Positions 1 to 64,000 of a stretch of 64,000 bases of DNA are shown here, piece by piece; within the stretch, counting starts at the first letter, position 1, and each line of letters opens with the position of its first letter. The stretch covers positions 1,489-65,488 of the forward strand of contig JAUNDN010000009.1 in the NCBI GenBank assembly GCA_030526045.1, read 5' to 3'. The translations under genes were made by a program, and so were the position numbers. The DNA comes from Bacillota bacterium. Its GTDB lineage: Bacteria > Bacillota > Clostridia > Lachnospirales > Lachnospiraceae. The notes under the pieces were generated by a model. That model did no database searches and was not told the origin of the DNA. It saw only the letters and a list, made by a program, of their open reading frames with translations.

Positions 1-1
1 A

Positions 2-2348
<2,347 letters not shown>

Positions 2349-2377
2349 AGATAATGATTCAATAGTTAGGAGCAGAA

Positions 2378-4948
2378 ATGGAAGATAATATATTTGATAA
2401 AATCCATGACGTTGACCTGAAAAAAACCATGGAAACCTCTTACATTGATTATGCTATGAGTGTTATTGCTTCAAGAGCACTTCCGGATGTAAGAGACGGA
2501 TTAAAACCTGTACAGAGAAGAGTTCTTTATTCCATGATAGAATTAAATAACGGTCCTGACAAACCGCACAGAAAAAGTGCCCGTATTGTCGGTGATACAA
2601 TGGGTAAATATCACCCTCACGGTGACAGTTCTATTTATGGTGCATTGGTTAATATGGCACAACCATGGTCTTTTCGTTATCCATTGGTAGACGGACATGG
2701 AAATTTTGGTTCTGTCGATGGTGATGGTGCTGCTGCCATGCGATATACAGAAGCCCGTTTAAGTAAGATTTCCATGGAGCTTCTGGCTGATATTAATAAG
2801 GATACAGTTGATTTTGTTCCTAACTTTGATGAGACAGAAAAGGAACCTTCTGTTCTTCCCAGCCGTTATCCGAATCTTTTGGTAAACGGAACTACCGGTA
2901 TTGCAGTAGGTATGGCAACCAACATTCCTCCTCATAATTTAAGAGAAGTGGTTGATGCGATTGTAAAAATTATTGATAACAGAATTCTTGAAGATAAAGA
3001 AACAGAGATTGAAGAAATTCTTTCAATTGTAAAAGCACCTGATTTTCCTACAGGAGGTATTATTCTCGGTACCAGAGGAAGTGAAGAGGCATACAGAACC
3101 GGTCGTGGTAAAGTAAGAGTCCGTGCAGTGACGGATATTGAAACCATGGCTAACGGAAAAACCCGTATCATTGTAACAGAGCTTCCGTATATGGTGAATA
3201 AGGCTAATCTGATATTAAAAATTGCCGAGCTTGTCAAATTAAAGAAAATTGACGGCATAACAGATCTTCGTGATGAATCTGACAGAGAAGGTATGCGCAT
3301 CGTAATTGAGTTGCGCCGCGACGTAAATGCAAATATTATTTTAAATCTTCTTTTTAAGCATACACAGATGCAGGATACCTTTGGTATCATTATGCTTGCT
3401 CTTGTTAATAATGAGCCTAAGATCATGAACATCCTTGATATGTTAAAGGCTTACATAGCGCATCAGGAGGATGTGGTTACCAGAAGAACCAAATATGATC
3501 TTAATAAAGCAGAAGAAAGAGATCATATTTTGCAAGGCTTATTAATTGCTCTTGACAATATTGATGAAGTAATCAAAATTATCAGAGGAAGTCGTACCAC
3601 ACAGATTGCAAAAGAAAGCCTGATGGAACGATTTGGATTGACAGATGTTCAAGCACAGGCGATTGTGGATATGAGACTTCGTGCTCTGACAGGCTTGGAA
3701 AGAGAAAAGCTTGAAAATGAGCATCAGGAACTCCTTGCTAAAATTGCGGAATTAAAAGCAATTCTTGGAGATGAGAAGCTTTTGCTTGGTGTGATCAGAA
3801 CGGAAATTAAAGAGATTTCCGATAAATACGGAGATGACAGAAAGAGTAAAATTGGTTATGATGCCTTTGATATTTCTATGGAGGATATGATTCCCAATGA
3901 AAATACTATTATTGCCATGTCAAATCTGGGATATATCAAGCGTATGACCATTGATAATTTTAAATCCCAGCACCGGGGCGGTAAGGGTATAAAGGGAATG
4001 CAGACAATTGAAGATGATTTTATTGCTGATCTTCTTATGACAACAACGCATCATTATATTATGTTCTTTACCAATTTTGGCCGTGTATACAGACTAAAAA
4101 CCTATGAGATACCGGAAGGAAGCCGTAACTCCAGAGGTGTAGCAATTGTTAATCTTCTCCAGCTGAATCCCGGAGAAAAGATAAGTGCAATTATCCCGAT
4201 TAAGGATTATGAGGAGAATAAGAATCTTTTCATGGTTACCAGAAAGGGTATTGTAAAGAAAACAAGTATTGTTGAATATAGCAATGTGCGCAAAAACGGT
4301 CTTGCAGCAATAAATCTGAGAGATGATGATGAGCTGATCGAGGTTAAGATTACAGATAAGGATACAGAGATTTTCCTTGTTACAAAATATGGTATGTGTA
4401 TCAGATTTAAAGAAACAGATGTCCGGGCAACGGGAAGAACTTCCATGGGTGTAATCGGTATGAATCTGAGCGATAATGATGAAATCGTAGGTATGCAGCT
4501 GGATCATCAGGGAGATTCATTATTGATTGTATCTGAAAATGGTATGGGTAAGAGAACTTTCCTGGATGAGTTTACTGTTCAAAAACGTGGTGGTAAGGGT
4601 GTTAAGTGCTATAAGATCACAGAGAAAACAGGTGATGTTATTGGTGTAAAGGCTGTTAATGATGATCATGAAATCATGATGATCACAACTGGTGGAATTA
4701 TTATTCAGATACCTATGAATGATGTTTCTACGCTGGGACGTATTACTTCCGGTGTCAAGCTGATCAATCTTGATAAGGGAGTTACAGTTGCACAGATTGC
4801 AAAGGTCAGGGAAAAGGTTTCTAACGGAGATCAGGAGTTTGAAAATCTTGATGATGCTTTGGAAGAGATACCGGAGCAGGATATGAGTTCTTTAGATTTT
4901 GACGAGGATGAAGAAGTAACACTTCCGAAGGAAGAGGAAGAAGAATAA
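2378..4948 (+). CDS. gyrA: DNA gyrase subunit A
   Basis: DNA breakage-reunion subunit of gyrase, 856 residues. The start follows an AGGAG site. The catalytic tyrosine is about Y123 in [10 protein letters not shown]. The quinolone pocket reads [12 protein letters not shown] (residues 79-90), so the position equivalent to E. coli Asp87 is glycine (G88), while the Ser83 equivalent is still serine. The C-terminal beta-pinwheel contains a GyrA-box variant, QHRGGKG, supporting supercoiling activity and separating it from ParC. A second blade has QKRGGKG. The tail after about residue 820 is very acidic. A terminator follows directly. GyrA identity is supported by the gyrB linkage and the GyrA box. 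Confidence 0.97.
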
Positions 4949-4960
4949 ATATCATAAATA

Positions 4961-4995
4961 AAATCCCCATTAGTGCATCTGATGGGGATTTTTTA
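4961..4995 (+). terminator. Intrinsic terminator after gyrA
   Basis: AATCCCCAT (4962-4970) pairs with ATGGGGATT (4982-4990) across an 11-base loop and is followed by a run of T. It lies 13 bases after the gyrA stop. The next gene's Shine-Dalgarno begins only a few bases after the T-run, so expression of that small gene may depend on readthrough. Confidence 0.85.
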
Positions 4996-5008
4996 CGGGA
5001 GGCAGCTT

Positions 5009-5293
5009 TTGAAAAAACAGATTGAAGGACAAATGAACTTCTTTGATTTACTTTCAGAGACTAAATTTTTAGATGAATTTCCTCAATTTATTGAATGTAG
5101 CAGCTGTTGGTGCTATGATTGCAAGCATAATGAAAATAATGAAGCAATTCCGAGAGATTTTGCAGGTGAAAAGAAAGCATGTCCTTCCTGCAGCTTTTGT
5201 ATTGAAAATGGAAAAGCTGATATCTGTGAAATAGATTCCTACAAAAACGGATGTAAATTAAGAGCAGAGGAGGAAGGAATTAAACCGGATTAA
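5009..5293 (+). CDS. Small cysteine-rich protein of unknown function
   Basis: I do not recognise a named family. The proposed TTG start has GGGAGG seven to eight bases upstream; ATG 5033 is a possible alternative. The product is 94 residues with nine cysteines arranged as CxxCxCxxC, then CxxCxxC, then two single cysteines. This looks like a zinc- or iron-sulfur-binding module, possibly of zinc-ribbon type. There is no signal peptide or membrane segment, so it is probably cytoplasmic. It lies just after the gyrA terminator and 32 bases before the EamA transporter. Whether it is read through from gyrA or has its own promoter is not clear. Metal binding is inferred from the cysteine spacing only. 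Confidence 0.65.
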   Translation: MKKQIEGQMNFFDLLSETKFLDEFPQFIECSSCWCYDCKHNENNEAIPRDFAGEKKACPSCSFCIENGKADICEIDSYKNGCKLRAEEEGIKPD

Positions 5294-5325
5294 GTATCAT
5301 AATCTAGCTTGAAAAGAAAGGCATC

Positions 5326-6243
5326 ATGATGAAAGAGATAAAAAACAGGCAGATAAAGGGAATTGCATGTACTATCATGGGAGGCATTTGCTGGGGTTTT
5401 TCGGGTACCTGTGGACAATATCTTTTTACTTACCAGAAAATTGAGCCGGGATGGCTGACAATGGTAAGAATGATATTGGCAGGCATTATACTAATCAGTA
5501 TCAGTATGATCAAAAAAGACCATAATCTGCTGGAAATATGGAAATATAAAAGAGATATTGTCAGATTATTTGCTTTTTCTTTATGTGGTCTTTTGGTCAG
5601 TCAATATACCTATTTGACAGCTATTTCTTATTCGAATGCAGGGACAGCCACAGTTTTACAAAATTTAAACCCTGTTATGATTATGTTACTTGTGTGTATA
5701 GCAAAGAAAAAGTTACCGAACAAAATTGAATTTTTATGTATTATTATGGCATTAACAGGGACATTTCTAATTGCAACACATGGAAATATTGGTTCTCTGA
5801 GCATTTCTCCAAAAGGATTATTCTGGGGAATCATGTGTGCAATCGGAGCAGTCCTGTATTCTCTTATTCCGGGAAAAATTATTTCAAAATGGGGAAGTAT
5901 GGTGGTAACAGGATATGCCATGTTAATCGGAGGGATTGTGTTTGGTTTTATTTCCGGTTATTATAGAAAACAGGTTTTTCTTGATAAATTCGGATTATTT
6001 GCGGTTCTTGCAATTGCAGTGATCGGAACAGCAATGGCATATTCCCTGTACCTGAAGGGAATCAGTGAAATTGGTCCTGTAAAGGCAAGCATGCTGGCAA
6101 GTGTGGAGCCTGTGGCAGCAACATTGTTTTCTTTTTTGTGGATGGGGACTCATTTTGAGTTTATTGATGTGATTGGGTTTATCTTAATTTTGGCTACTGT
6201 ATTTTTGTTGAGCAGAAAGCCAAAAAGTGATAAATATTTATGA
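5326..6243 (+). CDS. EamA-family (DMT superfamily) transporter
   Basis: Integral membrane protein of 305 residues with about ten hydrophobic helices in two homologous EamA halves (about 14-150 and 163-298). The first helix begins IMGGICWGFSGTCGQYLF, a typical EamA opening, and the second half has YSLYLKGISEIGPVKASMLASVEPVAA, the usual end-of-domain motif. Members export amino acids, metabolites or drugs; the substrate cannot be read from sequence. AAAGG precedes two tandem ATG codons (5326 and 5329). The antiporter gene starts 14 bases after its stop, suggesting co-transcription. Confidence 0.88.
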   Translation: MMKEIKNRQIKGIACTIMGGICWGFSGTCGQYLFTYQKIEPGWLTMVRMILAGIILISISMIKKDHNLLEIWKYKRDIVRLFAFSLCGLLVSQYTYLTAISYSNAGTATVLQNLNPVMIMLLVCIAKKKLPNKIEFLCIIMALTGTFLIATHGNIGSLSISPKGLFWGIMCAIGAVLYSLIPGKIISKWGSMVVTGYAMLIGGIVFGFISGYYRKQVFLDKFGLFAVLAIAVIGTAMAYSLYLKGISEIGPVKASMLASVEPVAATLFSFLWMGTHFEFIDVIGFILILATVFLLSRKPKSDKYL

Positions 6244-6257
6244 GGAGAGAGTGAAAA

Positions 6258-7451
6258 ATGGAAAGCTATTTGGTTTTAAAGGATTTGGCAATAATTATTA
6301 TTGCCGCAAAATTTTTTGGTATTATAGCCAGAAAATTAAAAGCACCTCAGGTTGTTGGTGAGATTATTGCAGGACTGATTATTGGACCCAGTATACTTGG
6401 CTTGGTAAATCAGACTGATTTTCTTGTGCAGATGGCAGAAATAGGTGTTATTTTATTAATGTTTTCAGCCGGTCTTGAGACTGATTTAAAGGAGCTTGTA
6501 AAAACAGGTCCTATAGCAACGTTAATTGCCTGTGCCGGCGTATTTATTCCACTTATTTGTGGGGCATTGTTTTATATGTTGTATTATGGAATATCACCCT
6601 GGGGTTCTGAAGAGTTTTACAAGGCTGTGTTTGTGGGGACAATTCTGACAGCTACTTCAGTCAGCATTACGGTCCAATCATTAAAGGAAATGGGGAAATT
6701 GAAGGGAAAGGTAGGAACTACGATTTTAAGTGCTGCCATTATTGACGATATAATCGGCATTATTGTTCTTACTTTTGTCATTGGATTTAAAAATCCGGAA
6801 TCAAGTCCGGTTACCGTAATTATCAATACGATTCTTTTCTTTATATTGGCTGTGGGGGTTGGATTCATTTCTTATAAAGTATTTAAATGGGTAGATAAAA
6901 GATATCCTCATACCAGAAGAATTCCGATCGCCGGACTTGCTTATTGCTTTCTGCTGTCTTTCGTTGCTGAAAGATTTTTTGGAATTGCTGATATTACGGG
7001 TGCTTATGTAGCAGGTATTATTTTATGCTCGATAAATGATTCCAGTTATATTGAGCGGAAGGTTGATATTAATTCCTATATGTTGTTTGGTCCTGTCTTT
7101 TTTGCAAGTATTGGATTAAAAACAAATATTGACAACGTAAACGGAAGTATTCTTCTCTTTTCACTGGGATTTGTGATTGTTGGACTGATCAGTAAAATTG
7201 TAGGCTGTGGATTAATGGCCAGAGCTTGTAAATTTAAAGGCAGGGATGCACTTAAGATTGGTGTAGGCATGATGACCAGAGGAGAGGTTGCCCTGATCGT
7301 ATCCCAGAAAGGGCTTTCTGTAGGATTGTTGGAACCCATTTATTTTACATCGGTTATTCTTCTGATCATTGTTTCTTCAATTTCTACACCTATTATTTTA
7401 AAGCTGTTATACTCTAAGGATAAGGAACCGGAAGAGATTCAGACAGCGTAA
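6258..7451 (+). CDS. Cation:proton antiporter, CPA2 (Kef/NapA-like) family
   Basis: Polytopic membrane protein of 397 residues with about 12 helices, matching the Na_H_Exchanger fold. The ion-binding pair sits in SAAIIDDIIGII near residue 160. The double-Asp form is characteristic of electrogenic CPA2 antiporters of the NapA type. The N-terminal half has the usual glycine-rich VVGEIIAGLIIGPSILG segment, and TRGEVALIV occurs near the C-terminus. There is no RCK/TrkA-N nucleotide-binding tail, so it is the short form. Na+ or K+ exchange for H+ is inferred; the cation is not determinable. AGGAGAG precedes the ATG. It is probably co-transcribed with the upstream transporter and the flotillin 38 bases downstream. 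Confidence 0.88.
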   Translation: MESYLVLKDLAIIIIAAKFFGIIARKLKAPQVVGEIIAGLIIGPSILGLVNQTDFLVQMAEIGVILLMFSAGLETDLKELVKTGPIATLIACAGVFIPLICGALFYMLYYGISPWGSEEFYKAVFVGTILTATSVSITVQSLKEMGKLKGKVGTTILSAAIIDDIIGIIVLTFVIGFKNPESSPVTVIINTILFFILAVGVGFISYKVFKWVDKRYPHTRRIPIAGLAYCFLLSFVAERFFGIADITGAYVAGIILCSINDSSYIERKVDINSYMLFGPVFFASIGLKTNIDNVNGSILLFSLGFVIVGLISKIVGCGLMARACKFKGRDALKIGVGMMTRGEVALIVSQKGLSVGLLEPIYFTSVILLIIVSSISTPIILKLLYSKDKEPEEIQTA

Positions 7452-7489
7452 GCTGATTGAATATAAATAATTAATTGGGAGGTTACAAA

Positions 7490-9010
7490 ATGATAGGAGC
7501 AATTATTGCAGTACTTATTGTTATTTTTGTTCTGGTGATCATGATTACCGGATACAAAAAGGCGCCACCGGACACAGCGTACATTATTTCCGGTCTTCGT
7601 AAGAAGGTAATCATCGGTAAAGCAAGTATTAAAATACCGTTCTTTGAGAGAATGGATAAGCTGAGTCTTAAGTTGATTGCCATTGATGTGAAAACATCAA
7701 ATGCGGTTCCTACTGCGGATTATATTAATATTCAGGTAGATGCTGCAGTCAATATTAAGATCAGCAGTGAAAAGCAAAAGCTTTCACTGGCAGCAGAAAA
7801 CTTCTTAAATCAGAATACCCAGTATATAGCTACCATTGCCAGAGAGGTTTTGGAAGGAAATATGAGGGAAATTGTCGGTCGTATGAGACTTGAGGAAATG
7901 GTCAGCGATCGTCAGAAATTTGCAAATCTGGTAAAGGAAAATGCAGAACCTGATCTTGCAGCTATGGGTCTTGATATTGTCAGCTTTAATGTACAGAATT
8001 TTGCTGACGGCAACGGCGTGATCGACGACCTCGGTATTGACAATATTTCTCAGATTAAGAAGAAAGCTGCAATTGCAAAGGCTGAGGCAGAGAAGGAAAT
8101 TGCTGTTGCAAAGGCAGAAGCAGATAAGCAGGCAAATGATGCAAGAATTAATGCAGAACGTGAAATCGCCAAGAAAAATAATGAGCTTGCACTCCAGAAG
8201 GCAGAGCTGCAAAAGATGGAGGATACCAAACGTGCAGAGGCTGATGCTGCTTACAGTATTCAGGAGCAGGAACAACGTAAGACGATTGAAATTGCAACTC
8301 AGGAAGCAAGCATTGCCAAGCAGGAAAAGGAAGTTATCCTGAAACAGCGTGAAGCAGAGGTTAAAGAAAAAGCGCTGGACGCTGAGATCAAGAAAAAAGC
8401 AGAGGCAGATAAATTTGCCCGTCAGCAGCAATCCGAAGCAGAGCTTTATGAGAGAATGAAGAATGCGGAGGCTGAAAAGTTTGAACGTGAAAAGGAAGCG
8501 GAAGCTTTGAAGGCTACTGCGGAAGCCCAGAAGTTTGCGAAGGAGCAGGAAGCGGAAGGTATTCGTATGGTTGGTGAAGCGGAAGCAGAAGCAATTCGTG
8601 CAAAGGGTATTGCAGAAGCGGAAGCTATGGAGAAGAAGGCAATCGCTTACCAGAAATACAACAATGCTGCGATGGCTGAAATGTTGATTCAGGTATTGCC
8701 TGAAATTGCAGGCAAGATTGCTGAGCCTCTTACCCAGATTGATAAGATAACAATCATCGGCGGGGATAACAGCAATGGTGTGAATACGGTAGCTGACAAT
8801 GTTCCGGGTGTTATGACAAAGCTGTTTGAAACCATGAAGGAAACAGTAGGAATTGATCTGGCTGAAATCGTGAAAGCCGGTACATATGATGCCAAAGTAA
8901 ATAAGAATATCAATTTTACAGGACTTTCCGATGAGGAAAAGAAGGAAGCAGTGGCAGCTGTTTCAGGTGCTGTTGCCGGTGAAATCGTAAGTGATTCCGA
9001 AGAAGTATAA
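7490..9010 (+). CDS. floT: Flotillin-like SPFH-domain membrane protein
   Basis: Scaffold protein of functional membrane microdomains. The ATG at 7490 is chosen because GGGAGG lies 6 bases upstream and the first residues then form the expected single hydrophobic anchor (residues 1-21). The SPFH/band-7 domain covers about 25-190. A long Glu/Ala/Lys-rich coiled coil of flotillin type runs from about 190 to 410, with repeated AEAEKE-like units. The C-terminal domain covers about 410-506. The 506 residues are close to Bacillus FloT. An NfeD-type partner gene is often found beside flotillins, but none is seen here. The coiled-coil region is internally repetitive and produces a long antisense reading frame that is not a gene. 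Confidence 0.93.
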   Translation: MIGAIIAVLIVIFVLVIMITGYKKAPPDTAYIISGLRKKVIIGKASIKIPFFERMDKLSLKLIAIDVKTSNAVPTADYINIQVDAAVNIKISSEKQKLSLAAENFLNQNTQYIATIAREVLEGNMREIVGRMRLEEMVSDRQKFANLVKENAEPDLAAMGLDIVSFNVQNFADGNGVIDDLGIDNISQIKKKAAIAKAEAEKEIAVAKAEADKQANDARINAEREIAKKNNELALQKAELQKMEDTKRAEADAAYSIQEQEQRKTIEIATQEASIAKQEKEVILKQREAEVKEKALDAEIKKKAEADKFARQQQSEAELYERMKNAEAEKFEREKEAEALKATAEAQKFAKEQEAEGIRMVGEAEAEAIRAKGIAEAEAMEKKAIAYQKYNNAAMAEMLIQVLPEIAGKIAEPLTQIDKITIIGGDNSNGVNTVADNVPGVMTKLFETMKETVGIDLAEIVKAGTYDAKVNKNINFTGLSDEEKKEAVAAVSGAVAGEIVSDSEEV

Positions 9011-9022
9011 TTCATAAAGAAA

Positions 9023-9082
9023 ATCCCGAAAATAAAGAATTTTCACGATAATAAGCGATATCTTTATTTTCGGGATCTTTTT
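9023..9082. terminator. Bidirectional terminator between floT and the acyltransferase gene
   Basis: A perfect 16-bp inverted repeat, ATCCCGAAAATAAAGA at 9023-9038 and its complement at 9061-9076, is separated by 22 bases. T-rich sequence follows on the plus strand and A-rich sequence precedes the left arm, so it can terminate in both directions between the convergent genes. Confidence 0.85.
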
Positions 9083-10145
9083 ATTTCTTTTTCCGGATTC
9101 CAAGAATAAGAGTTCGGATGATAGGAATTCTGCTGATAATCTCATAGGCAATCGGAAGGAAAATAGCTTCCAGTATTGCCAGAATAAGGTAAAACATGAT
9201 AGGTTTGACATCAAAATTCCGATCAATCAGATAAGCAATAGTTACCAAAAGAGGGTAATGAAGCACATAAAATCCAAAATTTCTTGGCCGCATATATCTT
9301 GAAAAAGCTGTATCTTTGTCAAACCAGGTCTTTGCACAGCCAAGTAGTGCTAAGGACATGAACCAGGCATATGCATTAGTAAGGGGATGTTGTAAATTTT
9401 TCATCAGAGAATAATTCTGTCCCCAGAAATATATTGTATATATGATACCAATTACTACAGAAACAGCCAAAAGCAGGTATTTGTATTTTTGTAAAATTTC
9501 AATTACGTGATCCTGTGAAAATACATAATATCCAAGCAGAAACATGAAAATGTAAATTCCATTTCTATATATTTCTATTACCGGTGTGTTAAGGATCAGG
9601 GAGCTTCCCCATACAGCAAACACAAGAAATAATAGTACGATGAAATTTACTTTTCTGCCGATTGCAGCTAGTTTATTGTTTTTGTCTATTTTTCTGATCA
9701 GGAGTAGAATCAGATAAGCAAGAAACAATTCATGTGCAAACCATAAAGGACCTATACCGCTAAAGCTGTAAATAAAGTATTTAAAAATTCCCGGAACAGT
9801 ATTTCCTGCAAACATATCTGCATATTGATTTGTGATATATCCTGAAATCCATCCGATCATAAAAATTCCTGCAATAGAAGGAATTAAGATTTTTCTGATT
9901 TTTTCTTTTAAAAATTGTTTTCCGGATTTCTTTTCAAGTGCATATTTTGCACTGATGCCTGAAATCAGAAAAAGACATGGCATAAACCAGGGATAAATCA
10001 GATAAAGAAATACATCCATCTGAGGTATACCGGGTATGACAACATTCGTAATGACCCCTAAACTGTTAAACAGATAAATGATGTGATAAAAAATAACAAG
10101 AAGTACAATACTGTATCTAAGGTTATCCAAATAATATTTTCTCAT
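9081..10145 (-). CDS. Acyltransferase-3 family membrane protein
   Basis: Membrane protein of about 354 residues with about ten helices, matching the Acyl_transf_3 family (OatA/NodX-like O-acyltransferases). The N-terminus MRKYYLDNLRYSIVLLVIFYH has the typical arginine and the VIFYHI histidine of the active-site helix 1. SGIGPLWFAHELF and FYVLHYPLL are further family landmarks. The start at 10145 has GGAGAG four bases upstream; an in-frame TTG further upstream lacks a site. It follows the XRE-AbrB regulator after 12 bases, so the two form an operon. The likely role is acylation of a cell-surface glycan; the acceptor is unknown. Confidence 0.88.
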   Translation of the reverse strand: MRKYYLDNLRYSIVLLVIFYHIIYLFNSLGVITNVVIPGIPQMDVFLYLIYPWFMPCLFLISGISAKYALEKKSGKQFLKEKIRKILIPSIAGIFMIGWISGYITNQYADMFAGNTVPGIFKYFIYSFSGIGPLWFAHELFLAYLILLLIRKIDKNNKLAAIGRKVNFIVLLFLVFAVWGSSLILNTPVIEIYRNGIYIFMFLLGYYVFSQDHVIEILQKYKYLLLAVSVVIGIIYTIYFWGQNYSLMKNLQHPLTNAYAWFMSLALLGCAKTWFDKDTAFSRYMRPRNFGFYVLHYPLLVTIAYLIDRNFDVKPIMFYLILAILEAIFLPIAYEIISRIPIIRTLILGIRKKK

Positions 10146-10157
10146 GGTTCTCTCCAA

Positions 10158-10592
10158 TCATCTTTCTTTATCTTTGTTAATAATATCTTTTATTTTGTGC
10201 ATCAGATCGAGCATTTCAGAAGCCTTGACAATTGCAATTCCCTGTTCTTCATCTCCCATAATAAAAAGGTCGTCCCCTGCCTTAATTTCAAAAATATCCC
10301 GTGCTTTCTTAGGAATTACAATTTGTCCTTTTTCTCCAACAGTAACAACTCCAAAGAGATGTTTCCCTTTTGGGGGAATCGAAAAATCGGAATTTTTAGA
10401 TGAAAAATTGACAAGATCATCAAGGGAGACATCGTATAATTCAGCAAGCGCTTTGCAATTGAGGATATCCGGTGTTGTTTCTCCGCTTTCCCATTTGGCA
10501 ACCGCCTGTCTGGATACACCTACATGTTCAGCTACCTCCTCCTGGGAAAGCTTATGTAATTTTCGTAGAGTTAGCAAATTCTCATTTAGCAT
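10158..10592 (-). CDS. XRE-type HTH regulator with C-terminal AbrB (SpoVT-AbrB) domain
   Basis: Two-domain DNA-binding protein of about 144 residues. Residues 1-60 are a Cro/CI-type helix-turn-helix (LSQEEVAEHVGVSRQAVAKWESGETTPDI). After a short linker comes a swapped-hairpin AbrB domain (VTVGEKGQIVIPKKARDIFEIKAGDDLFIMG). Start 10592 is preferred because AAAGG lies 10 bases upstream; ATG at 10601 would sit too close to it. It heads an operon with the acyltransferase and diverges from the lipoprotein gene. A perfect inverted repeat in the intergenic region (10665-10692) is a candidate operator. The combination suggests a transition-state or cell-surface regulator; its targets are inferred. Confidence 0.85.
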   Translation of the reverse strand: MLNENLLTLRKLHKLSQEEVAEHVGVSRQAVAKWESGETTPDILNCKALAELYDVSLDDLVNFSSKNSDFSIPPKGKHLFGVVTVGEKGQIVIPKKARDIFEIKAGDDLFIMGDEEQGIAIVKASEMLDLMHKIKDIINKDKER

Positions 10593-10664
10593 ACATTTCA
10601 TACCTTTGTTATTTTTAATTGCATTATAAGATAGATTATTCAGAGTGTCTATCAAGCAAACATG

Positions 10665-10692
10665 ACATTTTAATGGTTATCATGTAAAATGT
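10665..10692. promoter_or_regulatory. Perfect inverted repeat, candidate operator in a divergent promoter region
   Basis: ACATTTTA (10665-10672) and TAAAATGT (10685-10692) form a perfect 8-bp dyad with a 12-base spacer. It lies between the divergent XRE-AbrB regulator and the lipoprotein gene, where an autoregulatory and divergent-control site would be expected. Binding by the neighbouring regulator is inferred from position only. Confidence 0.45.
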
Positions 10693-10777
10693 AGTTGCTT
10701 TTGTTCTCAGAAAAAACACATTTATCATATAGAATGCAATTAGTAAATAATTGATGAAAGGAAAAGGAGACCAGTTT

Positions 10778-12283
10778 ATGAAAAAGATCAAAAGATTTGT
10801 TATTCCTGCTCTGGCAGTAGCAATGGTTTTTACAGGATGCTCCAAAACAGCATCTACACAAGATAATAAAACAGAAGCTTTTGAGGATGCAATTCAAATT
10901 GTATTGTCGGATGGTGGAATTATTGTAAACGGAAAAGCAGCTGCAACAGACAGTGGTGAAGCTGTCTATATCGGTGCGGATATTGTTTATTACGAAGAAG
11001 GCAAGGATGAAACCTACGGTGAAGGGGGCAAAGAGGACTCACACAGCATAGAAGAAGCAGCCGGGCATATGGTAATTACAATTACGCAGCCCGGAACCTA
11101 CGAAGTAAGTGGTAAAATATCAAGTGGTCAGATAGCCGTAGATCTTGGAGAGGATTCGAAAGAAGATTCAGAGGCAGTGGTAAATCTGATATTAAATAGT
11201 GCGGAAATTAGTTGTAGTGTTGCCCCGTCTATTGTAGTATTTAACGCTTATGAATGCGGAAGTGATAAGGAAGAGGATGCTTCACCTGACGTAAATACAG
11301 AAAATGCCGGTTTTAATCTGATTCTCGCTAAAGATAGTGAAAATGTGATAAATGGTTCTTATGTGGCGAAAATTTATAAGGACGGAACGACGAAGGAGGA
11401 TATTGAAAATGATGAAGCGAAGAAGAAATATAAATTTGATGCAGCCATTGATAGTCTGGTATCCTTTAACATTGATTCCGAAGAAAACGGAAAGCTTATC
11501 GTAAATGCTGAAAATGAAGGTATTTCCAGTGCACTTCATATGACAATCAGCGGTGGAGAAATTACGATTAATTCTTCAGATGATGCTATTAATACCAGTG
11601 AGGATAACATCTCTGTTCTGACGATCAATGGTGGTACAATTATCTGTGATTCCGGGTTTGGAGAAGAAGGAGATGGTATAGATTCCAATGGCTATATCGT
11701 AATTAATGACGGTTATGTAATTGCCTGTGCAAACGGGAAAAGTCAGGATAGTGGTGTAGATTCTGATAAAGGAATCTATATTAATGGCGGAACTGTTCTT
11801 GCCAGCGGGAATATGTATGATGAGGTAAGCAGTGATTCTAAACAACTATTTTCCGTATTCAATTTTGTCCAACCAGTTCAGGAAAATGAATTTGTTATGA
11901 TCACAGATGAAAATGACAAACCCATTACTGCTTTCAGTGCGGTAAATGCTTACAGTACCGTTGTTTACAGTCAGCCGGAGCTTACGGAAGGAACCTATCA
12001 TTTATATAAGGTTTCATCCGTGACAGGTGATCTGAATGGAAGTATTTATACAAATATCACTGATTATGAGGATGCGGTGCAATTGGAAGGAGGCTCCGGA
12101 TTTATGATGGGAGGACCCGGTAAGGGTGGCGGAAGACCACAGACACCGGATGAAGAAAAGCCTGAGAGGCAGGAAAAGCCACGTGGTGACAAGAGTTTTG
12201 AAAATAATGAAACGGTAACAAGTACGGAATTCACATTGAGTAGAGATTCTTACCAGTTTGGACGGATTTCAGAAGTAAAATAG
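10778..12283 (+). CDS. Lipoprotein with Cthe_2159-like carbohydrate-binding beta-helix domain
   Basis: Secreted, membrane-anchored protein of about 501 residues. The ATG at 10778 has AGGAG upstream and begins a signal peptide with lipobox FTGC, so the mature protein starts at a lipidated cysteine near residue 21. The body alternates short beta-strands and Gly/Asn/Asp turns. It includes a TQPGTYEVSGKISSGQIAVD segment and ladder-like repeats such as ISGGEITINSSDDAINTSEDN and INGGTVLASGN. This resembles the Cthe_2159 family, described as polygalacturonate-binding parallel beta-helices with calcium sites. The tail (about 440-480) is Gly/Pro/Lys-rich (GGPGKGGGRPQTPDEEKPE). It probably binds pectin or another acidic polysaccharide at the cell surface. 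No catalytic motif is evident. Confidence 0.75.
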   Translation: MKKIKRFVIPALAVAMVFTGCSKTASTQDNKTEAFEDAIQIVLSDGGIIVNGKAAATDSGEAVYIGADIVYYEEGKDETYGEGGKEDSHSIEEAAGHMVITITQPGTYEVSGKISSGQIAVDLGEDSKEDSEAVVNLILNSAEISCSVAPSIVVFNAYECGSDKEEDASPDVNTENAGFNLILAKDSENVINGSYVAKIYKDGTTKEDIENDEAKKKYKFDAAIDSLVSFNIDSEENGKLIVNAENEGISSALHMTISGGEITINSSDDAINTSEDNISVLTINGGTIICDSGFGEEGDGIDSNGYIVINDGYVIACANGKSQDSGVDSDKGIYINGGTVLASGNMYDEVSSDSKQLFSVFNFVQPVQENEFVMITDENDKPITAFSAVNAYSTVVYSQPELTEGTYHLYKVSSVTGDLNGSIYTNITDYEDAVQLEGGSGFMMGGPGKGGGRPQTPDEEKPERQEKPRGDKSFENNETVTSTEFTLSRDSYQFGRISEVK

Positions 12284-12308
12284 TAGTGGTAAATTCTAAT
12301 GTTTATGG

Positions 12309-12337
12309 TATGATTAAAATACAAGTTGCATACAAGT
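12309..12337 (+). promoter_or_regulatory. araR promoter -10 and tandem TACAAGT boxes, candidate AraR autoregulatory site
   Basis: A -10-like TATGAT (12309-12314) is followed by two direct TACAAGT boxes at 12320-12326 and 12331-12337, one helical turn (11 bases) apart, at the expected transcription start. The same half-site occurs as an inverted pair at the araA promoter, supporting a shared regulator. No convincing -35 element is seen. Confidence 0.5.
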
Positions 12338-12360
12338 AAGATCAAAAAACGGAGCAGAAA

Positions 12361-13467
12361 ATGCCGGAACAGAATATACCGCAAAAAGAATTAAAATATT
12401 ATCGTTTGATGGAAGACTTAAAAGAGAAGATCCTGTCCGGAGAAATCCGGACAGGTGACAAGCTTCCTTCGGAAAATGAATTATCCATGCAATACCAGGT
12501 CAGCAGACAGACTGTTCGTAAAGCTCTTTCTATTATGGAAAATGCAGGATACATTTACGCAGAACATGGAAGAGGAACGTTTTGTTCTGAACTGGTCCGT
12601 CATTCCAAAAATTCTAAAAATATCGCTGTGATTACTACCTATCTTTCTGATTACATTTTTCCAAGAGTTATTCAGGGAATTGATTCTGTTCTTACCAGGG
12701 AAGGATACAGTATTATTCTGAAAAATACCAGAAATTCCAGAAGTCAGGAGGCAAGGTGTCTTGAGGAGCTTCTTCAGAAGGATATTGACGGTATTATCAT
12801 TGAACCAAGTAAAAGCCAGATTTATTGCAAACATATTCATTTGTATCAAAAGCTGGAGGAATACGGAATTCCTTATGTTTTTATTCAAGGGTACTTTGAT
12901 CAGTTAAGGGACAGACCTCATATTCTGATGGATGACTGCAAGGGCGGATATATGATTACCCGTTACTTAATAGAAACAGGTCACAAAAATATTGTAGGTG
13001 TATTTAAGTCAGATGATATTCAGGGACAAAACAGGCACAAGGGATATGCGATGGCACTCCAGGAGGCCGGTATGACGTATGATCCGGATAAGATCATTTG
13101 GTTTTATACGGAGGACAGAGCGATACATCCTTATGAGAGTATTAAAAAAATGGCTAAGATGCATTTTCCAATGGATAGTATTGTCTGTTATAACGATCAA
13201 ATTGCAATGAAAGTAATTCAGGCATTGACGGATGTCGGTCTTAAAGTTCCCGAGGATATTTCCGTGACAGGATATGATAATTCCTATATGGCAAACAGCG
13301 GTGGCTTCAATCTGACTACGATTGTTCATCCACAGGAAAAGCTCGGTGAAATGGCTGCAGAGCTTTTGCTTAAGCTGATCCAAAACGGAGATGAATTTAA
13401 AACGGAAAGAAATATTCTGATTGAACCTGAGATTGTAATCGGAAATTCCTGTAAGAAAAGAGAATAA
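12361..13467 (+). CDS. araR: AraR-type transcriptional repressor (GntR HTH plus LacI-like sugar-binding domain)
   Basis: Protein of 368 residues, close to the 362 of Bacillus AraR. Residues 10-75 form a GntR winged helix (LPSENELSMQYQVSRQTVRKAL, then HGRGTF). Residues 85-365 form a LacI/periplasmic-binding-type effector domain, with IAVITTYLSDYIFPRVIQGI at its start and PEDISVTGYDNSYMA near the end. This chimeric architecture defines AraR, which represses arabinose genes until L-arabinose binds. It lies directly upstream of araA, in the same direction but with its own promoter region. Shared TACAAGT half-sites occur before araR and araA. Confidence 0.9.
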   Translation: MPEQNIPQKELKYYRLMEDLKEKILSGEIRTGDKLPSENELSMQYQVSRQTVRKALSIMENAGYIYAEHGRGTFCSELVRHSKNSKNIAVITTYLSDYIFPRVIQGIDSVLTREGYSIILKNTRNSRSQEARCLEELLQKDIDGIIIEPSKSQIYCKHIHLYQKLEEYGIPYVFIQGYFDQLRDRPHILMDDCKGGYMITRYLIETGHKNIVGVFKSDDIQGQNRHKGYAMALQEAGMTYDPDKIIWFYTEDRAIHPYESIKKMAKMHFPMDSIVCYNDQIAMKVIQALTDVGLKVPEDISVTGYDNSYMANSGGFNLTTIVHPQEKLGEMAAELLLKLIQNGDEFKTERNILIEPEIVIGNSCKKRE

Positions 13468-13494
13468 TTCCTAAAATCACTTAAAATAAAAAAC

Positions 13495-13525
13495 AACTTG
13501 TAATGATGACAATACAAGTTATACC
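13495..13525 (+). promoter_or_regulatory. araA promoter with overlapping inverted-repeat AraR operator
   Basis: AACTTGTA (13495-13502) and TACAAGTT (13513-13520) form a perfect 8-bp inverted repeat with a 10-base spacer. The candidate -35 TTGTAA (13498-13503) and -10 TATACC (13520-13525), spaced 16 bases apart, lie within or against the repeat. A bound repressor would therefore block RNA polymerase directly. AraR as the binding protein is inferred from adjacency and from the same half-site upstream of araR. Confidence 0.6.
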
Positions 13526-13575
13526 ATTAAAGTATCATTTAGGTTCGTATTTTTATTTTAAGGAGGTATTTTGGG

Positions 13576-15072
13576 ATGTTGAAGCAAAAAAAGTATGAGT
13601 TTTGGTTTTGTACGGGATCACAGGATCTTTACGGAGAGGAATGTCTGAATAAGGTAGCAGCTCATTCCCGTAAAATTGTGGAGGAATTGAATAAGTCCGG
13701 TATTCTTCCCTATGAGGTAGTCTGGAAACCGACTCTGATTACGAATGAATTGATCCGTAAGACCTTTAATGAAGCAAATTTAGATGAAAAATGTGCAGGT
13801 GTCATTACATGGATGCACACCTTTTCTCCTGCTAAATCCTGGATCTTAGGTCTGCAGGAATACAGAAAGCCTCTTCTTCATTTACATACACAATTTAATG
13901 AAGAGATTCCCTATGATTCCATTGATATGGATTTTATGAATGAAAACCAATCAGCACATGGTGACAGGGAATACGGCCATATTGTCAGCAGAATGCGGAT
14001 TGAACGTAAAGTGGTTGTTGGACATTTTGCGGATCCGATCGTTATCGGTAAGATAGCATCCTGGATGCGTACAGCGGTAGGTATTATCGAAAGCAGCCAT
14101 ATTCGTGTCATGCGTATAGCTGATAATATGCGTAATGTAGCGGTTACAGAGGGAGATAAAGTAGAAGCGCAGATCAAATTCGGCTGGGAAATTGATGCCT
14201 ATCCAGTCAATGAGATTACAGAAAGTGTGGATGCTGTTTCCGCTTCTGATGTAAATGCACTGGTTGATGAATATTATGATAAGTATGAAATTCTTCTGGA
14301 AGGAAGAGATCCTGAAGAGTTTAAGAAGCATGTGTCCGTTCAGGCACAGATTGAAATCGGTTTTGAAAGATTTCTTGAAGAAAAGAATTATCAGGCAATT
14401 GTTACCCATTTTGGAGATTTAGGTGGATTAAAGCAGCTTCCCGGACTGGCTATTCAGAGACTGATGGAAAAAGGCTATGGTTTTGGTGCAGAGGGCGATT
14501 GGAAGGTAGCTGCCATGGTTCGCCTCATGAAGATTATGACAGCAGACATTAAGAATCCGAAGGGTACTTCCATGCTGGAGGATTATACTTATAATCTTGT
14601 AAAGGGTAAAGAGGGAATCCTGCAGGCTCATATGCTGGAAATTTGTCCTACAATTGCTGACGGTCCGATCAGTATTAAGTGTCAGCCTCTGAGCATGGGC
14701 GACAGGGAGGATCCTGCGAGACTGGTATTTACTTCAAAGGAGGGACCGGGTGTAGCGGTTTCACTGATCGATCTTGGCAACCGATTCCGCCTGATTATAA
14801 ATGATGTAGACTGTAAGAAGGTTGAAAAGCCGATGCCTAAGCTTCCGGTTGCAACCAATTTCTGGACACCTCAGCCAGATATGTACACCGGAGCAGAGGC
14901 ATGGATCCTTGCCGGCGGCGCGCATCATACAGCTTTTTCCTATGATCTTAGTGCAGAGCAAATGGGTGACTGGGCAAATGCAATGGGAATTGAAGCGGTT
15001 TATATTGATAAGGATACAAAGATCAGAGACTTTAAAAAGGATCTGATGTTAGGAGAAATTTTTTATAAATAA
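13576..15072 (+). CDS. araA: L-arabinose isomerase
   Basis: Converts L-arabinose to L-ribulose, the first catabolic step, in the cytoplasm. The 498 residues match the family length. The N-terminal FWFCTGSQDLYGEE motif is diagnostic. The active-site region contains GFGAEGDWKVAAMVRLMK (about residues 297-314) and HMLEICP, with metal-binding Glu and His residues. The C-terminal part has GGAHHTAFSYD. The start has AGGAGG nine bases upstream. The kinase gene follows after 24 bases, and the operator-promoter lies just upstream, so araA heads an araA-kinase-araD operon. Confidence 0.97.
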   Translation: MLKQKKYEFWFCTGSQDLYGEECLNKVAAHSRKIVEELNKSGILPYEVVWKPTLITNELIRKTFNEANLDEKCAGVITWMHTFSPAKSWILGLQEYRKPLLHLHTQFNEEIPYDSIDMDFMNENQSAHGDREYGHIVSRMRIERKVVVGHFADPIVIGKIASWMRTAVGIIESSHIRVMRIADNMRNVAVTEGDKVEAQIKFGWEIDAYPVNEITESVDAVSASDVNALVDEYYDKYEILLEGRDPEEFKKHVSVQAQIEIGFERFLEEKNYQAIVTHFGDLGGLKQLPGLAIQRLMEKGYGFGAEGDWKVAAMVRLMKIMTADIKNPKGTSMLEDYTYNLVKGKEGILQAHMLEICPTIADGPISIKCQPLSMGDREDPARLVFTSKEGPGVAVSLIDLGNRFRLIINDVDCKKVEKPMPKLPVATNFWTPQPDMYTGAEAWILAGGAHHTAFSYDLSAEQMGDWANAMGIEAVYIDKDTKIRDFKKDLMLGEIFYK

Positions 15073-15096
15073 TCAATTTAAGGAGGTCACAGGGGT

Positions 15097-16689
15097 ATGG
15101 ATGTAAAGCAATTAATTGAAGAAGGAAAGACGTATCTTGGGATTGAATTCGGATCGACCAGAATCAAGGCTGTTATGATCGATGAGAAGGGAACACCGTT
15201 GGCAGCAGGAAGTCATGAATGGGAAAACAGGTATGAAAACGGTATCTGGACCTATTCACTTGAGGATATCTGGGGCGGACTTCAGGATTGTTATCAGGAC
15301 CTGCTTCGGGATGTCACGAATCAGTATCAGGCTACGGTATCGAAGTTTAGTTCTATTGGATTTTCTGCAATGATGCATGGCTATCTTGCATTTGATAAGG
15401 AGGACCGGCTTCTGGTTCCGTTCAGAACCTGGAGAAATACCATCACAGAGGAAGCCGCAGGGAAGCTCACGAAGGAATTTAACTATAATATTCCTCAAAG
15501 ATGGAGTATTTCCCATCTTTATCAGGCCATCCTAAATAAAGAGGATCACGTAAAGGATGTTACGTTCTTTACCACGCTGGCAGGATATATTCACTGGAAG
15601 CTTACCGGTAAGAAGGTTCTTGGCGTAGGTGATGCATCCGGTATGTTCCCCATTGATATTCATACAGGCAGCTATGATCAGAAGATGATAAACAGATTCA
15701 ATGAACTGGTAAGCTCCGAAGGTTTCAAATGGAAGCTGCAGGATATTCTTCCGGAGGTATTATCAGCAGGAGAAGCAGCAGGACAGCTTACCGCTGAGGG
15801 AGCGGCTCTGCTTGATACAAGCGGAAAGCTTCAGGCAGGAATTCCGTTATGCCCGCCCGAAGGAGATGCAGGAACCGGAATGACTGCTACGAACAGTGTG
15901 GGAGTCAGAACCGGAAATGTATCAGCAGGTACTTCCGTTTTTGCCATGATCGTTCTGGAAAAGGAGCTTACAAAGGTTTATCCTGAAATTGACCTGGTAA
16001 CAACACCGGACGGAGCACTGGTAGGTATGGTGCATTGCAATAACTGTACTTCTGACCTGAATGCGTGGGTAAATCTTTTCGGTGAGTTTGCCGAAAGCTT
16101 TGGCATACAGGCTAATAAGAATCAACTGTTTTCCGTACTTTATAACAAAGCACTGGAAGGTGATACGGACTGTGGCGGTTTGATTTCCTATAATTATTTC
16201 TCAGGAGAACCGGTAACGGGCTTTGATGAAGGAGCGCCCTTATTTGTAAGACGTGCGGATGACAAATTTACACTGGCTAACTTTATGAGAACACATCTGT
16301 ATTCTTCGCTGGCAACATTGAAGGCAGGGCTTGATCTGATGTTTAAGGAAGAGGATGTGAAGGTAGATGAAATGTTTGGTCACGGCGGGTTATTCAAGAC
16401 CAAGGGTGTGGGTCAAAGAATCGCGGCAGCAGCAATGAATACTCCTGTTTCTGTTATGGAAACTGCCGGAGAAGGCGGAGCCTGGGGAATTGCTCTTCTT
16501 GCATCCTATATGCAGAATAAGAATAATGAAGAAAGCCTGCAGGATTTCCTGAATAATAAGATTTTTGTCGGACAGACCGGAAGTAAAATGGAACCTGTAG
16601 CTGAAGATGTGGAAGGCTTTGACAAATTTATGAAGAGATATATGGCAGGTCTTGCGATTGAACATGCAGCGGTGGATGCATTAAAATAG
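15097..16689 (+). CDS. FGGY-family pentulose kinase, probable L-ribulokinase
   Basis: Sugar kinase of 530 residues. The N-terminal phosphate-binding loop is [16 protein letters not shown] (about 13-28). GFSAMMHGY (about 89-97) and a C-terminal [22 protein letters not shown] are typical of FGGY kinases. It is not a classical AraB by its motifs and looks like the group usually named xylulokinase. Its position between araA and araD argues that it phosphorylates L-ribulose. A non-orthologous ribulokinase (AraK) has been described in Clostridium acetobutylicum, and this may be its counterpart. The start follows AGGAGG. Family assignment is sure; the substrate is inferred from context. Confidence 0.88.
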
Positions 16690-16720
16690 CAAGTTTGATG
16701 GAAAAGGAAAGGAATCAATT

Positions 16721-17413
16721 ATGCTGGAAGAATTGAAGAAAAAGGTCTATGAAGCTAACATGGAGCTTCCACGATATGGTCTTGTTACTTTCACATGGGG
16801 TAATGTCAGTGGTATTGACCGTGAAAAAGATTTATTTGTTATTAAGCCAAGCGGTGTGGACTACGATAAAATGACATGGGAAGATATGGTTGTTATGGAT
16901 CTTGAGGGAAATAAGGTAGAAGGAAAATTTAAGCCTTCTTCCGATACGCCCACTCATTTAGAGCTTTACAAAGCATTTCCGGAGATTGGTGGAATTGTAC
17001 ATACACATTCCTCCTATGCAACCAGCTGGGCTCAGGCAGGCAGAAGTATTCCCTGCTACGGCACCACACATGCTGACTATATCTACGGAGAAGTTCCTTG
17101 CGTAAGGTGTCTGACGAAGGAGGAGATAGAGGAAGCCTATGAGACAAATACAGGGCATCTGATAGTGAATGAATTTAAAAGGATGAATAAAGATCCTATG
17201 GCGGTGCCTGCAGTACTTTGTAAGAATCACGGTCCCTTTGCATGGGGAAAGGATCCCATGGATGCAGTTCATAATGCGGTAGTACTGGAAGAGGTTGCAA
17301 AAATGGCATATCGAACAGAAATCATTAATCCCCAAGTGCAGCCCGCGCCGAATGAACTTCAGGATAAGCACTACTTCAGAAAGCATGGTGCAAATGCTTA
17401 TTACGGACAATGA
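16721..17413 (+). CDS. araD: L-ribulose-5-phosphate 4-epimerase
   Basis: Class II aldolase-fold enzyme of 230 residues that converts L-ribulose 5-phosphate to D-xylulose 5-phosphate, feeding the pentose phosphate pathway. Visible motifs are TWGNVSGID (substrate phosphate loop), KPSGVDYD, zinc-ligand histidines in [12 protein letters not shown] (about 95-106), the THADY segment and a C-terminal NHGPFAWG. The start has AAGGAAAGG upstream. It ends the arabinose operon, with a terminator just beyond. Confidence 0.95.
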
Positions 17414-17424
17414 CAGCTAATATA

Positions 17425-17452
17425 AAAAACAGGCTTTAGGCCTGTTTTTTTA
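17425..17452 (+). terminator. Intrinsic terminator of the araA-kinase-araD operon
   Basis: CAGGC and GCCTG (17430-17444) form a short GC stem extended by flanking A/T pairs (AAAA before, TTTT after) and followed by seven T. It lies about 15 bases after araD. Confidence 0.85.
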
Positions 17453-17502
17453 TTGCAATTTAAAATATGACATTGTATGATTAAGTAAATAAATATTTAC
17501 TT
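17453..17502 (+). promoter_or_regulatory. Sigma-A-type promoter and palindrome upstream of the GGDEF gene
   Basis: TTGCAA (17453-17458) and TATGAT (17476-17481) are separated by exactly 17 bases. A perfect hairpin or dyad, AAGTAAAT-AAAT-ATTTACTT (17483-17502), covers the expected transcription start and ends just before the GGAGGA ribosome site. It could be an operator or a 5' stem; no binding protein is suggested by the sequence. Confidence 0.6.
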
Positions 17503-17519
17503 CTGGAGGATAAATTGAT

Positions 17520-18614
17520 TTGAAAAACGGTGGGATTTTCAGAAAATTTGCAGAGTTTGTCGGAAAAGATACAAATTCACAGAATGAATCCAAAAAATTG
17601 ATAGTAGTCCTTCGTATATTGCTTCTTTTGATTGCTTTTTATTGTGTTTTGAATAGTGTAATTTGTGTGGCTACACATGATTTTAGTAAGCTCCTTATAT
17701 TTATTTTCTTTTTGGCAGTGAATATAGGTGAATTTATTTTATCTTATTATTTCCATACAATGACGACATTTTATGTTTTTAATGTGGGAATTCTGGGTTG
17801 GATTTTGATCATGGTCCATCTTTTCGGATGGAACATCGGAGTACAGCATTTTTTAATTGTATTGTTGATTTTGTTTTTCTTTTCCAGATATAAGCAATAC
17901 GCGGGGAAAATCTTTTTTGCAGTTGCTTTGTGTCTGATCAGAATTTTCTTATTTTATAATTATCAGAACAGAGTACCGAACTGGCAGCTGTCTGTTTTGC
18001 AGGAGGATTTTTTCCAGATCATCAATACGCTTATGATATTCGGTTGTATTTCGGTTATCGGATTTATTTTCAGCAATGACGTGCAGGAACTGGAAGGAAA
18101 GCTTGTTGAATATAATAACCAACTTAAGAAGCAGGCAAATACAGATACTCTTACCGGCCTTTATAACAGAAGAAAAGCCCTTGAGGTCATGGAAAGAATC
18201 TGCAGTAATCAGTTGAATCATATGGGTTTTTGCTTAAGCATTTGTGATATTGATTTTTTTAAGAAAGTAAATGATAATTACGGACATGATGTGGGAGATG
18301 AAGTACTTAAGAAGGTATCAAATATCTTGACGGAATCCATGAGGGAAACAGGTATTGCAGCACGATGGGGCGGTGAAGAATTTTTACTGATCTTTCCGGA
18401 ATGTAACGGAGATATTGCCTATACCAAGCTTGAGGATATCCGTAAAAAGATTAAGAATATGCGGGTACAAAAGGAAAACTTTGAATTTGGAATCACAATG
18501 ACATTCGGTCTTGCGGAATATGATTTCCAAAATGGATTAAATGCTACCCTCAAGGAAGCAGATAAAAAGCTCTATATGGGAAAAGAAAAAGGCAGGGATA
18601 TTATCATTTATTAA
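17520..18614 (+). CDS. Membrane-bound diguanylate cyclase (GGDEF)
   Basis: Synthesises the second messenger cyclic di-GMP from GTP. Residues about 28-190 contain five to six hydrophobic helices with no recognised sensory domain. A short coiled linker (ELEGKLVEYNNQLKKQ) leads into the GGDEF domain (about 200-364). That domain has DTLTGLYNRR, DIDFFKKVND for metal binding, and the active-site loop GGEEF near 284. The position expected for the inhibitory RxxD I-site reads RETG, so feedback inhibition by product is probably lost. The TTG start has GGAGG 10 bases upstream. It lies between the arabinose operon and the YesMN genes. Its signal input is unknown. Confidence 0.9.
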   Translation: MKNGGIFRKFAEFVGKDTNSQNESKKLIVVLRILLLLIAFYCVLNSVICVATHDFSKLLIFIFFLAVNIGEFILSYYFHTMTTFYVFNVGILGWILIMVHLFGWNIGVQHFLIVLLILFFFSRYKQYAGKIFFAVALCLIRIFLFYNYQNRVPNWQLSVLQEDFFQIINTLMIFGCISVIGFIFSNDVQELEGKLVEYNNQLKKQANTDTLTGLYNRRKALEVMERICSNQLNHMGFCLSICDIDFFKKVNDNYGHDVGDEVLKKVSNILTESMRETGIAARWGGEEFLLIFPECNGDIAYTKLEDIRKKIKNMRVQKENFEFGITMTFGLAEYDFQNGLNATLKEADKKLYMGKEKGRDIIIY

Positions 18615-18653
18615 TTAAAGAATTCATTATATGGAAAGAGCCTGGGAATAGAA

Positions 18654-20273
18654 ATGTTAAAAGTATTTTTGGTAGAAGATGAATTTGTTATGCGGGAAGG
18701 CATCAAGAACAATATTGATTGGAATTCACATGGATATGAATTCTGCGGAGAAGCCAGTGACGGAGAGCTGGCTTTTCCAATGATACAGAAGCTCAACCCG
18801 GATATTGTTATAACAGATATCAAAATGCCTTTTATGGACGGGTTGGAACTGAGCAGATTGATTAAGAAGGAGCTTCCCTTTACAGAAATTATTATTTTAT
18901 CCGGTTATGAAGAATTTGAATATGCAAAGGAAGCTATTAAGATAGGTGTATCACAATATCTCACGAAACCAATTAATGGTGAGGAGCTTTTAAGAGAAGT
19001 GGATCTGCTCGCCGAAAAAATTTCAGAAAAGCGTAAGGAACGTGAAATCCGGGAAAAATATGTAAGGGAGATGGAGGAAAATTTTCTTGGGGAGAGAAAG
19101 AATCTTTTTCAATATCTTGTTACAGGTTCCAAATCAATGTCGGAGCTGCTGGAGATTTCAGATAAGTTGAATATAGATCTGTCTGCTATCTGGTATCGTG
19201 TCGCATTGGTAAAAATCCAATCCATGAATCATGCTCGTGATGAATATTCAAACAGTCTGGTACAAATTGAACAGAAATTAAAAGCAATCGATGCAGATAG
19301 AGGTCTTCTTGTTTTTGATAGGAATTTAGAAGGACAGGCATTGATTTTTAAAGCAGATTCCAGGGAAGAACTGGATAAAATTCAAAATGATTATTTAGGC
19401 AAAATGAGAGATTTACTTGGAGATTATACGCAAATCCGCTATTTTGTCGGAATTGGTATGCCTGTCAACCGACTAAGCGAGCTTCCGTCTTCCTTCGAGC
19501 AGGCAAGCCATGCCTTTGCACATCGTTATCTCGTCAAAGAGAGTTGTATCTGGAACTATGAGGAGATGGAACAGAATGTTTATCATGATGAAGAGTTTAA
19601 TATCAGCAACGTAAATCCTAAACAGCTTGACAGAAGTAAACTCAGGGAATTCTTAAAATTTGGTGACAAAGAAGAGGTTATTTATTTTGTCGAGGAGTAT
19701 TTTAAGGATCTTGGTCCAAATGCAATGAAATCGAATATGTTCCGGCAATATATTATATTGGATGCCTATTTTTGTGTTGTCGATTTTTTAGATAGTCTGC
19801 AGCTTCAAAAGGATGAACTGGAACCTTTAGATATTACATCCGGAATTTTGCAAAGTGAAGAAACAGCAATAAAATATGTAATCCGGATTATAGAGAAGGC
19901 GCTGGAATTACGGGAAAAGACAGCAAGTAACAGGTATGGTGGTATTGTTGATGAAGTGAAGAAATATATTGATAAAAACTATGCAGACGAGGACCTGTCA
20001 TTAAATGTACTGGCATCACATGTCAATTTTTCTCCCAATCATTTGAGTATGGTTTTCAGCCAGCAGACCGGAAAGACTTTCATTAAGTATCTTACTGATT
20101 TTAGAATGAGTAAGGCTAAGGAGCTTTTACGCTGTACCGGAAAGAGGAGCAGTGAGATCAGTTTGGAGGTAGGATATAAAGACCCTCACTATTTTTCTTA
20201 TTTATTCAAAAAGACACAGGGTATGACGCCTACACAGTATCGTGGTGGAAAGAGCCAAGAGGGAGAAGAATAA
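18654..20273 (+). CDS. YesN-type response regulator with AraC DNA-binding domain
   Basis: Transcription factor of 539 residues. The receiver domain (1-120) has EDE near residues 8-10 and a phospho-acceptor Asp in VITDIKMPFMDG, with lysine in LTKP. A long central region (about 130-420) is typical of YesN proteins. The C-terminal AraC-type double helix-turn-helix (about 435-535) has SLNVLASHVNFSPNHLSMVFSQQ and the SEISLEVGYKDPHYFSYLFKK repeat. Its stop codon abuts the ATG of the histidine kinase, so the pair is translationally coupled. Such pairs control sugar ABC importers, here most likely the adjacent downstream importer. Confidence 0.93.
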   Translation: MLKVFLVEDEFVMREGIKNNIDWNSHGYEFCGEASDGELAFPMIQKLNPDIVITDIKMPFMDGLELSRLIKKELPFTEIIILSGYEEFEYAKEAIKIGVSQYLTKPINGEELLREVDLLAEKISEKRKEREIREKYVREMEENFLGERKNLFQYLVTGSKSMSELLEISDKLNIDLSAIWYRVALVKIQSMNHARDEYSNSLVQIEQKLKAIDADRGLLVFDRNLEGQALIFKADSREELDKIQNDYLGKMRDLLGDYTQIRYFVGIGMPVNRLSELPSSFEQASHAFAHRYLVKESCIWNYEEMEQNVYHDEEFNISNVNPKQLDRSKLREFLKFGDKEEVIYFVEEYFKDLGPNAMKSNMFRQYIILDAYFCVVDFLDSLQLQKDELEPLDITSGILQSEETAIKYVIRIIEKALELREKTASNRYGGIVDEVKKYIDKNYADEDLSLNVLASHVNFSPNHLSMVFSQQTGKTFIKYLTDFRMSKAKELLRCTGKRSSEISLEVGYKDPHYFSYLFKKTQGMTPTQYRGGKSQEGEE

Positions 20274-21734
20274 ATGAAAGAAAAAATAAGGCAGATTTAC
20301 AATCATTCTACCCTTGCCACGAAGATCAGATATTCTTATCTACTGCTGCTGATTCCTATGGTAACATTTTTAATCTTCTGTTTTTGTAACCTGTGGGCCA
20401 GCAATCGTAATTATGAGGACATGCTCAATTCAACAGTGGTTGCCAGTGAATTCAGTCTTGATTTTAAGAAGGATTTTGATTATGAGACATATCTCTTAAT
20501 TGTGGAAAATAAGTCCGTTGAAGAATCAATGCTTGAAGATATGCTAAATGATGCCAATCGTATTGTAAAAGGTCTGGAGGAATTGACGGATTCCCAGGAG
20601 AATATGAATCGTTTAAACAGTGCGAAAAAGTATCTTAACAATCTGGAGATCTATAAAAACCGTATTGAGCAGAATCTGAAGGACGGAAACAAATATGAGG
20701 ACAATATTGAAATATGGGAAAATGATGTTCAGATAGTTACCTCATTACTCCGGGAGACTATTTTCCAATATATCTTTTTTGAAATTAAGGATCTTCAGCA
20801 GGCACGTACACAGTACCAGAATTTTTTTGTTGAAATGATCCGGTTTTCTGTTGTTGCCTTTGCGGCAATTTTTGTATTGATTACAGTTCTTTCTTACTAT
20901 ATACCCCTCAGCATTACACGTCCGATCAGAAAATTAAGTGAAGTGACCGACCAAGTGGCCAAGGGTGACCTTACGGTTCGGTCTGATGTGAGATCCGGTG
21001 CAGAGGTCAGTGTGCTTAGTGATTCTCTAAATACCATGATTGACAAAATAGATGAGCTTCTGGAGCAGGTAAAAAAAGAACAGATTCGTTTGAGAAAGGC
21101 AGAATTTGAACTGCTTCAATCTCAGATCAATCCTCACTTTCTCTATAATACTCTGGATGCAATCGTATGGCTGGCTGAAGCCGGAGAGCAGAAAAAAGTG
21201 GTGAGTATGGTAGGAAGCCTGTCTGATTTTTTCAGAACCTCATTAAATCAGGGTAAGGATATCATTACCATAAAAGAGGAATTGCAGCATAGCAGAAGTT
21301 ATCTGGAAATTCAACAGATGCGGTATCAGGATATTCTCAATTATGAAATTTATGTTCCCGAGGAGCTTCATCGGTATCTGATTCCGAAAATAACCATTCA
21401 GCCGCTTGTTGAAAACGCTTTATATCATGGAATTAAGAATAAGCGCGGCCCCGGCAGGATTGTTATCAGCGGAAGAAAAGAAGAAGATTTCCTGATCTTA
21501 CAAATAGAAGACAATGGTATCGGCATGAGAAAAGAGCGTCTTGATCAGGTAAAAGAAGGAATGAATCAAAAGATTCCGACGGAAAAGGATATCTACGGCC
21601 TTTATAATGTAAATGAACGAATCCGTCTGAATTTTGGGGAAAAATACGGAATTTCCATTGAAAGTACTTATGGAGAAGGTACTGTTGTAAGTGTTATTTT
21701 GCCGTATGTGGATCAAAAATCAGAACCGGCATAA
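20274..21734 (+). CDS. YesM-type sensor histidine kinase
   Basis: Membrane sensor of 486 residues. TM1 is at about 18-40, an extracytoplasmic helical domain at about 41-185, TM2 at about 188-212, and HAMP at about 213-268 (ITRPIRKLSEVTDQVAKGDLTVR). The LytS/YesM-type phospho-acceptor region follows, with QINPHFLYNTLDAIVWL near 285. The HATPase domain has PLVENALYHGIKNKRG (N-box) and EDNGIGM (G1). It begins directly after the response-regulator stop. It presumably detects the imported sugar or its binding protein and phosphorylates the adjacent regulator; the actual ligand is unknown. Confidence 0.93.
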   Translation: MKEKIRQIYNHSTLATKIRYSYLLLLIPMVTFLIFCFCNLWASNRNYEDMLNSTVVASEFSLDFKKDFDYETYLLIVENKSVEESMLEDMLNDANRIVKGLEELTDSQENMNRLNSAKKYLNNLEIYKNRIEQNLKDGNKYEDNIEIWENDVQIVTSLLRETIFQYIFFEIKDLQQARTQYQNFFVEMIRFSVVAFAAIFVLITVLSYYIPLSITRPIRKLSEVTDQVAKGDLTVRSDVRSGAEVSVLSDSLNTMIDKIDELLEQVKKEQIRLRKAEFELLQSQINPHFLYNTLDAIVWLAEAGEQKKVVSMVGSLSDFFRTSLNQGKDIITIKEELQHSRSYLEIQQMRYQDILNYEIYVPEELHRYLIPKITIQPLVENALYHGIKNKRGPGRIVISGRKEEDFLILQIEDNGIGMRKERLDQVKEGMNQKIPTEKDIYGLYNVNERIRLNFGEKYGISIESTYGEGTVVSVILPYVDQKSEPA

Positions 21735-21740
21735 GAAAAT

Positions 21741-21796
21741 AAACTTCCATCGTAAAAAAACAAACTTTTTTAAAGTACAGATAAAAAAATGAACTT
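21741..21796 (+). repeat. AACTT-containing direct repeats upstream of the sugar-binding lipoprotein
   Basis: AAACTT occurs at 21741-21746 and 21762-21767, exactly 21 bases apart, and GAACTT at 21791-21796, all embedded in A-tracts. AraC-family regulators commonly bind direct repeats about two helical turns apart, so these are candidate binding sites for the adjacent YesN-type regulator. The assignment is inferred and the A/T-rich context reduces confidence. Confidence 0.35.
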
Positions 21797-21889
21797 TTAT
21801 GAGAGCTATCTGAATGGATTTCTTCCCAAAAGGGTTATAAGATGTAACCATCAAAGTAATAATCCTTTAAAACAATGGGAGGTAGAGAA

Positions 21890-22921
21890 ATGAAAAAGAA
21901 AGTTATAGCAGTCATTTTGGCAGCAACAATGGTACTTGGTTTAGCAGCATGTGGCTCAAAGCCCGCTGCAGAAACAGCAAAGACAGAGGAAGCAGCTCCT
22001 GCTAAGGAAGAAGCAGCAGCTCCTGCAGCAGAAAGCTCAGGCGAACTGATCAAGGTTGGTATTATCAATAACGACCCTAACGAGTCCGGATATCGTACAG
22101 CAAATGATAAGGACTTAAAGGAAATGTTCACAGAAGCTAACGGATACGAAGCATCCTTCGCATACAGCCTTAAGAACGATGAGCAGATTACAGCAGCTCA
22201 GAAGTTCATCCAGGACGGCGTTGATTATCTTCTTCTTTCCGCAGCAGATACAGCTGGTTGGGATTCCGTATTAAAGGATGCTCAGGACGCAGGTATCAGA
22301 GTAATCTTATTTGACCGTACAATCGATGCTGATCCCAGCCTTTACGAAGCATCTATCGTTTCCGATATGGCTAAAGAAGGACAGACAGCAGTTGACTGGT
22401 TAAAGGGACAGAACCTCAGCGAATATAAGATTATCCACCTTCAGGGTGTTATGGGTTCTGCAGCTCAGCAGGGACGTTCCGGTGCTCTTGATGCAGCAGT
22501 TGCATCTGACGGATGGACACTTGTTACACAGCAGACAGCAGAATGGAATGCAGAGAAGGCTCAGCAGATCGTTCAGTCTGTAATTGACTCCGGAGAATCC
22601 TTCAACGTAATTTATGCAGAAAACGATGATATGGCTAAGGGTGCTGTAGCAGCTCTCGATAAGGCTAATATCGCTCACGGTGTTGGCAAGGACGTAGTTG
22701 TAATGGGCTTTGACTGCAATAAGTGGGCATTAGAGGAACTGCTTAACCAGAACTGGAACTACGATGGACAGTGCAATCCTTTCCAGGCATCCTACATCGA
22801 TGAAATCATCAAGACTCTGGAAAGCGGCGGAACTCTTTCCGAAAAGACCATTATCATGGATGAAAAGGGATTTGATGCAGCAACTATCACACAGGAAGAT
22901 GTTGATAATTACGGAATCTAA
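21890..22921 (+). CDS. Sugar ABC transporter substrate-binding lipoprotein (YtfQ-like)
   Basis: Extracellular receptor of about 343 residues, anchored by a lipobox (LAAC) after a 20-residue signal peptide and followed by an Ala/Glu-rich linker. The periplasmic-binding type I fold runs from about residue 50. Motifs shared with the galactofuranose-binding protein YtfQ are GYRTAN, GWDSVLKDAQDAGIRVILFDR, LQGVMGSAAQQGR and YAENDDMAKGA. The start at 21890 has GGGAGG seven bases upstream. Codon choice is strongly biased (many AAC and TTC) compared with its neighbours, consistent with high expression. A strong hairpin separates it from the ATPase gene. The substrate is probably a pentose or hexose furanose; L-arabinose is suggested by the neighbouring genes. 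Confidence 0.9.
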   Translation: MKKKVIAVILAATMVLGLAACGSKPAAETAKTEEAAPAKEEAAAPAAESSGELIKVGIINNDPNESGYRTANDKDLKEMFTEANGYEASFAYSLKNDEQITAAQKFIQDGVDYLLLSAADTAGWDSVLKDAQDAGIRVILFDRTIDADPSLYEASIVSDMAKEGQTAVDWLKGQNLSEYKIIHLQGVMGSAAQQGRSGALDAAVASDGWTLVTQQTAEWNAEKAQQIVQSVIDSGESFNVIYAENDDMAKGAVAALDKANIAHGVGKDVVVMGFDCNKWALEELLNQNWNYDGQCNPFQASYIDEIIKTLESGGTLSEKTIIMDEKGFDAATITQEDVDNYGI

Positions 22922-22947
22922 TTGAGATAGTTTTCTATTGACTATTA

Positions 22948-22993
22948 AAGCGCGGCGCAGCGTAAATGAAAATCGTACGCTTACGCCGCGCTT
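22948..22993 (+). terminator. Strong stem-loop between binding-protein and ATPase genes
   Basis: AAGCGCGGCG (22948-22957) pairs perfectly with CGCCGCGCTT (22984-22993). An inner GCGTA/TACGC pairing extends the stem. Only a short interrupted T-run (GTTTTCT) follows. This fits a leaky terminator or an mRNA-stabilising hairpin that lets the binding protein be made in excess over the membrane components. Confidence 0.75.
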
Positions 22994-23027
22994 GTTTTCT
23001 AAAAAATAATAAGGAGTGAATACACTG

Positions 23028-24545
23028 GTGAAAGATAAAGTTGTGTTAGAAATGAGAAATATCCATAAAAGCTTTCCCGGAGTACGTGCTTTGCAGGGAG
23101 TTGACTTTACCTTATGTGAAGGCGAAATTCATGCATTAATGGGTGAGAATGGAGCCGGAAAGTCTACCCTGATAAAGGTTTTAACCGGAGTTTATGGAAA
23201 AGACGAAGGTCAGATTTTTATTAAGGGAAAAGATAAAGCAGTTGTAATCCGTTCTCCGCAGGAAGCACAGCAGCTTGGAATCAGTACCGTATATCAGGAA
23301 ATTACACTTTGTCCGAATCTTTCCGTTGCTGAGAATATGTACATAGGCAGATCAAAGGATCTGTATCAGAACTGGAAAAAAATGAATACGGATGCTGATA
23401 AGATTTTGCAATCTCTGGATATTCCTGCAAAGGCATCCCAACAGCTTGCAAGCTGCTCTATTGCTGTTCAGCAGATGGTTGCCATTGCCAGAGCTGTAGA
23501 TATGGATTGTAAAGTACTGATACTGGATGAACCTACCTCTTCACTGGATGAGCAGGAGGTTGAAAAGCTCTTTAAGCTGATGCGTGATCTGAAAGCAAAG
23601 GGTGTAGGTATTATTTTCGTTACACACTTCCTGGATCAGGTGTATGAGGTATGTGATAAGATTACCGTTTTGCGTGACGGGAAACTGGTGGGAGAATATG
23701 AAATCAAGGATCTGCCAAGAGTTCAGCTCGTTTCCAAGATGCTGGGTAAGGATCTTGATGATATGTCCGACATCAAGGGAGAACAGTCTGTATATGCCGG
23801 GGAGGATGCACAGGAGCGTATATTTGAGACAGAAGGACTTGTAAGTAATGCCGGTATTAAGCCCTTTGATTTCTATATTAAAAAGGGTGAGGTCAATGGT
23901 TTTACAGGTTTGCTCGGTTCCGGTAGAAGTGAATGTGTCCGTGCGATTTTCGGGGCAGACAGAGTTGTTGGAGGAACGGTAAAGAAAAACGGAAAGACAA
24001 TAAAGATTTCCAAGCCGATCGATGCAATGAGAAACGGTATTGCTTATCTACCGGAGGATCGTAAGATTGACGGTATCGTAGGAGACCTCTCCGTAAGGGA
24101 AAATATTATCCTTGCACTTCAGGTATTGAAGGGATTCTTTAAACCTTTTTCAAAGGCAGAAGCCAATAAATTTGCTGAGGAATATATCAATCTTCTGGGC
24201 ATTAAGACAGCATCTGCAGATACACCGATTAAGTCTCTTTCCGGAGGAAATCAGCAGAAGGTCATTCTTGCCCGTTGGCTGCTTACACATCCGGAATATC
24301 TGATTTTGGATGAGCCGACCCGTGGTATTGATGTCGGAACAAAAATTGATATTCAGAAATTAGTCCTTAAGCTTGCTTCTGAAGGAATGAGTGTTACCTT
24401 TATTTCCTCAGAGACAGACGAAATGCTTCGTACCTGCTCAAGATTAGTGGTTATGAGAGACCGTAAGGTAGTAGGGGAGCTTTCAGGCGACGATTTGACT
24501 CAGAATATGATTATGAGCACCATTGCCGGAGGTGAAAAAGAATAA
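23028..24545 (+). CDS. Sugar ABC transporter ATPase (MglA/YtfR-like, two ABC domains)
   Basis: Cytoplasmic ATPase of about 505 residues with two ABC cassettes. In the first, Walker A is GENGAGKST, the signature region LASCSIAVQQMVAIARA is degenerate, and Walker B is LILDEPTSS. The second has a reduced Walker A region (GLLGSGRSECVRAIFG), signature LSGGNQQKVILARW and Walker B LILDEPTRG. This asymmetry is typical of the CUT2 family. GTG 23028 is chosen because the AAGGAG ribosome site overlaps the earlier in-frame GTG at 23016. Its stop overlaps the first permease ATG by one base, so it is coupled to the permeases. Confidence 0.95.
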   Translation: MKDKVVLEMRNIHKSFPGVRALQGVDFTLCEGEIHALMGENGAGKSTLIKVLTGVYGKDEGQIFIKGKDKAVVIRSPQEAQQLGISTVYQEITLCPNLSVAENMYIGRSKDLYQNWKKMNTDADKILQSLDIPAKASQQLASCSIAVQQMVAIARAVDMDCKVLILDEPTSSLDEQEVEKLFKLMRDLKAKGVGIIFVTHFLDQVYEVCDKITVLRDGKLVGEYEIKDLPRVQLVSKMLGKDLDDMSDIKGEQSVYAGEDAQERIFETEGLVSNAGIKPFDFYIKKGEVNGFTGLLGSGRSECVRAIFGADRVVGGTVKKNGKTIKISKPIDAMRNGIAYLPEDRKIDGIVGDLSVRENIILALQVLKGFFKPFSKAEANKFAEEYINLLGIKTASADTPIKSLSGGNQQKVILARWLLTHPEYLILDEPTRGIDVGTKIDIQKLVLKLASEGMSVTFISSETDEMLRTCSRLVVMRDRKVVGELSGDDLTQNMIMSTIAGGEKE

Positions 24546-25645
24546 TGCAGACAAAAGAAATGAAGAAATTGAATCTATCTGAATTCTTTATGAAATTATT
24601 CAGACGCCAGATTTTTATTCCCATTGCGGCATTACTGCTGCTTGCTATTTTTAACTTAATTACAGATCCGTCTTTTTATAAGATTACATTAGGCTACAAC
24701 AGTGCCGGGGATCCTGTTTTATCCGGATATCTGATGACTATTCTGGATTATGGCTCAGAACTTGCAATTCTTGCAATCGGTATGACGCTGGTTACGGCAG
24801 CGTCAGGCGGGCAGGATATCAGTGTGGGCGCCGGTATTGCAATTGCGGGTAGTGTAATCCTGAGAGTTCTCTGCGGTACCGATTCAAGACCGGAAACCCT
24901 TCAGGCACCGATAATTGTAGCATTCTTGGTAAGCTGTGTGGTTGCAATGCTGTTTGGTGCATTTAACGGAGCTTTGGTAGCTTATTTTAAGATCCAGCCC
25001 ATGGTAGCAACATTGATTCTGTTTACGGCAGGACGTTCCATTGCAGCTTGGATCAATAACAATGAGCTTCCCATTATCAGTGAACCTTCCTTTGGCTATT
25101 TTGGTGGGTTCATACCCGGAATACCGATTCCGACTCCGTTCTTTATTGCGGTAGCTTGTATGATCATTATGGCACTGGTGCTGAAATTTACAAACCTTGG
25201 TCTTTATACACAGGCAGTCGGTATCAATGAAAGCTCCTCCAGACTAAATGGTCTGAATCCTGCTTTTATCAAGTTTTTGACATTTGTCATTCTTGGTCTT
25301 TGTGTTGCTGTTGCAGGTCTGATTAAGGTTAGTCGTCTTTCCTCCATTAACTATTCGGTTATTGCAAAGGATATTGAAATGGATGCAATCCTCGCGGTGG
25401 CATTAGGAGGAAACGCTTTAAGTGGTGGTAAGTTTAATATGACAGCATCAATTCTTGGAGCTTATGTAATTCAGTTCCTGACTACCACTCTTTATAAGTT
25501 CAATGTACAGTCAGATGCACTTTCTGCATATAAGGCTGTTGTTGTTATCATTCTGGTTGTTTTAAGTACACCGGTAGTAAGAGAATATCTTTCTTCCTTA
25601 GGAAAGAAATTGAAATTTACTCGGAATGTAAAGGAGGTCGGTTAG
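24545..25645 (+). CDS. Sugar ABC transporter permease (YtfT/RbsC-like)
   Basis: CUT2-family membrane subunit of 366 residues with eight to ten helices. It has the BPD_transp_2 signature region, ALGGNALSGGKFNMTASILGA near the C-terminus, and the GGQDISVGAGIAIAG loop near residue 90. It forms a heterodimer channel with the next gene product. It is coupled to the ATPase by a one-base overlap, and the next permease starts one base after its stop. Similarity to YtfT of the galactofuranose importer is by gene order and general character. Confidence 0.93.
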   Translation: MQTKEMKKLNLSEFFMKLFRRQIFIPIAALLLLAIFNLITDPSFYKITLGYNSAGDPVLSGYLMTILDYGSELAILAIGMTLVTAASGGQDISVGAGIAIAGSVILRVLCGTDSRPETLQAPIIVAFLVSCVVAMLFGAFNGALVAYFKIQPMVATLILFTAGRSIAAWINNNELPIISEPSFGYFGGFIPGIPIPTPFFIAVACMIIMALVLKFTNLGLYTQAVGINESSSRLNGLNPAFIKFLTFVILGLCVAVAGLIKVSRLSSINYSVIAKDIEMDAILAVALGGNALSGGKFNMTASILGAYVIQFLTTTLYKFNVQSDALSAYKAVVVIILVVLSTPVVREYLSSLGKKLKFTRNVKEVG

Positions 25646-25646
25646 T

Positions 25647-26693
25647 ATGTCATTCGGCAAGAAATTACGTGATAAGTCAAAAAACATCACCGACACAAAC
25701 CTGCTTTTGACCATTACAATCGTTGTTTTCTTTGCGATGTACATTGGTGCAATTCTATTTCAGGGAAAGGGCTTTTTGAAGCCTCAGACATTCTTTAACA
25801 TTTTAAATGCGAATGCAGCGCTGATTATTTTATCCTGCGGAATGAGCCTTGTTATGATTACCGGCGGTATTGACATTTCAGTCGGTGGTGTTACTGCTTT
25901 AGTAAGTATGTGCTGTGCGGTTTACCTGGATTTCCATAACGGTAACATTTTTGTTGCAGTACTTATTGCATTGGCAATCGGACTTGCTTTTGGTCTGGTA
26001 CAGGGCTTCCTGGTGGCATACCTGGATATTCAGCCATTTATTGTTACGCTGGCAGGAATGTTCTTTGCCCGTGGTATGACAACGATTGTAAATACAAATC
26101 CCTTCAATGTTGCAAATGAATCCTTTGTGGCTTTAAAGGATACACGTATTTATGTTCCCGGGTTTGGTTCTGTAAATAAGTTGGGTAAATATGTACCTGC
26201 ATATATTGAAATCGGTGTTATTGTAGCGCTTTTGGTAGTGATTGTGCTTTTCTGTATCTTAAGATGGACAAAGCTGGGACGAAAATTCTACGCAGTGGGC
26301 GGAAACAGTCAAAGTGCATTGATGCTCGGTATCAACGTAAAGAGGACAAAATTCCTTTCTCATCTGATTTGCGGTCTTTTAGCCGGAGTAGGCGGATTTG
26401 TTTACTTCATGCATGTAGGATCCGGATCTGCTTCACATGCAAGTGGTATGGAAATGAACGCAATTGCTTCTTCCATCATCGGTGGAACTATGCTGACAGG
26501 TGGTGTTGGTAATATTATCGGTACCTTTTTCGGAGTACTGTCACTAAGTACCATACAGAATATTGTATCTTCAGCCGGACTTGATCAGGCCTGGTGGACG
26601 GGAATTACAATCGCTGCTATGCTTTGTCTGTTTTTAGTGGTACAGAGTATTGTAATGGCTCGTAAGAAAAAAGCTTTAAAGGAAAACAGTTAA
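25647..26693 (+). CDS. Sugar ABC transporter permease (YjfF-like)
   Basis: Second CUT2-family membrane subunit, 348 residues with about nine helices. It has the characteristic MITGGIDISVGGVTALVSM loop (about 71-89) and GGTMLTGGVGNIIGTFFG near residue 275. Two different permeases after a double ATPase reproduce the ytfQ-ytfR-ytfT-yjfF order of E. coli. AGGAGG lies within the end of the preceding gene. A stem-loop follows about 25 bases after its stop. Confidence 0.93.
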   Translation: MSFGKKLRDKSKNITDTNLLLTITIVVFFAMYIGAILFQGKGFLKPQTFFNILNANAALIILSCGMSLVMITGGIDISVGGVTALVSMCCAVYLDFHNGNIFVAVLIALAIGLAFGLVQGFLVAYLDIQPFIVTLAGMFFARGMTTIVNTNPFNVANESFVALKDTRIYVPGFGSVNKLGKYVPAYIEIGVIVALLVVIVLFCILRWTKLGRKFYAVGGNSQSALMLGINVKRTKFLSHLICGLLAGVGGFVYFMHVGSGSASHASGMEMNAIASSIIGGTMLTGGVGNIIGTFFGVLSLSTIQNIVSSAGLDQAWWTGITIAAMLCLFLVVQSIVMARKKKALKENS

Positions 26694-26718
26694 ACCAATA
26701 ACTTATGATCTTTTATCC

Positions 26719-26778
26719 GGAAGAGGCAGCCGCTGGCATACTGAGTGTGCTTATTGCGGCTTCCTCTTTTCCTGTTTT
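26719..26778 (+). terminator. Stem-loop terminator after the ABC importer operon
   Basis: GGAAGAGGCAGCCGC (26719-26733) pairs with GCGGCTTCCTCTTTTCC (26756-26772) with one internal mismatch and a 22-base loop, followed by T-rich sequence. It probably ends the importer transcript before the chemoreceptor gene. Confidence 0.7.
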
Positions 26779-26802
26779 ATTAAAAAAAGGGAGGATTAAC
26801 AA

Positions 26803-28470
26803 GTGAAAGAGCAAAAGAAACAAAGAAAATTCAAATTTAGTTTATTTTCCATGCTGATTACCCTTTCTTTAATACCCTTGATATTGTCAATTGGAATTAT
26901 CAGTACAATATCGGTATATGTTACAAAGAATAATTTGGAAGAGGAATCGCAGGCTACCCTTTATATTGTAGCAAATAATCTGGCAAACTATTGCCGTGAG
27001 AATGAGATCAATGCCATAAATGCTTCCAATTATTATGAATATCTTGACAGTCTGAAGGAGCAAAATATTGAGATGGCAATCATTATTGACGGAGCTCCAT
27101 GTGCAACTTCAATTAAAAATGAAAATGATTACCGTATCCGGGAAATTGAGGTTCAAAGTGAAAATACAGAAGGCTATTTTGATCAGCAGGTTGTCATTGA
27201 TAATAAAGAATATTTTGCATATTATATGCCGATTGAATCAAACGGAGAAGTGATCGGAATGGCTTTTGCCGGTGAACTTCAAGAAAATGTCACAGGTGCA
27301 ATTAACAGTATTGTGCTTACCTTTGCAGGAATAGCGGTATTTTTAGTTGTTATTTTTGCTATTCTGGCACTAACCTTAAGCAGAGGGCTTGTGAAGTCAT
27401 TCAGGTTGGTAGGAAGAAGTGTAAATGCATTATCCAAGGGCGATCTGAGTGTGCAGGTTACCAATAAGAGTCCTGTGAAAGAAATGAGTGTACTTCTGTC
27501 AGAGGCTGAAGTTATGCAGAAGAATCTTTCAGAAATCATCGGAAAGGTGAAGGATGTTTCACAAACTCTGGTTGATAATATTGCCGAGGTTACCAAAGAA
27601 AGTGAAAGCAGTTTCGGAAGGGCGAATCAGATTACAACCTCCATGCAGGAGCTTTCTGCTTCTACAATGAAAATGGGAGATTATGTTCAGGATATACAGA
27701 CTCAGATGATCGAAATCGGGAATTGTGTCAATGATATATCGCTGAGTGTTGATCATTTATACAACACTTCGGAAAATATTGTTAAAACTAATCAGGAAGC
27801 ACAGGATAATATGGATATGATCATGACAAACAGCCGGCAATCCGTTGAAGCTGTTCGTGATATTGCATTACAGATCAAAGAAACAAACAGCTCCATCACA
27901 GAGGTGGATAAAGCAGTGGAATTAATTCTTTCCATTTCCCAGCAGACTAATCTTTTGAGTCTAAATGCTTCTATTGAGGCAGCGCGGGCAGGAGAATTCG
28001 GTAGGGGCTTTGCGGTTGTGGCTGAGGAAATCAGACATTTGTCCGAGCAGAGCGCAGAAGGCGCAGAAATGATTAAAAATCTGGCACAAACCATTACTCA
28101 GAAATCAAAGAAGTCGGTTGAACTGGCAGATAAGGTGCATTCCCTGATTATCCACGAGCAGGAAAATGTTTCTAAAACGCAGAACAAATATGAGGAGCTT
28201 AGCAGGGATATCACTGTATCGGTTGAGGAAATCAAATCTATTGCCGATAAAACAGATAATCTGACAGATTATAAAGAAAGAGTGATTGATAATGTTCAAA
28301 ATCTGAGTGCAATCAGTGAAGAAAATACAGCAAATAATGAAGAGGTAAACAATAATATTGATGAAATCACATCGGAAGTTCAGATTGTCAATGATAATTG
28401 TGAAAAAATGAATGATATGGCAAAGAAGCTGGAAAAATCTGTGGCTTATTTTGTGATTGACAAAGGTTAA
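26803..28470 (+). CDS. Methyl-accepting chemotaxis protein with Cache-like sensor domain
   Basis: Transmembrane chemoreceptor of 555 residues. TM1 is at about 17-42, an extracellular single-Cache-like domain at about 45-160, and TM2 at about 163-190. HAMP (about 190-245) has [10 protein letters not shown]. The signalling coiled coil runs to the C-terminus and includes the conserved hairpin tip [20 protein letters not shown] and [18 protein letters not shown]. The GTG start has GGGAGG upstream. It lies between the sugar importer and a second sugar-binding lipoprotein 46 bases downstream, which suggests binding-protein-mediated chemotaxis to the same sugar. Confidence 0.93.
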
Positions 28471-28516
28471 GTTTCCATGATATATAAGGATTATTGTAAT
28501 CGGGGAGGGAAACAAG

Positions 28517-29590
28517 TTGAAAAAAATAATTGTAATTATCATGGTTCTTGCCCTATGTATTATGGCAATCAGCTGTGGAAATCATATGGTTTCCCATGAA
28601 GAAACAGTAAGAACACAGGAACCTGCTTCCGGCAAGAATATTGTAATCGGTTTTTCGCAGCTTGGTGCGGAATCCGATTGGAGAAGTGCCAATACAGAGT
28701 CAATGAAATCTACCTTTACCGCTGAAAATGGTTATGAAATGATTTTTGAAGATGGCCAGCAAAAGCAATCAAATCAGATTACAGCAATTCGCATGTTTAT
28801 TCAGCAGGAGGTTGACTACATTGTTCTTGCACCGGTAACGGAAAAAGGGTGGGATACGGTTCTTCAGGAAGCAAAGGATGCAGGTATTCCGGTTATCATT
28901 GTTGACCGTATGGTTGATGTATCAGATGAAAATCTGTTTACCTGCTGGGTTGGTTCGAACTTTGAGCTTGAAGGGAAAAAAGCGACAGAATGGCTTAATC
29001 AATACATAAAGAAGGAGGGTATCAGCCCCGAGGATATCCATATTGTAAATATTCAAGGGACACTCGGTGCCTCAGCACAGATTGGGCGCACGAAGGGTCT
29101 GGCGGATGCTGCAAGAGCGCATGGATGGGATCTTTTGGCAGAAGTAAACGGTGATTTTACACAGGCTAAGGGAAGAGAGGTTATGAAATCTCTCCTGACG
29201 CTTTATCATAATATTAATGTTGTTTACTGTGAAAATGACAATGAAGCCTTCGGAGCCATTGAAGCAATTGAGGCAGCAGGAGGGAAAGTTGGTTCTGACC
29301 TCAAAAATGGTGAAATTATGGTGATTTCCTTTGATGGTGTAAAAGAAAAAGCCATGAGTTATGCGTTGGAGGACAAGATTTCCTGTATTGCAGAATGCAA
29401 TCCACTTCACGGACCACGTGTAAAAGCAATTATAGATTTATTGGAATCAGGTGGAACGCCGGACAAGTTTTACTATGTAGATGAAGAGATTTTCAGTGCT
29501 AACAAAGCGGTAACAAAGCTTTCGATTGACGGAACGGAATACGATGTTACGCTGTTGACGCAAGAAATCATAGATGATCGGAATCAATAA
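28517..29590 (+). CDS. Second YtfQ-like sugar-binding lipoprotein, without its own permeases
   Basis: Lipoprotein of 357 residues with TTG start, GGGAGG site and a lipobox ending AISC. It is closer in motif content to E. coli YtfQ than the upstream paralogue. The sequences GFSQLGAESDWRSANTES, EDGQQKQSNQI, APVTEKGWDTVLQEAKDAG and IQGTLGASAQIGRTKG all match galactofuranose-binding landmarks, including the Trp-Arg and Gln-rich ligand positions. No ATPase or permease follows. It may deliver substrate to the upstream importer or present ligand to the adjacent chemoreceptor, with which it is probably co-transcribed. The role is inferred from context. Confidence 0.85.
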   Translation: MKKIIVIIMVLALCIMAISCGNHMVSHEETVRTQEPASGKNIVIGFSQLGAESDWRSANTESMKSTFTAENGYEMIFEDGQQKQSNQITAIRMFIQQEVDYIVLAPVTEKGWDTVLQEAKDAGIPVIIVDRMVDVSDENLFTCWVGSNFELEGKKATEWLNQYIKKEGISPEDIHIVNIQGTLGASAQIGRTKGLADAARAHGWDLLAEVNGDFTQAKGREVMKSLLTLYHNINVVYCENDNEAFGAIEAIEAAGGKVGSDLKNGEIMVISFDGVKEKAMSYALEDKISCIAECNPLHGPRVKAIIDLLESGGTPDKFYYVDEEIFSANKAVTKLSIDGTEYDVTLLTQEIIDDRNQ

Positions 29591-29598
29591 TTTTTCTG

Positions 29599-29627
29599 TT
29601 GACAGACAAAGTATATTTTGATAAGTT
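29599..29627 (+). promoter_or_regulatory. Candidate promoter of the ABC-F leader transcript
   Basis: A perfect -35 TTGACA (29599-29604) is followed 17 bases later by a weak -10 TAAGTT (29622-29627). Transcription would begin near 29634, a few bases before the Shine-Dalgarno of the leader peptide. Confidence 0.55.
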
Positions 29628-29658
29628 AATGGTATTTCATAGCAAAGGAGATGTGCGA

Positions 29659-29685
29659 ATGTTTATTTTTTCTACCCGAAAGTAA
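29659..29685 (+). CDS. Short leader peptide controlling the ABC-F gene
   Basis: The eight-codon frame MFIFSTRK has AAAGGAG (29644-29650) at an ideal 8-base spacing from its ATG. It lies about 25 bases after the predicted transcription start and 218 bases before the ABC-F start codon. Its coding sequence includes TTTTTTCTAC (29666-29675), which can pair with GTAGAAGAAA (29702-29711). A ribosome stalled on the leader would mask that arm. This matches the general scheme of antibiotic-induced attenuation. The peptide itself matches no leader I can name. Confidence 0.65.
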   Translation: MFIFSTRK

Positions 29686-29858
29686 ATTGAATAACTTGTG
29701 TGTAGAAGAAATAGCTGACTCCTTTTCGATCACGCTTGTTGCAAAAGCTTGGCAAGCGGAATGTAATATGAACATAGATTAATAGATTATGTGATTCATT
29801 CGTCCTGATAGGATTATGTTGAATTTTAGGGTGCAGAGATTTACTTCTGCACTTTTTT
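29666..29858 (+). promoter_or_regulatory. Transcription attenuator with alternative hairpins before the ABC-F gene
   Basis: Terminator: GTGCAGA (29831-29837) pairs with TCTGCAC (29846-29852), followed by six T. Antiterminator: GTGTAGAAG (29700-29708) pairs with CTTCTGCAC (29844-29852), nine pairs including one G-U, destroying the terminator. Anti-antiterminator: TTTTTTCTAC inside the leader frame (29666-29675) pairs with GTAGAAGAAA (29702-29711). The three pairings are mutually exclusive, so leader translation or stalling can decide readthrough. A further CGCTTG/CAAGCG stem (29733-29758) lies between. The roughly 310-base gap before the ABC-F gene is thus mostly regulatory. Confidence 0.7.
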
Positions 29859-29903
29859 GCATGCATTTTTAAAAGCATGCTCCGTTTGAGAGGAGGAATG
29901 TGT

Positions 29904-31409
29904 ATGTCACAGATCAGTGTAAATCATTTAACTTTTTATTATGAAGGAAGCTATGACAATATATTTGAAGATGTTTCGTTTCAGATCGATACGAACTGGA
30001 AGCTTGGATTCATTGCACGAAACGGGAAAGGAAAAACGACTTTTTTAAAGCTGCTTATGGGACAGTATGAATATAAGGGCAGTATCAGTGCATCAGTTGT
30101 CTTTGATTATTTCCCGTTTGAGGTTAAAAATAAAGCTCGGAATACCGTTGACATTATTGAGGAAATCGACCCGGATTATGAATTCTGGAAAATCTGCCGG
30201 GAGCTTAATTGCCTAAAAGTAGATGTGGATGTGCTGTACAGGCCCTTTGATACCTTAAGTAACGGAGAGCAGACGAAGGTCATGCTTGCCATTTTATTTT
30301 CCAGGGAAAATCATTTTCTCTTAATTGATGAGCCTACCAATCATCTGGATATGGAGACCAGACAGCTTTTGAAGGATTACTTAAATGCAAAGAAGGGATT
30401 TATTTTGGTTTCACATGATAGGAGCTTTATGGATGGCTGCGTAGATCATGTGCTTGTGATAAACAGAGCAGACATTGAAGTACAGCAGGGAAATTTCAGT
30501 TCCTGGAAGGAAAACAGGGAAAGGCAGGATGCTTTTGAGCTATCGGAAAATGAGAAGCTGAAAAAGGATATTAAGAGGTTGACAGAGTCTGCCAGAGAGG
30601 CCAGGCAGTGGGCGGATAAGGTAGAGAGTAACAAGATCGGATTCAGACAGACGAAATATGAGAAAAGTCTCGACCTACGATGTTATCTTGGAGAAAAATC
30701 CAGGCGGATGCAGATGCGGCGTAAAAATCTGGAACGCAGGCAGCAGCGGGAGATTGAGGAAAAATCTGCTCTTTTAAAAAACCTGGAAACTGTTGAGGAT
30801 TTAAAGATCATACCCCTTACGCATTATAAGGAAAAGCTTATTGTAATGGAAGATTGTGCAATCGGATACGGAGAAAAGACTGTCATACAGAATTTCAATA
30901 TGGAGGTGAAGCAGGGGGAGCGCGTCTTTTTACAGGGGCCAAACGGCTGTGGGAAATCCAGCATTATCAAAGCAATTCTTGAGCAGGCCGGAGCGGAGAA
31001 AACAAAATTGCTCAAAACAGGAAGAATCGAACTTCCAAGTCAGCTTATTATTTCCTATTGTTCACAGGATACCTCTATGTTGAAGGGAACAATCAAGGAG
31101 TATGCTGCAGAAAATAATATTGATGTAACTCTGTTAATGGCACTTCTCAGAAAGCTGGATTTTTCAAGGGTTCAGTTTGAAAAGAGAATTGAGGATTACA
31201 GCGGCGGCCAGAAGAAAAAATTGCTTCTTGCTGGAAGTCTTTGCAGACAGGCACATTTATACATCTGGGATGAACCTTTTAATTTTATTGATGTTTTTTC
31301 CAGAATGCAGATAGAAGAGTTGATTTTAAAGTTTAAACCCACTATGATTATGGTAGAGCACGATAGGGCTTTTGTGGAGAATACTGCCACAAAAATAATC
31401 AGCATATAG
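29904..31409 (+). CDS. ABC-F ribosome-protection ATPase, Lsa/CplR-like
   Basis: Soluble protein of about 501 residues with two ABC domains and no membrane segment. It is the ABC-F type that binds the ribosomal E site and dislodges antibiotics. Domain 1 has Walker A ARNGKGKTT, signature LSNGEQTK and Walker B LLIDEPTNHLD. Domain 2 has GPNGCGKSS, YSGGQKKK and IWDEPFNFID. The interdomain linker (about 190-295) is charged and helical. N-terminal wording such as DTNWKLGFIARNG resembles Lsa-family proteins, which protect against lincosamides, streptogramin A and pleuromutilins. ATG 29904 is chosen because AGGAGG is 7 bases upstream. The preceding attenuator supports an inducible resistance role. The exact drug profile is unknown. 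Confidence 0.88.
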   Translation: MSQISVNHLTFYYEGSYDNIFEDVSFQIDTNWKLGFIARNGKGKTTFLKLLMGQYEYKGSISASVVFDYFPFEVKNKARNTVDIIEEIDPDYEFWKICRELNCLKVDVDVLYRPFDTLSNGEQTKVMLAILFSRENHFLLIDEPTNHLDMETRQLLKDYLNAKKGFILVSHDRSFMDGCVDHVLVINRADIEVQQGNFSSWKENRERQDAFELSENEKLKKDIKRLTESAREARQWADKVESNKIGFRQTKYEKSLDLRCYLGEKSRRMQMRRKNLERRQQREIEEKSALLKNLETVEDLKIIPLTHYKEKLIVMEDCAIGYGEKTVIQNFNMEVKQGERVFLQGPNGCGKSSIIKAILEQAGAEKTKLLKTGRIELPSQLIISYCSQDTSMLKGTIKEYAAENNIDVTLLMALLRKLDFSRVQFEKRIEDYSGGQKKKLLLAGSLCRQAHLYIWDEPFNFIDVFSRMQIEELILKFKPTMIMVEHDRAFVENTATKIISI

Positions 31410-31431
31410 CGGAAAGGAACTAATTTGTACC

Positions 31432-32367
31432 ATGCAAAAGATTAAGAAAATATCATTAATAGGTTTAGGGGCTATGGGTGTATTCTTTGCACCCAGACTG
31501 GCAGCAGCATATCCTGAAGGTTTTCGTGTTATTGCCGATGGAGAAAGAAAGAGGCGTCTTGATAAGAAGGGGGTAACCGTCAATGGCGTCAACTATAAAT
31601 TTCCCATCATAACACCTGATGAAAAAGGAGATCCCGCAGATCTGATATTAATCGGAGTGAAGGGATACGGGCTTGATCAGGCAATAGAAGATATCCGAAA
31701 TCAGGTTGGAGAAGAAACTTTAATTATTTCTCTGTTGAATGGTGTTGATAGCGAAGAAAAATTAATTAATAGCTTTGGCGAAAAGCATGTTTTATACGGA
31801 TATATGAGAATGTCTGTAGTGATGAAGGACGGTAAGGCTGATTTTGACCCTTATTGGGGAAAGATCCATTTTGGAGAAAAAATGAATAAAGAATATTCAG
31901 AAAGAGTACTGGCTGTTAAGGAAGTGTTTGACAAGGCGGATATTCCCTATGAAATTGACGAGGATATGCTGAAGGGAATCTGGTTTAAGTTCATGTGTAA
32001 TATAGGGGAAAATATGACCTGTGCCCTTTTGGGGATTCCTTTTGGTGGTTTCCAGGTAAGTGACCATGCGAACTGGGTGCGTATTGAAGCGATGAAGGAG
32101 GTAGCAGCCATTGCTCAGAAAAAGGGAATTAGCATTGGGGAGGAAGAAATTGAAATGCAGAATAAGACGATTTTAACCATTCCTTATCCCAATAAACCAT
32201 CTACCCTGCAGGATCTGGAGGCATTTAAGCATACGGAAATTGATATGTTTGCGGGGACAGTAATACAAATGGGCAGGGAACTTGGCATTCCCACGCCCAT
32301 CTGTGAAATGTTTTATCATGGTATTCATGTTCTGGAAGAAAAGAATGATGGAATTATTCGTTTATAG
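31432..32367 (+). CDS. Ketopantoate reductase (PanE/ApbA) family protein
   Basis: NADP-dependent 2-dehydropantoate 2-reductase-type protein of 311 residues. The N-terminal Rossmann loop is LIGLGAMGVFFAPRL (about residues 8-22). A conserved asparagine and a lysine of the active site are suggested by SLLNGVDSEEKL (about 104) and GIWFKFMCNIGENMTCAL (about 183). The C-terminal helical domain has the SSL-like equivalent PSTLQDLEA. It could act in coenzyme A synthesis, but many clostridia carry several family members of unknown substrate, and no other pan gene is nearby. It ends five bases before the convergent DUF4153 gene, and no clear terminator lies between. Confidence 0.82.
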   Translation: MQKIKKISLIGLGAMGVFFAPRLAAAYPEGFRVIADGERKRRLDKKGVTVNGVNYKFPIITPDEKGDPADLILIGVKGYGLDQAIEDIRNQVGEETLIISLLNGVDSEEKLINSFGEKHVLYGYMRMSVVMKDGKADFDPYWGKIHFGEKMNKEYSERVLAVKEVFDKADIPYEIDEDMLKGIWFKFMCNIGENMTCALLGIPFGGFQVSDHANWVRIEAMKEVAAIAQKKGISIGEEEIEMQNKTILTIPYPNKPSTLQDLEAFKHTEIDMFAGTVIQMGRELGIPTPICEMFYHGIHVLEEKNDGIIRL

Positions 32368-32372
32368 TTCGA

Positions 32373-34001
32373 TTATCCCAAATAAATATTTCCGTTGACA
32401 CGGTCTGCAAATGCAGGATGCTCATCATAGTAAACGGTATAATACAAATACGCTGTCCATCTGGAGAAATTGAATTTCCGGATGGACATTTTTTTCGGAT
32501 AGTGATAATCCTCTAAAGGAAACCCTATTTCGCCGTTATAGCTGGTGCGGAGAAGATCAGCTGAATAATCTTCCAGCCACCAATTTAAATCCCATTCATG
32601 ATCATCTTCCGGTTCACAGCCAAGAGTATTTGCAATTTCTGATGCTTTACTGTAGATTGCAGGGGCTGCGTCCATGGAAAGATGTTTCAGGTAATAGAAA
32701 TCCCTGTTTTCATTTATGGAATAGCTTACTTCCCCGTTTTCACTAATCTCTTCTGTATATATATGGTCCAGATTATAGCGTGCGATCCAGTAATCGGGAT
32801 GCGCAAAGGAAAAGATCAGGTAAAGTACTGTCACAACAAGGATGCAGTATTTCACCAGAGGAAACCCTGACTGATAAATGGAAATAATGGTTCCGGTCAT
32901 AAGCAGGAAAATGACGAAAAGTGCCCACAGTACAAATACCCGCAAAAAGGTCAGATGATATACCTGAATGTACAAAAGCATTTTGTAAGCGCTGGAAGCA
33001 ATCATAATGTAGGTACACAGAGAAATAAAGGTAAGAATTCCCTTTAGCACCTGGCTTTCGCGGAAATGCTTCATGCAGGTAAGCACCAATACCAGGTTGA
33101 TCAGGCATACAAATACCAGCTGGAAAAAGCCTTCTCTGGCATACCTGGCGTAGGTATAGCCCTTCGGTAAGCTGCCAAGACCGGCAAACAGATAAATGAT
33201 CTGGATAGCACTAAACAGCAGATATACCAGGGAAATCAGTCCCGTAAAGGTGATACCGACAAGAGGCTCGGCAGTTCTTTTATCCTGCACTTCTTCTCTG
33301 ATATTGTGCTCAGCAAGCTTACAAAGGATACAGTAAGAAGCAAAAAAGGCAAAAATAAAAAGACCGGTGATTCCCCAGATATCTCCTCCCCATTTCCATG
33401 TAAAAATGTCGGAAAATAAGGTATCAAAAATATTTAAAAAAACAATGTCAGCGCTGCATAGAAGTAAACCAATCACCAAAAGCAAAGGCACGGCGATTAA
33501 CAGGCCAAAAAGAATATATTTTCCTTTTCCCTCTGACTTTCCGGTATTTTTCTTTTCCTCTTTTCTTTTATCCAAGAAATCCGTAAGGTCTATGAAGGGG
33601 CGAAAGATAAAGCCGATACCGGTAAAAACAACATTAGCAATAGCCCCCAGATATTTGGAGATATCCCATCTTTTATCTTCATAAAGGCCGTGAAGAACCA
33701 GATAAAAGAAAAGCAGAAAGATTCCCGTTTTATTGAAGAGAATCAGCACCCAGCTGTCTGTGCAGCAGGTGGAAAAGCCAAGTAAAATAAGGCTAACGGT
33801 AATAAAAATGGAAAAGCCTTTGACGGCGGTTCCTGACCTTTTCAAATATAAGAAGAAAAACAAGCAGGTTCCGCCTACGAAAAAAGGGTAGGTAATGCCG
33901 GATGCGTTCTTATATAAGAAAAGGGTGTAAAAAAATGCATAGATCAGACTTCCCACTGCCATAAAGGGAAAGTGGGGATTTGGTTTTCTAACAGGTTCCA
34001 T
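32373..34001 (-). CDS. DUF4153/DUF4173-type multi-spanning membrane protein
   Basis: Membrane protein of 542 residues with about ten to twelve hydrophobic helices up to about residue 400 and a soluble C-terminal domain of about 140 residues. The YARYAREGFFQLVFVCLINLVLV segment is typical of DUF4153/DUF4173 proteins, whose function is unknown. A cytoplasmic Lys/Glu-rich loop (DKRKEEKKNTGKSEGKGK) lies near residue 150. AAGGAGG precedes the ATG. It is the last gene of a three-gene minus-strand set with a small XRE regulator and a DUF2975 protein, a grouping I recognise from other Firmicutes. A role in envelope sensing is only a guess. Confidence 0.78.
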   Translation of the reverse strand: MEPVRKPNPHFPFMAVGSLIYAFFYTLFLYKNASGITYPFFVGGTCLFFFLYLKRSGTAVKGFSIFITVSLILLGFSTCCTDSWVLILFNKTGIFLLFFYLVLHGLYEDKRWDISKYLGAIANVVFTGIGFIFRPFIDLTDFLDKRKEEKKNTGKSEGKGKYILFGLLIAVPLLLVIGLLLCSADIVFLNIFDTLFSDIFTWKWGGDIWGITGLFIFAFFASYCILCKLAEHNIREEVQDKRTAEPLVGITFTGLISLVYLLFSAIQIIYLFAGLGSLPKGYTYARYAREGFFQLVFVCLINLVLVLTCMKHFRESQVLKGILTFISLCTYIMIASSAYKMLLYIQVYHLTFLRVFVLWALFVIFLLMTGTIISIYQSGFPLVKYCILVVTVLYLIFSFAHPDYWIARYNLDHIYTEEISENGEVSYSINENRDFYYLKHLSMDAAPAIYSKASEIANTLGCEPEDDHEWDLNWWLEDYSADLLRTSYNGEIGFPLEDYHYPKKMSIRKFNFSRWTAYLYYTVYYDEHPAFADRVNGNIYLG

Positions 34002-34020
34002 AATTTACCTCCTTAATATG

Positions 34021-34245
34021 TTATGTTTCTTCTTCCTCCGGACTTTCCACATACTCCAGAATATCTCCCGGCTGGCAGTGAAGTGCTTTACAGATTGCAT
34101 CCAGGGTTGAAAAGCGTATAGCTTTTGCTTTGTTATTTTTTAAAATGGAAAGGTTGGCAAGGGTGATATCTACTTCATTTGCAAGTTCGGTCAGGCCCTT
34201 TTTTTGCTTCGCCATTTCTACATCCAAATTAATTCTGATTGCCAT
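34021..34245 (-). CDS. Small XRE/YozG-like HTH regulator
   Basis: DNA-binding protein of 74 residues, essentially a single Cro/CI-type helix-turn-helix (GLTELANEVDITLANLSILKNNKAKAIRFSTLDAICKAL), ending in an acidic tail. Short XRE proteins of this kind (YozG type) commonly sit next to DUF2975 membrane proteins. AGGAGG lies five bases before the ATG and inside the tail of the preceding DUF2975 gene region. It probably regulates its own operon. Tandem AT-rich palindromes upstream of the operon (34780-34812) are the best candidate sites. Confidence 0.88.
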   Translation of the reverse strand: MAIRINLDVEMAKQKKGLTELANEVDITLANLSILKNNKAKAIRFSTLDAICKALHCQPGDILEYVESPEEEET

Positions 34246-34254
34246 GGGTACCTC

Positions 34255-34701
34255 CTAAATGGTCAGATCATTTTCTTGTTTATAGTTGACAGCTGTTTGA
34301 AATACCTGAGAGAGCACTTTGCTGAAAAGACCGGCAATCACAAAAACCAGTATGACGATCAGGACGGCAGGCGTCATATAAAGAAACAGACGGCAGCAGG
34401 TAATGATGGCAATGCAAAAGCTGTATGTACCCATTTTTCGAAGACTGTTCACATTTTCCGGAATAAAGCAATTATCATCCAGTACCGAGCGAAACATTTT
34501 GCGAAGCTCGCGGATGATCAGCACTGCTAATATGCCTGATAAGATAAAGATAACACTTAAGCTTATGACATTATTTCCAAAGTAGGAGTTGTAATTGCCG
34601 TACCAGGAAATAATCAAAGGAACCAAAATCGTTACAATGATTCCCGCATAATAAAGAAAATCGAGTAATATTTTAGTAAAAACAGTTAATTTGCGATTCA
34701 T
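34255..34701 (-). CDS. DUF2975-family membrane protein
   Basis: Small integral membrane protein of about 148 residues with four predicted helices (about 10-32, 45-68, 92-115 and 120-140). The short polar stretch RELRKMFRSVLDDNCFIPENVNSLRKMG between helices 2 and 3 is typical of DUF2975. ATG 34701 has GGAGG eight bases upstream; an earlier in-frame start has no site. First gene of the operon with the XRE regulator and the DUF4153 protein. The usual pairing with a YozG-type regulator suggests it modulates that regulator, but this is inference. Confidence 0.83.
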   Translation of the reverse strand: MNRKLTVFTKILLDFLYYAGIIVTILVPLIISWYGNYNSYFGNNVISLSVIFILSGILAVLIIRELRKMFRSVLDDNCFIPENVNSLRKMGTYSFCIAIITCCRLFLYMTPAVLIVILVFVIAGLFSKVLSQVFQTAVNYKQENDLTI

Positions 34702-34779
34702 AAATAATCCTCCATGCAAGAATTGCGTTTATTTATTTCTGAAGCTTAATTGGAATATATCACCAATGAAATTGATTGT

Positions 34780-34812
34780 CAATAAATATTTATTGTTATT
34801 CGATAAATATTT
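34780..34812. promoter_or_regulatory. Tandem AT-rich palindromes in the DUF2975/DUF1538 divergent region
   Basis: CAATAAATATTTATTG (34780-34795) is a perfect 16-base palindrome. Its core ATAAATATTT recurs at 34803-34812, exactly 21 bases (two helical turns) downstream. The pair sits about 80 bases upstream of the DUF2975 start, where an operator for the small XRE regulator would be expected. The rest of 34702-34954 is A/T-rich and shows a -10-like TACAAT at 34903-34908 toward the DUF1538 gene without a clear -35. Confidence 0.45.
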
Positions 34813-34954
34813 TCTGAAAGTCAATAATATTGTGGTAATGTTAATAAAATGTAAAGATTTTTATTTTTAAAGAATTATAGAAAAAAATGAAAGAATGTGT
34901 GATACAATGAATGTAACAGAAAATATGGTATCTTAAGAAAGGCGTCTGATCGTA

Positions 34955-36493
34955 TTGCAGTTTAACCGTTCAAAATTCAAAGAAAAGTTATTTGAAACCT
35001 TAAAAGCAGTTTTTCCCATACTGGCAATTGTTTTGCTCTTGTGCTTTTCAATTGCACCGATACCACCCAGTATTTTAATGACATTTTTAATCGGGGCGGT
35101 TCTTTTAACTGTGGGAATGCTGCTTTTTAATGTTGGTGTGGAAATGTCCATGACACCCATGGGAGAAAGGGTCGGAACGATTATGACCCGTTCCAAAAAG
35201 CTTCCGGTTATTATCGTGATCAGTTTTATTATGGGTTTCATCATTACCATTTCAGAACCGGATTTACAGGTACTGGCACAGCAGGTTCCCTCCATACCGA
35301 ATATGGTATTGATATTGGCGGTAGCAACGGGTGTTGGCGCATTTTTGATCATAGCGCTTCTCCGTATGCTCTTCAGTATTGCATTAAGGCATTTGCTGGT
35401 GATTTTTTATTTAGCCATATTTGTACTGGCACTGTTTGTTCCCGGTGATTTTCTTGCTATTGCATTCGATTCCGGCGGCGTGACCACCGGACCGATGACA
35501 GTACCGTTTATCATGGCTTTTGGTATTGGCATTGCAGCAATCCGAAGCGATAAGCATGCAGCAGATGACAGCTTTGGTCTTGTTGCACTTTGTTCGATAG
35601 GACCTATTCTGTCAGTGCTGATACTTGGAATGATCTATAACCCGGAACAGAGTGAGCAGGTATCCGAGGCAATTCCGGTGATCGATAACACGGTAGAGCT
35701 GTGGAGGCTGTTTGCAGTGGAATTCCCTACCTACATAAAAGAAATGGCAATCTCACTTTTTCCTATCGTTGCCTTCTTTGGAGTTTTTCAGCTGATTTCA
35801 AGGGACATCAATAAGAGAATGCTGATCAAGATTGGAATCGGTCTTGTGTATACCTATGCAGGTCTGGTGCTTTTCCTGACAGGGGTAAATGTGGGATTTA
35901 TGCCTGCCGGAAACTATCTGGGACAGACTATTGCAGGCCTTTCTTACCCATGGATCATTGTTCCTATTGGCATGATTATCGGCTATTTCATTGTATTGGC
36001 AGAACCGGCGGTATTCGTACTGACCAGACAGGTAGAGGAGATGACCTCCGGGGCTATTTCGGCAAAAGCAATGGGGCTGAGCCTATCCATAGGTGTTGCT
36101 GTATCAGTAGGGCTTGCGATGATCAGAGTGCTTACCGGAATATCTATTCTCTGGTTTCTGGTACCGGGATATGCAATTGCTTTGATCCTTACTGTTTTTG
36201 TTCCGAAAATATTTACCGCTATTGCATTTGACTCCGGCGGTGTGGCATCCGGTCCCATGACGGCAACCTTCCTTCTTCCATTTGCGATGGGTGCCTGCGA
36301 AGCATTGGGTGGCAACATTATCACGGATGCATTCGGTATTGTGGCAATGGTAGCCATGACTCCTCTTATCACGATTCAGGTGATGGGTGTGGTATTTAAG
36401 CTGAAGGAAAGCAGCCTTCACAAGGCAGCAGGCTACCGAAAAGGTTATATTCCTCTGGATTCTTACGGAGATATGGAAATTATTGAATTGTAA
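34955..36493 (+). CDS. DUF1538-family membrane protein with internally duplicated halves
   Basis: Polytopic membrane protein of 512 residues, matching DUF1538. Two homologous halves each contain a near-identical signature: AFDSGGVTTGPMTVPF near residue 170 and AFDSGGVASGPMTATF near residue 425. Related SEPDLQVLAQQV and AEPAVFVLTRQVEEMT segments occur near 90 and 350. This inverted or tandem-repeat layout is typical of transporters. The TTG start has AAAGG about 12 bases upstream, so the start is moderately certain. The next gene encodes a double PII-like protein, suggesting PII-controlled transport of an unknown solute. Confidence 0.85.
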   Translation: MQFNRSKFKEKLFETLKAVFPILAIVLLLCFSIAPIPPSILMTFLIGAVLLTVGMLLFNVGVEMSMTPMGERVGTIMTRSKKLPVIIVISFIMGFIITISEPDLQVLAQQVPSIPNMVLILAVATGVGAFLIIALLRMLFSIALRHLLVIFYLAIFVLALFVPGDFLAIAFDSGGVTTGPMTVPFIMAFGIGIAAIRSDKHAADDSFGLVALCSIGPILSVLILGMIYNPEQSEQVSEAIPVIDNTVELWRLFAVEFPTYIKEMAISLFPIVAFFGVFQLISRDINKRMLIKIGIGLVYTYAGLVLFLTGVNVGFMPAGNYLGQTIAGLSYPWIIVPIGMIIGYFIVLAEPAVFVLTRQVEEMTSGAISAKAMGLSLSIGVAVSVGLAMIRVLTGISILWFLVPGYAIALILTVFVPKIFTAIAFDSGGVASGPMTATFLLPFAMGACEALGGNIITDAFGIVAMVAMTPLITIQVMGVVFKLKESSLHKAAGYRKGYIPLDSYGDMEIIEL

Positions 36494-36526
36494 TGATAGA
36501 GACTACAAGGCCCTTAAAGTGGCAGA

Positions 36527-37216
36527 ATGAGAGCAAATATGGGAAATTTATTTTTGATGACGACAATTGTCGATCGAAAGGTGGCAAAGAAATATTCGGA
36601 GCTGTATAAAGAGAATGAACAGCATGTGATGTTTGTAACACTTGGGTCCGGAACAGCTGCCAATGAGATTTTGGATTATCTGGGACTTGAAAATACAGAA
36701 AAGGCGGTCATCTTTTCGATACAGGAGGAAAGTGCCTGGGAAAAAACCAAAAAGCAGCTGCAACAAAAGCTTAAAATTGATGCACCCGGAGGAGGGATTG
36801 CATTTACGATTCCCTTAAGCAGTGTTGGCGGCAAGAAAACGCTTCAGTTTCTTTTGGAAGGACAGGATTATCAGAAAGAGGAGGAATCAACCTTGAAGGA
36901 CACAGTACATGAGCTTATTGTTGTAATTGCAGATCAGGGAAATATAGAACTGATTATGGATGCCGCAAGAGGAGCTGGCGCATACGGAGGAACTGTTATC
37001 CACGCCAAGGGAACGGGCATGGAGCAGGCGGAAAAGTTTATGGGAGTTTCCCTGGCAGCCGAGAAGGAAATGATTTTCATTGTGACCAAGAAAGAACAGA
37101 AAAATGAAATTATGAAAGCCATTATGGAAAAAGCAGGACTGGACAGTCGGGCAAAGTCTATTGTGTTTTCTCTTCCGGTTACAGATACGGCAGGGCTTAG
37201 ACTGATTGAGGATTAA
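36527..37216 (+). CDS. Tandem PII-like signal-transduction protein
   Basis: Protein of 229 residues formed of two PII-like ferredoxin folds, about 8-110 and 127-229. The second carries a PII-type loop, GARGAGAYGGTVIHAKGTG-like (AARGAGAYGGTVIHAKG, about 145-161), which in GlnB/GlnK lies near the nucleotide-binding cleft. The first has a degenerate counterpart. It lacks the canonical T-loop tyrosine motif as far as I can see. It follows the DUF1538 gene by 33 bases and ends with its own terminator. By analogy with AmtB-GlnK it may gate the neighbouring membrane protein in response to nucleotides or another metabolite. ATG 36539 is an alternative start. Confidence 0.8.
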   Translation: MRANMGNLFLMTTIVDRKVAKKYSELYKENEQHVMFVTLGSGTAANEILDYLGLENTEKAVIFSIQEESAWEKTKKQLQQKLKIDAPGGGIAFTIPLSSVGGKKTLQFLLEGQDYQKEEESTLKDTVHELIVVIADQGNIELIMDAARGAGAYGGTVIHAKGTGMEQAEKFMGVSLAAEKEMIFIVTKKEQKNEIMKAIMEKAGLDSRAKSIVFSLPVTDTAGLRLIED

Positions 37217-37243
37217 GTCACAATTTTATCTCTGATACTGATT

Positions 37244-37272
37244 AAGCGAGTCAAATGACTCGCTTTTTTTTG
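37244..37272 (+). terminator. Intrinsic terminator after the PII-like gene
   Basis: AAGCGAGTC (37244-37252) and GACTCGCTT (37257-37265) form a perfect 9-bp stem with an AAAT tetraloop, followed by eight T. A textbook terminator. Confidence 0.92.
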
Positions 37273-37427
37273 TGTTATGACAAAAATGAAAACCCCGTTA
37301 AGATAATGTTAAAAGAATGACAATAATACGTTAAGAAATAGTCTAAAGTATAGAAGCAGGTTAAAGAAAATGTTACAGTCAACATGACAGAAATAAAGGA
37401 AAAACGTAAAAGCAGGAGGACAAAAGC

Positions 37428-37508
37428 ATGGATATCTGGGCGGTAATTGCAATTATCATATGTGCTGTTGGCTTCATCTGGGGAATCATTTTTGAGAATA
37501 AGAAGTAG
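37428..37508 (+). CDS. Micro membrane protein, 26 residues
   Basis: A very short frame with AGGAGGA seven bases before its ATG. The product, MDIWAVIAIIICAVGFIW then GIIFENKK, is one hydrophobic helix with a basic end, so it would be an inner-membrane protein with the Lys-Lys end inside. I do not recognise a family, although tiny accessory proteins of transporters look similar. It lies in an otherwise empty 500-base interval flanked by terminators, with a second micro protein 31 bases downstream. The strong ribosome site and helix-like content make translation likely. Confidence 0.6.
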   Translation: MDIWAVIAIIICAVGFIWGIIFENKK

Positions 37509-37539
37509 GAACAAGGAAGCTTTGGGAGGAGGAAAGAAA

Positions 37540-37629
37540 ATGTCAGCAGCTTCAGTTATTATTGTAGGAGTGACTTTTATATCACTTGCATTTTGCCTGA
37601 TCTATTCTTTTAAAGATAAGACAAAGTAA
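37540..37629 (+). CDS. Micro membrane protein, 29 residues
   Basis: A short frame with GGGAGGAGG eight to nine bases before the ATG. The product begins MSAASVIIVGVTFISLAF and ends YSFKDKTK, one transmembrane helix followed by a short positively charged tail. It pairs with the 26-residue protein just upstream. The two may form a small heteromeric membrane complex or accessory subunits of a transporter encoded elsewhere. A 17-bp terminator stem follows immediately. Family not recognised; being a real gene is supported by the unusually strong Shine-Dalgarno. Confidence 0.6.
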   Translation: MSAASVIIVGVTFISLAFCLIYSFKDKTK

Positions 37630-37646
37630 TTTTTGATAAGCAGATG

Positions 37647-37712
37647 AAAGCCCACGGATATTGGAATGAAAGCCTGCATAAGGAATCATATCAATATCCG
37701 TGGGCTTTTGGT
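37647..37712. terminator. Bidirectional terminator with a 17-bp perfect stem
   Basis: AAAGCCCACGGATATTG (37647-37663) pairs perfectly with its complement at 37692-37708 across a 28-base loop, with T-rich sequence after it and A/T-rich sequence before it. It separates the micro-protein genes from the convergent exonuclease gene and can serve both. Confidence 0.87.
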
Positions 37713-37718
37713 TTGTAA

Positions 37719-38489
37719 TCAGAATGAATCGGTAGTTTTGAGCAGCAATCCTACCGGACAATGATCCGATCCGAAGACATCCTTGTAGATCAAAGCATCC
37801 TCCAGAGAATCATTCAGCTTTTCGGAAACCATAAAGTAATCAATCCGCCACCCTGCATTTTTTTCTCTTGCGTGGAAGCGGTAGGACCACCAGGAGTAAG
37901 CCCCTTCAAGATCAGGATAGAAGTAGCGGAAGGTATCTGTAAAACCGGACTTGGTAAGACGGGTAAACTTTTCTCTTTCTTCGTCTGTAAAACCGGCGTT
38001 CTTCCGGTTGGTCTTCGGATTCTTTAAATCAATTTCCCTGTGTGCCACATTTAAGTCGCCACAGAATATTACCGGTTTCTTTTCCTCCAGCTTTTTGAGA
38101 TAAGCAAGAAAATCATCCTCCCATGTCATGCGGTATTCCAGTCTCTTTAATTCGTCCTGGGAGTTTGGGGTATAGACTGTGATTACATAATAGGGTTCAA
38201 ATTCAAGAGTTATGACACGCCCTTCCCGATCATGCTGGTCGATGCCGATGCCGTAGGAAACAGACAAAGGCTCTTCCTTTGTAAATATGGCAGTGCCGGA
38301 GTAGCCCTTTTTTTCAGCATAACTCCAATACTGATGATAGCCGGGAAGCTCTAAGGTAAGCTGTCCTTCCTGCAGCTTGGTTTCCTGCAGACAGAAAATA
38401 TCGGCATCTGCCTCCTTAAAGAAGTCCATGAAGCCTTTATCCTTGCAGGCGCGAAGTCCGTTTACGTTCCAGGAAATTAATTTTTTCAT
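37719..38489 (-). CDS. xth: Exodeoxyribonuclease III (AP endonuclease)
   Basis: Base-excision-repair nuclease of about 256 residues, cytoplasmic. The exonuclease-endonuclease-phosphatase fold is shown by [14 protein letters not shown] at the N-terminus, [11 protein letters not shown] (metal-binding Glu), the catalytic region [24 protein letters not shown], and the C-terminal SDHCPVGL with catalytic Asp-His. Start 38489 is preferred because it gives the family N-terminus and has AAAGGA about nine bases upstream; an earlier Met at 38513 overlaps the preceding gene. It follows the SGNH-like gene closely, so co-transcription is possible though functionally unrelated. Confidence 0.95.
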
Positions 38490-38505
38490 AGATGATGTCC
38501 TTTCT

Positions 38506-39582
38506 TTATTCATCGTATATGTCTACTTTTATTCTATCCTCGTAAGGAATTACCAGTTCTGTAACAATTTCATCTGCCAGAGAGCGCATATCTTCAATGC
38601 TTTCCATATAATTGCTTTCATCAATCCGATTTTTCCCGCTGATCAGACAGTCACAGATATAGTGATTGATGTCAGGTGAAAAATGAAGGATATCCATGTA
38701 ATTTTCAAGATCCAAAATAATTTTCCGGTCATTCTGAAAGTAATAAAAGATTACATTGTCATAAGGAATCAGCACTTCCATTGCGCGTTTCATATTGTAC
38801 AAATACGCGTCCGTATCTCCCTCCCGGTAGATGTTATCCCACCACATCATGGAGTATGGGGGAACAAAGATATAGAATGTTGTTTCGGGATGAGCCTCAA
38901 TTCTGTCTGTGAGGAGCTTTAAATTCCGGTTCAGCAGATCCTCGTAGTAATTTTCAGGTTTCATCTCGGAAACAGAGGGCTTGCGGATGTAAAGACCAAG
39001 CACCATATCGGAATTAAATTGTTTCCACTGTGCCCAGTTATAGGAATCATTTTCGTCGTAATCACCGATGGTAGAATTGGCGATGAGGTAGGGAATCTTT
39101 TCCATAAGGACGCCCTTATTCAGCCAGTATTCTATGTCGTTAAAATAATTATCATCATACAGGTACATTGGGCAGCCCGTTAGTTCATAGGTGGTTTCCG
39201 GATCGGCAACAAGTGCTGCCGGATCAAGATTGTAAAACACATAGTTAAGATCCTGATGCTCGAAGGCAATATCTAAAAGGTAGCACAAATCTGCGGTAGC
39301 ACCGTAGGAACGGATTGCCTTGATAGACTTGCAGTCAAAGCCCTGATTGAACCAGTCGTTATAGTAGTTTTCTGCTACGGAGGAGCCGGCAATGACGCTG
39401 TCATAATCAAAGGTCTTGAGGGAGCCGACACATTGATATTCCTTATCTGTCAGGACAGCCTTCAGCCCCGGCAGAGGTTTATGATACTGGAAAAAGGGAT
39501 CAAACAATACCACTGCCAAAATACAGAGGAATAACAGAATTCCGCTTGATATGAAAAAGTGCTTTATAAACTTTTTTGACAT
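38506..39582 (-). CDS. SGNH-like secreted or anchored partner of the MBOAT acyltransferase
   Basis: Protein of 358 residues with one N-terminal helix (about 8-30) and an extracytoplasmic domain. An AGSSVAENY motif (about residues 66-74) occupies the place of the SGNH serine block. A C-terminal [12 protein letters not shown] segment supplies a plausible Asp-His pair. Such proteins pair with MBOAT enzymes and complete acyl transfer to a polysaccharide outside the cell, as DltD- and AlgX-like proteins do. The start lies 10 bases after the MBOAT stop, so the pair is one operon. The SGNH assignment is by motif and context, not by strong overall similarity. Confidence 0.7.
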
Positions 39583-39592
39583 AATAATCCTC

Positions 39593-41089
39593 TTAAAAAT
39601 TAAAATAAATAAAGGTGCTGACCTGAGAAAAAGAGATTACAGACCAGACGAAAATGATTGTAATAAATAAGCAGAGCTTAGTATTAAGGGGATGCTCTGA
39701 AACAATCCGTACAGCATTTTGACGGGTAAGAATAAATGCGCTGATTAAAAGCAGCAGGATAAGCAGCACCAGATAAGCATAGGGAAGAATATCAGGGGCA
39801 AACAGATTAATCGCCTGCTTGAACAGATAAAATTCCGGAATATCCAGTTTTGCTGCAATCTTTAACAAATACCCGGTTTCCTTAAAGGAAAATAGATTTT
39901 TAAACATTTGAAATGCATTTGCCATGCTGTCGCTTCTGAAGAAGAAGAGGGACAGATTGAAGAAAGAAAAAGTAAAAAACCATCCAAGCCATCTTGGAAT
40001 CTGAAAGCGGGCAGGAACCTTTTCATCACTTCCCTTAACACCCACAACTCCCAGATTATCCCATATTACCAGAAGTCCCTGCATGGTGCCCCAGGCTATG
40101 TAGGTCCAGTTGGCTCCGTGCCATAACCCGCTTAAGAAGAAAACGATAAAGGTATTAAAGATGGTGCGAAGCTTTCCCTTTCTGCTGCCGCCTAAGGGAA
40201 TATATACATATTGAATAAAGAAGCGGGACAGGGTCATATGCCATCTCTGCCACAGTTCCTTTACAGAACAAGCCTTGTAGGGTGAATTGAAGTTGACTGG
40301 AAGCTCTATGTTAAACATCTTTCCGAGTCCCATGGCCATATCACTGTAACCGCTGAAATCAAAATAGATTTCAAAGGTATATGCAAGGATGACAAAGAGG
40401 GTGGAAGGTGAGTCCAGAAACATTGTCTGTTCAAAGCCAAAATTAACAGGCAGTGCCAGTACATCAGCAAGGAGCACCTTTTTTCCAAGTCCGATCGTGA
40501 AAAGAACAATTCCCTTCGCAAAGTTATCTGCGTTAAAATTTCGATTTGACAAATCCTCAAATTGGGGCATCATTTCTTTGTACAAGACAATCGGTCCTGC
40601 AATTAGCTGGGGAAAAAAGGTTACAAAGGTCAGGTAATTTGCAAAGGAGTAATGCTGTGCTTTTCCGTTACATCTGTCAATGATAAAGGAGAGCTGCTGG
40701 AATGTAAAAAAGCTGATACCTAAAGGCAGCAAAATGTGCTTTAGATTGAAATCGGTGTGGAACACAAGGTTGATGTTTTCAAAAAAGAAATCATAATATT
40801 TGAAATAAAACAGCAATCCCAGATTTATGAATAATCCGGTTATCAGACCAATCCGGTTTGTCAGTCTACTGTGAGAAAAATTCATCAGATAACTGAGCAG
40901 ATAGTTGCACAGAATACTGACAACGATGACTGCCAGATAATAGACATTAAAATATCCATAAAACCATAAAGACATTCCTGCCAGAAAAAATTTGGCGGGC
41001 TCATAAGCCTTTACACGATTTAAGCTATACCATCCAAGCAGGGTGATTGGAAGAAATAAGAAAATAAATATATAGGAATTAAAAAGCAT
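39593..41089 (-). CDS. MBOAT-family O-acyltransferase (AlgI/DltB-like)
   Basis: Membrane-bound O-acyltransferase of 498 residues with about 11-13 helices. The catalytic histidine is in FLSGLWHGANWTYIAWG near residue 322. Other landmarks are LPLGISFFTFQQLSFIID, FFPQLIAGPI and YFDFSGYSDMAMGLGKMFNIELP, all typical of the AlgI subgroup. It transfers acyl groups across the membrane to a surface polysaccharide. GGAG lies upstream of the ATG. It forms an operon with the SGNH-like gene and diverges from a DUF4358 lipoprotein. The acceptor glycan is unknown. Confidence 0.93.
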   Translation of the reverse strand: MLFNSYIFIFLFLPITLLGWYSLNRVKAYEPAKFFLAGMSLWFYGYFNVYYLAVIVVSILCNYLLSYLMNFSHSRLTNRIGLITGLFINLGLLFYFKYYDFFFENINLVFHTDFNLKHILLPLGISFFTFQQLSFIIDRCNGKAQHYSFANYLTFVTFFPQLIAGPIVLYKEMMPQFEDLSNRNFNADNFAKGIVLFTIGLGKKVLLADVLALPVNFGFEQTMFLDSPSTLFVILAYTFEIYFDFSGYSDMAMGLGKMFNIELPVNFNSPYKACSVKELWQRWHMTLSRFFIQYVYIPLGGSRKGKLRTIFNTFIVFFLSGLWHGANWTYIAWGTMQGLLVIWDNLGVVGVKGSDEKVPARFQIPRWLGWFFTFSFFNLSLFFFRSDSMANAFQMFKNLFSFKETGYLLKIAAKLDIPEFYLFKQAINLFAPDILPYAYLVLLILLLLISAFILTRQNAVRIVSEHPLNTKLCLFITIIFVWSVISFSQVSTFIYFNF

Positions 41090-41222
41090 AATATGTCTCC
41101 GTCAATCTTTTATGAAACGCTTATCACGGACATTTTAACATGCCTGCACATATTTTGTCTAATGCATGGAAACACTTAGTAAAAGATTAAGATACAGGAT
41201 GTCTTGGAAACAGGAGGAAATT

Positions 41223-41846
41223 ATGAAAAAGAGACTTCTTTTGGAGATCGTCCTTGGAATTATTTTGATTATGACAGGCTGTGTTAAGAGCGATGCGGAA
41301 GAACAGCCTGTGGAGGACAGGGCATATGTAAACGATGGGAGCGGGAATGAGGATGCCGTGAATACACTGCAGTCCGGAGCAAAATACAAGGTGACGGGAA
41401 CGATGAATGAGCTTCGCAGCACAGTTGTAAAATTATTGGGAGATCATTATTGGCCGGATACACTGCTTAACGGGGAGGAACTTGCAGAACGGGTCGGTAT
41501 CTCTTCCAACATGTATGAAAGCTTTCTGGCTGAATACCAGCATACGGAGGCAGGAATTGATATGATGATTCTGATAGAAGCTAAGGAAGATGAGATTGAA
41601 ACAGTGGAAAAATGTCTGAATGATTATAGAGAAGTTTTGCTGAAAATCTATGAGCAGCAGCCGCAGAATGAAGCCAAGGTATTTGCATCCCGAATAGAAA
41701 TTATTGATCATTATGTTTGTTATGTCCAGCTGGGAGCAGATATTTCTTTCCTGAAGGATAAGGGAAGAGAGGAAATGGTTGCCTATTGCCAGCAGGAAAA
41801 TGAGAGGGCACTGGACGTATTGGAGAAGAGGATTCTTGGTGTGTAA
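41223..41846 (+). CDS. DUF4358-like lipoprotein
   Basis: Lipoprotein of about 207 residues with lipobox IMTGC near residue 19, preceded by AGGAGG at a good distance from ATG 41223. The mature part is acidic and mostly alpha-beta, with a PDTLLNGEELAERVGI segment, an AEYQHTEAGIDMMILIEAKE strand-helix and a long helix of Glu-rich character. I assign it to DUF4358, often found near MBOAT/SGNH genes in Lachnospiraceae, but without a database check. It is divergent from the MBOAT gene, which is consistent with a shared surface-modification role. A bidirectional terminator follows. Confidence 0.7.
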   Translation: MKKRLLLEIVLGIILIMTGCVKSDAEEQPVEDRAYVNDGSGNEDAVNTLQSGAKYKVTGTMNELRSTVVKLLGDHYWPDTLLNGEELAERVGISSNMYESFLAEYQHTEAGIDMMILIEAKEDEIETVEKCLNDYREVLLKIYEQQPQNEAKVFASRIEIIDHYVCYVQLGADISFLKDKGREEMVAYCQQENERALDVLEKRILGV

Positions 41847-41880
41847 ACAGATTTTCATAGAATAGAAAGCAAAACCAGGA

Positions 41881-41922
41881 AAGGCAGTTTCCGGATAGAT
41901 TATCGGGAAGCTGCCTCTTCTT
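41881..41922. terminator. Terminator between the DUF4358 gene and murG
   Basis: AAGGCAGTTTCCGG (41881-41894) pairs with CGGGAAGCTGCCT (41904-41916) with small mismatches, followed by T-rich sequence. It overlaps the stop codon of the convergent murG gene. Confidence 0.7.
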
Positions 41923-42988
41923 TTATTAAACGCATAATTGTTTTAATTGCACCGAGCTGGTTGCTTCTGCCCATGGCATCAATATAGGTCTGCCTCGTAA
42001 AATAAAGCTCGAGAATCTTTTCCGTCAAGAGCTCAGGAGTCAAGCAGTCATCATCAATTACCATGGAAAAGCCTTGAGATTCAAAAGATTTTGCATTCAA
42101 AATCTGATCTCCGCGGCTGCTGTTTGCAGAAAGCGGAATAAGTAAATTGGGCTTTCGAAGTGCCAGAATCTCACAAATAGAATTGGCTCCGGCACGGGAA
42201 ACTACAATATCTGCCATTGCAAAAAGGTCTTTCAGATCTGCCTTCACATATTCAAATTGAACATAGCCTTCTGTACCTAAAAGAGTATGATCGATTTTGT
42301 CTTTACCACAGATATGCACAATCTGAAAATCTTTTAAAAGCTTGGGAAGTGCTTCCCGTACAGCTTTGTTGACGGAAGCAGCGCCGAGGCTTCCACCAAT
42401 CACCATGATAACCGGTTTATTTGCCGAAAAACCGCACAAATCAAGGGCAGCTATTTTATCACCCTTCGTAAGCTCCTCACGAATAGGAGAACCGGTCAGG
42501 ACTGCTTTTTCCTTTGGAAGCATGTTGTAGGTTTCAGGAAAATTACAACAGACCTTTTTGGAAACAGGAATACAAAGCTTGTTGGCAAGTCCGGGTGTCA
42601 TATCTGATTCATGGATAATGCAGGGGATCTTCAGGGACGCGGCTGCCCGTACCACGGGAACACTTACAAACCCGCCTTTTGAGAATACTACGTCAGGCTG
42701 TATCTTTTTCAGATATTTTCTGGCCTCGGCAAACCCTTTTATTACACGAAAAGGATCCGTAAGGTTCTTGATGTCCAGATAACGCCTGAATTTACCGGTT
42801 GCAATTCCGTAATACGGAATATCAAAATCCGCAATCAGCTTTTTTTCAATTCCGTCATAGGAGCCAATATAAGAAATTTCAAAGTCAGCGTCCTGAAGAT
42901 GTGGAATCAAAGCAATATTTGGAGTAACATGACCGGCAGTTCCACCTCCGGTCAATACAATTTTTTTGTTTGAAATCAAGTCGCTCAT
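41900..42988 (-). CDS. murG: UDP-N-acetylglucosamine-lipid I GlcNAc transferase MurG
   Basis: Peripheral membrane glycosyltransferase of about 362 residues that makes lipid II in peptidoglycan synthesis. The N-terminal GGGTAGHVTPNIAL loop is diagnostic. Further motifs are VFSKGGFVSVPVVRAA, PCIIHESDMTPGLANK, VIGGSLGAASVN and the donor-binding SRAGANSICEILALRKPNLLIPL. ATG 42988 has GGAGG eight bases upstream; an in-frame ATG at 43006 lacks one. It stands alone, away from a division/cell-wall cluster, and follows the TSCPD gene after 21 bases. It could be a second MurG or the only one; the window cannot tell. Confidence 0.92.
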   Translation of the reverse strand: MSDLISNKKIVLTGGGTAGHVTPNIALIPHLQDADFEISYIGSYDGIEKKLIADFDIPYYGIATGKFRRYLDIKNLTDPFRVIKGFAEARKYLKKIQPDVVFSKGGFVSVPVVRAAASLKIPCIIHESDMTPGLANKLCIPVSKKVCCNFPETYNMLPKEKAVLTGSPIREELTKGDKIAALDLCGFSANKPVIMVIGGSLGAASVNKAVREALPKLLKDFQIVHICGKDKIDHTLLGTEGYVQFEYVKADLKDLFAMADIVVSRAGANSICEILALRKPNLLIPLSANSSRGDQILNAKSFESQGFSMVIDDDCLTPELLTEKILELYFTRQTYIDAMGRSNQLGAIKTIMRLIKEEAASR

Positions 42989-43009
42989 GAATGGAGCCTC
43001 CGTCATTAA

Positions 43010-43258
43010 TTAACAGCTTTCCTGTTTGATTTTTTCGAGAGCCAGAGCCAGCTGATCCGGGCAGGAGGTAGTCTTAAACCCGCAGCGAATCCCCTTCAGC
43101 TTGGAAATGGCATCGTCAATATTCATTCCTGTAACAAGATTTGCAATCCCCTTTAAATTTCCGTTGCAGCCTCCGAAAAATTCTACAAACTTGATTGTTC
43201 CGTTTTCAACCTCAATATCGATAGAGGTCGAGCATGTTCCCTTCGTCTGATATTTCAT
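43010..43258 (-). CDS. TIGR03905-type TSCPD-domain protein
   Basis: Small protein of 82 residues with the signature TTSCPDQLALAL near the C-terminus, GGCNGNLKGIANLVTGM in the middle and a third conserved cysteine, RCGFKTTSC. TSCPD domains also occur at the end of some vitamin B12-dependent ribonucleotide reductases. Free-standing members of this length are common in clostridia and unassigned in function. The Cys residues suggest metal or redox activity, which is inference. A purine-rich GGGATAGG precedes the ATG. It is likely co-transcribed with murG. Confidence 0.92.
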   Translation of the reverse strand: MKYQTKGTCSTSIDIEVENGTIKFVEFFGGCNGNLKGIANLVTGMNIDDAISKLKGIRCGFKTTSCPDQLALALEKIKQESC

Positions 43259-43395
43259 AATGATACCTATCCCTTTCTTATCAAGAAGAAATTGACTTTT
43301 TCTTTAATGGATAAGTATAGCAGAAAAAGAACGTATTTTCCAGTACAAACCGCTATTTTGAAGAAAAATGACGATGCATTACAGCGGTCATATTA

Positions 43396-43424
43396 TTGAG
43401 GTAAAAAATACCTTCTACTATAAT
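43396..43424 (+). promoter_or_regulatory. Consensus promoter of the unknown membrane protein gene
   Basis: TTGAGG (43396-43401) and a perfect TATAAT (43419-43424) are 17 bases apart. The gene's ATG follows 23 bases later behind AAAGGAGG. Confidence 0.8.
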
Positions 43425-43447
43425 AGAGTAAAAGTAAAGGAGGAATT

Positions 43448-44158
43448 ATGCTTACAATATTATTACAACACAAATGGATGACAGGCTTTATTCTTCTATT
43501 CCTGCTACTGAGTATATTATGCCTCATTATTTCAGGAGTGATATATCAAAGTATGATAAAGGATAGCGATAATATGTCCGGAACGGAAAATAAATTGCTG
43601 AAGCAGTGCACGAAAAAATATGCCGGCTATTTCAAGCTTAACGGTAAAATGGTTAATACGGCGGTTTTTGTGGACAAGTTCCTGCAAAAAGTCTGTTTTT
43701 TGGGAATTCGTATTTCAAAAATCTCTCATATTTCCGGACAGCTGATGATGCTTTCAATTCTTATGAGCGGAGTAGCAATCTGTTTGTCACTTGCATCCGG
43801 GGATACTTTATTTCAGATTATTCCCTATTATCTTATGAGTATACTGGGATTGTATCTGTATTTTTCTATTTCCGGAATTGTGGACATTCAGGAAAAGAAA
43901 AAGGTTCTCAAGGCCAATCTGATTGATTATCTGGAAAATCATTTTGCTCCCAGATTGGAAATCGAAAAAGAAAATGCCTTGGAGGAAGGCATGAAAAAAC
44001 GGGAGATTTATGCGAAAGAGCTGTTAGAGGAACCGTGTGAAGAAGTGCAGGAGGAAAAGGAGGTTACTCCTTTTTGTGGAGCATCGGCAGATGCTGCGGA
44101 TGCAGCAATGGAAAAAGAAGCAGAGCTGGAAAATCTATTGGAAGAACTGCTTGTATGA
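43448..44158 (+). CDS. Unrecognised membrane protein with acidic C-terminal tail
   Basis: A 236-residue protein that I cannot place in a family. The first hydrophobic helix (about 10-33) is followed by a soluble stretch (KDSDNMSGTENKLLKQCTKK). Two further helices (about 97-120 and 123-145) lead into a long charged cytoplasmic region rich in Glu, ending in an acidic, probably coiled-coil tail (EEPCEEVQEEKEV and AELENLLEELLV). It has its own consensus promoter, AGGAGG start and terminator, so it is a monocistronic gene. It may be a membrane scaffold or an assembly factor; no catalytic motif is visible. Confidence 0.75.
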   Translation: MLTILLQHKWMTGFILLFLLLSILCLIISGVIYQSMIKDSDNMSGTENKLLKQCTKKYAGYFKLNGKMVNTAVFVDKFLQKVCFLGIRISKISHISGQLMMLSILMSGVAICLSLASGDTLFQIIPYYLMSILGLYLYFSISGIVDIQEKKKVLKANLIDYLENHFAPRLEIEKENALEEGMKKREIYAKELLEEPCEEVQEEKEVTPFCGASADAADAAMEKEAELENLLEELLV

Positions 44159-44177
44159 AAATAACTTGACAATAATG

Positions 44178-44214
44178 AAAGCTAATTTATATCATAATGT
44201 AGATTAGCTTTTTT
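44178..44214 (+). terminator. Intrinsic terminator after the unknown membrane protein
   Basis: AAAGCTAAT (44178-44186) pairs with ATTAGCTTT (44203-44211) across a 16-base loop, with a T-run of six. Confidence 0.8.
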
Positions 44215-44250
44215 GATATATTATTATGTATAAAAAGAAAGGCATAGAAA

Positions 44251-44814
44251 ATGGATACGACATTTTTAGAACAGATTAAAAAGGAAGCCGTGAAGGCAAC
44301 AGAAGAGCTGCTTGAGAAAGCTCATTTGGAGGAAGGGGACATTCTGGTGGTGGGTTGCTCTTCAAGTGAGGTAACCGGTGAAAGAATCGGAACCTCTTCC
44401 AGTCTGGAAACTGCACAGGCGGTATTTGAGGGAATTTATGAAGTAGTACAGAAAAACAGTTTATATCTGGCTGCACAGTGCTGTGAGCACTTAAACCGTG
44501 CAGTTATTGTTGAAAAAGAAATTGCGAAAAGGGAACGGTTACCGATTGTCAATGTAGTTCCGCAGTCGAAGGCAGGTGGTTCCTTTGGAACAACAGCTTA
44601 TGCCAGATTTTCGCAGCCGGTAGCAGTGGAGCATATCAAGGCTCAGGCAGGAATGGATATCGGGGATACCCTGATCGGTATGCATCTTCAGGATGTGGCT
44701 GTACCGGTACGAATTGAAACGAAGCAGATTGGGCAGGCACATTTAGTCTGTGCGAGAACGCGACCAAAATTCATCGGAGGAGAAAGAGCCGTTTACGATA
44801 AAGAAAAGCTATAG
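44251..44814 (+). CDS. TIGR01440/UPF0340 family protein (YwlG-like)
   Basis: Cytoplasmic protein of 187 residues in the conserved YwlG family of unknown function. Recognisable blocks are VVGCSSSEVTGERIGTSSS (about 33-51), AAQCCEHLNRAVI (about 74-86), VPQSKAGGSFGTTAYA (about 104-119), DIGDTLIGMHLQ and RTRPKFIGGERAVYD at the end. Fifteen to twenty bases separate AGAAAGG from the start. It lies between the unknown membrane protein and pgi; pgi has its own promoter, so this gene is probably transcribed separately. Confidence 0.9.
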   Translation: MDTTFLEQIKKEAVKATEELLEKAHLEEGDILVVGCSSSEVTGERIGTSSSLETAQAVFEGIYEVVQKNSLYLAAQCCEHLNRAVIVEKEIAKRERLPIVNVVPQSKAGGSFGTTAYARFSQPVAVEHIKAQAGMDIGDTLIGMHLQDVAVPVRIETKQIGQAHLVCARTRPKFIGGERAVYDKEKL

Positions 44815-44834
44815 CTATATATTTGGCAAAATTC

Positions 44835-44863
44835 TTGAAAAACCGATATTCATTTGTTACACT
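44835..44863 (+). promoter_or_regulatory. Promoter of pgi
   Basis: TTGAAA (44835-44840) and TACACT (44858-44863) are spaced 17 bases apart, about 60 bases before the pgi start codon. Confidence 0.7.
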
Positions 44864-44923
44864 TAGGTTTAGTTGTGAAAATATAAGCATTTGATTATCA
44901 TTTTATAAAAAGGAGTGAATCTT

Positions 44924-46270
44924 ATGAACAAAGTTACATTTGATTATTCCAAGGCAGCTCCCTTCATCAAGGATCATGAGGTTGAGTCCATGAAGAAGCT
45001 TGCACTGGATGCAAAAGAATTACTGGTTTCCAAGACCGGCGCAGGAAATGATTTCTTAGGATGGATCGATCTTCCTGTTGATTATGACAAGGAAGAGTTT
45101 GCCAGAATCAAAAAAGCAGCACAGAAGATACAGAATGATTCCGAGGTACTGCTTGTAATCGGCATCGGCGGTTCCTACCTTGGTGCAAGAGCAGCCATTG
45201 AATTCTTAAGACACAGCTTCTACAATACAGTAAGCAAGGAGATCAGGAAGACCCCTGAAATTTACTTTGTAGGTAATTCCATCAGCTCTACCTATATTAA
45301 GCACCTGATGGATGTAATCGGAGACAGAGATTTCTCCATCAATATGATCAGTAAGTCCGGTACGACCACAGAACCCGCCATCGCATTCCGTGTGTTCAAG
45401 GAAATGATGGAGAAGAAATACGGCAAGGCTGAAGCAGCAAAGAGAATTTATGCTACAACCGACAAGGCAAGAGGATCTTTAAAGAATCTTGCAACTGAGG
45501 AAGGCTATGAAAGCTTTGTCGTTCCCGATGATGTAGGCGGACGATTCTCTGTACTTACCGCTGTCGGACTTCTTCCCATTGCAGTAAGCGGTGCAGACAT
45601 TGATAAATTGATGGAAGGCGCACAGGCAGGACGCAAGGCAGCGCTGGAGAATGCATTTGAGGATAACGATGCAGTAAAGTATGCGGCTCTTCGTAATATT
45701 CTTTTGAGAAAAGGCAAGCAGATAGAAATCCTTGCAAACTATGAGCCCAGTGTACACTATGTTTCCGAATGGTGGAAGCAGCTCTATGGTGAGAGTGAAG
45801 GAAAGGATCAGAAGGGTATTTTCCCTGCAAGCGTAGATCTTACAACAGATTTGCATTCCATGGGACAGTTCATTCAGGATGGCTCCAGAAATCTGTTTGA
45901 AACCGTAATCAATATTGAAACAAGCAGAGAAGAGATTATTCTTCAGGAAGAACCGGTAGATCTGGACGGACTGAACTATCTGGCAGGAAAGAGTGTTGAC
46001 TTTGTTAACAAGAGTGCTATGAACGGAACGATTCTTGCACACACTGACGGACAGGTTCCCAACTTTGTGATCAATGTTCCTGAAGTAAATGAATATTACT
46101 TAGGCCAGCTGTTCTATTTCTTTGAATTTGCATGCGGTGTCAGCGGATATCTGCTTGGCGTAAATCCTTTTAATCAACCCGGTGTTGAAAGCTACAAGAA
46201 GAATATGTTTGCACTTCTTGGAAAGCCAGGCTATGAAGCGCAAAGAGAGGAACTTTTAAAGAGGCTCTAA
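44924..46270 (+). CDS. pgi: Glucose-6-phosphate isomerase
   Basis: Glycolytic enzyme of about 448 residues interconverting glucose 6-phosphate and fructose 6-phosphate, the usual short Gram-positive form. Motifs include [14 protein letters not shown] (about 83-96), the SIS-domain [15 protein letters not shown] (about 145-159), [16 protein letters not shown], and a C-terminal [13 protein letters not shown] carrying the catalytic lysine. ATG 44924 is chosen because AGGAG overlaps the in-frame GTG at 44915. Codon usage is clearly optimised (AAC, TTC and AAG rich), fitting a highly expressed enzyme. A consensus-like promoter lies upstream. Confidence 0.97.
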
Positions 46271-46275
46271 AAAGA

Positions 46276-46349
46276 TTGCTTTTTGCAACTGTTAGGGATA
46301 TAATATTTAATCATAGTATTTCTATATGAAATATCCATTTATTTCATAT
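46276..46349 (+). promoter_or_regulatory. Promoter and inverted repeat upstream of the ECF transporter operon
   Basis: TTGCTT (46276-46281) and TATAAT (46299-46304) are spaced 17 bases apart. Downstream of the expected start, ATATGAAAT (46324-46332) and ATTTCATAT (46341-46349) form a perfect 9-bp inverted repeat with an 8-base spacer. It could be a repressor operator or a small 5' hairpin. No known riboswitch architecture fits this roughly 65-base leader. Confidence 0.55.
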
Positions 46350-46373
46350 GGAACTAAACGAAGGAGGAGAATC

Positions 46374-46955
46374 ATGAAAGAGAAAAGTAAACTGTCTTTG
46401 TTACTCGGTGTGTGGAACACCAAAACAATTGTAGGTGTGGCAATCGGTGCCGCTTTATTTGGTGTGCTGATGGTATTCGGAGGAATTAAGGTATTCACCA
46501 ATACTTCACTCACCTCTGCAATGATTGTAGTAGTTGTTGTTGCCGCATTATTCGGCCCCTTACCTGCAGCAGTGGCAGCTGGTATCGGAAATGTGATTGC
46601 GGATCTGATCGGCGGCTGGGGGTTCTGGTTTGACTGGTCTATCGGAAACTTTGTATTGGGCTTTTTCGTAGGTCTTCTTCCGATTTACGGCGCTAAAATC
46701 AGTGACGGTATCTTTACAGTAAAGCATGCGATTATCTATGTGATTACCGTAATTCTCGGCAATGCACTTGCTTTTGGTGTTGTGACTCCGTTACTTACTT
46801 ATCTGTTCTATTCATCAGAGCTTACTATTACCTGGATGCAGGCATTCTCAGCAATCGTTTCCAACGGTATTGTATTAACAGTCATCGGTATTCCGATTCT
46901 GATTCTGCTTTCAAAGCGTAATGCGCGCAAGACAAATCTGGTTAAAGAAGACTAA
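46374..46955 (+). CDS. ECF transporter substrate-capture (S) component, UPF0397/PF07155-like
   Basis: Membrane protein of about 193 residues with five to six helices. The start at 46374 has AAGGAGGAG upstream. VGVAIGAALFGVLMVFGGIKVF near the N-terminus and ALFGPLPAAVAAGIGNVIADLIGG in the middle are typical of the UPF0397/ECF-type S family, which binds a vitamin or related small molecule in the membrane and docks onto the energising module encoded next door. The natural ligand cannot be read. The context of a dipeptidase and a SAM-hydrolysing enzyme points to a nucleoside- or amino-acid-derived compound, as speculation. Confidence 0.83.
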   Translation: MKEKSKLSLLLGVWNTKTIVGVAIGAALFGVLMVFGGIKVFTNTSLTSAMIVVVVVAALFGPLPAAVAAGIGNVIADLIGGWGFWFDWSIGNFVLGFFVGLLPIYGAKISDGIFTVKHAIIYVITVILGNALAFGVVTPLLTYLFYSSELTITWMQAFSAIVSNGIVLTVIGIPILILLSKRNARKTNLVKED

Positions 46956-46957
46956 GT

Positions 46958-48667
46958 ATGAAAAAAGCGATTGTTGAATTTCAAGATTTTAGCTTTAAGT
47001 ATAAAACCCAAACCGAGACAACGCTGAAAAATATCAATCTTACCCTTTATCAGGGAGAAAAGGTCTTGATCCTTGGGCCAAGCGGAAGCGGGAAATCCAC
47101 CCTTGCCAACTGTATCAACGGATTGATTCCTTTCTCCTATGAAGGGGAAATTACCGGTTCTTTAAAGGTGGCGGGAGTTGAGACCAAGGATGCCAGCATC
47201 TTTGAACTCAGCCGTCACGTGGGAACGGTGCAGCAGGATACCGACGCTCAGTTCGTCGGTCTTTCTGTGGGTGAGGATATAGCCTTTTCTCTTGAAAACC
47301 GGGCGACACCACGGGAAATCATGCTGAATAAGGTTGATTTTGCGGCGAAGGCCGTAGGAATGGAAGATTTTTTGTTGGAGCCACCCTTTCATCTGTCAGG
47401 AGGACAGAAGCAAAAGGTGGCTTTAGCCGGTATATTACATGATGATGAGGAAATCCTGCTGTTTGATGAACCGCTGGCTGCACTGGATCCTGCCATGGGA
47501 ATGGCGGCGGTTGATCTGATTGACAAAATTTACCGGGAGAAAGATAAGACAGTTCTGATTATCGAGCATCGTCTGGAGGATGTCCTGTACCGCCATGTGG
47601 ACAGGATTATTCTGATAAATGAAGGGCAGATTCAGTTGGATTCCACGCCGGATGAGCTGCTTCGCTCCGGTTTACTTAAGGAGCATGGAATCCGTGAGCC
47701 TCTCTATATCTCTGCGCTTAAAAATGCGGGCATAAATCTCTCTGAAATGGAACATCTGGATTGTATAGAAAAGTTGGATATTACCGGGCAAAAGCAGGAA
47801 ATTCTGAATGAGATGAATGCGTCAAATTCTTATCAGGCACCTGAAAAGGGTGAGCTGCTTTTGCATGTTGAGAATGTGGATTTCTCCTATGGAGAGAGAA
47901 AAGTACTAAGTGATATTTCCTTTGATATTTACCGTGGTGAGAGAATTGCAATCGTAGGAAAAAACGGTGCGGGGAAGTCCACCATGGCTAAAATGCTCTG
48001 CGGAATCATTCGTCCCCAAAAAGGTTCTATTACCATGGAGGGAACGAATTGCCTTACTCTTTCCATTAAGGAAATCGGAAGAAAGATCGGCTATGTGATG
48101 CAGAATCCTAACCAGATGATTGTAAAAGATATTATTACCGATGAAGTGAGTCTGGCACTTTTACTGAATGGATTTACAAAAGAAGAAATTGATAAGCGGG
48201 TTGCCGACACGCTAAAGATGTGTGGTCTGTATCCTATGCGTAACTGGCCGGTGTCTGTCTTAAGCTATGGGCAGCGCAAGCGTGTTACCATTGCTTCCAT
48301 TCTGGCACTTTCACCGGAGATCATTATTCTTGACGAGCCTACAGCAGGTCAGGATTATAAGCATTACACGGAGATCATGAATTTCCTTGAGGCACTGAAC
48401 AGGGATTATCACATTACTATTTTGTTTATCACGCATGATATGCACCTTGCCATTGAGTATACTGACCGTGCCATTGTATTTGCAGACGGAAAATGTATTG
48501 CAGATGATCCCGTATTTAAAGTTTTATCTGATACAGAGATTATTCAGGCTGCGAATTTGAAACAAACCTCTCTTGTGACTTTGGCAAACCGAGCCGGAAT
48601 CGATCCGGAAGCTTTTATCCGTCACTTTATAGAGGTAGAAAGAAAGGAGCGGGCGTATGAATCTTGA
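46958..48667 (+). CDS. ECF transporter ATPase with two fused ABC domains
   Basis: Energising ATPase of 569 residues formed of two EcfA domains. The first has Walker A GPSGSGKST (about 40), signature LSGGQKQKVALAG and Walker B LLFDEPLAALDP. The second has GKNGAGKST (about 334), LSYGQRKRVTIAS and IILDEPTAGQD. Both hydrolytic sites look intact. The fused form replaces the usual separate EcfA1 and EcfA2 genes. It starts two bases after the S-component stop and overlaps the T-component gene by 11 bases, so all are translated as a unit. Confidence 0.93.
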   Translation: MKKAIVEFQDFSFKYKTQTETTLKNINLTLYQGEKVLILGPSGSGKSTLANCINGLIPFSYEGEITGSLKVAGVETKDASIFELSRHVGTVQQDTDAQFVGLSVGEDIAFSLENRATPREIMLNKVDFAAKAVGMEDFLLEPPFHLSGGQKQKVALAGILHDDEEILLFDEPLAALDPAMGMAAVDLIDKIYREKDKTVLIIEHRLEDVLYRHVDRIILINEGQIQLDSTPDELLRSGLLKEHGIREPLYISALKNAGINLSEMEHLDCIEKLDITGQKQEILNEMNASNSYQAPEKGELLLHVENVDFSYGERKVLSDISFDIYRGERIAIVGKNGAGKSTMAKMLCGIIRPQKGSITMEGTNCLTLSIKEIGRKIGYVMQNPNQMIVKDIITDEVSLALLLNGFTKEEIDKRVADTLKMCGLYPMRNWPVSVLSYGQRKRVTIASILALSPEIIILDEPTAGQDYKHYTEIMNFLEALNRDYHITILFITHDMHLAIEYTDRAIVFADGKCIADDPVFKVLSDTEIIQAANLKQTSLVTLANRAGIDPEAFIRHFIEVERKERAYES

Positions 48668-49514
48668 TAAAAGGCTCTTTATCAATGTAATACCGGGCAA
48701 AACCTTCCTTGACAAACTGTCAGGTACCACCAAGGTTCGTCTGTTTTTTGCTCTGATTATCCTTCTTGTTGCAACCTGGGATTTCAGAATCCTGTTTCCT
48801 GTTTTGGTTGCCAGCCTGATCGGACTAGTATCCATCAAACCAAACTGGAAGATTGTCGGTTCTCTGATGGCCTTTATTATTGCAGTTAATTTGTTTAATC
48901 TGTTTTTGATCTGGGTGGTGACGCCGGATTACGGACGGAATATCGTAGGTGGTTCCACAGTCCTTTTTACTTTTACGTCAAGATATATTCTGACAGCAGA
49001 AACACTTTGGTATTTTTTGATACGTTTTACCAAATTTATGGCGACCTTCCTTGTTTCACTTACATTTATCCAGGCTATCACGCCAAGTGAGATGGCGGCG
49101 GGGCTCTATTCCATCAAGGTTCCCTACAAAATTGCCACAATTGTTTCTATTGCCTTCCGTTATATCCCCGATATCAGCAGAGATTTTGCGGATATCAAGA
49201 TATCTATGCAGGCCAGGGGGATGGAGTTGGATTCCAAGAAAGCAGGCTTGTTTACCCGCTTAAAGCAGAATGTGCTGATTCTCTGCCCTCTCATTATTGT
49301 TTCCTTTGAGAGAGTAGGAAATATTGCCAACGCCATGGATCTTCGAGGTTATGGCAAAGGAAAAACCAGGACCTATTATTCCGAACACGAGGAAACAGAA
49401 AATGATCGTTTGATGAAAATCATATATTTATTGCTTTATCTATCTATTGTGGCAGTTATTTTCTTCCGGATATTTTTCCCTCCGGAATTTCAGGTATGGG
49501 CACCATGGATATAA
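48657..49514 (+). CDS. ECF transporter transmembrane (T) component
   Basis: EcfT coupling protein of 285 residues with about five to six helices. The two short coupling-helix signatures are present as SMQARGMELDSKK (about 182-194) and the related NAMDLRGYGKGKT (about 224-236), each with the Ala-Arg-Gly or Leu-Arg-Gly core. The start has GGAG and overlaps the ATPase gene. It transmits ATP hydrolysis to the S component. Its stop overlaps the start region of the dipeptidase gene by about 19 bases. Confidence 0.92.
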   Translation: MNLDKRLFINVIPGKTFLDKLSGTTKVRLFFALIILLVATWDFRILFPVLVASLIGLVSIKPNWKIVGSLMAFIIAVNLFNLFLIWVVTPDYGRNIVGGSTVLFTFTSRYILTAETLWYFLIRFTKFMATFLVSLTFIQAITPSEMAAGLYSIKVPYKIATIVSIAFRYIPDISRDFADIKISMQARGMELDSKKAGLFTRLKQNVLILCPLIIVSFERVGNIANAMDLRGYGKGKTRTYYSEHEETENDRLMKIIYLLLYLSIVAVIFFRIFFPPEFQVWAPWI

Positions 49515-50839
49515 ATTTTCAACAATATTTTCTGGAGCATTTGGAAGCTCTGCAAAACTTAATTAAGATTCCTTCCGTCTATGATGACAGCACTGTTTCG
49601 GACAATGCTCCCTACGGGAAAGGTGTGGCAGATGCACTGGATTATATGGAAGCGCTTGCCACGGCTGACGGATTTGAGGTTCTGTCTTTTGACGGTCATG
49701 GGATTGCCATTCGGATGAATGAGATGCCGGAGAGAATCGATGTGGTATCTCATCTGGATGTGGTGGAACCGGGACAGAATTGGAGCGTTCTGCCTTTTAG
49801 CGGGGAAGTCAGAAACGGAAGAATTTATGGAAGAGGAAGCCAGGATATGAAAACCCCGGCTTTTCTTACGTATCTTGCCTTAAAACTGATTCGAGAGGAA
49901 ATGCTTCCGCTGAAAAGGGAGCTTAGAATCGTCCTTGGGTGTGACGAGGAGCGTACCATGGGCGATATGCTTTATTATATCTCCAAGGCAGGACTTCCGG
50001 CATTTGCTTTTACGCCGGACGGTCCTTTTCCTATGGCAATCGGTGAGAAGGGCGCTTTGATGTGGCGTCTTTTCGGCAGCTATCAAGGCATCATCGAGGA
50101 GATGGAATGCGGTGTTCAGTGTAATGTCATTTCCCCTGTGGCATCTGCAGTGCTTAAGGATAATACTTATACGAAAAAGCTGAAGAACTTGGCTTTTGAA
50201 AGGAATATGTCCTGCACGGTGACGGAAGAGGATGGAAAAACCAGGATTATAGTCAGGGGTAAAGCAGCCCATGCCTCAAGGCCGGAGGAGGGCTATAGCG
50301 CTACGGTTGCGCTGTTCTCTCTGCTAAAGGAATGTGGGGATGGTCTCATGGAAAATCTCTATGAGTGCTTTTTTGATTCCTATGGAGGAGCTCTTGATCC
50401 GGCACTTGCAAAGGATAAAGCTTACACCATGAATCTGGGTATTTTCCGGATTGTAAACGGAACATGTTACGGAGAGGTGGATGGAAGATATCCCTACGGG
50501 GTCTCCTCAAAGGACTGCACCGAAAAGCTTTTGCGTAAGTGTGAGCTTTCCGTATCACTTGACTATGATTCTCCCCCTACTATGAATGACCCGGAGGATC
50601 CTTTTGTGAATACTCTGCTTACTGTCTATCGAGAGAAAACAAAGGATAGGAGAGAGCCTGTCATTTCAGGAGGCGTATCCTACAGTAAGGTATTCGGCCA
50701 CTGTGTGTCATTTGGACCGGAGGACGGGAGCGAGCCGTTTTTGGCACACCAGGCAGACGAATCGATCTCTCTTGATGCCTGCGGCAGATTGTTGGAAATC
50801 TATTATGAGGCAATGAAGCGCATTGCTCTTTTGCCATAA
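49496..50839 (+). CDS. M20-family metallopeptidase (PepV-like dipeptidase)
   Basis: Zinc peptidase of 447 residues related to PepV, ArgE and DapE. Metal-ligand motifs are SHLDVVEPG (about 85-93), GRGSQDMKTP (about 116-125) and the catalytic Glu pair in GCDEERTMGD (about 146-155). FAFTPDGPFPMAIGEKG follows, and a late AHQADESI supplies the final His. The lid domain lies between. ATG 49505 is an equally good start, and the ribosome site is weak, so expression is probably coupled to EcfT. It may process an imported peptide-like compound. The substrate is not known. Confidence 0.88.
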   Translation: MGTMDINFQQYFLEHLEALQNLIKIPSVYDDSTVSDNAPYGKGVADALDYMEALATADGFEVLSFDGHGIAIRMNEMPERIDVVSHLDVVEPGQNWSVLPFSGEVRNGRIYGRGSQDMKTPAFLTYLALKLIREEMLPLKRELRIVLGCDEERTMGDMLYYISKAGLPAFAFTPDGPFPMAIGEKGALMWRLFGSYQGIIEEMECGVQCNVISPVASAVLKDNTYTKKLKNLAFERNMSCTVTEEDGKTRIIVRGKAAHASRPEEGYSATVALFSLLKECGDGLMENLYECFFDSYGGALDPALAKDKAYTMNLGIFRIVNGTCYGEVDGRYPYGVSSKDCTEKLLRKCELSVSLDYDSPPTMNDPEDPFVNTLLTVYREKTKDRREPVISGGVSYSKVFGHCVSFGPEDGSEPFLAHQADESISLDACGRLLEIYYEAMKRIALLP

Positions 50840-50870
50840 AAAATGAATACTTTAAGAAGGAGGAAAAAGG

Positions 50871-51716
50871 ATGAAACCATGTATTGTGTGGCAGACTGAT
50901 TTTGGCCTGAAGTGGGGCGCCGTTGCCGCCATGAGAGGGGTGTGCAAACAGGTAGATCCGACTTTGGAGTGTATTGATATCACTCATGAGATTGAACAGT
51001 ATAATATTCCGGCTGCTTCTCGTGAGATCATGTATGTGGAGCCCTTCTGGCCCAAAGGAACAATATTTGTATCAGTGGTAGATCCCGGTGTGGGAACTGA
51101 AAGACGAGCCTGCGTTGCAAAATTGAAGGACGGAAATTATATCATAACTCCTGACAACGGAACCCTTACCCATCTGTTCTATCAAGTTGGCATCGAAGAG
51201 ATTAGGGAAATTGACGAATCCGTGAACCGTTATCCCGGCACAGAGGAGGTTTCTGTTTTTCATGGAAGAGATATTTTCGCCTACACGGCGGCAAGGCTGG
51301 CTGCCGGTGTGATCACATTTGAACAGGTCGGACCCTCTTATCCTGTGGAGGAAGCCGTTATTTTTGAGCAGGATCTGATACAGGCAAAGGTGAAGGGTAC
51401 AATCATAGAGGGCGTGGTCTCCAGTGTCAGTGACCCCTTCGGAAGCATTGCGCTGAATATCCTGTCCAAGGATTTTAAAGCGGCAGGATATGCGCACGGA
51501 GAAAAAGTGATGGTGACGCTGAAAAGGAATGGACAGGCTTACTTTTCCAAGGAAGTGCTTTATCAGAAGTCCTTCGGCTTCGTTGCGGTGGGAGAAGAAA
51601 TTCTGTTTGATTCCTCCACAAACTATATTGAGCTTGGCATCAATCAGGGAAATTTCAAGGAAACCTATCAGGTGGGAGCCGGAAGTGAATATACTTTTAC
51701 TTTTCAGAAAATTTGA
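50871..51716 (+). CDS. SAM hydroxide adenosyltransferase (DUF62 family)
   Basis: Enzyme of 281 residues that, by family, hydrolyses S-adenosylmethionine to adenosine and methionine. It resembles SalL/fluorinase-type folds but catalyses hydroxide addition. The diagnostic Asp-Arg-His triad is present: D71 in VDPGVG, R78 seven residues later in TERR, and H131 in FHGRDIF. The N-terminal QTDFG and ITPDNGTLTHL are also family motifs. AAGGAGG precedes the ATG. It ends the ECF operon, with a terminator after it. Linkage to an ECF importer suggests salvage or signalling around adenosine or methionine; the physiological role is unproven. Confidence 0.9.
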   Translation: MKPCIVWQTDFGLKWGAVAAMRGVCKQVDPTLECIDITHEIEQYNIPAASREIMYVEPFWPKGTIFVSVVDPGVGTERRACVAKLKDGNYIITPDNGTLTHLFYQVGIEEIREIDESVNRYPGTEEVSVFHGRDIFAYTAARLAAGVITFEQVGPSYPVEEAVIFEQDLIQAKVKGTIIEGVVSSVSDPFGSIALNILSKDFKAAGYAHGEKVMVTLKRNGQAYFSKEVLYQKSFGFVAVGEEILFDSSTNYIELGINQGNFKETYQVGAGSEYTFTFQKI

Positions 51717-51729
51717 GAAATGTTAAATT

Positions 51730-51781
51730 CCCGCTGCGAAGTTACTTAAATGCTTAAATGCTTAATCGCAGCGGGTTTTTA
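51730..51781 (+). terminator. Terminator of the ECF-dipeptidase-SAM hydrolase operon
   Basis: CCCGCTGCGA (51730-51739) pairs perfectly with TCGCAGCGGG (51766-51775), followed by five T. The 26-base loop contains two direct copies of TTAAATGC, probably incidental. Confidence 0.9.
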
Positions 51782-51900
51782 TTGGCTTAATTTAGTGCAA
51801 AATCCACAAAAAACGACTTATATGTTTATTTCAGCTGTTCAATATCTATAAAATGTAATATACTTGACTTAAACATGTTTTTATTGCTGGGAGGTGCAAA

Positions 51901-54087
51901 ATGCAGAAGTTATTTAAGGGTTTCAAAAAGAAATCCCAAACAAAACCTAAAGTAAATAATCATGTGTTAACAGGGGAAAAGAAACAGAAACAAGAGAAAC
52001 AACAAAAGCAGCAGAAACAATTGAAACAATCCAAGCTCTTTAGTCTGCGAAACAAAATTTTTGTTGCATTCCTGATACCTATTCTATTTATGATTATTGT
52101 AGGATATACCGCATATGAAAAAGCAGCTGAGGGAATGAACCAGAAATTTCAGGAATCCACTCAGCAGACAATCAATATGGCAATGAACTACATGGACATG
52201 AGTTGTACCTATGTTCAGTCAGAGGGGTTCCGTTACGCAGTAGACAGCGCTTTGGAAGAGTATTTTATCGGTATGCTGAAAAAGGATAAGATTGCGCAGT
52301 CAAAGTATATCAGCGATACGAGGCTTACCTTAATGGCGGCGCAGAAGGCCAATCCCTTTATTGAAAATATTCATTTTGTGACGAAGGCAGGAATTCCGAT
52401 TATTTCAACGGCGACTACCAGTACAGAGTATGATGGAATTTACAATGAATATTATGATGATATGATAGCCATTTCAGAAGACGGAAGAACACCGCCGAAA
52501 TGGGTGGATGAGCATGCCAGATTAACTGAGCATATGGGTCTTAAAATGGAAGATTATTTTATTTCATACCAGATGCCGACTACGTCCAAATTTGCATATA
52601 TTGTCATTGACATCAGGGAATCAGCTGTAAGGGATATTCTTCTTGATATGGATCTGGGCAACGGAAGTGTTGTCGGTTTTGTAACCAATACAGGTAAGGA
52701 ATTAGTACAGGAAAATCTGGAGGAAGGCGAAGAAAGCCATTTAAATGCACAGGAGCCTGTATTTACAGACGAGGAGTTTTACATAAACAGTCTTGCATCA
52801 GAAGAATTAAGCGGTGCAAAGGATGTTATATTCCAAGGGAAGAATTTTCTGTATCTGTTTACAAAGAGTGAAATCAGTAACATGATGCTTTGTGCGTTGA
52901 TTCCGCTGGAGGTAGTGACGGGGCAGGCGGAGACCATTAAGACAGTTACCATTTCGCTTGTTATCATAGCAACTATAATTGCAGCCTTTATTGGATTACT
53001 GATTACTTTTGGTATTCAGAAAAACATGAAAACGATCTCCAGAAAGCTGAATGAAGTAGCAGAAGGTAACCTTACCGTTCAGGTTAATGCACAGAGTCGC
53101 GATGAATTCCAGGGTCTTGCAAAGACAGCAAACAATATGATTGCCAATAATAAGAAGCTGGTTACAAAGCTGAGCGGTACAGTAAAGCAGCTTGAGACAT
53201 CTGCAGGAAATGTAAATACGGCCTCTGAGGATATCAGTAATTATTCCGGAGATATTACCCGTGCCATTGATGAGATTAGCGAGGGCATGGATAAGCAGGC
53301 TGAACATGCACAGGAATGTGTTGTTAAGACCAGTGTATTATCTGACAAGATTAAGGATATCAGTCAGATGGTAGAGGCAGTAAAAGGACTGGTAGATCAG
53401 ACGGAAAGGATGATCGAGCAGGGAACCAAAATCGTTCAGGTGCTTTCTGAAAGGGCACAGGAAACTTCAAACATTACGGCCAGAGTGGGTGACAGCATTG
53501 CTACGTTGAAGACAGAATCTGAGACGATCAATGGATTTGTCCAGACAATCAGTGATATCTCTGAGCAGACGAACCTGCTGTCTTTGAATGCTTCCATTGA
53601 AGCAGCCAGAGCAGGAGAGGCAGGCAGAGGCTTTGCGGTGGTTGCAGAGGAGATCAGAAAGCTTGCTGATGATTCAAGCCGTGCAGCCGGAGAGATCAGC
53701 CGGAACGTTCAGAATATCAGTGCACAGACTGCAAGCAGTGTTGCCAGTGCAAAGGAAGCTGAGAATATGGTAGCATTGCAAACAAAGGCTGTAAGCGAAG
53801 TGATTCAGGTGTTTGAGGATATGAGCAAGCAGATGACAGGCCTATTTGAGAATCTAAAAGAGATTGCAAACAGTACAGAAGCAGCAAATAAAGATCGGGA
53901 TGATACGCTTGATGCAGTGGAAAATATTTCAGCGATCATTGAAGAGACTGCAAGCGGCTCTGCACTGGTAAGGGAAATGGCAAATCAGCTCCTCAACAGT
54001 GTAGATAAGCTGAGTGAGACCGCAAACGCTCTGGATGAGGATATGCAGGGACTAAAGACTGAGATTTCCGTATTTAAAATTGATTAG
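51901..54087 (+). CDS. Methyl-accepting chemotaxis protein with Cache-like domain and basic N-terminal extension
   Basis: Chemoreceptor of 728 residues. An unusual Lys/Gln-rich cytoplasmic leader (about 1-50, with [14 protein letters not shown]) precedes TM1 (about 53-75). A large extracellular Cache-like domain follows (about 76-340), then TM2 (about 343-370), HAMP (about 372-425, with [10 protein letters not shown]) and the methylated coiled coil with hairpin tip [29 protein letters not shown] precedes the ATG. It is monocistronic, with a terminator downstream. The ligand is unknown; Cache domains usually bind amino acids, organic acids or related small molecules. Confidence 0.93.
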
Positions 54088-54114
54088 CAATAGCAGAAAT
54101 TGTTAAAGAAACGA

Positions 54115-54150
54115 AAAAGGCAGCGTACCATGTCGGTTGCGCTGCCTTTT
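54115..54150. terminator. Bidirectional terminator between the chemoreceptor and the trp operon
   Basis: AAAAGGCAGCG (54115-54125) pairs with CGCTGCCTTTT (54140-54150), a perfect 11-bp stem with a 14-base loop. A and T runs at both ends suit convergent transcription units. A second weaker GTGTAA/TTACAC dyad lies just beyond, toward trpA. Confidence 0.87.
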
Positions 54151-54189
54151 AACTTACTGTAGCGTGTAAAGTGAAGCCGGGTTACACTT

Positions 54190-54960
54190 TTATCTTAGTG
54201 CGTCCTTCATGCTCTTCACATATTCTCCAACAGGCTCTGCGGCATCTTTACCGTACTTTTCTATCAGCTTGATGATTGCAGAGCCCACAATAGCGCCGTC
54301 GGAAATTCCTGCCATCCTGGCAGCTTGTTCCGGGGTGGAGATACCGAAGCCTACAGCACAGGGAACGGAAGTATTTTCCCGCACCAGTTTGACGAGGGAA
54401 GCAATATCTGTGTTGATCTCACTTCTCACACCGGTGACGCCAAGACTGGACACGATGTAAATAAACCCTTCGGCTTCTCTGGCAATCATGGCTACACGGT
54501 TTTCGGAGGTAGGCGCGATCAGAGAGATCAGATCGACACCGTATTTCTTGCAGGTGTCATCAAATTCTCCTTTTTCCTCAAAAGGCAGGTCGGGAAGAAT
54601 CAGTCCATCGATGCCGATTTCGGAGCAGGTACGGATGAACTTTTCCGCATCATAGGAAAAAACAACATTTGCATAAGTCATAAATACCATGGGAACGGTG
54701 AGATCCTGACGAAGCTCTTTTACCATATCAAAAATCTTGTCGGTAGTAACGCCACCGGATAATGCGCGTAAATTGGCTCCCTGAATCACAGGTCCTTCTG
54801 CGGTAGGATCGGAAAAGGGAATGCCAAGCTCAATCAGATCCGCACCACTTTCAACCATGCTGCGCACTATTTTTTTGGTGGTATCAAGGTCCGGATCTCC
54901 ACAGGTAATAAATGGGATAAATGCCTTGCCGTTTGCAAAGGCTTCTTTTATTTTACTCAT
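54190..54960 (-). CDS. trpA: Tryptophan synthase alpha subunit
   Basis: Cleaves indole-3-glycerol phosphate to indole and glyceraldehyde 3-phosphate, passing indole through a tunnel to TrpB. The protein has 256 residues. Motifs are [11 protein letters not shown] near the N-terminus, the catalytic Glu in [20 protein letters not shown] (about 44-63), the loop Asp in [12 protein letters not shown] and the phosphate-binding GFGIST and VGSAII. ATG 54960 has GGGGAGG upstream and overlaps the end of trpB by 8 bases. It is the last gene of the operon. Confidence 0.97.
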
Positions 54961-56143
54961 AAATATCCTCCCCTCTGTAGCGTGCAATGGCAGCGCAGTC
55001 CTTGTCGCCGCGTCCGGAAATGGTGATAACCATAATTTTATCCTTCGAAAGTGTAGGCGCAAGCTTCATGGCATAAGCCATTGCATGTGCGCTTTCAATG
55101 GCGGGAATAATTCCCTCTGTGCGGGAAAGATATTCAAAAGCGTTCACTGCCTCATCATCGGTGACAGGAACATATTCAGCTCTGCCTGTATCATGGAGCC
55201 ATGCGTGCTCCGGTCCGATACCAGGATAATCAAGCCCTGCAGAAATGGAATAGACGGGAGCAATCTGCCCGTATTTGTCCTGACAGAAGTAGGATTTCAT
55301 ACCGTGAAATATGCCAAGCCGTCCGGTATTAATCGTAGCAGCTGTCTCAAAGGTATCAATTCCTCTTCCTGCCGCCTCACATCCGATCAATTTCACATCC
55401 TTGTCCTCAATAAAATGATAGAAGGTACCCATAGCGTTGCTGCCACCGCCTACGCAAGCCATAACCACATCGGGAAGGCGTCCTTCCTTTTCCATGATCT
55501 GCTGTTTGATCTCACGGGAGATTACAGCCTGGAAATCTCTGACGATGGTGGGGAAAGGATGGGGTCCCATAACGGAACCCAGACAGTAATGGGTATCATC
55601 GATTCGGCTGGTCCATTCTCTCATGGCTTCTGAAACAGCATCCTTCAGAGTAGCAGTTCCGGTCTTGACGGGAATCACTTCGGAACCGAGGAGCTTCATC
55701 CTGTAAACATTGAGCGCCTGTCTCTTGGTGTCTTCTTCGCCCATGAATACCACGCATTCCATTCCAAGAAGTGCAGCGGCTGTTGCGGTAGCTACACCGT
55801 GTTGGCCGGCACCCGTTTCCGCAATGAGTCTGGTTTTTCCCATTTTTTTGGCAAGCAGTGCCTGCCCTAAAACATTGTTGATCTTATGGGAGCCGGTATG
55901 GTTTAGATCTTCCCTTTTCAGATAGATTTTTGCGCCGCCCAGATCCTCAGTCATTTTTTTTGCATAATAAAGACGGCTGGGACGTCCCGCATAGTCGTTA
56001 AATAACGCGGTCAGCTCCTTAATAAATTCGGGATCATTTTTGTAGTGATTATATGCTTCTTCCAGTTCTATGACAGCGTTCATCAGGGTTTCCGGGATGT
56101 ACTGACCGCCATGAACGCCAAAGCGTCCTTTTGACTTAGACAT
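54953..56143 (-). CDS. trpB: Tryptophan synthase beta subunit
   Basis: PLP enzyme of 396 residues joining indole and serine to make tryptophan. The Schiff-base lysine lies in [21 protein letters not shown] (about 80-100), and the PLP-phosphate loop is [10 protein letters not shown] (about 228-237). [16 protein letters not shown] at the N-terminus and the C-terminal ISGRGDKD are diagnostic of the TrpB1 type. AAAGGAGG precedes the ATG. It overlaps trpA and lies 12 bases after trpF. Confidence 0.98.
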
Positions 56144-56155
56144 AAGTTACCTCCT

Positions 56156-56761
56156 TTATGTAGATGTTGTTCTTACGGCATGAATAAATGCCTTTATTTT
56201 TTCGTAATCCTTTTTCCCGTCTGTCTCTACCCCGGAGCTCACATCCAGTGCATAGGGGTGTGCCAGCTTTATGGCAGAAGCGGCATTTCCGGGATTTAAA
56301 CCGCCCGCCAGGAAAAAGGGTCTGTCGATATTCTGAATCAGGGACCAGTCAAATGCTTCTCCTGTGCCAAGCCCGTTATCTAATAAAAGATAATCGGAGG
56401 GAAAGGAAAGAGCCTTTTCCATATCTTCTTTGGTCTTAATGATAAAAGCTTTGATCACAGGCTGGCTGCAATGCTTTCGCAGCTCCTTCAGGTAAGCTTC
56501 ATCTTCTTGTCCGTGAAGCTGGATCATCTGGATTGTTTCGCTTTTTGCAAGAGCAATCACCTGGTCTAAGGGTTCGCATACAAAGACGCCAACGGCAGGA
56601 ATAGAGGGATCAAGCAGTCCTCTCAGATGGGCTGCCCGAGAGGGGGAAACATATCTTTTTCTGCCCTGTAAAAACACAAATCCGATATAGTCCGGCTTCA
56701 ATTCATTTACATAGGAAATATCATCTTCTGACTTTAATCCGCAGATTTTTATTTTAGTCAT
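56156..56761 (-). CDS. trpF: Phosphoribosylanthranilate isomerase
   Basis: TIM-barrel enzyme of about 201 residues catalysing the Amadori rearrangement of phosphoribosylanthranilate. The N-terminal TKIKICGLKSEDD carries the catalytic cysteine. Further motifs are IGFVFLQGRKRYVSP, QLHGQED, and FFLAGGLNPGN with ALDVSSGVE for phosphate binding and the catalytic Asp. ATG 56761 has AAAGGA upstream; the longer frame beginning further upstream lacks a site. It is separate from trpC, unlike the enterobacterial fusion. Confidence 0.96.
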   Translation of the reverse strand: MTKIKICGLKSEDDISYVNELKPDYIGFVFLQGRKRYVSPSRAAHLRGLLDPSIPAVGVFVCEPLDQVIALAKSETIQMIQLHGQEDEAYLKELRKHCSQPVIKAFIIKTKEDMEKALSFPSDYLLLDNGLGTGEAFDWSLIQNIDRPFFLAGGLNPGNAASAIKLAHPYALDVSSGVETDGKKDYEKIKAFIHAVRTTST

Positions 56762-56786
56762 AGAGTATCCTTTCTGACATATGATG

Positions 56787-57572
56787 CTAAATTCCTCGCA
56801 GAGCATCCAGCATAGCCTTTTTATCTGCTGCTCTCATCAGTGTTTCACCGATCAGCACGGCATTGACGTTGGCGTGACGGAGCACATCAACATCAGCCGC
56901 AGTACGGATTCCGCTTTCCGCTACGAAGAGTACGGATTCCGGTACCAGAGAGCGTAACCGCTGTGAATTGTGGACATCCACGGTGAAATCCTTCAGATTT
57001 CTGTTGTTCACACCGATGATACGGGCGCCTGCACGGATGGCGGAAGCAATTTCCGCCTCATCATGGGCCTCCACCAGTGCAGATAAACCAAGGGAATCAC
57101 AGATTTCAATGTAATGCCTTAAGGTTTCCTCCGGCAGCAGAGCGCAAATGAGGAGTATAGCGCTCGCACCCAGAAGCTTTGCCTCGTAGATCATATATTC
57201 ATCCACAGTGAAATCCTTGCGGATGCAGGGAATGGAGACAGATTCTGCAATTTCTTTAAGGTACCTGTCACTGCCAAGAAACCATTTGGGCTCTGTCAGC
57301 ACGGATATGCAGGAGGCACCTGCCGCTTCATAAGCTTTTGCAATGTTAAGATAAGGGAAATCCTCTGCAATCAGTCCCTTGGAAGGAGATGCCTTTTTAC
57401 ATTCGCAGATAAAGCTGATATCATCCTCACGAAGAGCATTCTCAAAGGGAAAGCCGGTATGAGCGTCCATGGAAAGAGCCTGGTTTTTTATTTCCTCGAG
57501 TGGTATTTGTGCCTTGGCAGCTGCCACTCTTTCTCTTGCATATTCAGCAATGGTGTCTAAGATGGTTGCCAT
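56787..57572 (-). CDS. trpC: Indole-3-glycerol phosphate synthase
   Basis: TIM-barrel enzyme of 261 residues that closes the indole ring. The FICECKKASPSKGLIAEDFPY motif (about 53-73) holds the catalytic lysine. Others are SVLTEPKWFLGSDRYL, CIRKDFTVDEYMIYEA, GVNNRNLKDFTVD and FVAESGIRTAADV near the end. The ATG has AAAGG about 12 bases upstream. It lies 27 bases after trpD and 25 before trpF in the operon. Confidence 0.97.
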   Translation of the reverse strand: MATILDTIAEYARERVAAAKAQIPLEEIKNQALSMDAHTGFPFENALREDDISFICECKKASPSKGLIAEDFPYLNIAKAYEAAGASCISVLTEPKWFLGSDRYLKEIAESVSIPCIRKDFTVDEYMIYEAKLLGASAILLICALLPEETLRHYIEICDSLGLSALVEAHDEAEIASAIRAGARIIGVNNRNLKDFTVDVHNSQRLRSLVPESVLFVAESGIRTAADVDVLRHANVNAVLIGETLMRAADKKAMLDALRGI

Positions 57573-57599
57573 AAGTCTTGTATGCCTTTCTTACGGTTA

Positions 57600-58616
57600 T
57601 TACTTGTTGCTTTCTGTTTTAAATTCCTCCAGCTTGGCAAGGGCTTTGCCGCTGTCAATGAGCTCTGCTGCCAGTTTAATACCGTCCGCTATACTGTCAG
57701 CTTTACCGCCAATGTAAAGAGCAGCGCCGGCATTTAAAAGAACGGCATTTCTCTTGGGACCTTTTTCTCCCTTTAAAATAGCAAGGGTAATCTGTGCATT
57801 TTCTTCCGGTGTTCCGCCCACAAGCTCTTCCTTCTTACAGGAGTTAAGTCCGAAATCCTCGGGTTTGATGGCATAGCTCTTATATTCACCACTGTTAAGC
57901 TCACAAACAAAGGTGGGGGAGCTTGCAGAAATCTCATCCATCTTGTCTGTACCGTAAACGACTAATGCTCTCTTCACACCAAGGCTGTTTAATACTCTTG
58001 CCAGAGGTTCTACCAAAGCTTCGCTGTATACACCAAGCAACATCCTGGAAGGGGAAGCAGGATTGGTAAGAGGTCCCAAAATGTTGAATACGGTACGAAT
58101 GCCAAGCTCCTTGCGAATGGCACCTACATATTTCATGGATGTGTGATACTTCTGGGCAAAGAGGAAGCAGATGCCAATCTGATTCAAAAGTTCGGTACAT
58201 TTTTCCGGTTCTAAATTAATGTTAATGCCAAGTGCTTCCAGACAGTCAGCGGCTCCGCTCTTGGAGGAAGCAGCGCGATTCCCGTGCTTGGCAACATTAA
58301 CGCCTCCTGCTGCAATGACCATGGCGGAGGTGGTGGAAATATTAAAGCTGTGTGCGCCGTCGCCACCGGTTCCGACAATTTCCAGTACATCCAGATTATG
58401 CTCTACCTTTAGGGCATGCTCTCTCATGGCAGCGGCACAGCCCGCAATTTCATCAATGGTTTCCGCTTTCGTGCTTTTGGTGGACAAGGCGGCAAGAAAG
58501 GCCGCGTTCTGTGTGGGGGAAGTTTCACCGCTCATAATTTCATTCATGACAGTGTAGGCTTCTTCATAAGTCAGATCCTGTTTGTCAACAATTTTTACGA
58601 TAGCTTCTTTGATCAT
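57600..58616 (-). CDS. trpD: Anthranilate phosphoribosyltransferase
   Basis: Enzyme of 338 residues that transfers phosphoribose to anthranilate. Key motifs are [20 protein letters not shown] (PRPP-binding, about 81-100), [21 protein letters not shown], the anthranilate-site region [29 protein letters not shown], and the metal-binding DKMDE. AAAAGGAGA precedes the ATG. It is not fused to the glutamine amidotransferase TrpG, which is encoded just upstream after 19 bases. Confidence 0.97.
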
Positions 58617-58635
58617 AATTACGTCTCCTTTTCTT

Positions 58636-59208
58636 TTATTTCATTTGACTTAAAAAGTTTTCAAGAATGGTTTTTCCGTTAGGAGTAAGAATGGATTCCG
58701 GGTGAAACTGCAGTCCATAGACCGGATAGGTTTTGTGCTGTACTGCCATCACTTCTCCATCTGTTGTACGGGCAGTGATGGTTAGGCACTCCGGAAGAGT
58801 ATCCTCAAGCAGAGAAAGGGAATGATATCTTGCGACCGGAATACTTTCAGGGAGATTTTGAAAAATCGGACAGCCTCTATCCAGCTTTGTCTGTGACTGC
58901 TTGCCGTGCATCAGTTCTTTCGCATAGGAAATGGTGCCGCCATAGGCAGTGCAAATAGACTGGTGACCGAGGCAAACACCCAGAATGGGAATTGTACTTC
59001 CCAGCTCCTTTACGACATCAATGCAGATGCCTGCATCCTCGGGTCTTCCGGGACCGGGAGAAAGGATGATCGCTTCCGGCTTTAATGCCTCAATTTCTTT
59101 TACGGAAAGGGCATCATTACGTATGACCCGGATATCAGGATTCAGAGAACCGACAAGCTGAAACAGATTGTAGGAAAAGCTGTCATAGTTATCAATCAAA
59201 AGAATCAT
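58636..59208 (-). CDS. trpG: Anthranilate synthase component II (glutamine amidotransferase)
   Basis: Glutaminase subunit of about 190 residues supplying ammonia to TrpE. It begins [17 protein letters not shown]. The catalytic triad is the cysteine in GVCLGHQSI (about residue 80) with His and Glu in QFHPESILT near the C-terminus. The [12 protein letters not shown] oxyanion region is intact. Start 59208 has GGAGG upstream, and its ATG overlaps the trpE stop as ATGA, indicating translational coupling. In some bacteria this subunit also serves folate synthesis as PabA. Confidence 0.95.
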
Positions 59209-60668
59209 GCGTTTACCTCCTTTGCCATGTTCAACGCTTTTACTACAGCGGCAGCCTTGTTCAGGCATTCCTGATATTCCTTTTCGGGAACGGAATCAGC
59301 TACAATACCTGCCCCGCTTCTTACAAAGACCTTTCCGTTTTTTTTGTAAGCAATACGGATGGCGATGCAGGTATCAAGATTTCCGGTAAAATCCAGATAA
59401 CCAATGGCGCCTCCGTATATACCACGTTTGTTATTTTCAAGATCATTGATCAACTGGCATGCCTTGATCTTTGGTGCTCCGGAAAGTGTCCCTGCAGGGA
59501 GGATGGCATCTATGGCTGAAAGGGCATCCTTATCATCCAGGATTTCACCTCTTACCGTAGAGCCGATATGCATGACGTGGGAGTACTTTTCAATGCTGTG
59601 GTATTTTTCAACTTCAACCGTGCCGAATTTACTGATTTTGCCAATATCGTTTCTGCCAAGGTCCACAAGCATATTGTGTTCTGCCAGTTCCTTTTCATCA
59701 GATAAAAGATCTTCCATAAGGGCATTGTCTTCCTCTTCGGTCTTGCCCCTTGGTCTGGTTCCTGCAAGGGGAAAGGTGTGGAGAATACCGTCTTCCAGTT
59801 TTACCAGCGTTTCGGGGGAAGCGCCTGCCACCTCCATATCACTGCTGGAAAAATAAAACATATAAGGAGAAGGATTCAGCGTTCGAAGGATACGGTAGGT
59901 GTTGAGAAGACTTCCCTCAAAATTTGCTTCAAGGCGATTTGAGAGAACGATCTGAAAAATATCGCCCTCTTTTATATGATGCTTTGCCTTCTCTACCATA
60001 GAGCAGTATTCTTCCCTTTGGAATAAAGGTTTAAATTCAGAGGTACATTTTCCCTGCTGCTCCGGCAGAGGAATACCGTTTGTAAGGAGATCTGCCATCT
60101 GTTTCAGCTTGAGGATGGCACCGTTGTATTCCGTCTCCAGATTCTCAAGGCTGATATTGACAATCAGGATAATTTTCTGCCTGAAGTTATCAAAGGCAAT
60201 GACCTTGTCAAATAACATCAGGTCTACGTCCTTAAAGCCTTCTGTGTCTGTGGCATCAAGATGAAGAGAGGGTTCTGCATATTTCAGATAGTCATAGGAG
60301 AAGTAGCCCACCAGTCCTCCGGTAAAGGGAGGGAGGTATGAAAATCGGGGGCTCTTGTGCTCTTCAATGACCTGCCTTATATATTTTCCGGGGTCGGTGG
60401 TCTCAAAGGAGAGAGAACCTACCTTCATGTGACCGTTTTGGCAGGTGATCTCCAGACTGGGATCGTAACCCAGAAATGTATAACGTCCCCATTTTTCATT
60501 GTCTGAGATAGATTCTAAAAGATAGCAGTGGCTGGAAACGTTCTTCAATATTTTTAGGACCTCAATGGGAGTTCTGATGTCAGAAAGAATTTCCATACTG
60601 ACGGGGGCTGTTTTGTAAATGCCCTGCTGTCTGATTTTTTGTAAGTCGTTGATTTCCGGTTGTATCAT
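59205..60668 (-). CDS. trpE: Anthranilate synthase component I
   Basis: Chorismate-using subunit of about 487 residues that makes anthranilate with TrpG ammonia. The chorismate-binding C-terminal half contains IFQIVLSNRLEA, PSPYMFYF, PLAGTRPRGKT, HNMLVDLGRNDIG and LPAGTLSGAPKIKA. The N-terminal LLES segment near residue 50 is the tryptophan feedback site, so allosteric inhibition by Trp is likely. ATG 60668 has GGAG upstream. A longer frame reaching into the T-box terminator is rejected. It is the first gene of the trp operon and is controlled by the T-box leader. Confidence 0.96.
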   Translation of the reverse strand: MIQPEINDLQKIRQQGIYKTAPVSMEILSDIRTPIEVLKILKNVSSHCYLLESISDNEKWGRYTFLGYDPSLEITCQNGHMKVGSLSFETTDPGKYIRQVIEEHKSPRFSYLPPFTGGLVGYFSYDYLKYAEPSLHLDATDTEGFKDVDLMLFDKVIAFDNFRQKIILIVNISLENLETEYNGAILKLKQMADLLTNGIPLPEQQGKCTSEFKPLFQREEYCSMVEKAKHHIKEGDIFQIVLSNRLEANFEGSLLNTYRILRTLNPSPYMFYFSSSDMEVAGASPETLVKLEDGILHTFPLAGTRPRGKTEEEDNALMEDLLSDEKELAEHNMLVDLGRNDIGKISKFGTVEVEKYHSIEKYSHVMHIGSTVRGEILDDKDALSAIDAILPAGTLSGAPKIKACQLINDLENNKRGIYGGAIGYLDFTGNLDTCIAIRIAYKKNGKVFVRSGAGIVADSVPEKEYQECLNKAAAVVKALNMAKEVNA

Positions 60669-60689
60669 TTTCTCCACTCCTTTCCGGAC

Positions 60690-60981
60690 AAAATAAAAGT
60701 CCCTGACAGAATTTACTTCTGTCAAGGACGAATTTACGATCCGCGGTGCCACCTTGATTTACAGCTGTGCTGTACGCTTAACGGGATACTATCATATCCC
60801 TGGCAACTGACGTATGCCTTCACGTCGCAGAATACTAAGAATCATGTATAGAATTCGGTTCCCTGCGCCCTCCGCGGTCCATTTGATGACTTGTTTTCCA
60901 CCCGTTCTCAGCAACTCGGGCTCTCTGTGGGAGCATCATCACCTTTATCTCCGCTTCAACGGTTTAAAGTGATATCAGATT
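60690..60981 (-). promoter_or_regulatory. tRNA-Trp T-box riboswitch of the trp operon
   Basis: The antisense-strand leader carries the T-box core AAGGTGGCACCGCGG at 60755-60741. Its bulge UGGC would pair with a GCCA acceptor end, matching a tRNA with discriminator G as in tRNA-Trp. Stem I contains CAGAGAGCCC and GTTGCTGAGAACGGG elements, followed by a specifier codon UGG read at 60881-60879. The terminator is GTCCTTGACAGAA paired with TTCTGTCAGGGAC (60729-60699), followed by a U-rich run to about 60691. Uncharged tRNA-Trp would favour antitermination and trp expression. Confidence 0.93.
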
Positions 60982-60987
60982 AATAAC

Positions 60988-61016
60988 ATAATAGCGCGGT
61001 ATTTTTCTGTTGTCAA
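60988..61016 (-). promoter_or_regulatory. Consensus promoter of the trp operon
   Basis: On the minus strand a perfect TTGACA (-35, 61016-61011) and TATTAT (-10, 60993-60988) are separated by 17 bases. Transcription would begin near 60981, at the start of the T-box leader. Confidence 0.88.
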
Positions 61017-61062
61017 CAAAAAAATATATGAAAAACCACAACTATAAGAATGGCAAAAATAA

Positions 61063-61131
61063 TTGCGTTCTGAATAACCACATGCTACAATTTTTACGGA
61101 TAGTCCGGTTGATAAAAAAAGACATTATCAA
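61063..61131 (+). promoter_or_regulatory. Promoter and inverted repeat upstream of the 2-hydroxyacid dehydrogenase
   Basis: TTGCGT (61063-61068) and TACAAT (61086-61091) are 17 bases apart. TTGATAA (61109-61115) and TTATCAA (61125-61131) form a perfect 7-bp dyad with a 9-base spacer just downstream of the expected start, a possible repressor site. Together with the trp promoter and T-box this accounts for the gene-free interval 60669-61160. Confidence 0.6.
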
Positions 61132-61160
61132 TTATAGTAAGATAAGAGGAGCAAAATTAG

Positions 61161-62120
61161 ATGAGAATTGTTATTCTGGAGAGAAATAGCGTGGGAACCG
61201 ACGTCTCGGTAGATTCCATTTCGAAATATGGAGAAACCACTGTTTATCGCAATACTACCGCGGAGGATGTGGCAGAAAGAGTGAAGGATGCAGAGATCAT
61301 TATAGCAAATAAGGCACCTTTAAATGAAGCCACATTGAAGAATGCACAGAAGGTCAAGCTGATCTGTGAATTTGCCACCGGTTATGATAATGTGGATCTT
61401 GCGTATTGCAAAAGCAGGGGAATTAAAGTAGCCAATGTAGTCAATTATTCCACAGACGCCGTAGCGCAGCACACCTTTGCGCTTTGTCTGTATATTCTGG
61501 AGAAGCTGCACCACTATGATGCGTATGTGAAATCAGGAGAATATGCCTCCCAGGATCGTTTTTCCAATTTTGATATCCCTTATACGGAGCTTGCTGGAAA
61601 GACCTGGGGAATTATAGGAATGGGTAACATCGGAAGAAAAGTGGCAGAGATTGCAAAGGCTTTCGGATGCCATGTCATCTTTTATTCGGTAACAGGAAAG
61701 AGCAGTTGTACCGAATATGAACAAGTGGATTTTGACACATTGCTTCGGGAATCTGACGTTCTATCTCTTCACTGTCCATTAAGTGACATTACCAGGAATC
61801 TGATTAATCTGGATGCTCTGAAAAAAATGAAAAAGACGGCAATTCTGATTAATGTGGCAAGAGGACCAGTTGTGAATGATGAAGATCTCTATACTGCACT
61901 GACGGAGAATTATATTTTAGGTGCAGGACTGGATGTGACGGGAACCGAGCCTATGAAGGACAGCAATCCATTAAGTAAAATAAAAGACAGTAACAGGCTG
62001 ATCATTACACCGCATATGGCATGGGCAAGCATTGAAGCCAGGGAAAGATGTGTATCTGAGACCTGTAAGAATATCGAGGCTTTTTTAAAGGGTGAAAACA
62101 GAAATATTGTAAATGGATAA
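61161..62120 (+). CDS. D-isomer-specific 2-hydroxyacid dehydrogenase
   Basis: NAD-dependent dehydrogenase of 319 residues. The Rossmann loop is GIIGMGNIGRKVAEIAKAFG (about 149-168). The catalytic residues fit Arg in NVARGPVVND (about 234), the Glu region in the DVTGTEP segment, and His in ITPHMAWAS (about 287). Overall it resembles hydroxypyruvate or glycerate dehydrogenases more than SerA, with no ACT domain. GAGGAG precedes the ATG. The amidohydrolase gene starts 11 bases after its stop, so the two are co-transcribed. The physiological substrate is uncertain. Confidence 0.9.
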   Translation: MRIVILERNSVGTDVSVDSISKYGETTVYRNTTAEDVAERVKDAEIIIANKAPLNEATLKNAQKVKLICEFATGYDNVDLAYCKSRGIKVANVVNYSTDAVAQHTFALCLYILEKLHHYDAYVKSGEYASQDRFSNFDIPYTELAGKTWGIIGMGNIGRKVAEIAKAFGCHVIFYSVTGKSSCTEYEQVDFDTLLRESDVLSLHCPLSDITRNLINLDALKKMKKTAILINVARGPVVNDEDLYTALTENYILGAGLDVTGTEPMKDSNPLSKIKDSNRLIITPHMAWASIEARERCVSETCKNIEAFLKGENRNIVNG

Positions 62121-62131
62121 AGGGAGGCTTT

Positions 62132-63433
62132 ATGGGAATTTTACTGAAAAATATTCTGGCTGCTGTGCCGGAAGGTAACACGGATGTCATTAAGGAGACA
62201 AACATTTATATTGAGGGCAGCAGAATCGCAGCAGTCGGTACACAACCTGAAGGCTTTCAGGCAGATAAGGTGATTGACGGAAAGGACAGGCTTGCTATTC
62301 CCGGCCTGATCAACTGCCATACCCATTCTTATATGTCCTTTATGAGAAATGTGGCGGATGATTTAAGCTTTATGGACTGGCTGTTCGGAACCATTGATCC
62401 TATCGAACAGCAGATGACGGATGAAGATACCTATTGGGGTGCCTGCCTTGCAATCATTGAGATGATGAAAAGCGGAACGACCTGCTTTAATGATATGCAG
62501 ATGAATATTCATCAGACTACCAGAGCAGTGAAGGAGTCCGGGATGCGCGCTGTGATCAGCCGCGGGCTGGTGGGAAGCGGTAATGATGAGGCAGGGCAGA
62601 TGAGACTTGCACAGGCATATGAGGAGAGAGATGCTTTCAGGGATTGCGACAGGCTTTCCTTTATGTTAGGGCCTCACGCACCCTATACCTGTGATGATGG
62701 ATTTATGAGAATCGTATCAGAGGAAGCAAAGAAGAACAACATGAGAATTCATGTGCATCTTTCCGAGAGTGAAAGCGAAATTTCTCAGATTCAGGAAAAG
62801 TATGGGTGTACGCCGATTGAAATGGCAGATAAGAACGGACTGTTTGATGTTCCGGCTATTGCAGCGCATTGTGTACAGATTACGGAGAGCGATATAGAGA
62901 TTCTGAAGAAAAAGAGGGTCAGCGTGGTGACCAACCCTGCCAGCAATATGAAGCTCGGAAATGGCTTTGCGCCGGTTCCCGCGTTACTTGAGGCGGGTGT
63001 TAACGTATGTCTTGGAACAGACGGAGCAGCAAGCAACAACAGCCTTAACATGTTCCACGAGATGAGTCTGCTTGCCCTGATCCACAAGGGCGTAAGGAGA
63101 ACACCACAGTGTATCAGCGCAAAAGAAAATTTCCGTATTGCAACGATTAACGGCGCGAAGGCTCTTGGGCTTGAGAAGGAGACCGGTTCTCTGGAAGCAG
63201 GGAAGAAAGCTGATATTGCTATTTTGAACTTAAATACGCCTTCTCTGACCCCCAGAAACAATTTGCTTGCAGGACTTTCCTATTCCGCTAACGGTTCTGA
63301 AGTGGAGACCGTTATTATCGACGGTAAGATTACCATGGAAGACCGTAAGGTGCTTACGTTGGATGAGGAGCTTGTATATCGCAAGGTGAATGAGATCATA
63401 GCCCGTATGGGTCTTGATAAAAAGGAGTACTGA
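62132..63433 (+). CDS. Amidohydrolase, MTA/SAH deaminase type
   Basis: Metal-dependent deaminase of 433 residues in the SsnA/MtaD/TrzN group. Metal and catalytic ligands are CHTHSY (HxH, about residue 66), HVHLSESESE (His and Glu, about 210), AAHCVQ (about 248) and LGTDGAASNNS (Asp, about 290-300). This pattern fits S-adenosylhomocysteine/5'-methylthioadenosine deaminases. GGGAGG precedes the ATG. The next gene is adenosylhomocysteinase, so a role in handling SAH and related nucleosides is well supported by context. Confidence 0.88.
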   Translation: MGILLKNILAAVPEGNTDVIKETNIYIEGSRIAAVGTQPEGFQADKVIDGKDRLAIPGLINCHTHSYMSFMRNVADDLSFMDWLFGTIDPIEQQMTDEDTYWGACLAIIEMMKSGTTCFNDMQMNIHQTTRAVKESGMRAVISRGLVGSGNDEAGQMRLAQAYEERDAFRDCDRLSFMLGPHAPYTCDDGFMRIVSEEAKKNNMRIHVHLSESESEISQIQEKYGCTPIEMADKNGLFDVPAIAAHCVQITESDIEILKKKRVSVVTNPASNMKLGNGFAPVPALLEAGVNVCLGTDGAASNNSLNMFHEMSLLALIHKGVRRTPQCISAKENFRIATINGAKALGLEKETGSLEAGKKADIAILNLNTPSLTPRNNLLAGLSYSANGSEVETVIIDGKITMEDRKVLTLDEELVYRKVNEIIARMGLDKKEY

Positions 63434-63442
63434 TCTTTTTAC

Positions 63443-63470
63443 AGTGATGATAGGACAGACGACCATCACT
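63443..63470 (+). promoter_or_regulatory. Small inverted repeat between the deaminase and adenosylhomocysteinase genes
   Basis: AGTGATG (63443-63449) and CATCACT (63464-63470) form a 7-bp dyad about 50 bases before the adenosylhomocysteinase start. It has no T-run and is not a recognised SAM or SAH riboswitch. It may be a processing hairpin or operator. Confidence 0.35.
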
Positions 63471-63520
63471 ATAATAAAAATTCGGCTGAATAATATTTCA
63501 TGATTTATGGAGGAAAAGAA

Positions 63521-64000
63521 ATGAACAGTGAAATCAGAGACATCAATTTAGCCGAATCCGGCGAGCGCAAGATCGAGTGGGTAAGAAGAAACTGCGACCT
63601 GCTCCGGACACTTGAGGAAGAATTCAGTAAGACAAAGCCGTTTGCAGGAAAGAAGATTGCTCTTTCCGTTCATCTGGAGGCGAAGACCGCTTATCTTTGT
63701 CTGGTACTTAAGGCAGGCGGTGCGGAAATGTATGTAACCGGTTCTAATCCGCTTTCTACACAGGATGATGTGGCAGCAGCACTTGTCAAAGCCGGGCTGG
63801 AGGTTCATGCATGGTATGATTGTACGCCGGATGAGTATAATACTCATATCCGTCACGTACTGGAAGCAGGTCCCAATATTATCATTGATGACGGCGGGGA
63901 TCTGGTCAATATGATCCATACGCAGATGCCGGAGCTGATTCCGAACATTATCGGTGGCTGCGAGGAGACAACTACCGGAATTATCAGACTGGAAGCAATG
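63521..64000 (+). CDS. ahcY: Adenosylhomocysteinase, N-terminal part
   Basis: Enzyme that splits S-adenosylhomocysteine into adenosine and homocysteine, regenerating methylation capacity. The ATG has GGAGG upstream. The 160 residues visible carry the substrate-domain motifs KKIALSVHLEAKTAYL (about 46-61), TGSNPLSTQDDVAAAL (about 74-89), IIDDGGDLVNMIH (about 126-138) and CEETTTGIIRLEAM at the end. The frame runs off the window, so the NAD-binding half is not seen. It follows the deaminase gene after 87 bases in the same direction. Confidence 0.94.
   Translation, partial: MNSEIRDINLAESGERKIEWVRRNCDLLRTLEEEFSKTKPFAGKKIALSVHLEAKTAYLCLVLKAGGAEMYVTGSNPLSTQDDVAAALVKAGLEVHAWYDCTPDEYNTHIRHVLEAGPNIIIDDGGDLVNMIHTQMPELIPNIIGGCEETTTGIIRLEAM

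What the first reader, a model, noticed from the sequence alone, without database searches (positions are those of the whole stretch)
29599..29906. Complete leader-peptide attenuator controlling an ABC-F ribosome-protection gene
Seen directly: a TTGACA promoter, an ideal Shine-Dalgarno, the 8-codon frame MFIFSTRK, and an intrinsic terminator (29831-29858). Two alternative pairings lock these together. GTGTAGAAG (29700-29708) can pair with the terminator's right arm (29844-29852), and the leader codons 29666-29675 can pair with 29702-29711. All three are mutually exclusive, which is the logic of ribosome-stalling antitermination. Inference: an antibiotic that slows translation of the leader would switch the Lsa/CplR-like gene on. 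I recognise the strategy but not this leader peptide.
Basis: partly seen in the sequence, partly recalled or inferred. Interest (0 to 1): 0.82.

Follow-up and report, generated by a model that had tools for sequence, protein, structure and literature searches.

The report
Ribosome-stall RNA switch before resistance gene
A short reading frame in front of an antibiotic-resistance gene appears to act as a tripwire: a ribosome halted on it by a drug would let the gene be transcribed, and comparison with relatives suggests that the halted ribosome matters, not the tiny peptide.

Summary
One detail is wrong: the anti-antiterminator and terminator are compatible (the OFF state); only the antiterminator excludes each. 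The gene is Lsa-like, not CplR-like. Its leader belongs to a family: 60 of 153 Lsa-like upstream regions (near-copies included) carry an SD-preceded M-x(2-4)-S-C(-x) uORF against 0.46 expected, plasmid lsa(E) among them. RNA, not peptide, looks conserved: Ser-Cys codons are TCY-TGC in 47 of 47, and uORF strand, antiterminator and terminator 3' arm co-vary. The antiterminator pairs with the terminator's loop and 3' arm, not its 5' arm. Masking a ribosome on the start codon flips the window's predicted fold. In relatives of Paenibacillus the uORF has shrunk to AUG-stop (52 of 64 non-redundant leaders, all three stop codons), with the RNA switch kept, and the same leader precedes Cfr-like methyltransferase genes. 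Best reading: a transcription attenuator sensing ribosomes arrested at initiation by pleuromutilin, lincosamide or streptogramin A drugs. All evidence is comparative or computed; nothing was measured.

The parts
29599..29627 (+). promoter: TTGACA, 17-nt spacer, TAAGTT with TGA directly before it
   Evidence: read; TTGACA at the like place in 10 of 12 window-clade loci, absent in L041 and L044
29644..29650 (+). Shine-Dalgarno of the uORF (AAAGGAG), 8 nt from ATG; pairs with 29719-29725 in the predicted OFF fold
29659..29685 (+). uORF MFIFSTRK, the ribosome landing site
   Evidence: MFxFS[TA] form in 11 of 12 clade loci, L044 has MFIILLNN; the 12 are one clade in the protein tree, support 99
29666..29675 (+). 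strand 1 (U): uORF codons that pair with the antiterminator strand; nt +8 to +17 of the uORF
29700..29714 (+). strand 2 (AT): antiterminator strand; pairs with strand 1 (OFF) or with terminator loop and 3' arm (ON)
29719..29725 (+). CTCCTTT, pairs with the uORF's own Shine-Dalgarno in the OFF fold
29797..29806 (+). CATTCGTCCT, can pair 9 of 10 with the ABC-F ribosome-binding site 29891-29900; possible translational layer, not beyond chance
   Evidence: 10 of 60 shuffles as good
29829..29838 (+). strand 3: terminator 5' arm
29839..29854 (+). terminator loop and 3' arm (strand 4; core CTTCTGCAC 29844-29852)
29853..29858 (+). U run of the terminator
29891..29896 (+). Shine-Dalgarno AGGAGG of the ABC-F gene
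29904..31409 (+). Lsa-like ABC-F ribosome-protection protein, 501 aa
   Evidence: NCBIfam ABCF_Lsa_all 679.7 bits (cut-off 750), ribo_prot_ABC_F 449.9 (cut-off 380), CplR model only 171.3; best solved relative Lsa(A) 7nhk, E 3.9e-124

Best explanation
This is a ribosome-controlled transcription attenuator built from four strands. Strand 1 is the uORF's own codons, strand 2 the antiterminator strand, strands 3 and 4 the terminator arms. Strand 1 resembles strand 4 and strand 2 resembles strand 3. Without drug the uORF is translated and vacated, 1 pairs with 2, 3 pairs with 4, and transcription stops. When a pleuromutilin, lincosamide or streptogramin A drug holds a ribosome at the uORF's start codon, its footprint (to about +16) covers strand 1; strand 2 is free and captures the terminator's loop and the first bases of strand 4 as they leave RNA polymerase, before strand 3 can close the hairpin, and the Lsa-like gene is transcribed. 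Shown by comparison: the four strands, their co-variation across genera, the codon-level constraint. Shown by fold prediction only: the switch on masking. Inferred: drug identity, stall at the start codon, capture order, induction.
For: 60 of 153 upstream regions with the strict uORF motif (near-copies included) vs mean 0.46, maximum 2 in 50 shuffles, 0 of 153 reverse complements. Of 61 non-redundant loci, 3 or fewer of 60 shuffled spacers pair as well with the 3' arm plus loop in 42, with the uORF in 41, with the 5' arm in 3; both pairings use the same element in 56. Co-variation: own partner beats permuted partners, 0 of 5000 permutations for 3' arm and for uORF, 95 of 5000 for the 5' arm. 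Fold with ribosome mask, run on those 56: terminator formed in 56 of 56 unmasked; masked, with 4, 6, 8 nt of the 3' arm out, the antiterminator has more pairs in 54, 52, 51 of 56; the window goes from 0.92 to 0.00 terminator. Control on 41 of the 56: 41 of 41 real vs 66 of 205 shuffled spacers at 6 nt; 22 of 41 vs 6 of 205 at full arm. Codons TCY-TGC 47 of 47 against 40% TCY and 56% TGC in the downstream genes. Start-stop uORFs in relatives of Paenibacillus, switch predicted in 55 of 59; same leader before Cfr-like genes at 17 loci. Precedents: vmlR and cplR (passages and one section).
Against: No expression data. At the full 3' arm the masked equilibrium fold favours the antiterminator in only 25 of 56 and leaves the terminator above 0.5 in 32 of 56, so most loci need kinetic capture. 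Within the window's clade alone co-variation is weak: 1 pair with double changes, reached by 387 of 500 shuffles (covariation score by 19 of 500). 53 of 153 regions had none of the uORF forms by my filter; eight of those fit on inspection. Two of 12 clade loci lack TTGACA. L085 keeps a terminator but has lost the uORF. The window's ABC-F ribosome-binding site can itself be paired, so a translational layer is not excluded.
Confidence: 0.8

Rival explanations
1. The leader peptide itself is the sensor: a drug-dependent arrest peptide of the ErmCL/MsrDL kind, in which particular residues in the exit tunnel make the ribosome stall.
For: Ser-Cys (or Ser-Thr/Ala) is conserved, and in frame, in the coding leaders (my search asked for in-frame peptides).
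Against: Residues 2-4 vary; the constraint is on codons (TCY-TGC 47 of 47; +13 to +18 invariant apart from one T/C position in 46 uORFs). Compensating changes sit in the antiterminator and terminator. In relatives of Paenibacillus 52 of 64 non-redundant leaders have a stop as codon 2. Yet a peptide contribution in coding leaders is not excluded.
Confidence: 0.1
2. Ordinary intergenic terminator of the upstream sugar-binding protein gene plus an unrelated promoter; no regulation.
For: The upstream gene ends at 29590 and a terminator lies about 240 nt on.
Against: The promoter lies before the uORF and terminator, and strands 1 and 2 co-vary with the terminator across genera.
Confidence: 0.04
3. 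Mainly translational attenuation: a hairpin hides the ABC-F ribosome-binding site and ribosome stalling frees it.
For: cplR and vmlR combine both layers. In the window 29797-29806 can pair 9 of 10 with 29891-29900 and does so in the predicted fold. In 61 loci such pairing beats all but 3 or fewer of 60 shuffles in 11, against about 3 expected.
Against: For the window 10 of 60 shuffles pair as well; the pairing is far less regular than that with the terminator 3' arm (11 vs 42 of 61); distance from terminator to start codon varies from 21 to 239 nt.
Confidence: 0.09
4. Amino-acid starvation attenuator (cysteine or phenylalanine codons).
For: A Cys codon in most coding relatives; two Phe codons in the window.
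Against: The window clade has no Cys codon; start-stop relatives have no sense codon after Met; the genes downstream are ribosome-protection genes.
Confidence: 0.02

Closest known systems
vmlR leader of Bacillus subtilis (uORF MIN; PMC9226507, passages seen)
   Same: uORF inside an anti-antiterminator hairpin, antiterminator, intrinsic terminator, ABC-F gene; there uORF translation is reported as essential for lincomycin induction
   Different: Different uORF and gene subfamily; pausing and ppGpp layers untested here. I could not tell from the passages which terminator arm its antiterminator uses.
cplR leader of Clostridioides difficile (uORF MRI; PMC10201436, passages and section 20 seen)
   Same: 5' hairpin over the uORF, terminator, antiterminator; induced by retapamulin and lincomycin
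   Different: cplR's terminator also hides its SD; ABC-F of another subfamily (171 vs 680 bits).
LsaA leader (uORF MAGN, as stated in PMC10201436)
   Same: same ABC-F family downstream
   Different: different uORF consensus; not compared at RNA level here.
AUG-stop uORF of Arabidopsis NIP5;1 (cited in PMC5972666, passages seen; original not seen)
   Same: a start-stop reading frame used as a ribosome-based sensor
   Different: plant, boron, acts on translation and mRNA decay, not transcription attenuation. Relevant to the Paenibacillus relatives, not to the window's 8-codon uORF.

Membership tests
uORF-controlled transcription attenuator of antibiotic-resistance ABC-F genes | promoter, SD and short uORF upstream of an ARE-ABCF gene | tested here: met
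uORF-controlled transcription attenuator of antibiotic-resistance ABC-F genes | anti-antiterminator overlapping the uORF, antiterminator excluding the terminator | tested here: met
   by comparison and fold prediction only
uORF-controlled transcription attenuator of antibiotic-resistance ABC-F genes | induction by cognate drug that needs uORF translation | not testable with these tools
   no expression data
Lsa family ABC-F | NCBIfam ABCF_Lsa_all | tested here: inconclusive
   679.7 bits over the full length, below the curated 750; best of the listed models; nearest solved chain Lsa(A)
CplR | NCBIfam ABCF_CplR at 780 bits | tested here: not met
   171.3 bits
arrest-peptide leaders (ErmCL/MsrDL kind) | conserved arrest residues independent of codon choice (defining feature recalled) | tested here: not met
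   on the leader family; not on the window's own peptide by experiment
known Rfam leader or riboswitch | gathering-score match at the locus | tested here: not met
   only a T-box at 60721-60968 in the window

The most novel reading that the evidence does not exclude
The window's leader is one of a widespread class of peptide-independent drug sensors: a 3'-arm-capturing attenuator that reads only whether a ribosome is held at an AUG. In relatives of Paenibacillus it is reduced to a true start-stop ORF, and there one and the same leader runs a small regulon of ribosome-protection genes (Lsa-type ABC-F and Cfr-family methyltransferase) against the same drug classes.
Probability: 0.68. Interest if true: 0.8.

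Novelty: new variant of a known kind. Interest (0 to 1): 0.7.

Why it matters
Inducible resistance leaders are often read as peptides that sense drugs in the exit tunnel. This family suggests that for drugs acting at the first peptide bond a bare AUG plus an RNA switch may be enough, which predicts which drugs can and cannot induce. A leader of the same kind sits on plasmid-borne lsa(E) of enterococci, so its inducibility becomes testable, and the start-stop leaders link two unrelated resistance mechanisms under one sensor. The geometry (antiterminator seizing loop and 3' arm) also differs from the usual antiterminator that takes the 5' arm.

Tried and rejected
Antiterminator using the terminator's 5' arm: no enrichment (3 of 61 at 3 or fewer of 60 shuffles; 4 of 59 at 2 or fewer of 40; 0 of 17). 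The Ser-Cys leader on other genes in the window's own family: the pattern matched 22 places in 19 of 200 genomes (reversed control 2); 9 lie at Lsa genes, and the other 13 lie inside open frames of 120 codons or more, so probably chance. CplR-like comparison: 12 of 14 loci used, terminator found in 5, uninformative. Three-codon M[RK]x leaders: 4 of 16 positive for the 3' arm, 2 of 16 for the 5' arm, unclear; lsa(B)-like: 0 of 2 for either. Mobile cfr, cfr(B), cfr(C), cfr(D), one record each, with 382, 420, 100 and 140 nt upstream looked at: no start-stop or Ser-Cys leader seen. Clostridia-class genomes: Cfr-family gene at E <= 1e-130 in 2 of 391; no such leader seen in the 512 nt before them. 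Covariation on the window clade alone: weak. Literature: ten searches of open-licence papers; their listings showed no paper on this leader family, none with the leader strings in a relevant sense and none on a bacterial start-stop attenuator; Dar et al. 2016 is not held, so absence from print is not established.

Full report
What is there. The window segment 29599-29906 holds a sigma-70-like promoter, a strong ribosome-binding site, an 8-codon uORF (MFIFSTRK), a box GTGTAGAAGAAA, an intrinsic terminator and the ribosome-binding site of a 501-aa ABC-F gene. The predicted fold contains the anti-antiterminator and the terminator together, and the former also pairs the uORF's own Shine-Dalgarno with 29719-29725. 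So the statement that all three pairings exclude each other needs correcting: two of them form the OFF state and the third replaces both.

The gene. The protein scores 679.7 bits with the Lsa model (curated cut-off 750), 449.9 with the general ribosomal-protection ABC-F model (cut-off 380) and only 171.3 with CplR. Lsa(A) is the nearest solved chain. The window lies in a 2.68-Mb genome with one such gene; 82 of 200 genomes of the family, the own genome included, have a homologue at E <= 1e-100, and 80 named loci were kept of 116 relatives in genome contigs, many titled Lachnospiraceae or other Clostridia, some Paenibacillus.

A family of leaders. I examined 153 upstream regions of Lsa-like genes, near-copies included (for loci: at least 45% identity and 80 nt upstream; plus 40 plasmid loci). 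Sixty carry an SD-preceded uORF M-x(2-4)-S-C-x(0-1)-stop, against a mean of 0.46 and a maximum of 2 in 50 dinucleotide shuffles, and none in the reverse complements. Nineteen more have related forms that I defined after seeing them (MFxFST.., MFxFSA.., MFIILLNN, MIIISR, MMFISR, MIIITC, MIIITW), 21 have a three-codon M[RK]x uORF and 53 none of these. Of the 53, L020 and L086 fit but failed the SD filter, L053 and L083 fit on inspection, and L061, L063, L064 and L160 are start-stop. In a tree of 113 proteins the 12 loci of the window's leader type form one clade (support 99) near MIIISC and MIIITC leaders, and leader types are clustered (26 changes, shuffled mean 54.5, 0 of 200 as low). The enterococcal plasmid gene lsa(E) has the leader MYNFSC; a 441-nt stretch with it matched 111 plasmid records, 109 at 99% or more, 102 of them over at least 80% of the stretch.

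Four strands. For 78 of 79 loci with such a uORF a terminator-like hairpin was found (L116 had none, and a few, such as L152, look doubtful); 61 remain after removing near-copies. In 56 of 61 one and the same element in the spacer pairs best both with the uORF codons and with the terminator's loop plus 3' arm. Three or fewer of 60 shuffles do as well for the 3' arm in 42 of 61, for the uORF in 41, for the 5' arm in 3, which is chance. Pairing scores with the whole spacer are higher for a locus's own 3' arm (20.5 vs 17.0) and own uORF (17.6 vs 16.2) than for those of other loci, 0 of 5000 permutations each; for the 5' arm 14.5 vs 13.8, 95 of 5000. Shared ancestry inflates such tests, but the changes are visibly compensating: in 54 of 56 loci that could be anchored the antiterminator heptamer has 7 of 7 pairs with the 3' arm in 47 and with the uORF in 47, with T-A/C-G and A-T/G-C exchanges and G-U intermediates at positions 2, 4 and 5. 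Inside the window's clade alone the signal is weak: 92% of cells paired against 47-76% when slid, but one pair with double changes, which 387 of 500 shuffles reach, and a covariation score that 19 of 500 reach.

RNA, not peptide. The Ser-Cys codons are TCT-TGC in 41 and TCC-TGC in 6 of 47 non-redundant loci, whereas the downstream genes use TCY for 40% of Ser and TGC for 56% of Cys. Positions +13 to +18 are TCYTGC in 46 of 46 aligned uORFs while +4 to +11 vary. The core starts at +13 in 59 of 61 loci; this partly reflects that I searched for in-frame peptides.

Folding test, on the 56 loci with a shared element. With the transcript cut at the end of the 3' arm, the terminator forms in 56 of 56. 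If nucleotides under a ribosome at the start codon (about -15 to +17) are kept unpaired, the antiterminator scores above the terminator in 25 of 56 at the full arm (terminator still above 0.5 in 32), and has more pairs in 54, 52 and 51 of 56 when only 4, 6 or 8 nt of the 3' arm are out. On the 41 with leaders under 330 nt, real spacers give 41 of 41 (6 nt out) and 22 of 41 (full arm), shuffled spacers 66 of 205 and 6 of 205. For the window the terminator falls from 0.92 to 0.00. This suggests capture of the loop and first 3'-arm bases before the 5' arm can close, a step that is inferred. A separate pairing of the window's ABC-F ribosome-binding site with 29797-29806 is also predicted, but 10 of 60 shuffles do as well; over 61 loci such pairing is in the best 3 of 60 in 11. 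A translational layer, as in vmlR and cplR, therefore stays possible.

Start-stop relatives. In 104 genomes of the family around a Paenibacillus genome (G200, that of L061) 86 have an Lsa-like gene. Of the 101 matches listed I took the upstream regions of 90, plus five earlier loci; L185 duplicates L061. Of these 95 regions 80 have SD, AUG and core; in 67 the codon after AUG is a stop, in 13 a short peptide follows; in 15 I found no such leader. Without near-copies: 64 leaders, 52 start-stop (TAA 33, TAG 14, TGA 5) and 12 short peptides such as MYNFSC, MYISC, MNILSC. The SD lies 11-13 nt from AUG in most start-stop leaders, longer than the 8 nt in the window. In 59 non-redundant cases the terminator is predicted in 59 without and the antiterminator in 55 with the ribosome masked; two or fewer of 40 shuffles do as well for the 3' arm in 56, the uORF side in 45, the 5' arm in 4. 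All three stop codons occur, but an RNA-level preference for T-purine-purine after ATG cannot be excluded, nor is initiation at this AUG shown.

A second target. A start-stop-like pattern (ATG-T-purine-purine, so not strictly a stop) matched 72 places in 53 of the same 104 genomes, against 9 for the reversed pattern. I fetched 19 leader-like places other than the Lsa starts used before, chosen by eye; about eight further off-Lsa matches without the leader's look were left. In 17 of the 19 the next long frame encodes a Cfr-like protein of 343-364 aa, in one a second Lsa-like gene (L323), in one (L337) neither. Three of the 17 were scanned and pass the Cfr equivalog cut-off (623-639 bits, cut-off 550); the other 14 are assigned by their close similarity in sequence. 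All 17 leaders (14 non-redundant) show the 3'-arm pairing, none the 5'-arm pairing, and 16 of 17 switch on masking. In L328 and L336 the Cfr-like gene is followed by an Lsa-like gene. That one leader precedes two unrelated gene families whose known members act against overlapping drug classes (plasmid annotations) is an independent hint at the inducer.

What is known. vmlR and cplR are induced through uORF-dependent attenuation, and for vmlR the uORF start was toeprinted (passages; section 20 of PMC10201436). PMC10201436 gives MAGN for LsaA. [quoted passage not shown] What I saw of uORF4u (PMC10219788, part 1 of 3) and PMC8632094 (passages) did not mention this family. Start-stop uORFs are described for eukaryotes in PMC5972666 (passages); PMC9841429 (passages) treats AUGUG overlaps in E. 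coli, a different matter. My searches cover open-licence papers only.

Verdict. The kind is known; the leader family, its 3'-arm geometry, its apparent peptide independence and the start-stop, two-gene version were not found in my searches and appear new. No step has been measured.

Noticed in passing
window 60721-60968 (-): T-box leader at gathering score (93.6 bits, cut-off 93), the only Rfam match in the window.
   Followed up: no
window 29859-29880: Perfect GCATGC/GCATGC hairpin between the terminator and the ABC-F ribosome-binding site (read).
   Followed up: no
L143, L145, L146 vs L161: The 600 nt upstream of the Lsa gene are identical in three genomes of the window's family and in an Enterococcus faecium plasmid with lsa(E), pointing to recent transfer.
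   Followed up: partly
L085, upstream region: A close relative of L079 (leader MFHFSCR) in which the uORF is gone and a frame of roughly 60 codons, read by eye, occupies the leader, terminator kept.
   Followed up: no
L340, L341: In the 2 of 391 genomes of the window's class with a Cfr-family gene, the end of an Lsa-like gene (recognised by eye) lies just upstream.
   Followed up: no
L012, L033, L037, L132 and other M[RK]x loci: A second Lsa leader type with a three-codon uORF and a recurring GTTGCCAAAA-like box that could, by eye, pair with the end of the terminator 5' arm and its loop.
   Followed up: partly
L342, L343: Plasmid cfr(B) and cfr share an upstream frame whose DNA begins alike (by eye MLTVFRIL), unlike the start-stop leader.
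   Followed up: no
L337: A start-stop leader and terminator with no Lsa or Cfr-like long frame behind it; the next frame of 100 codons or more resembles ribosomal protein L4 (by eye).
   Followed up: partly
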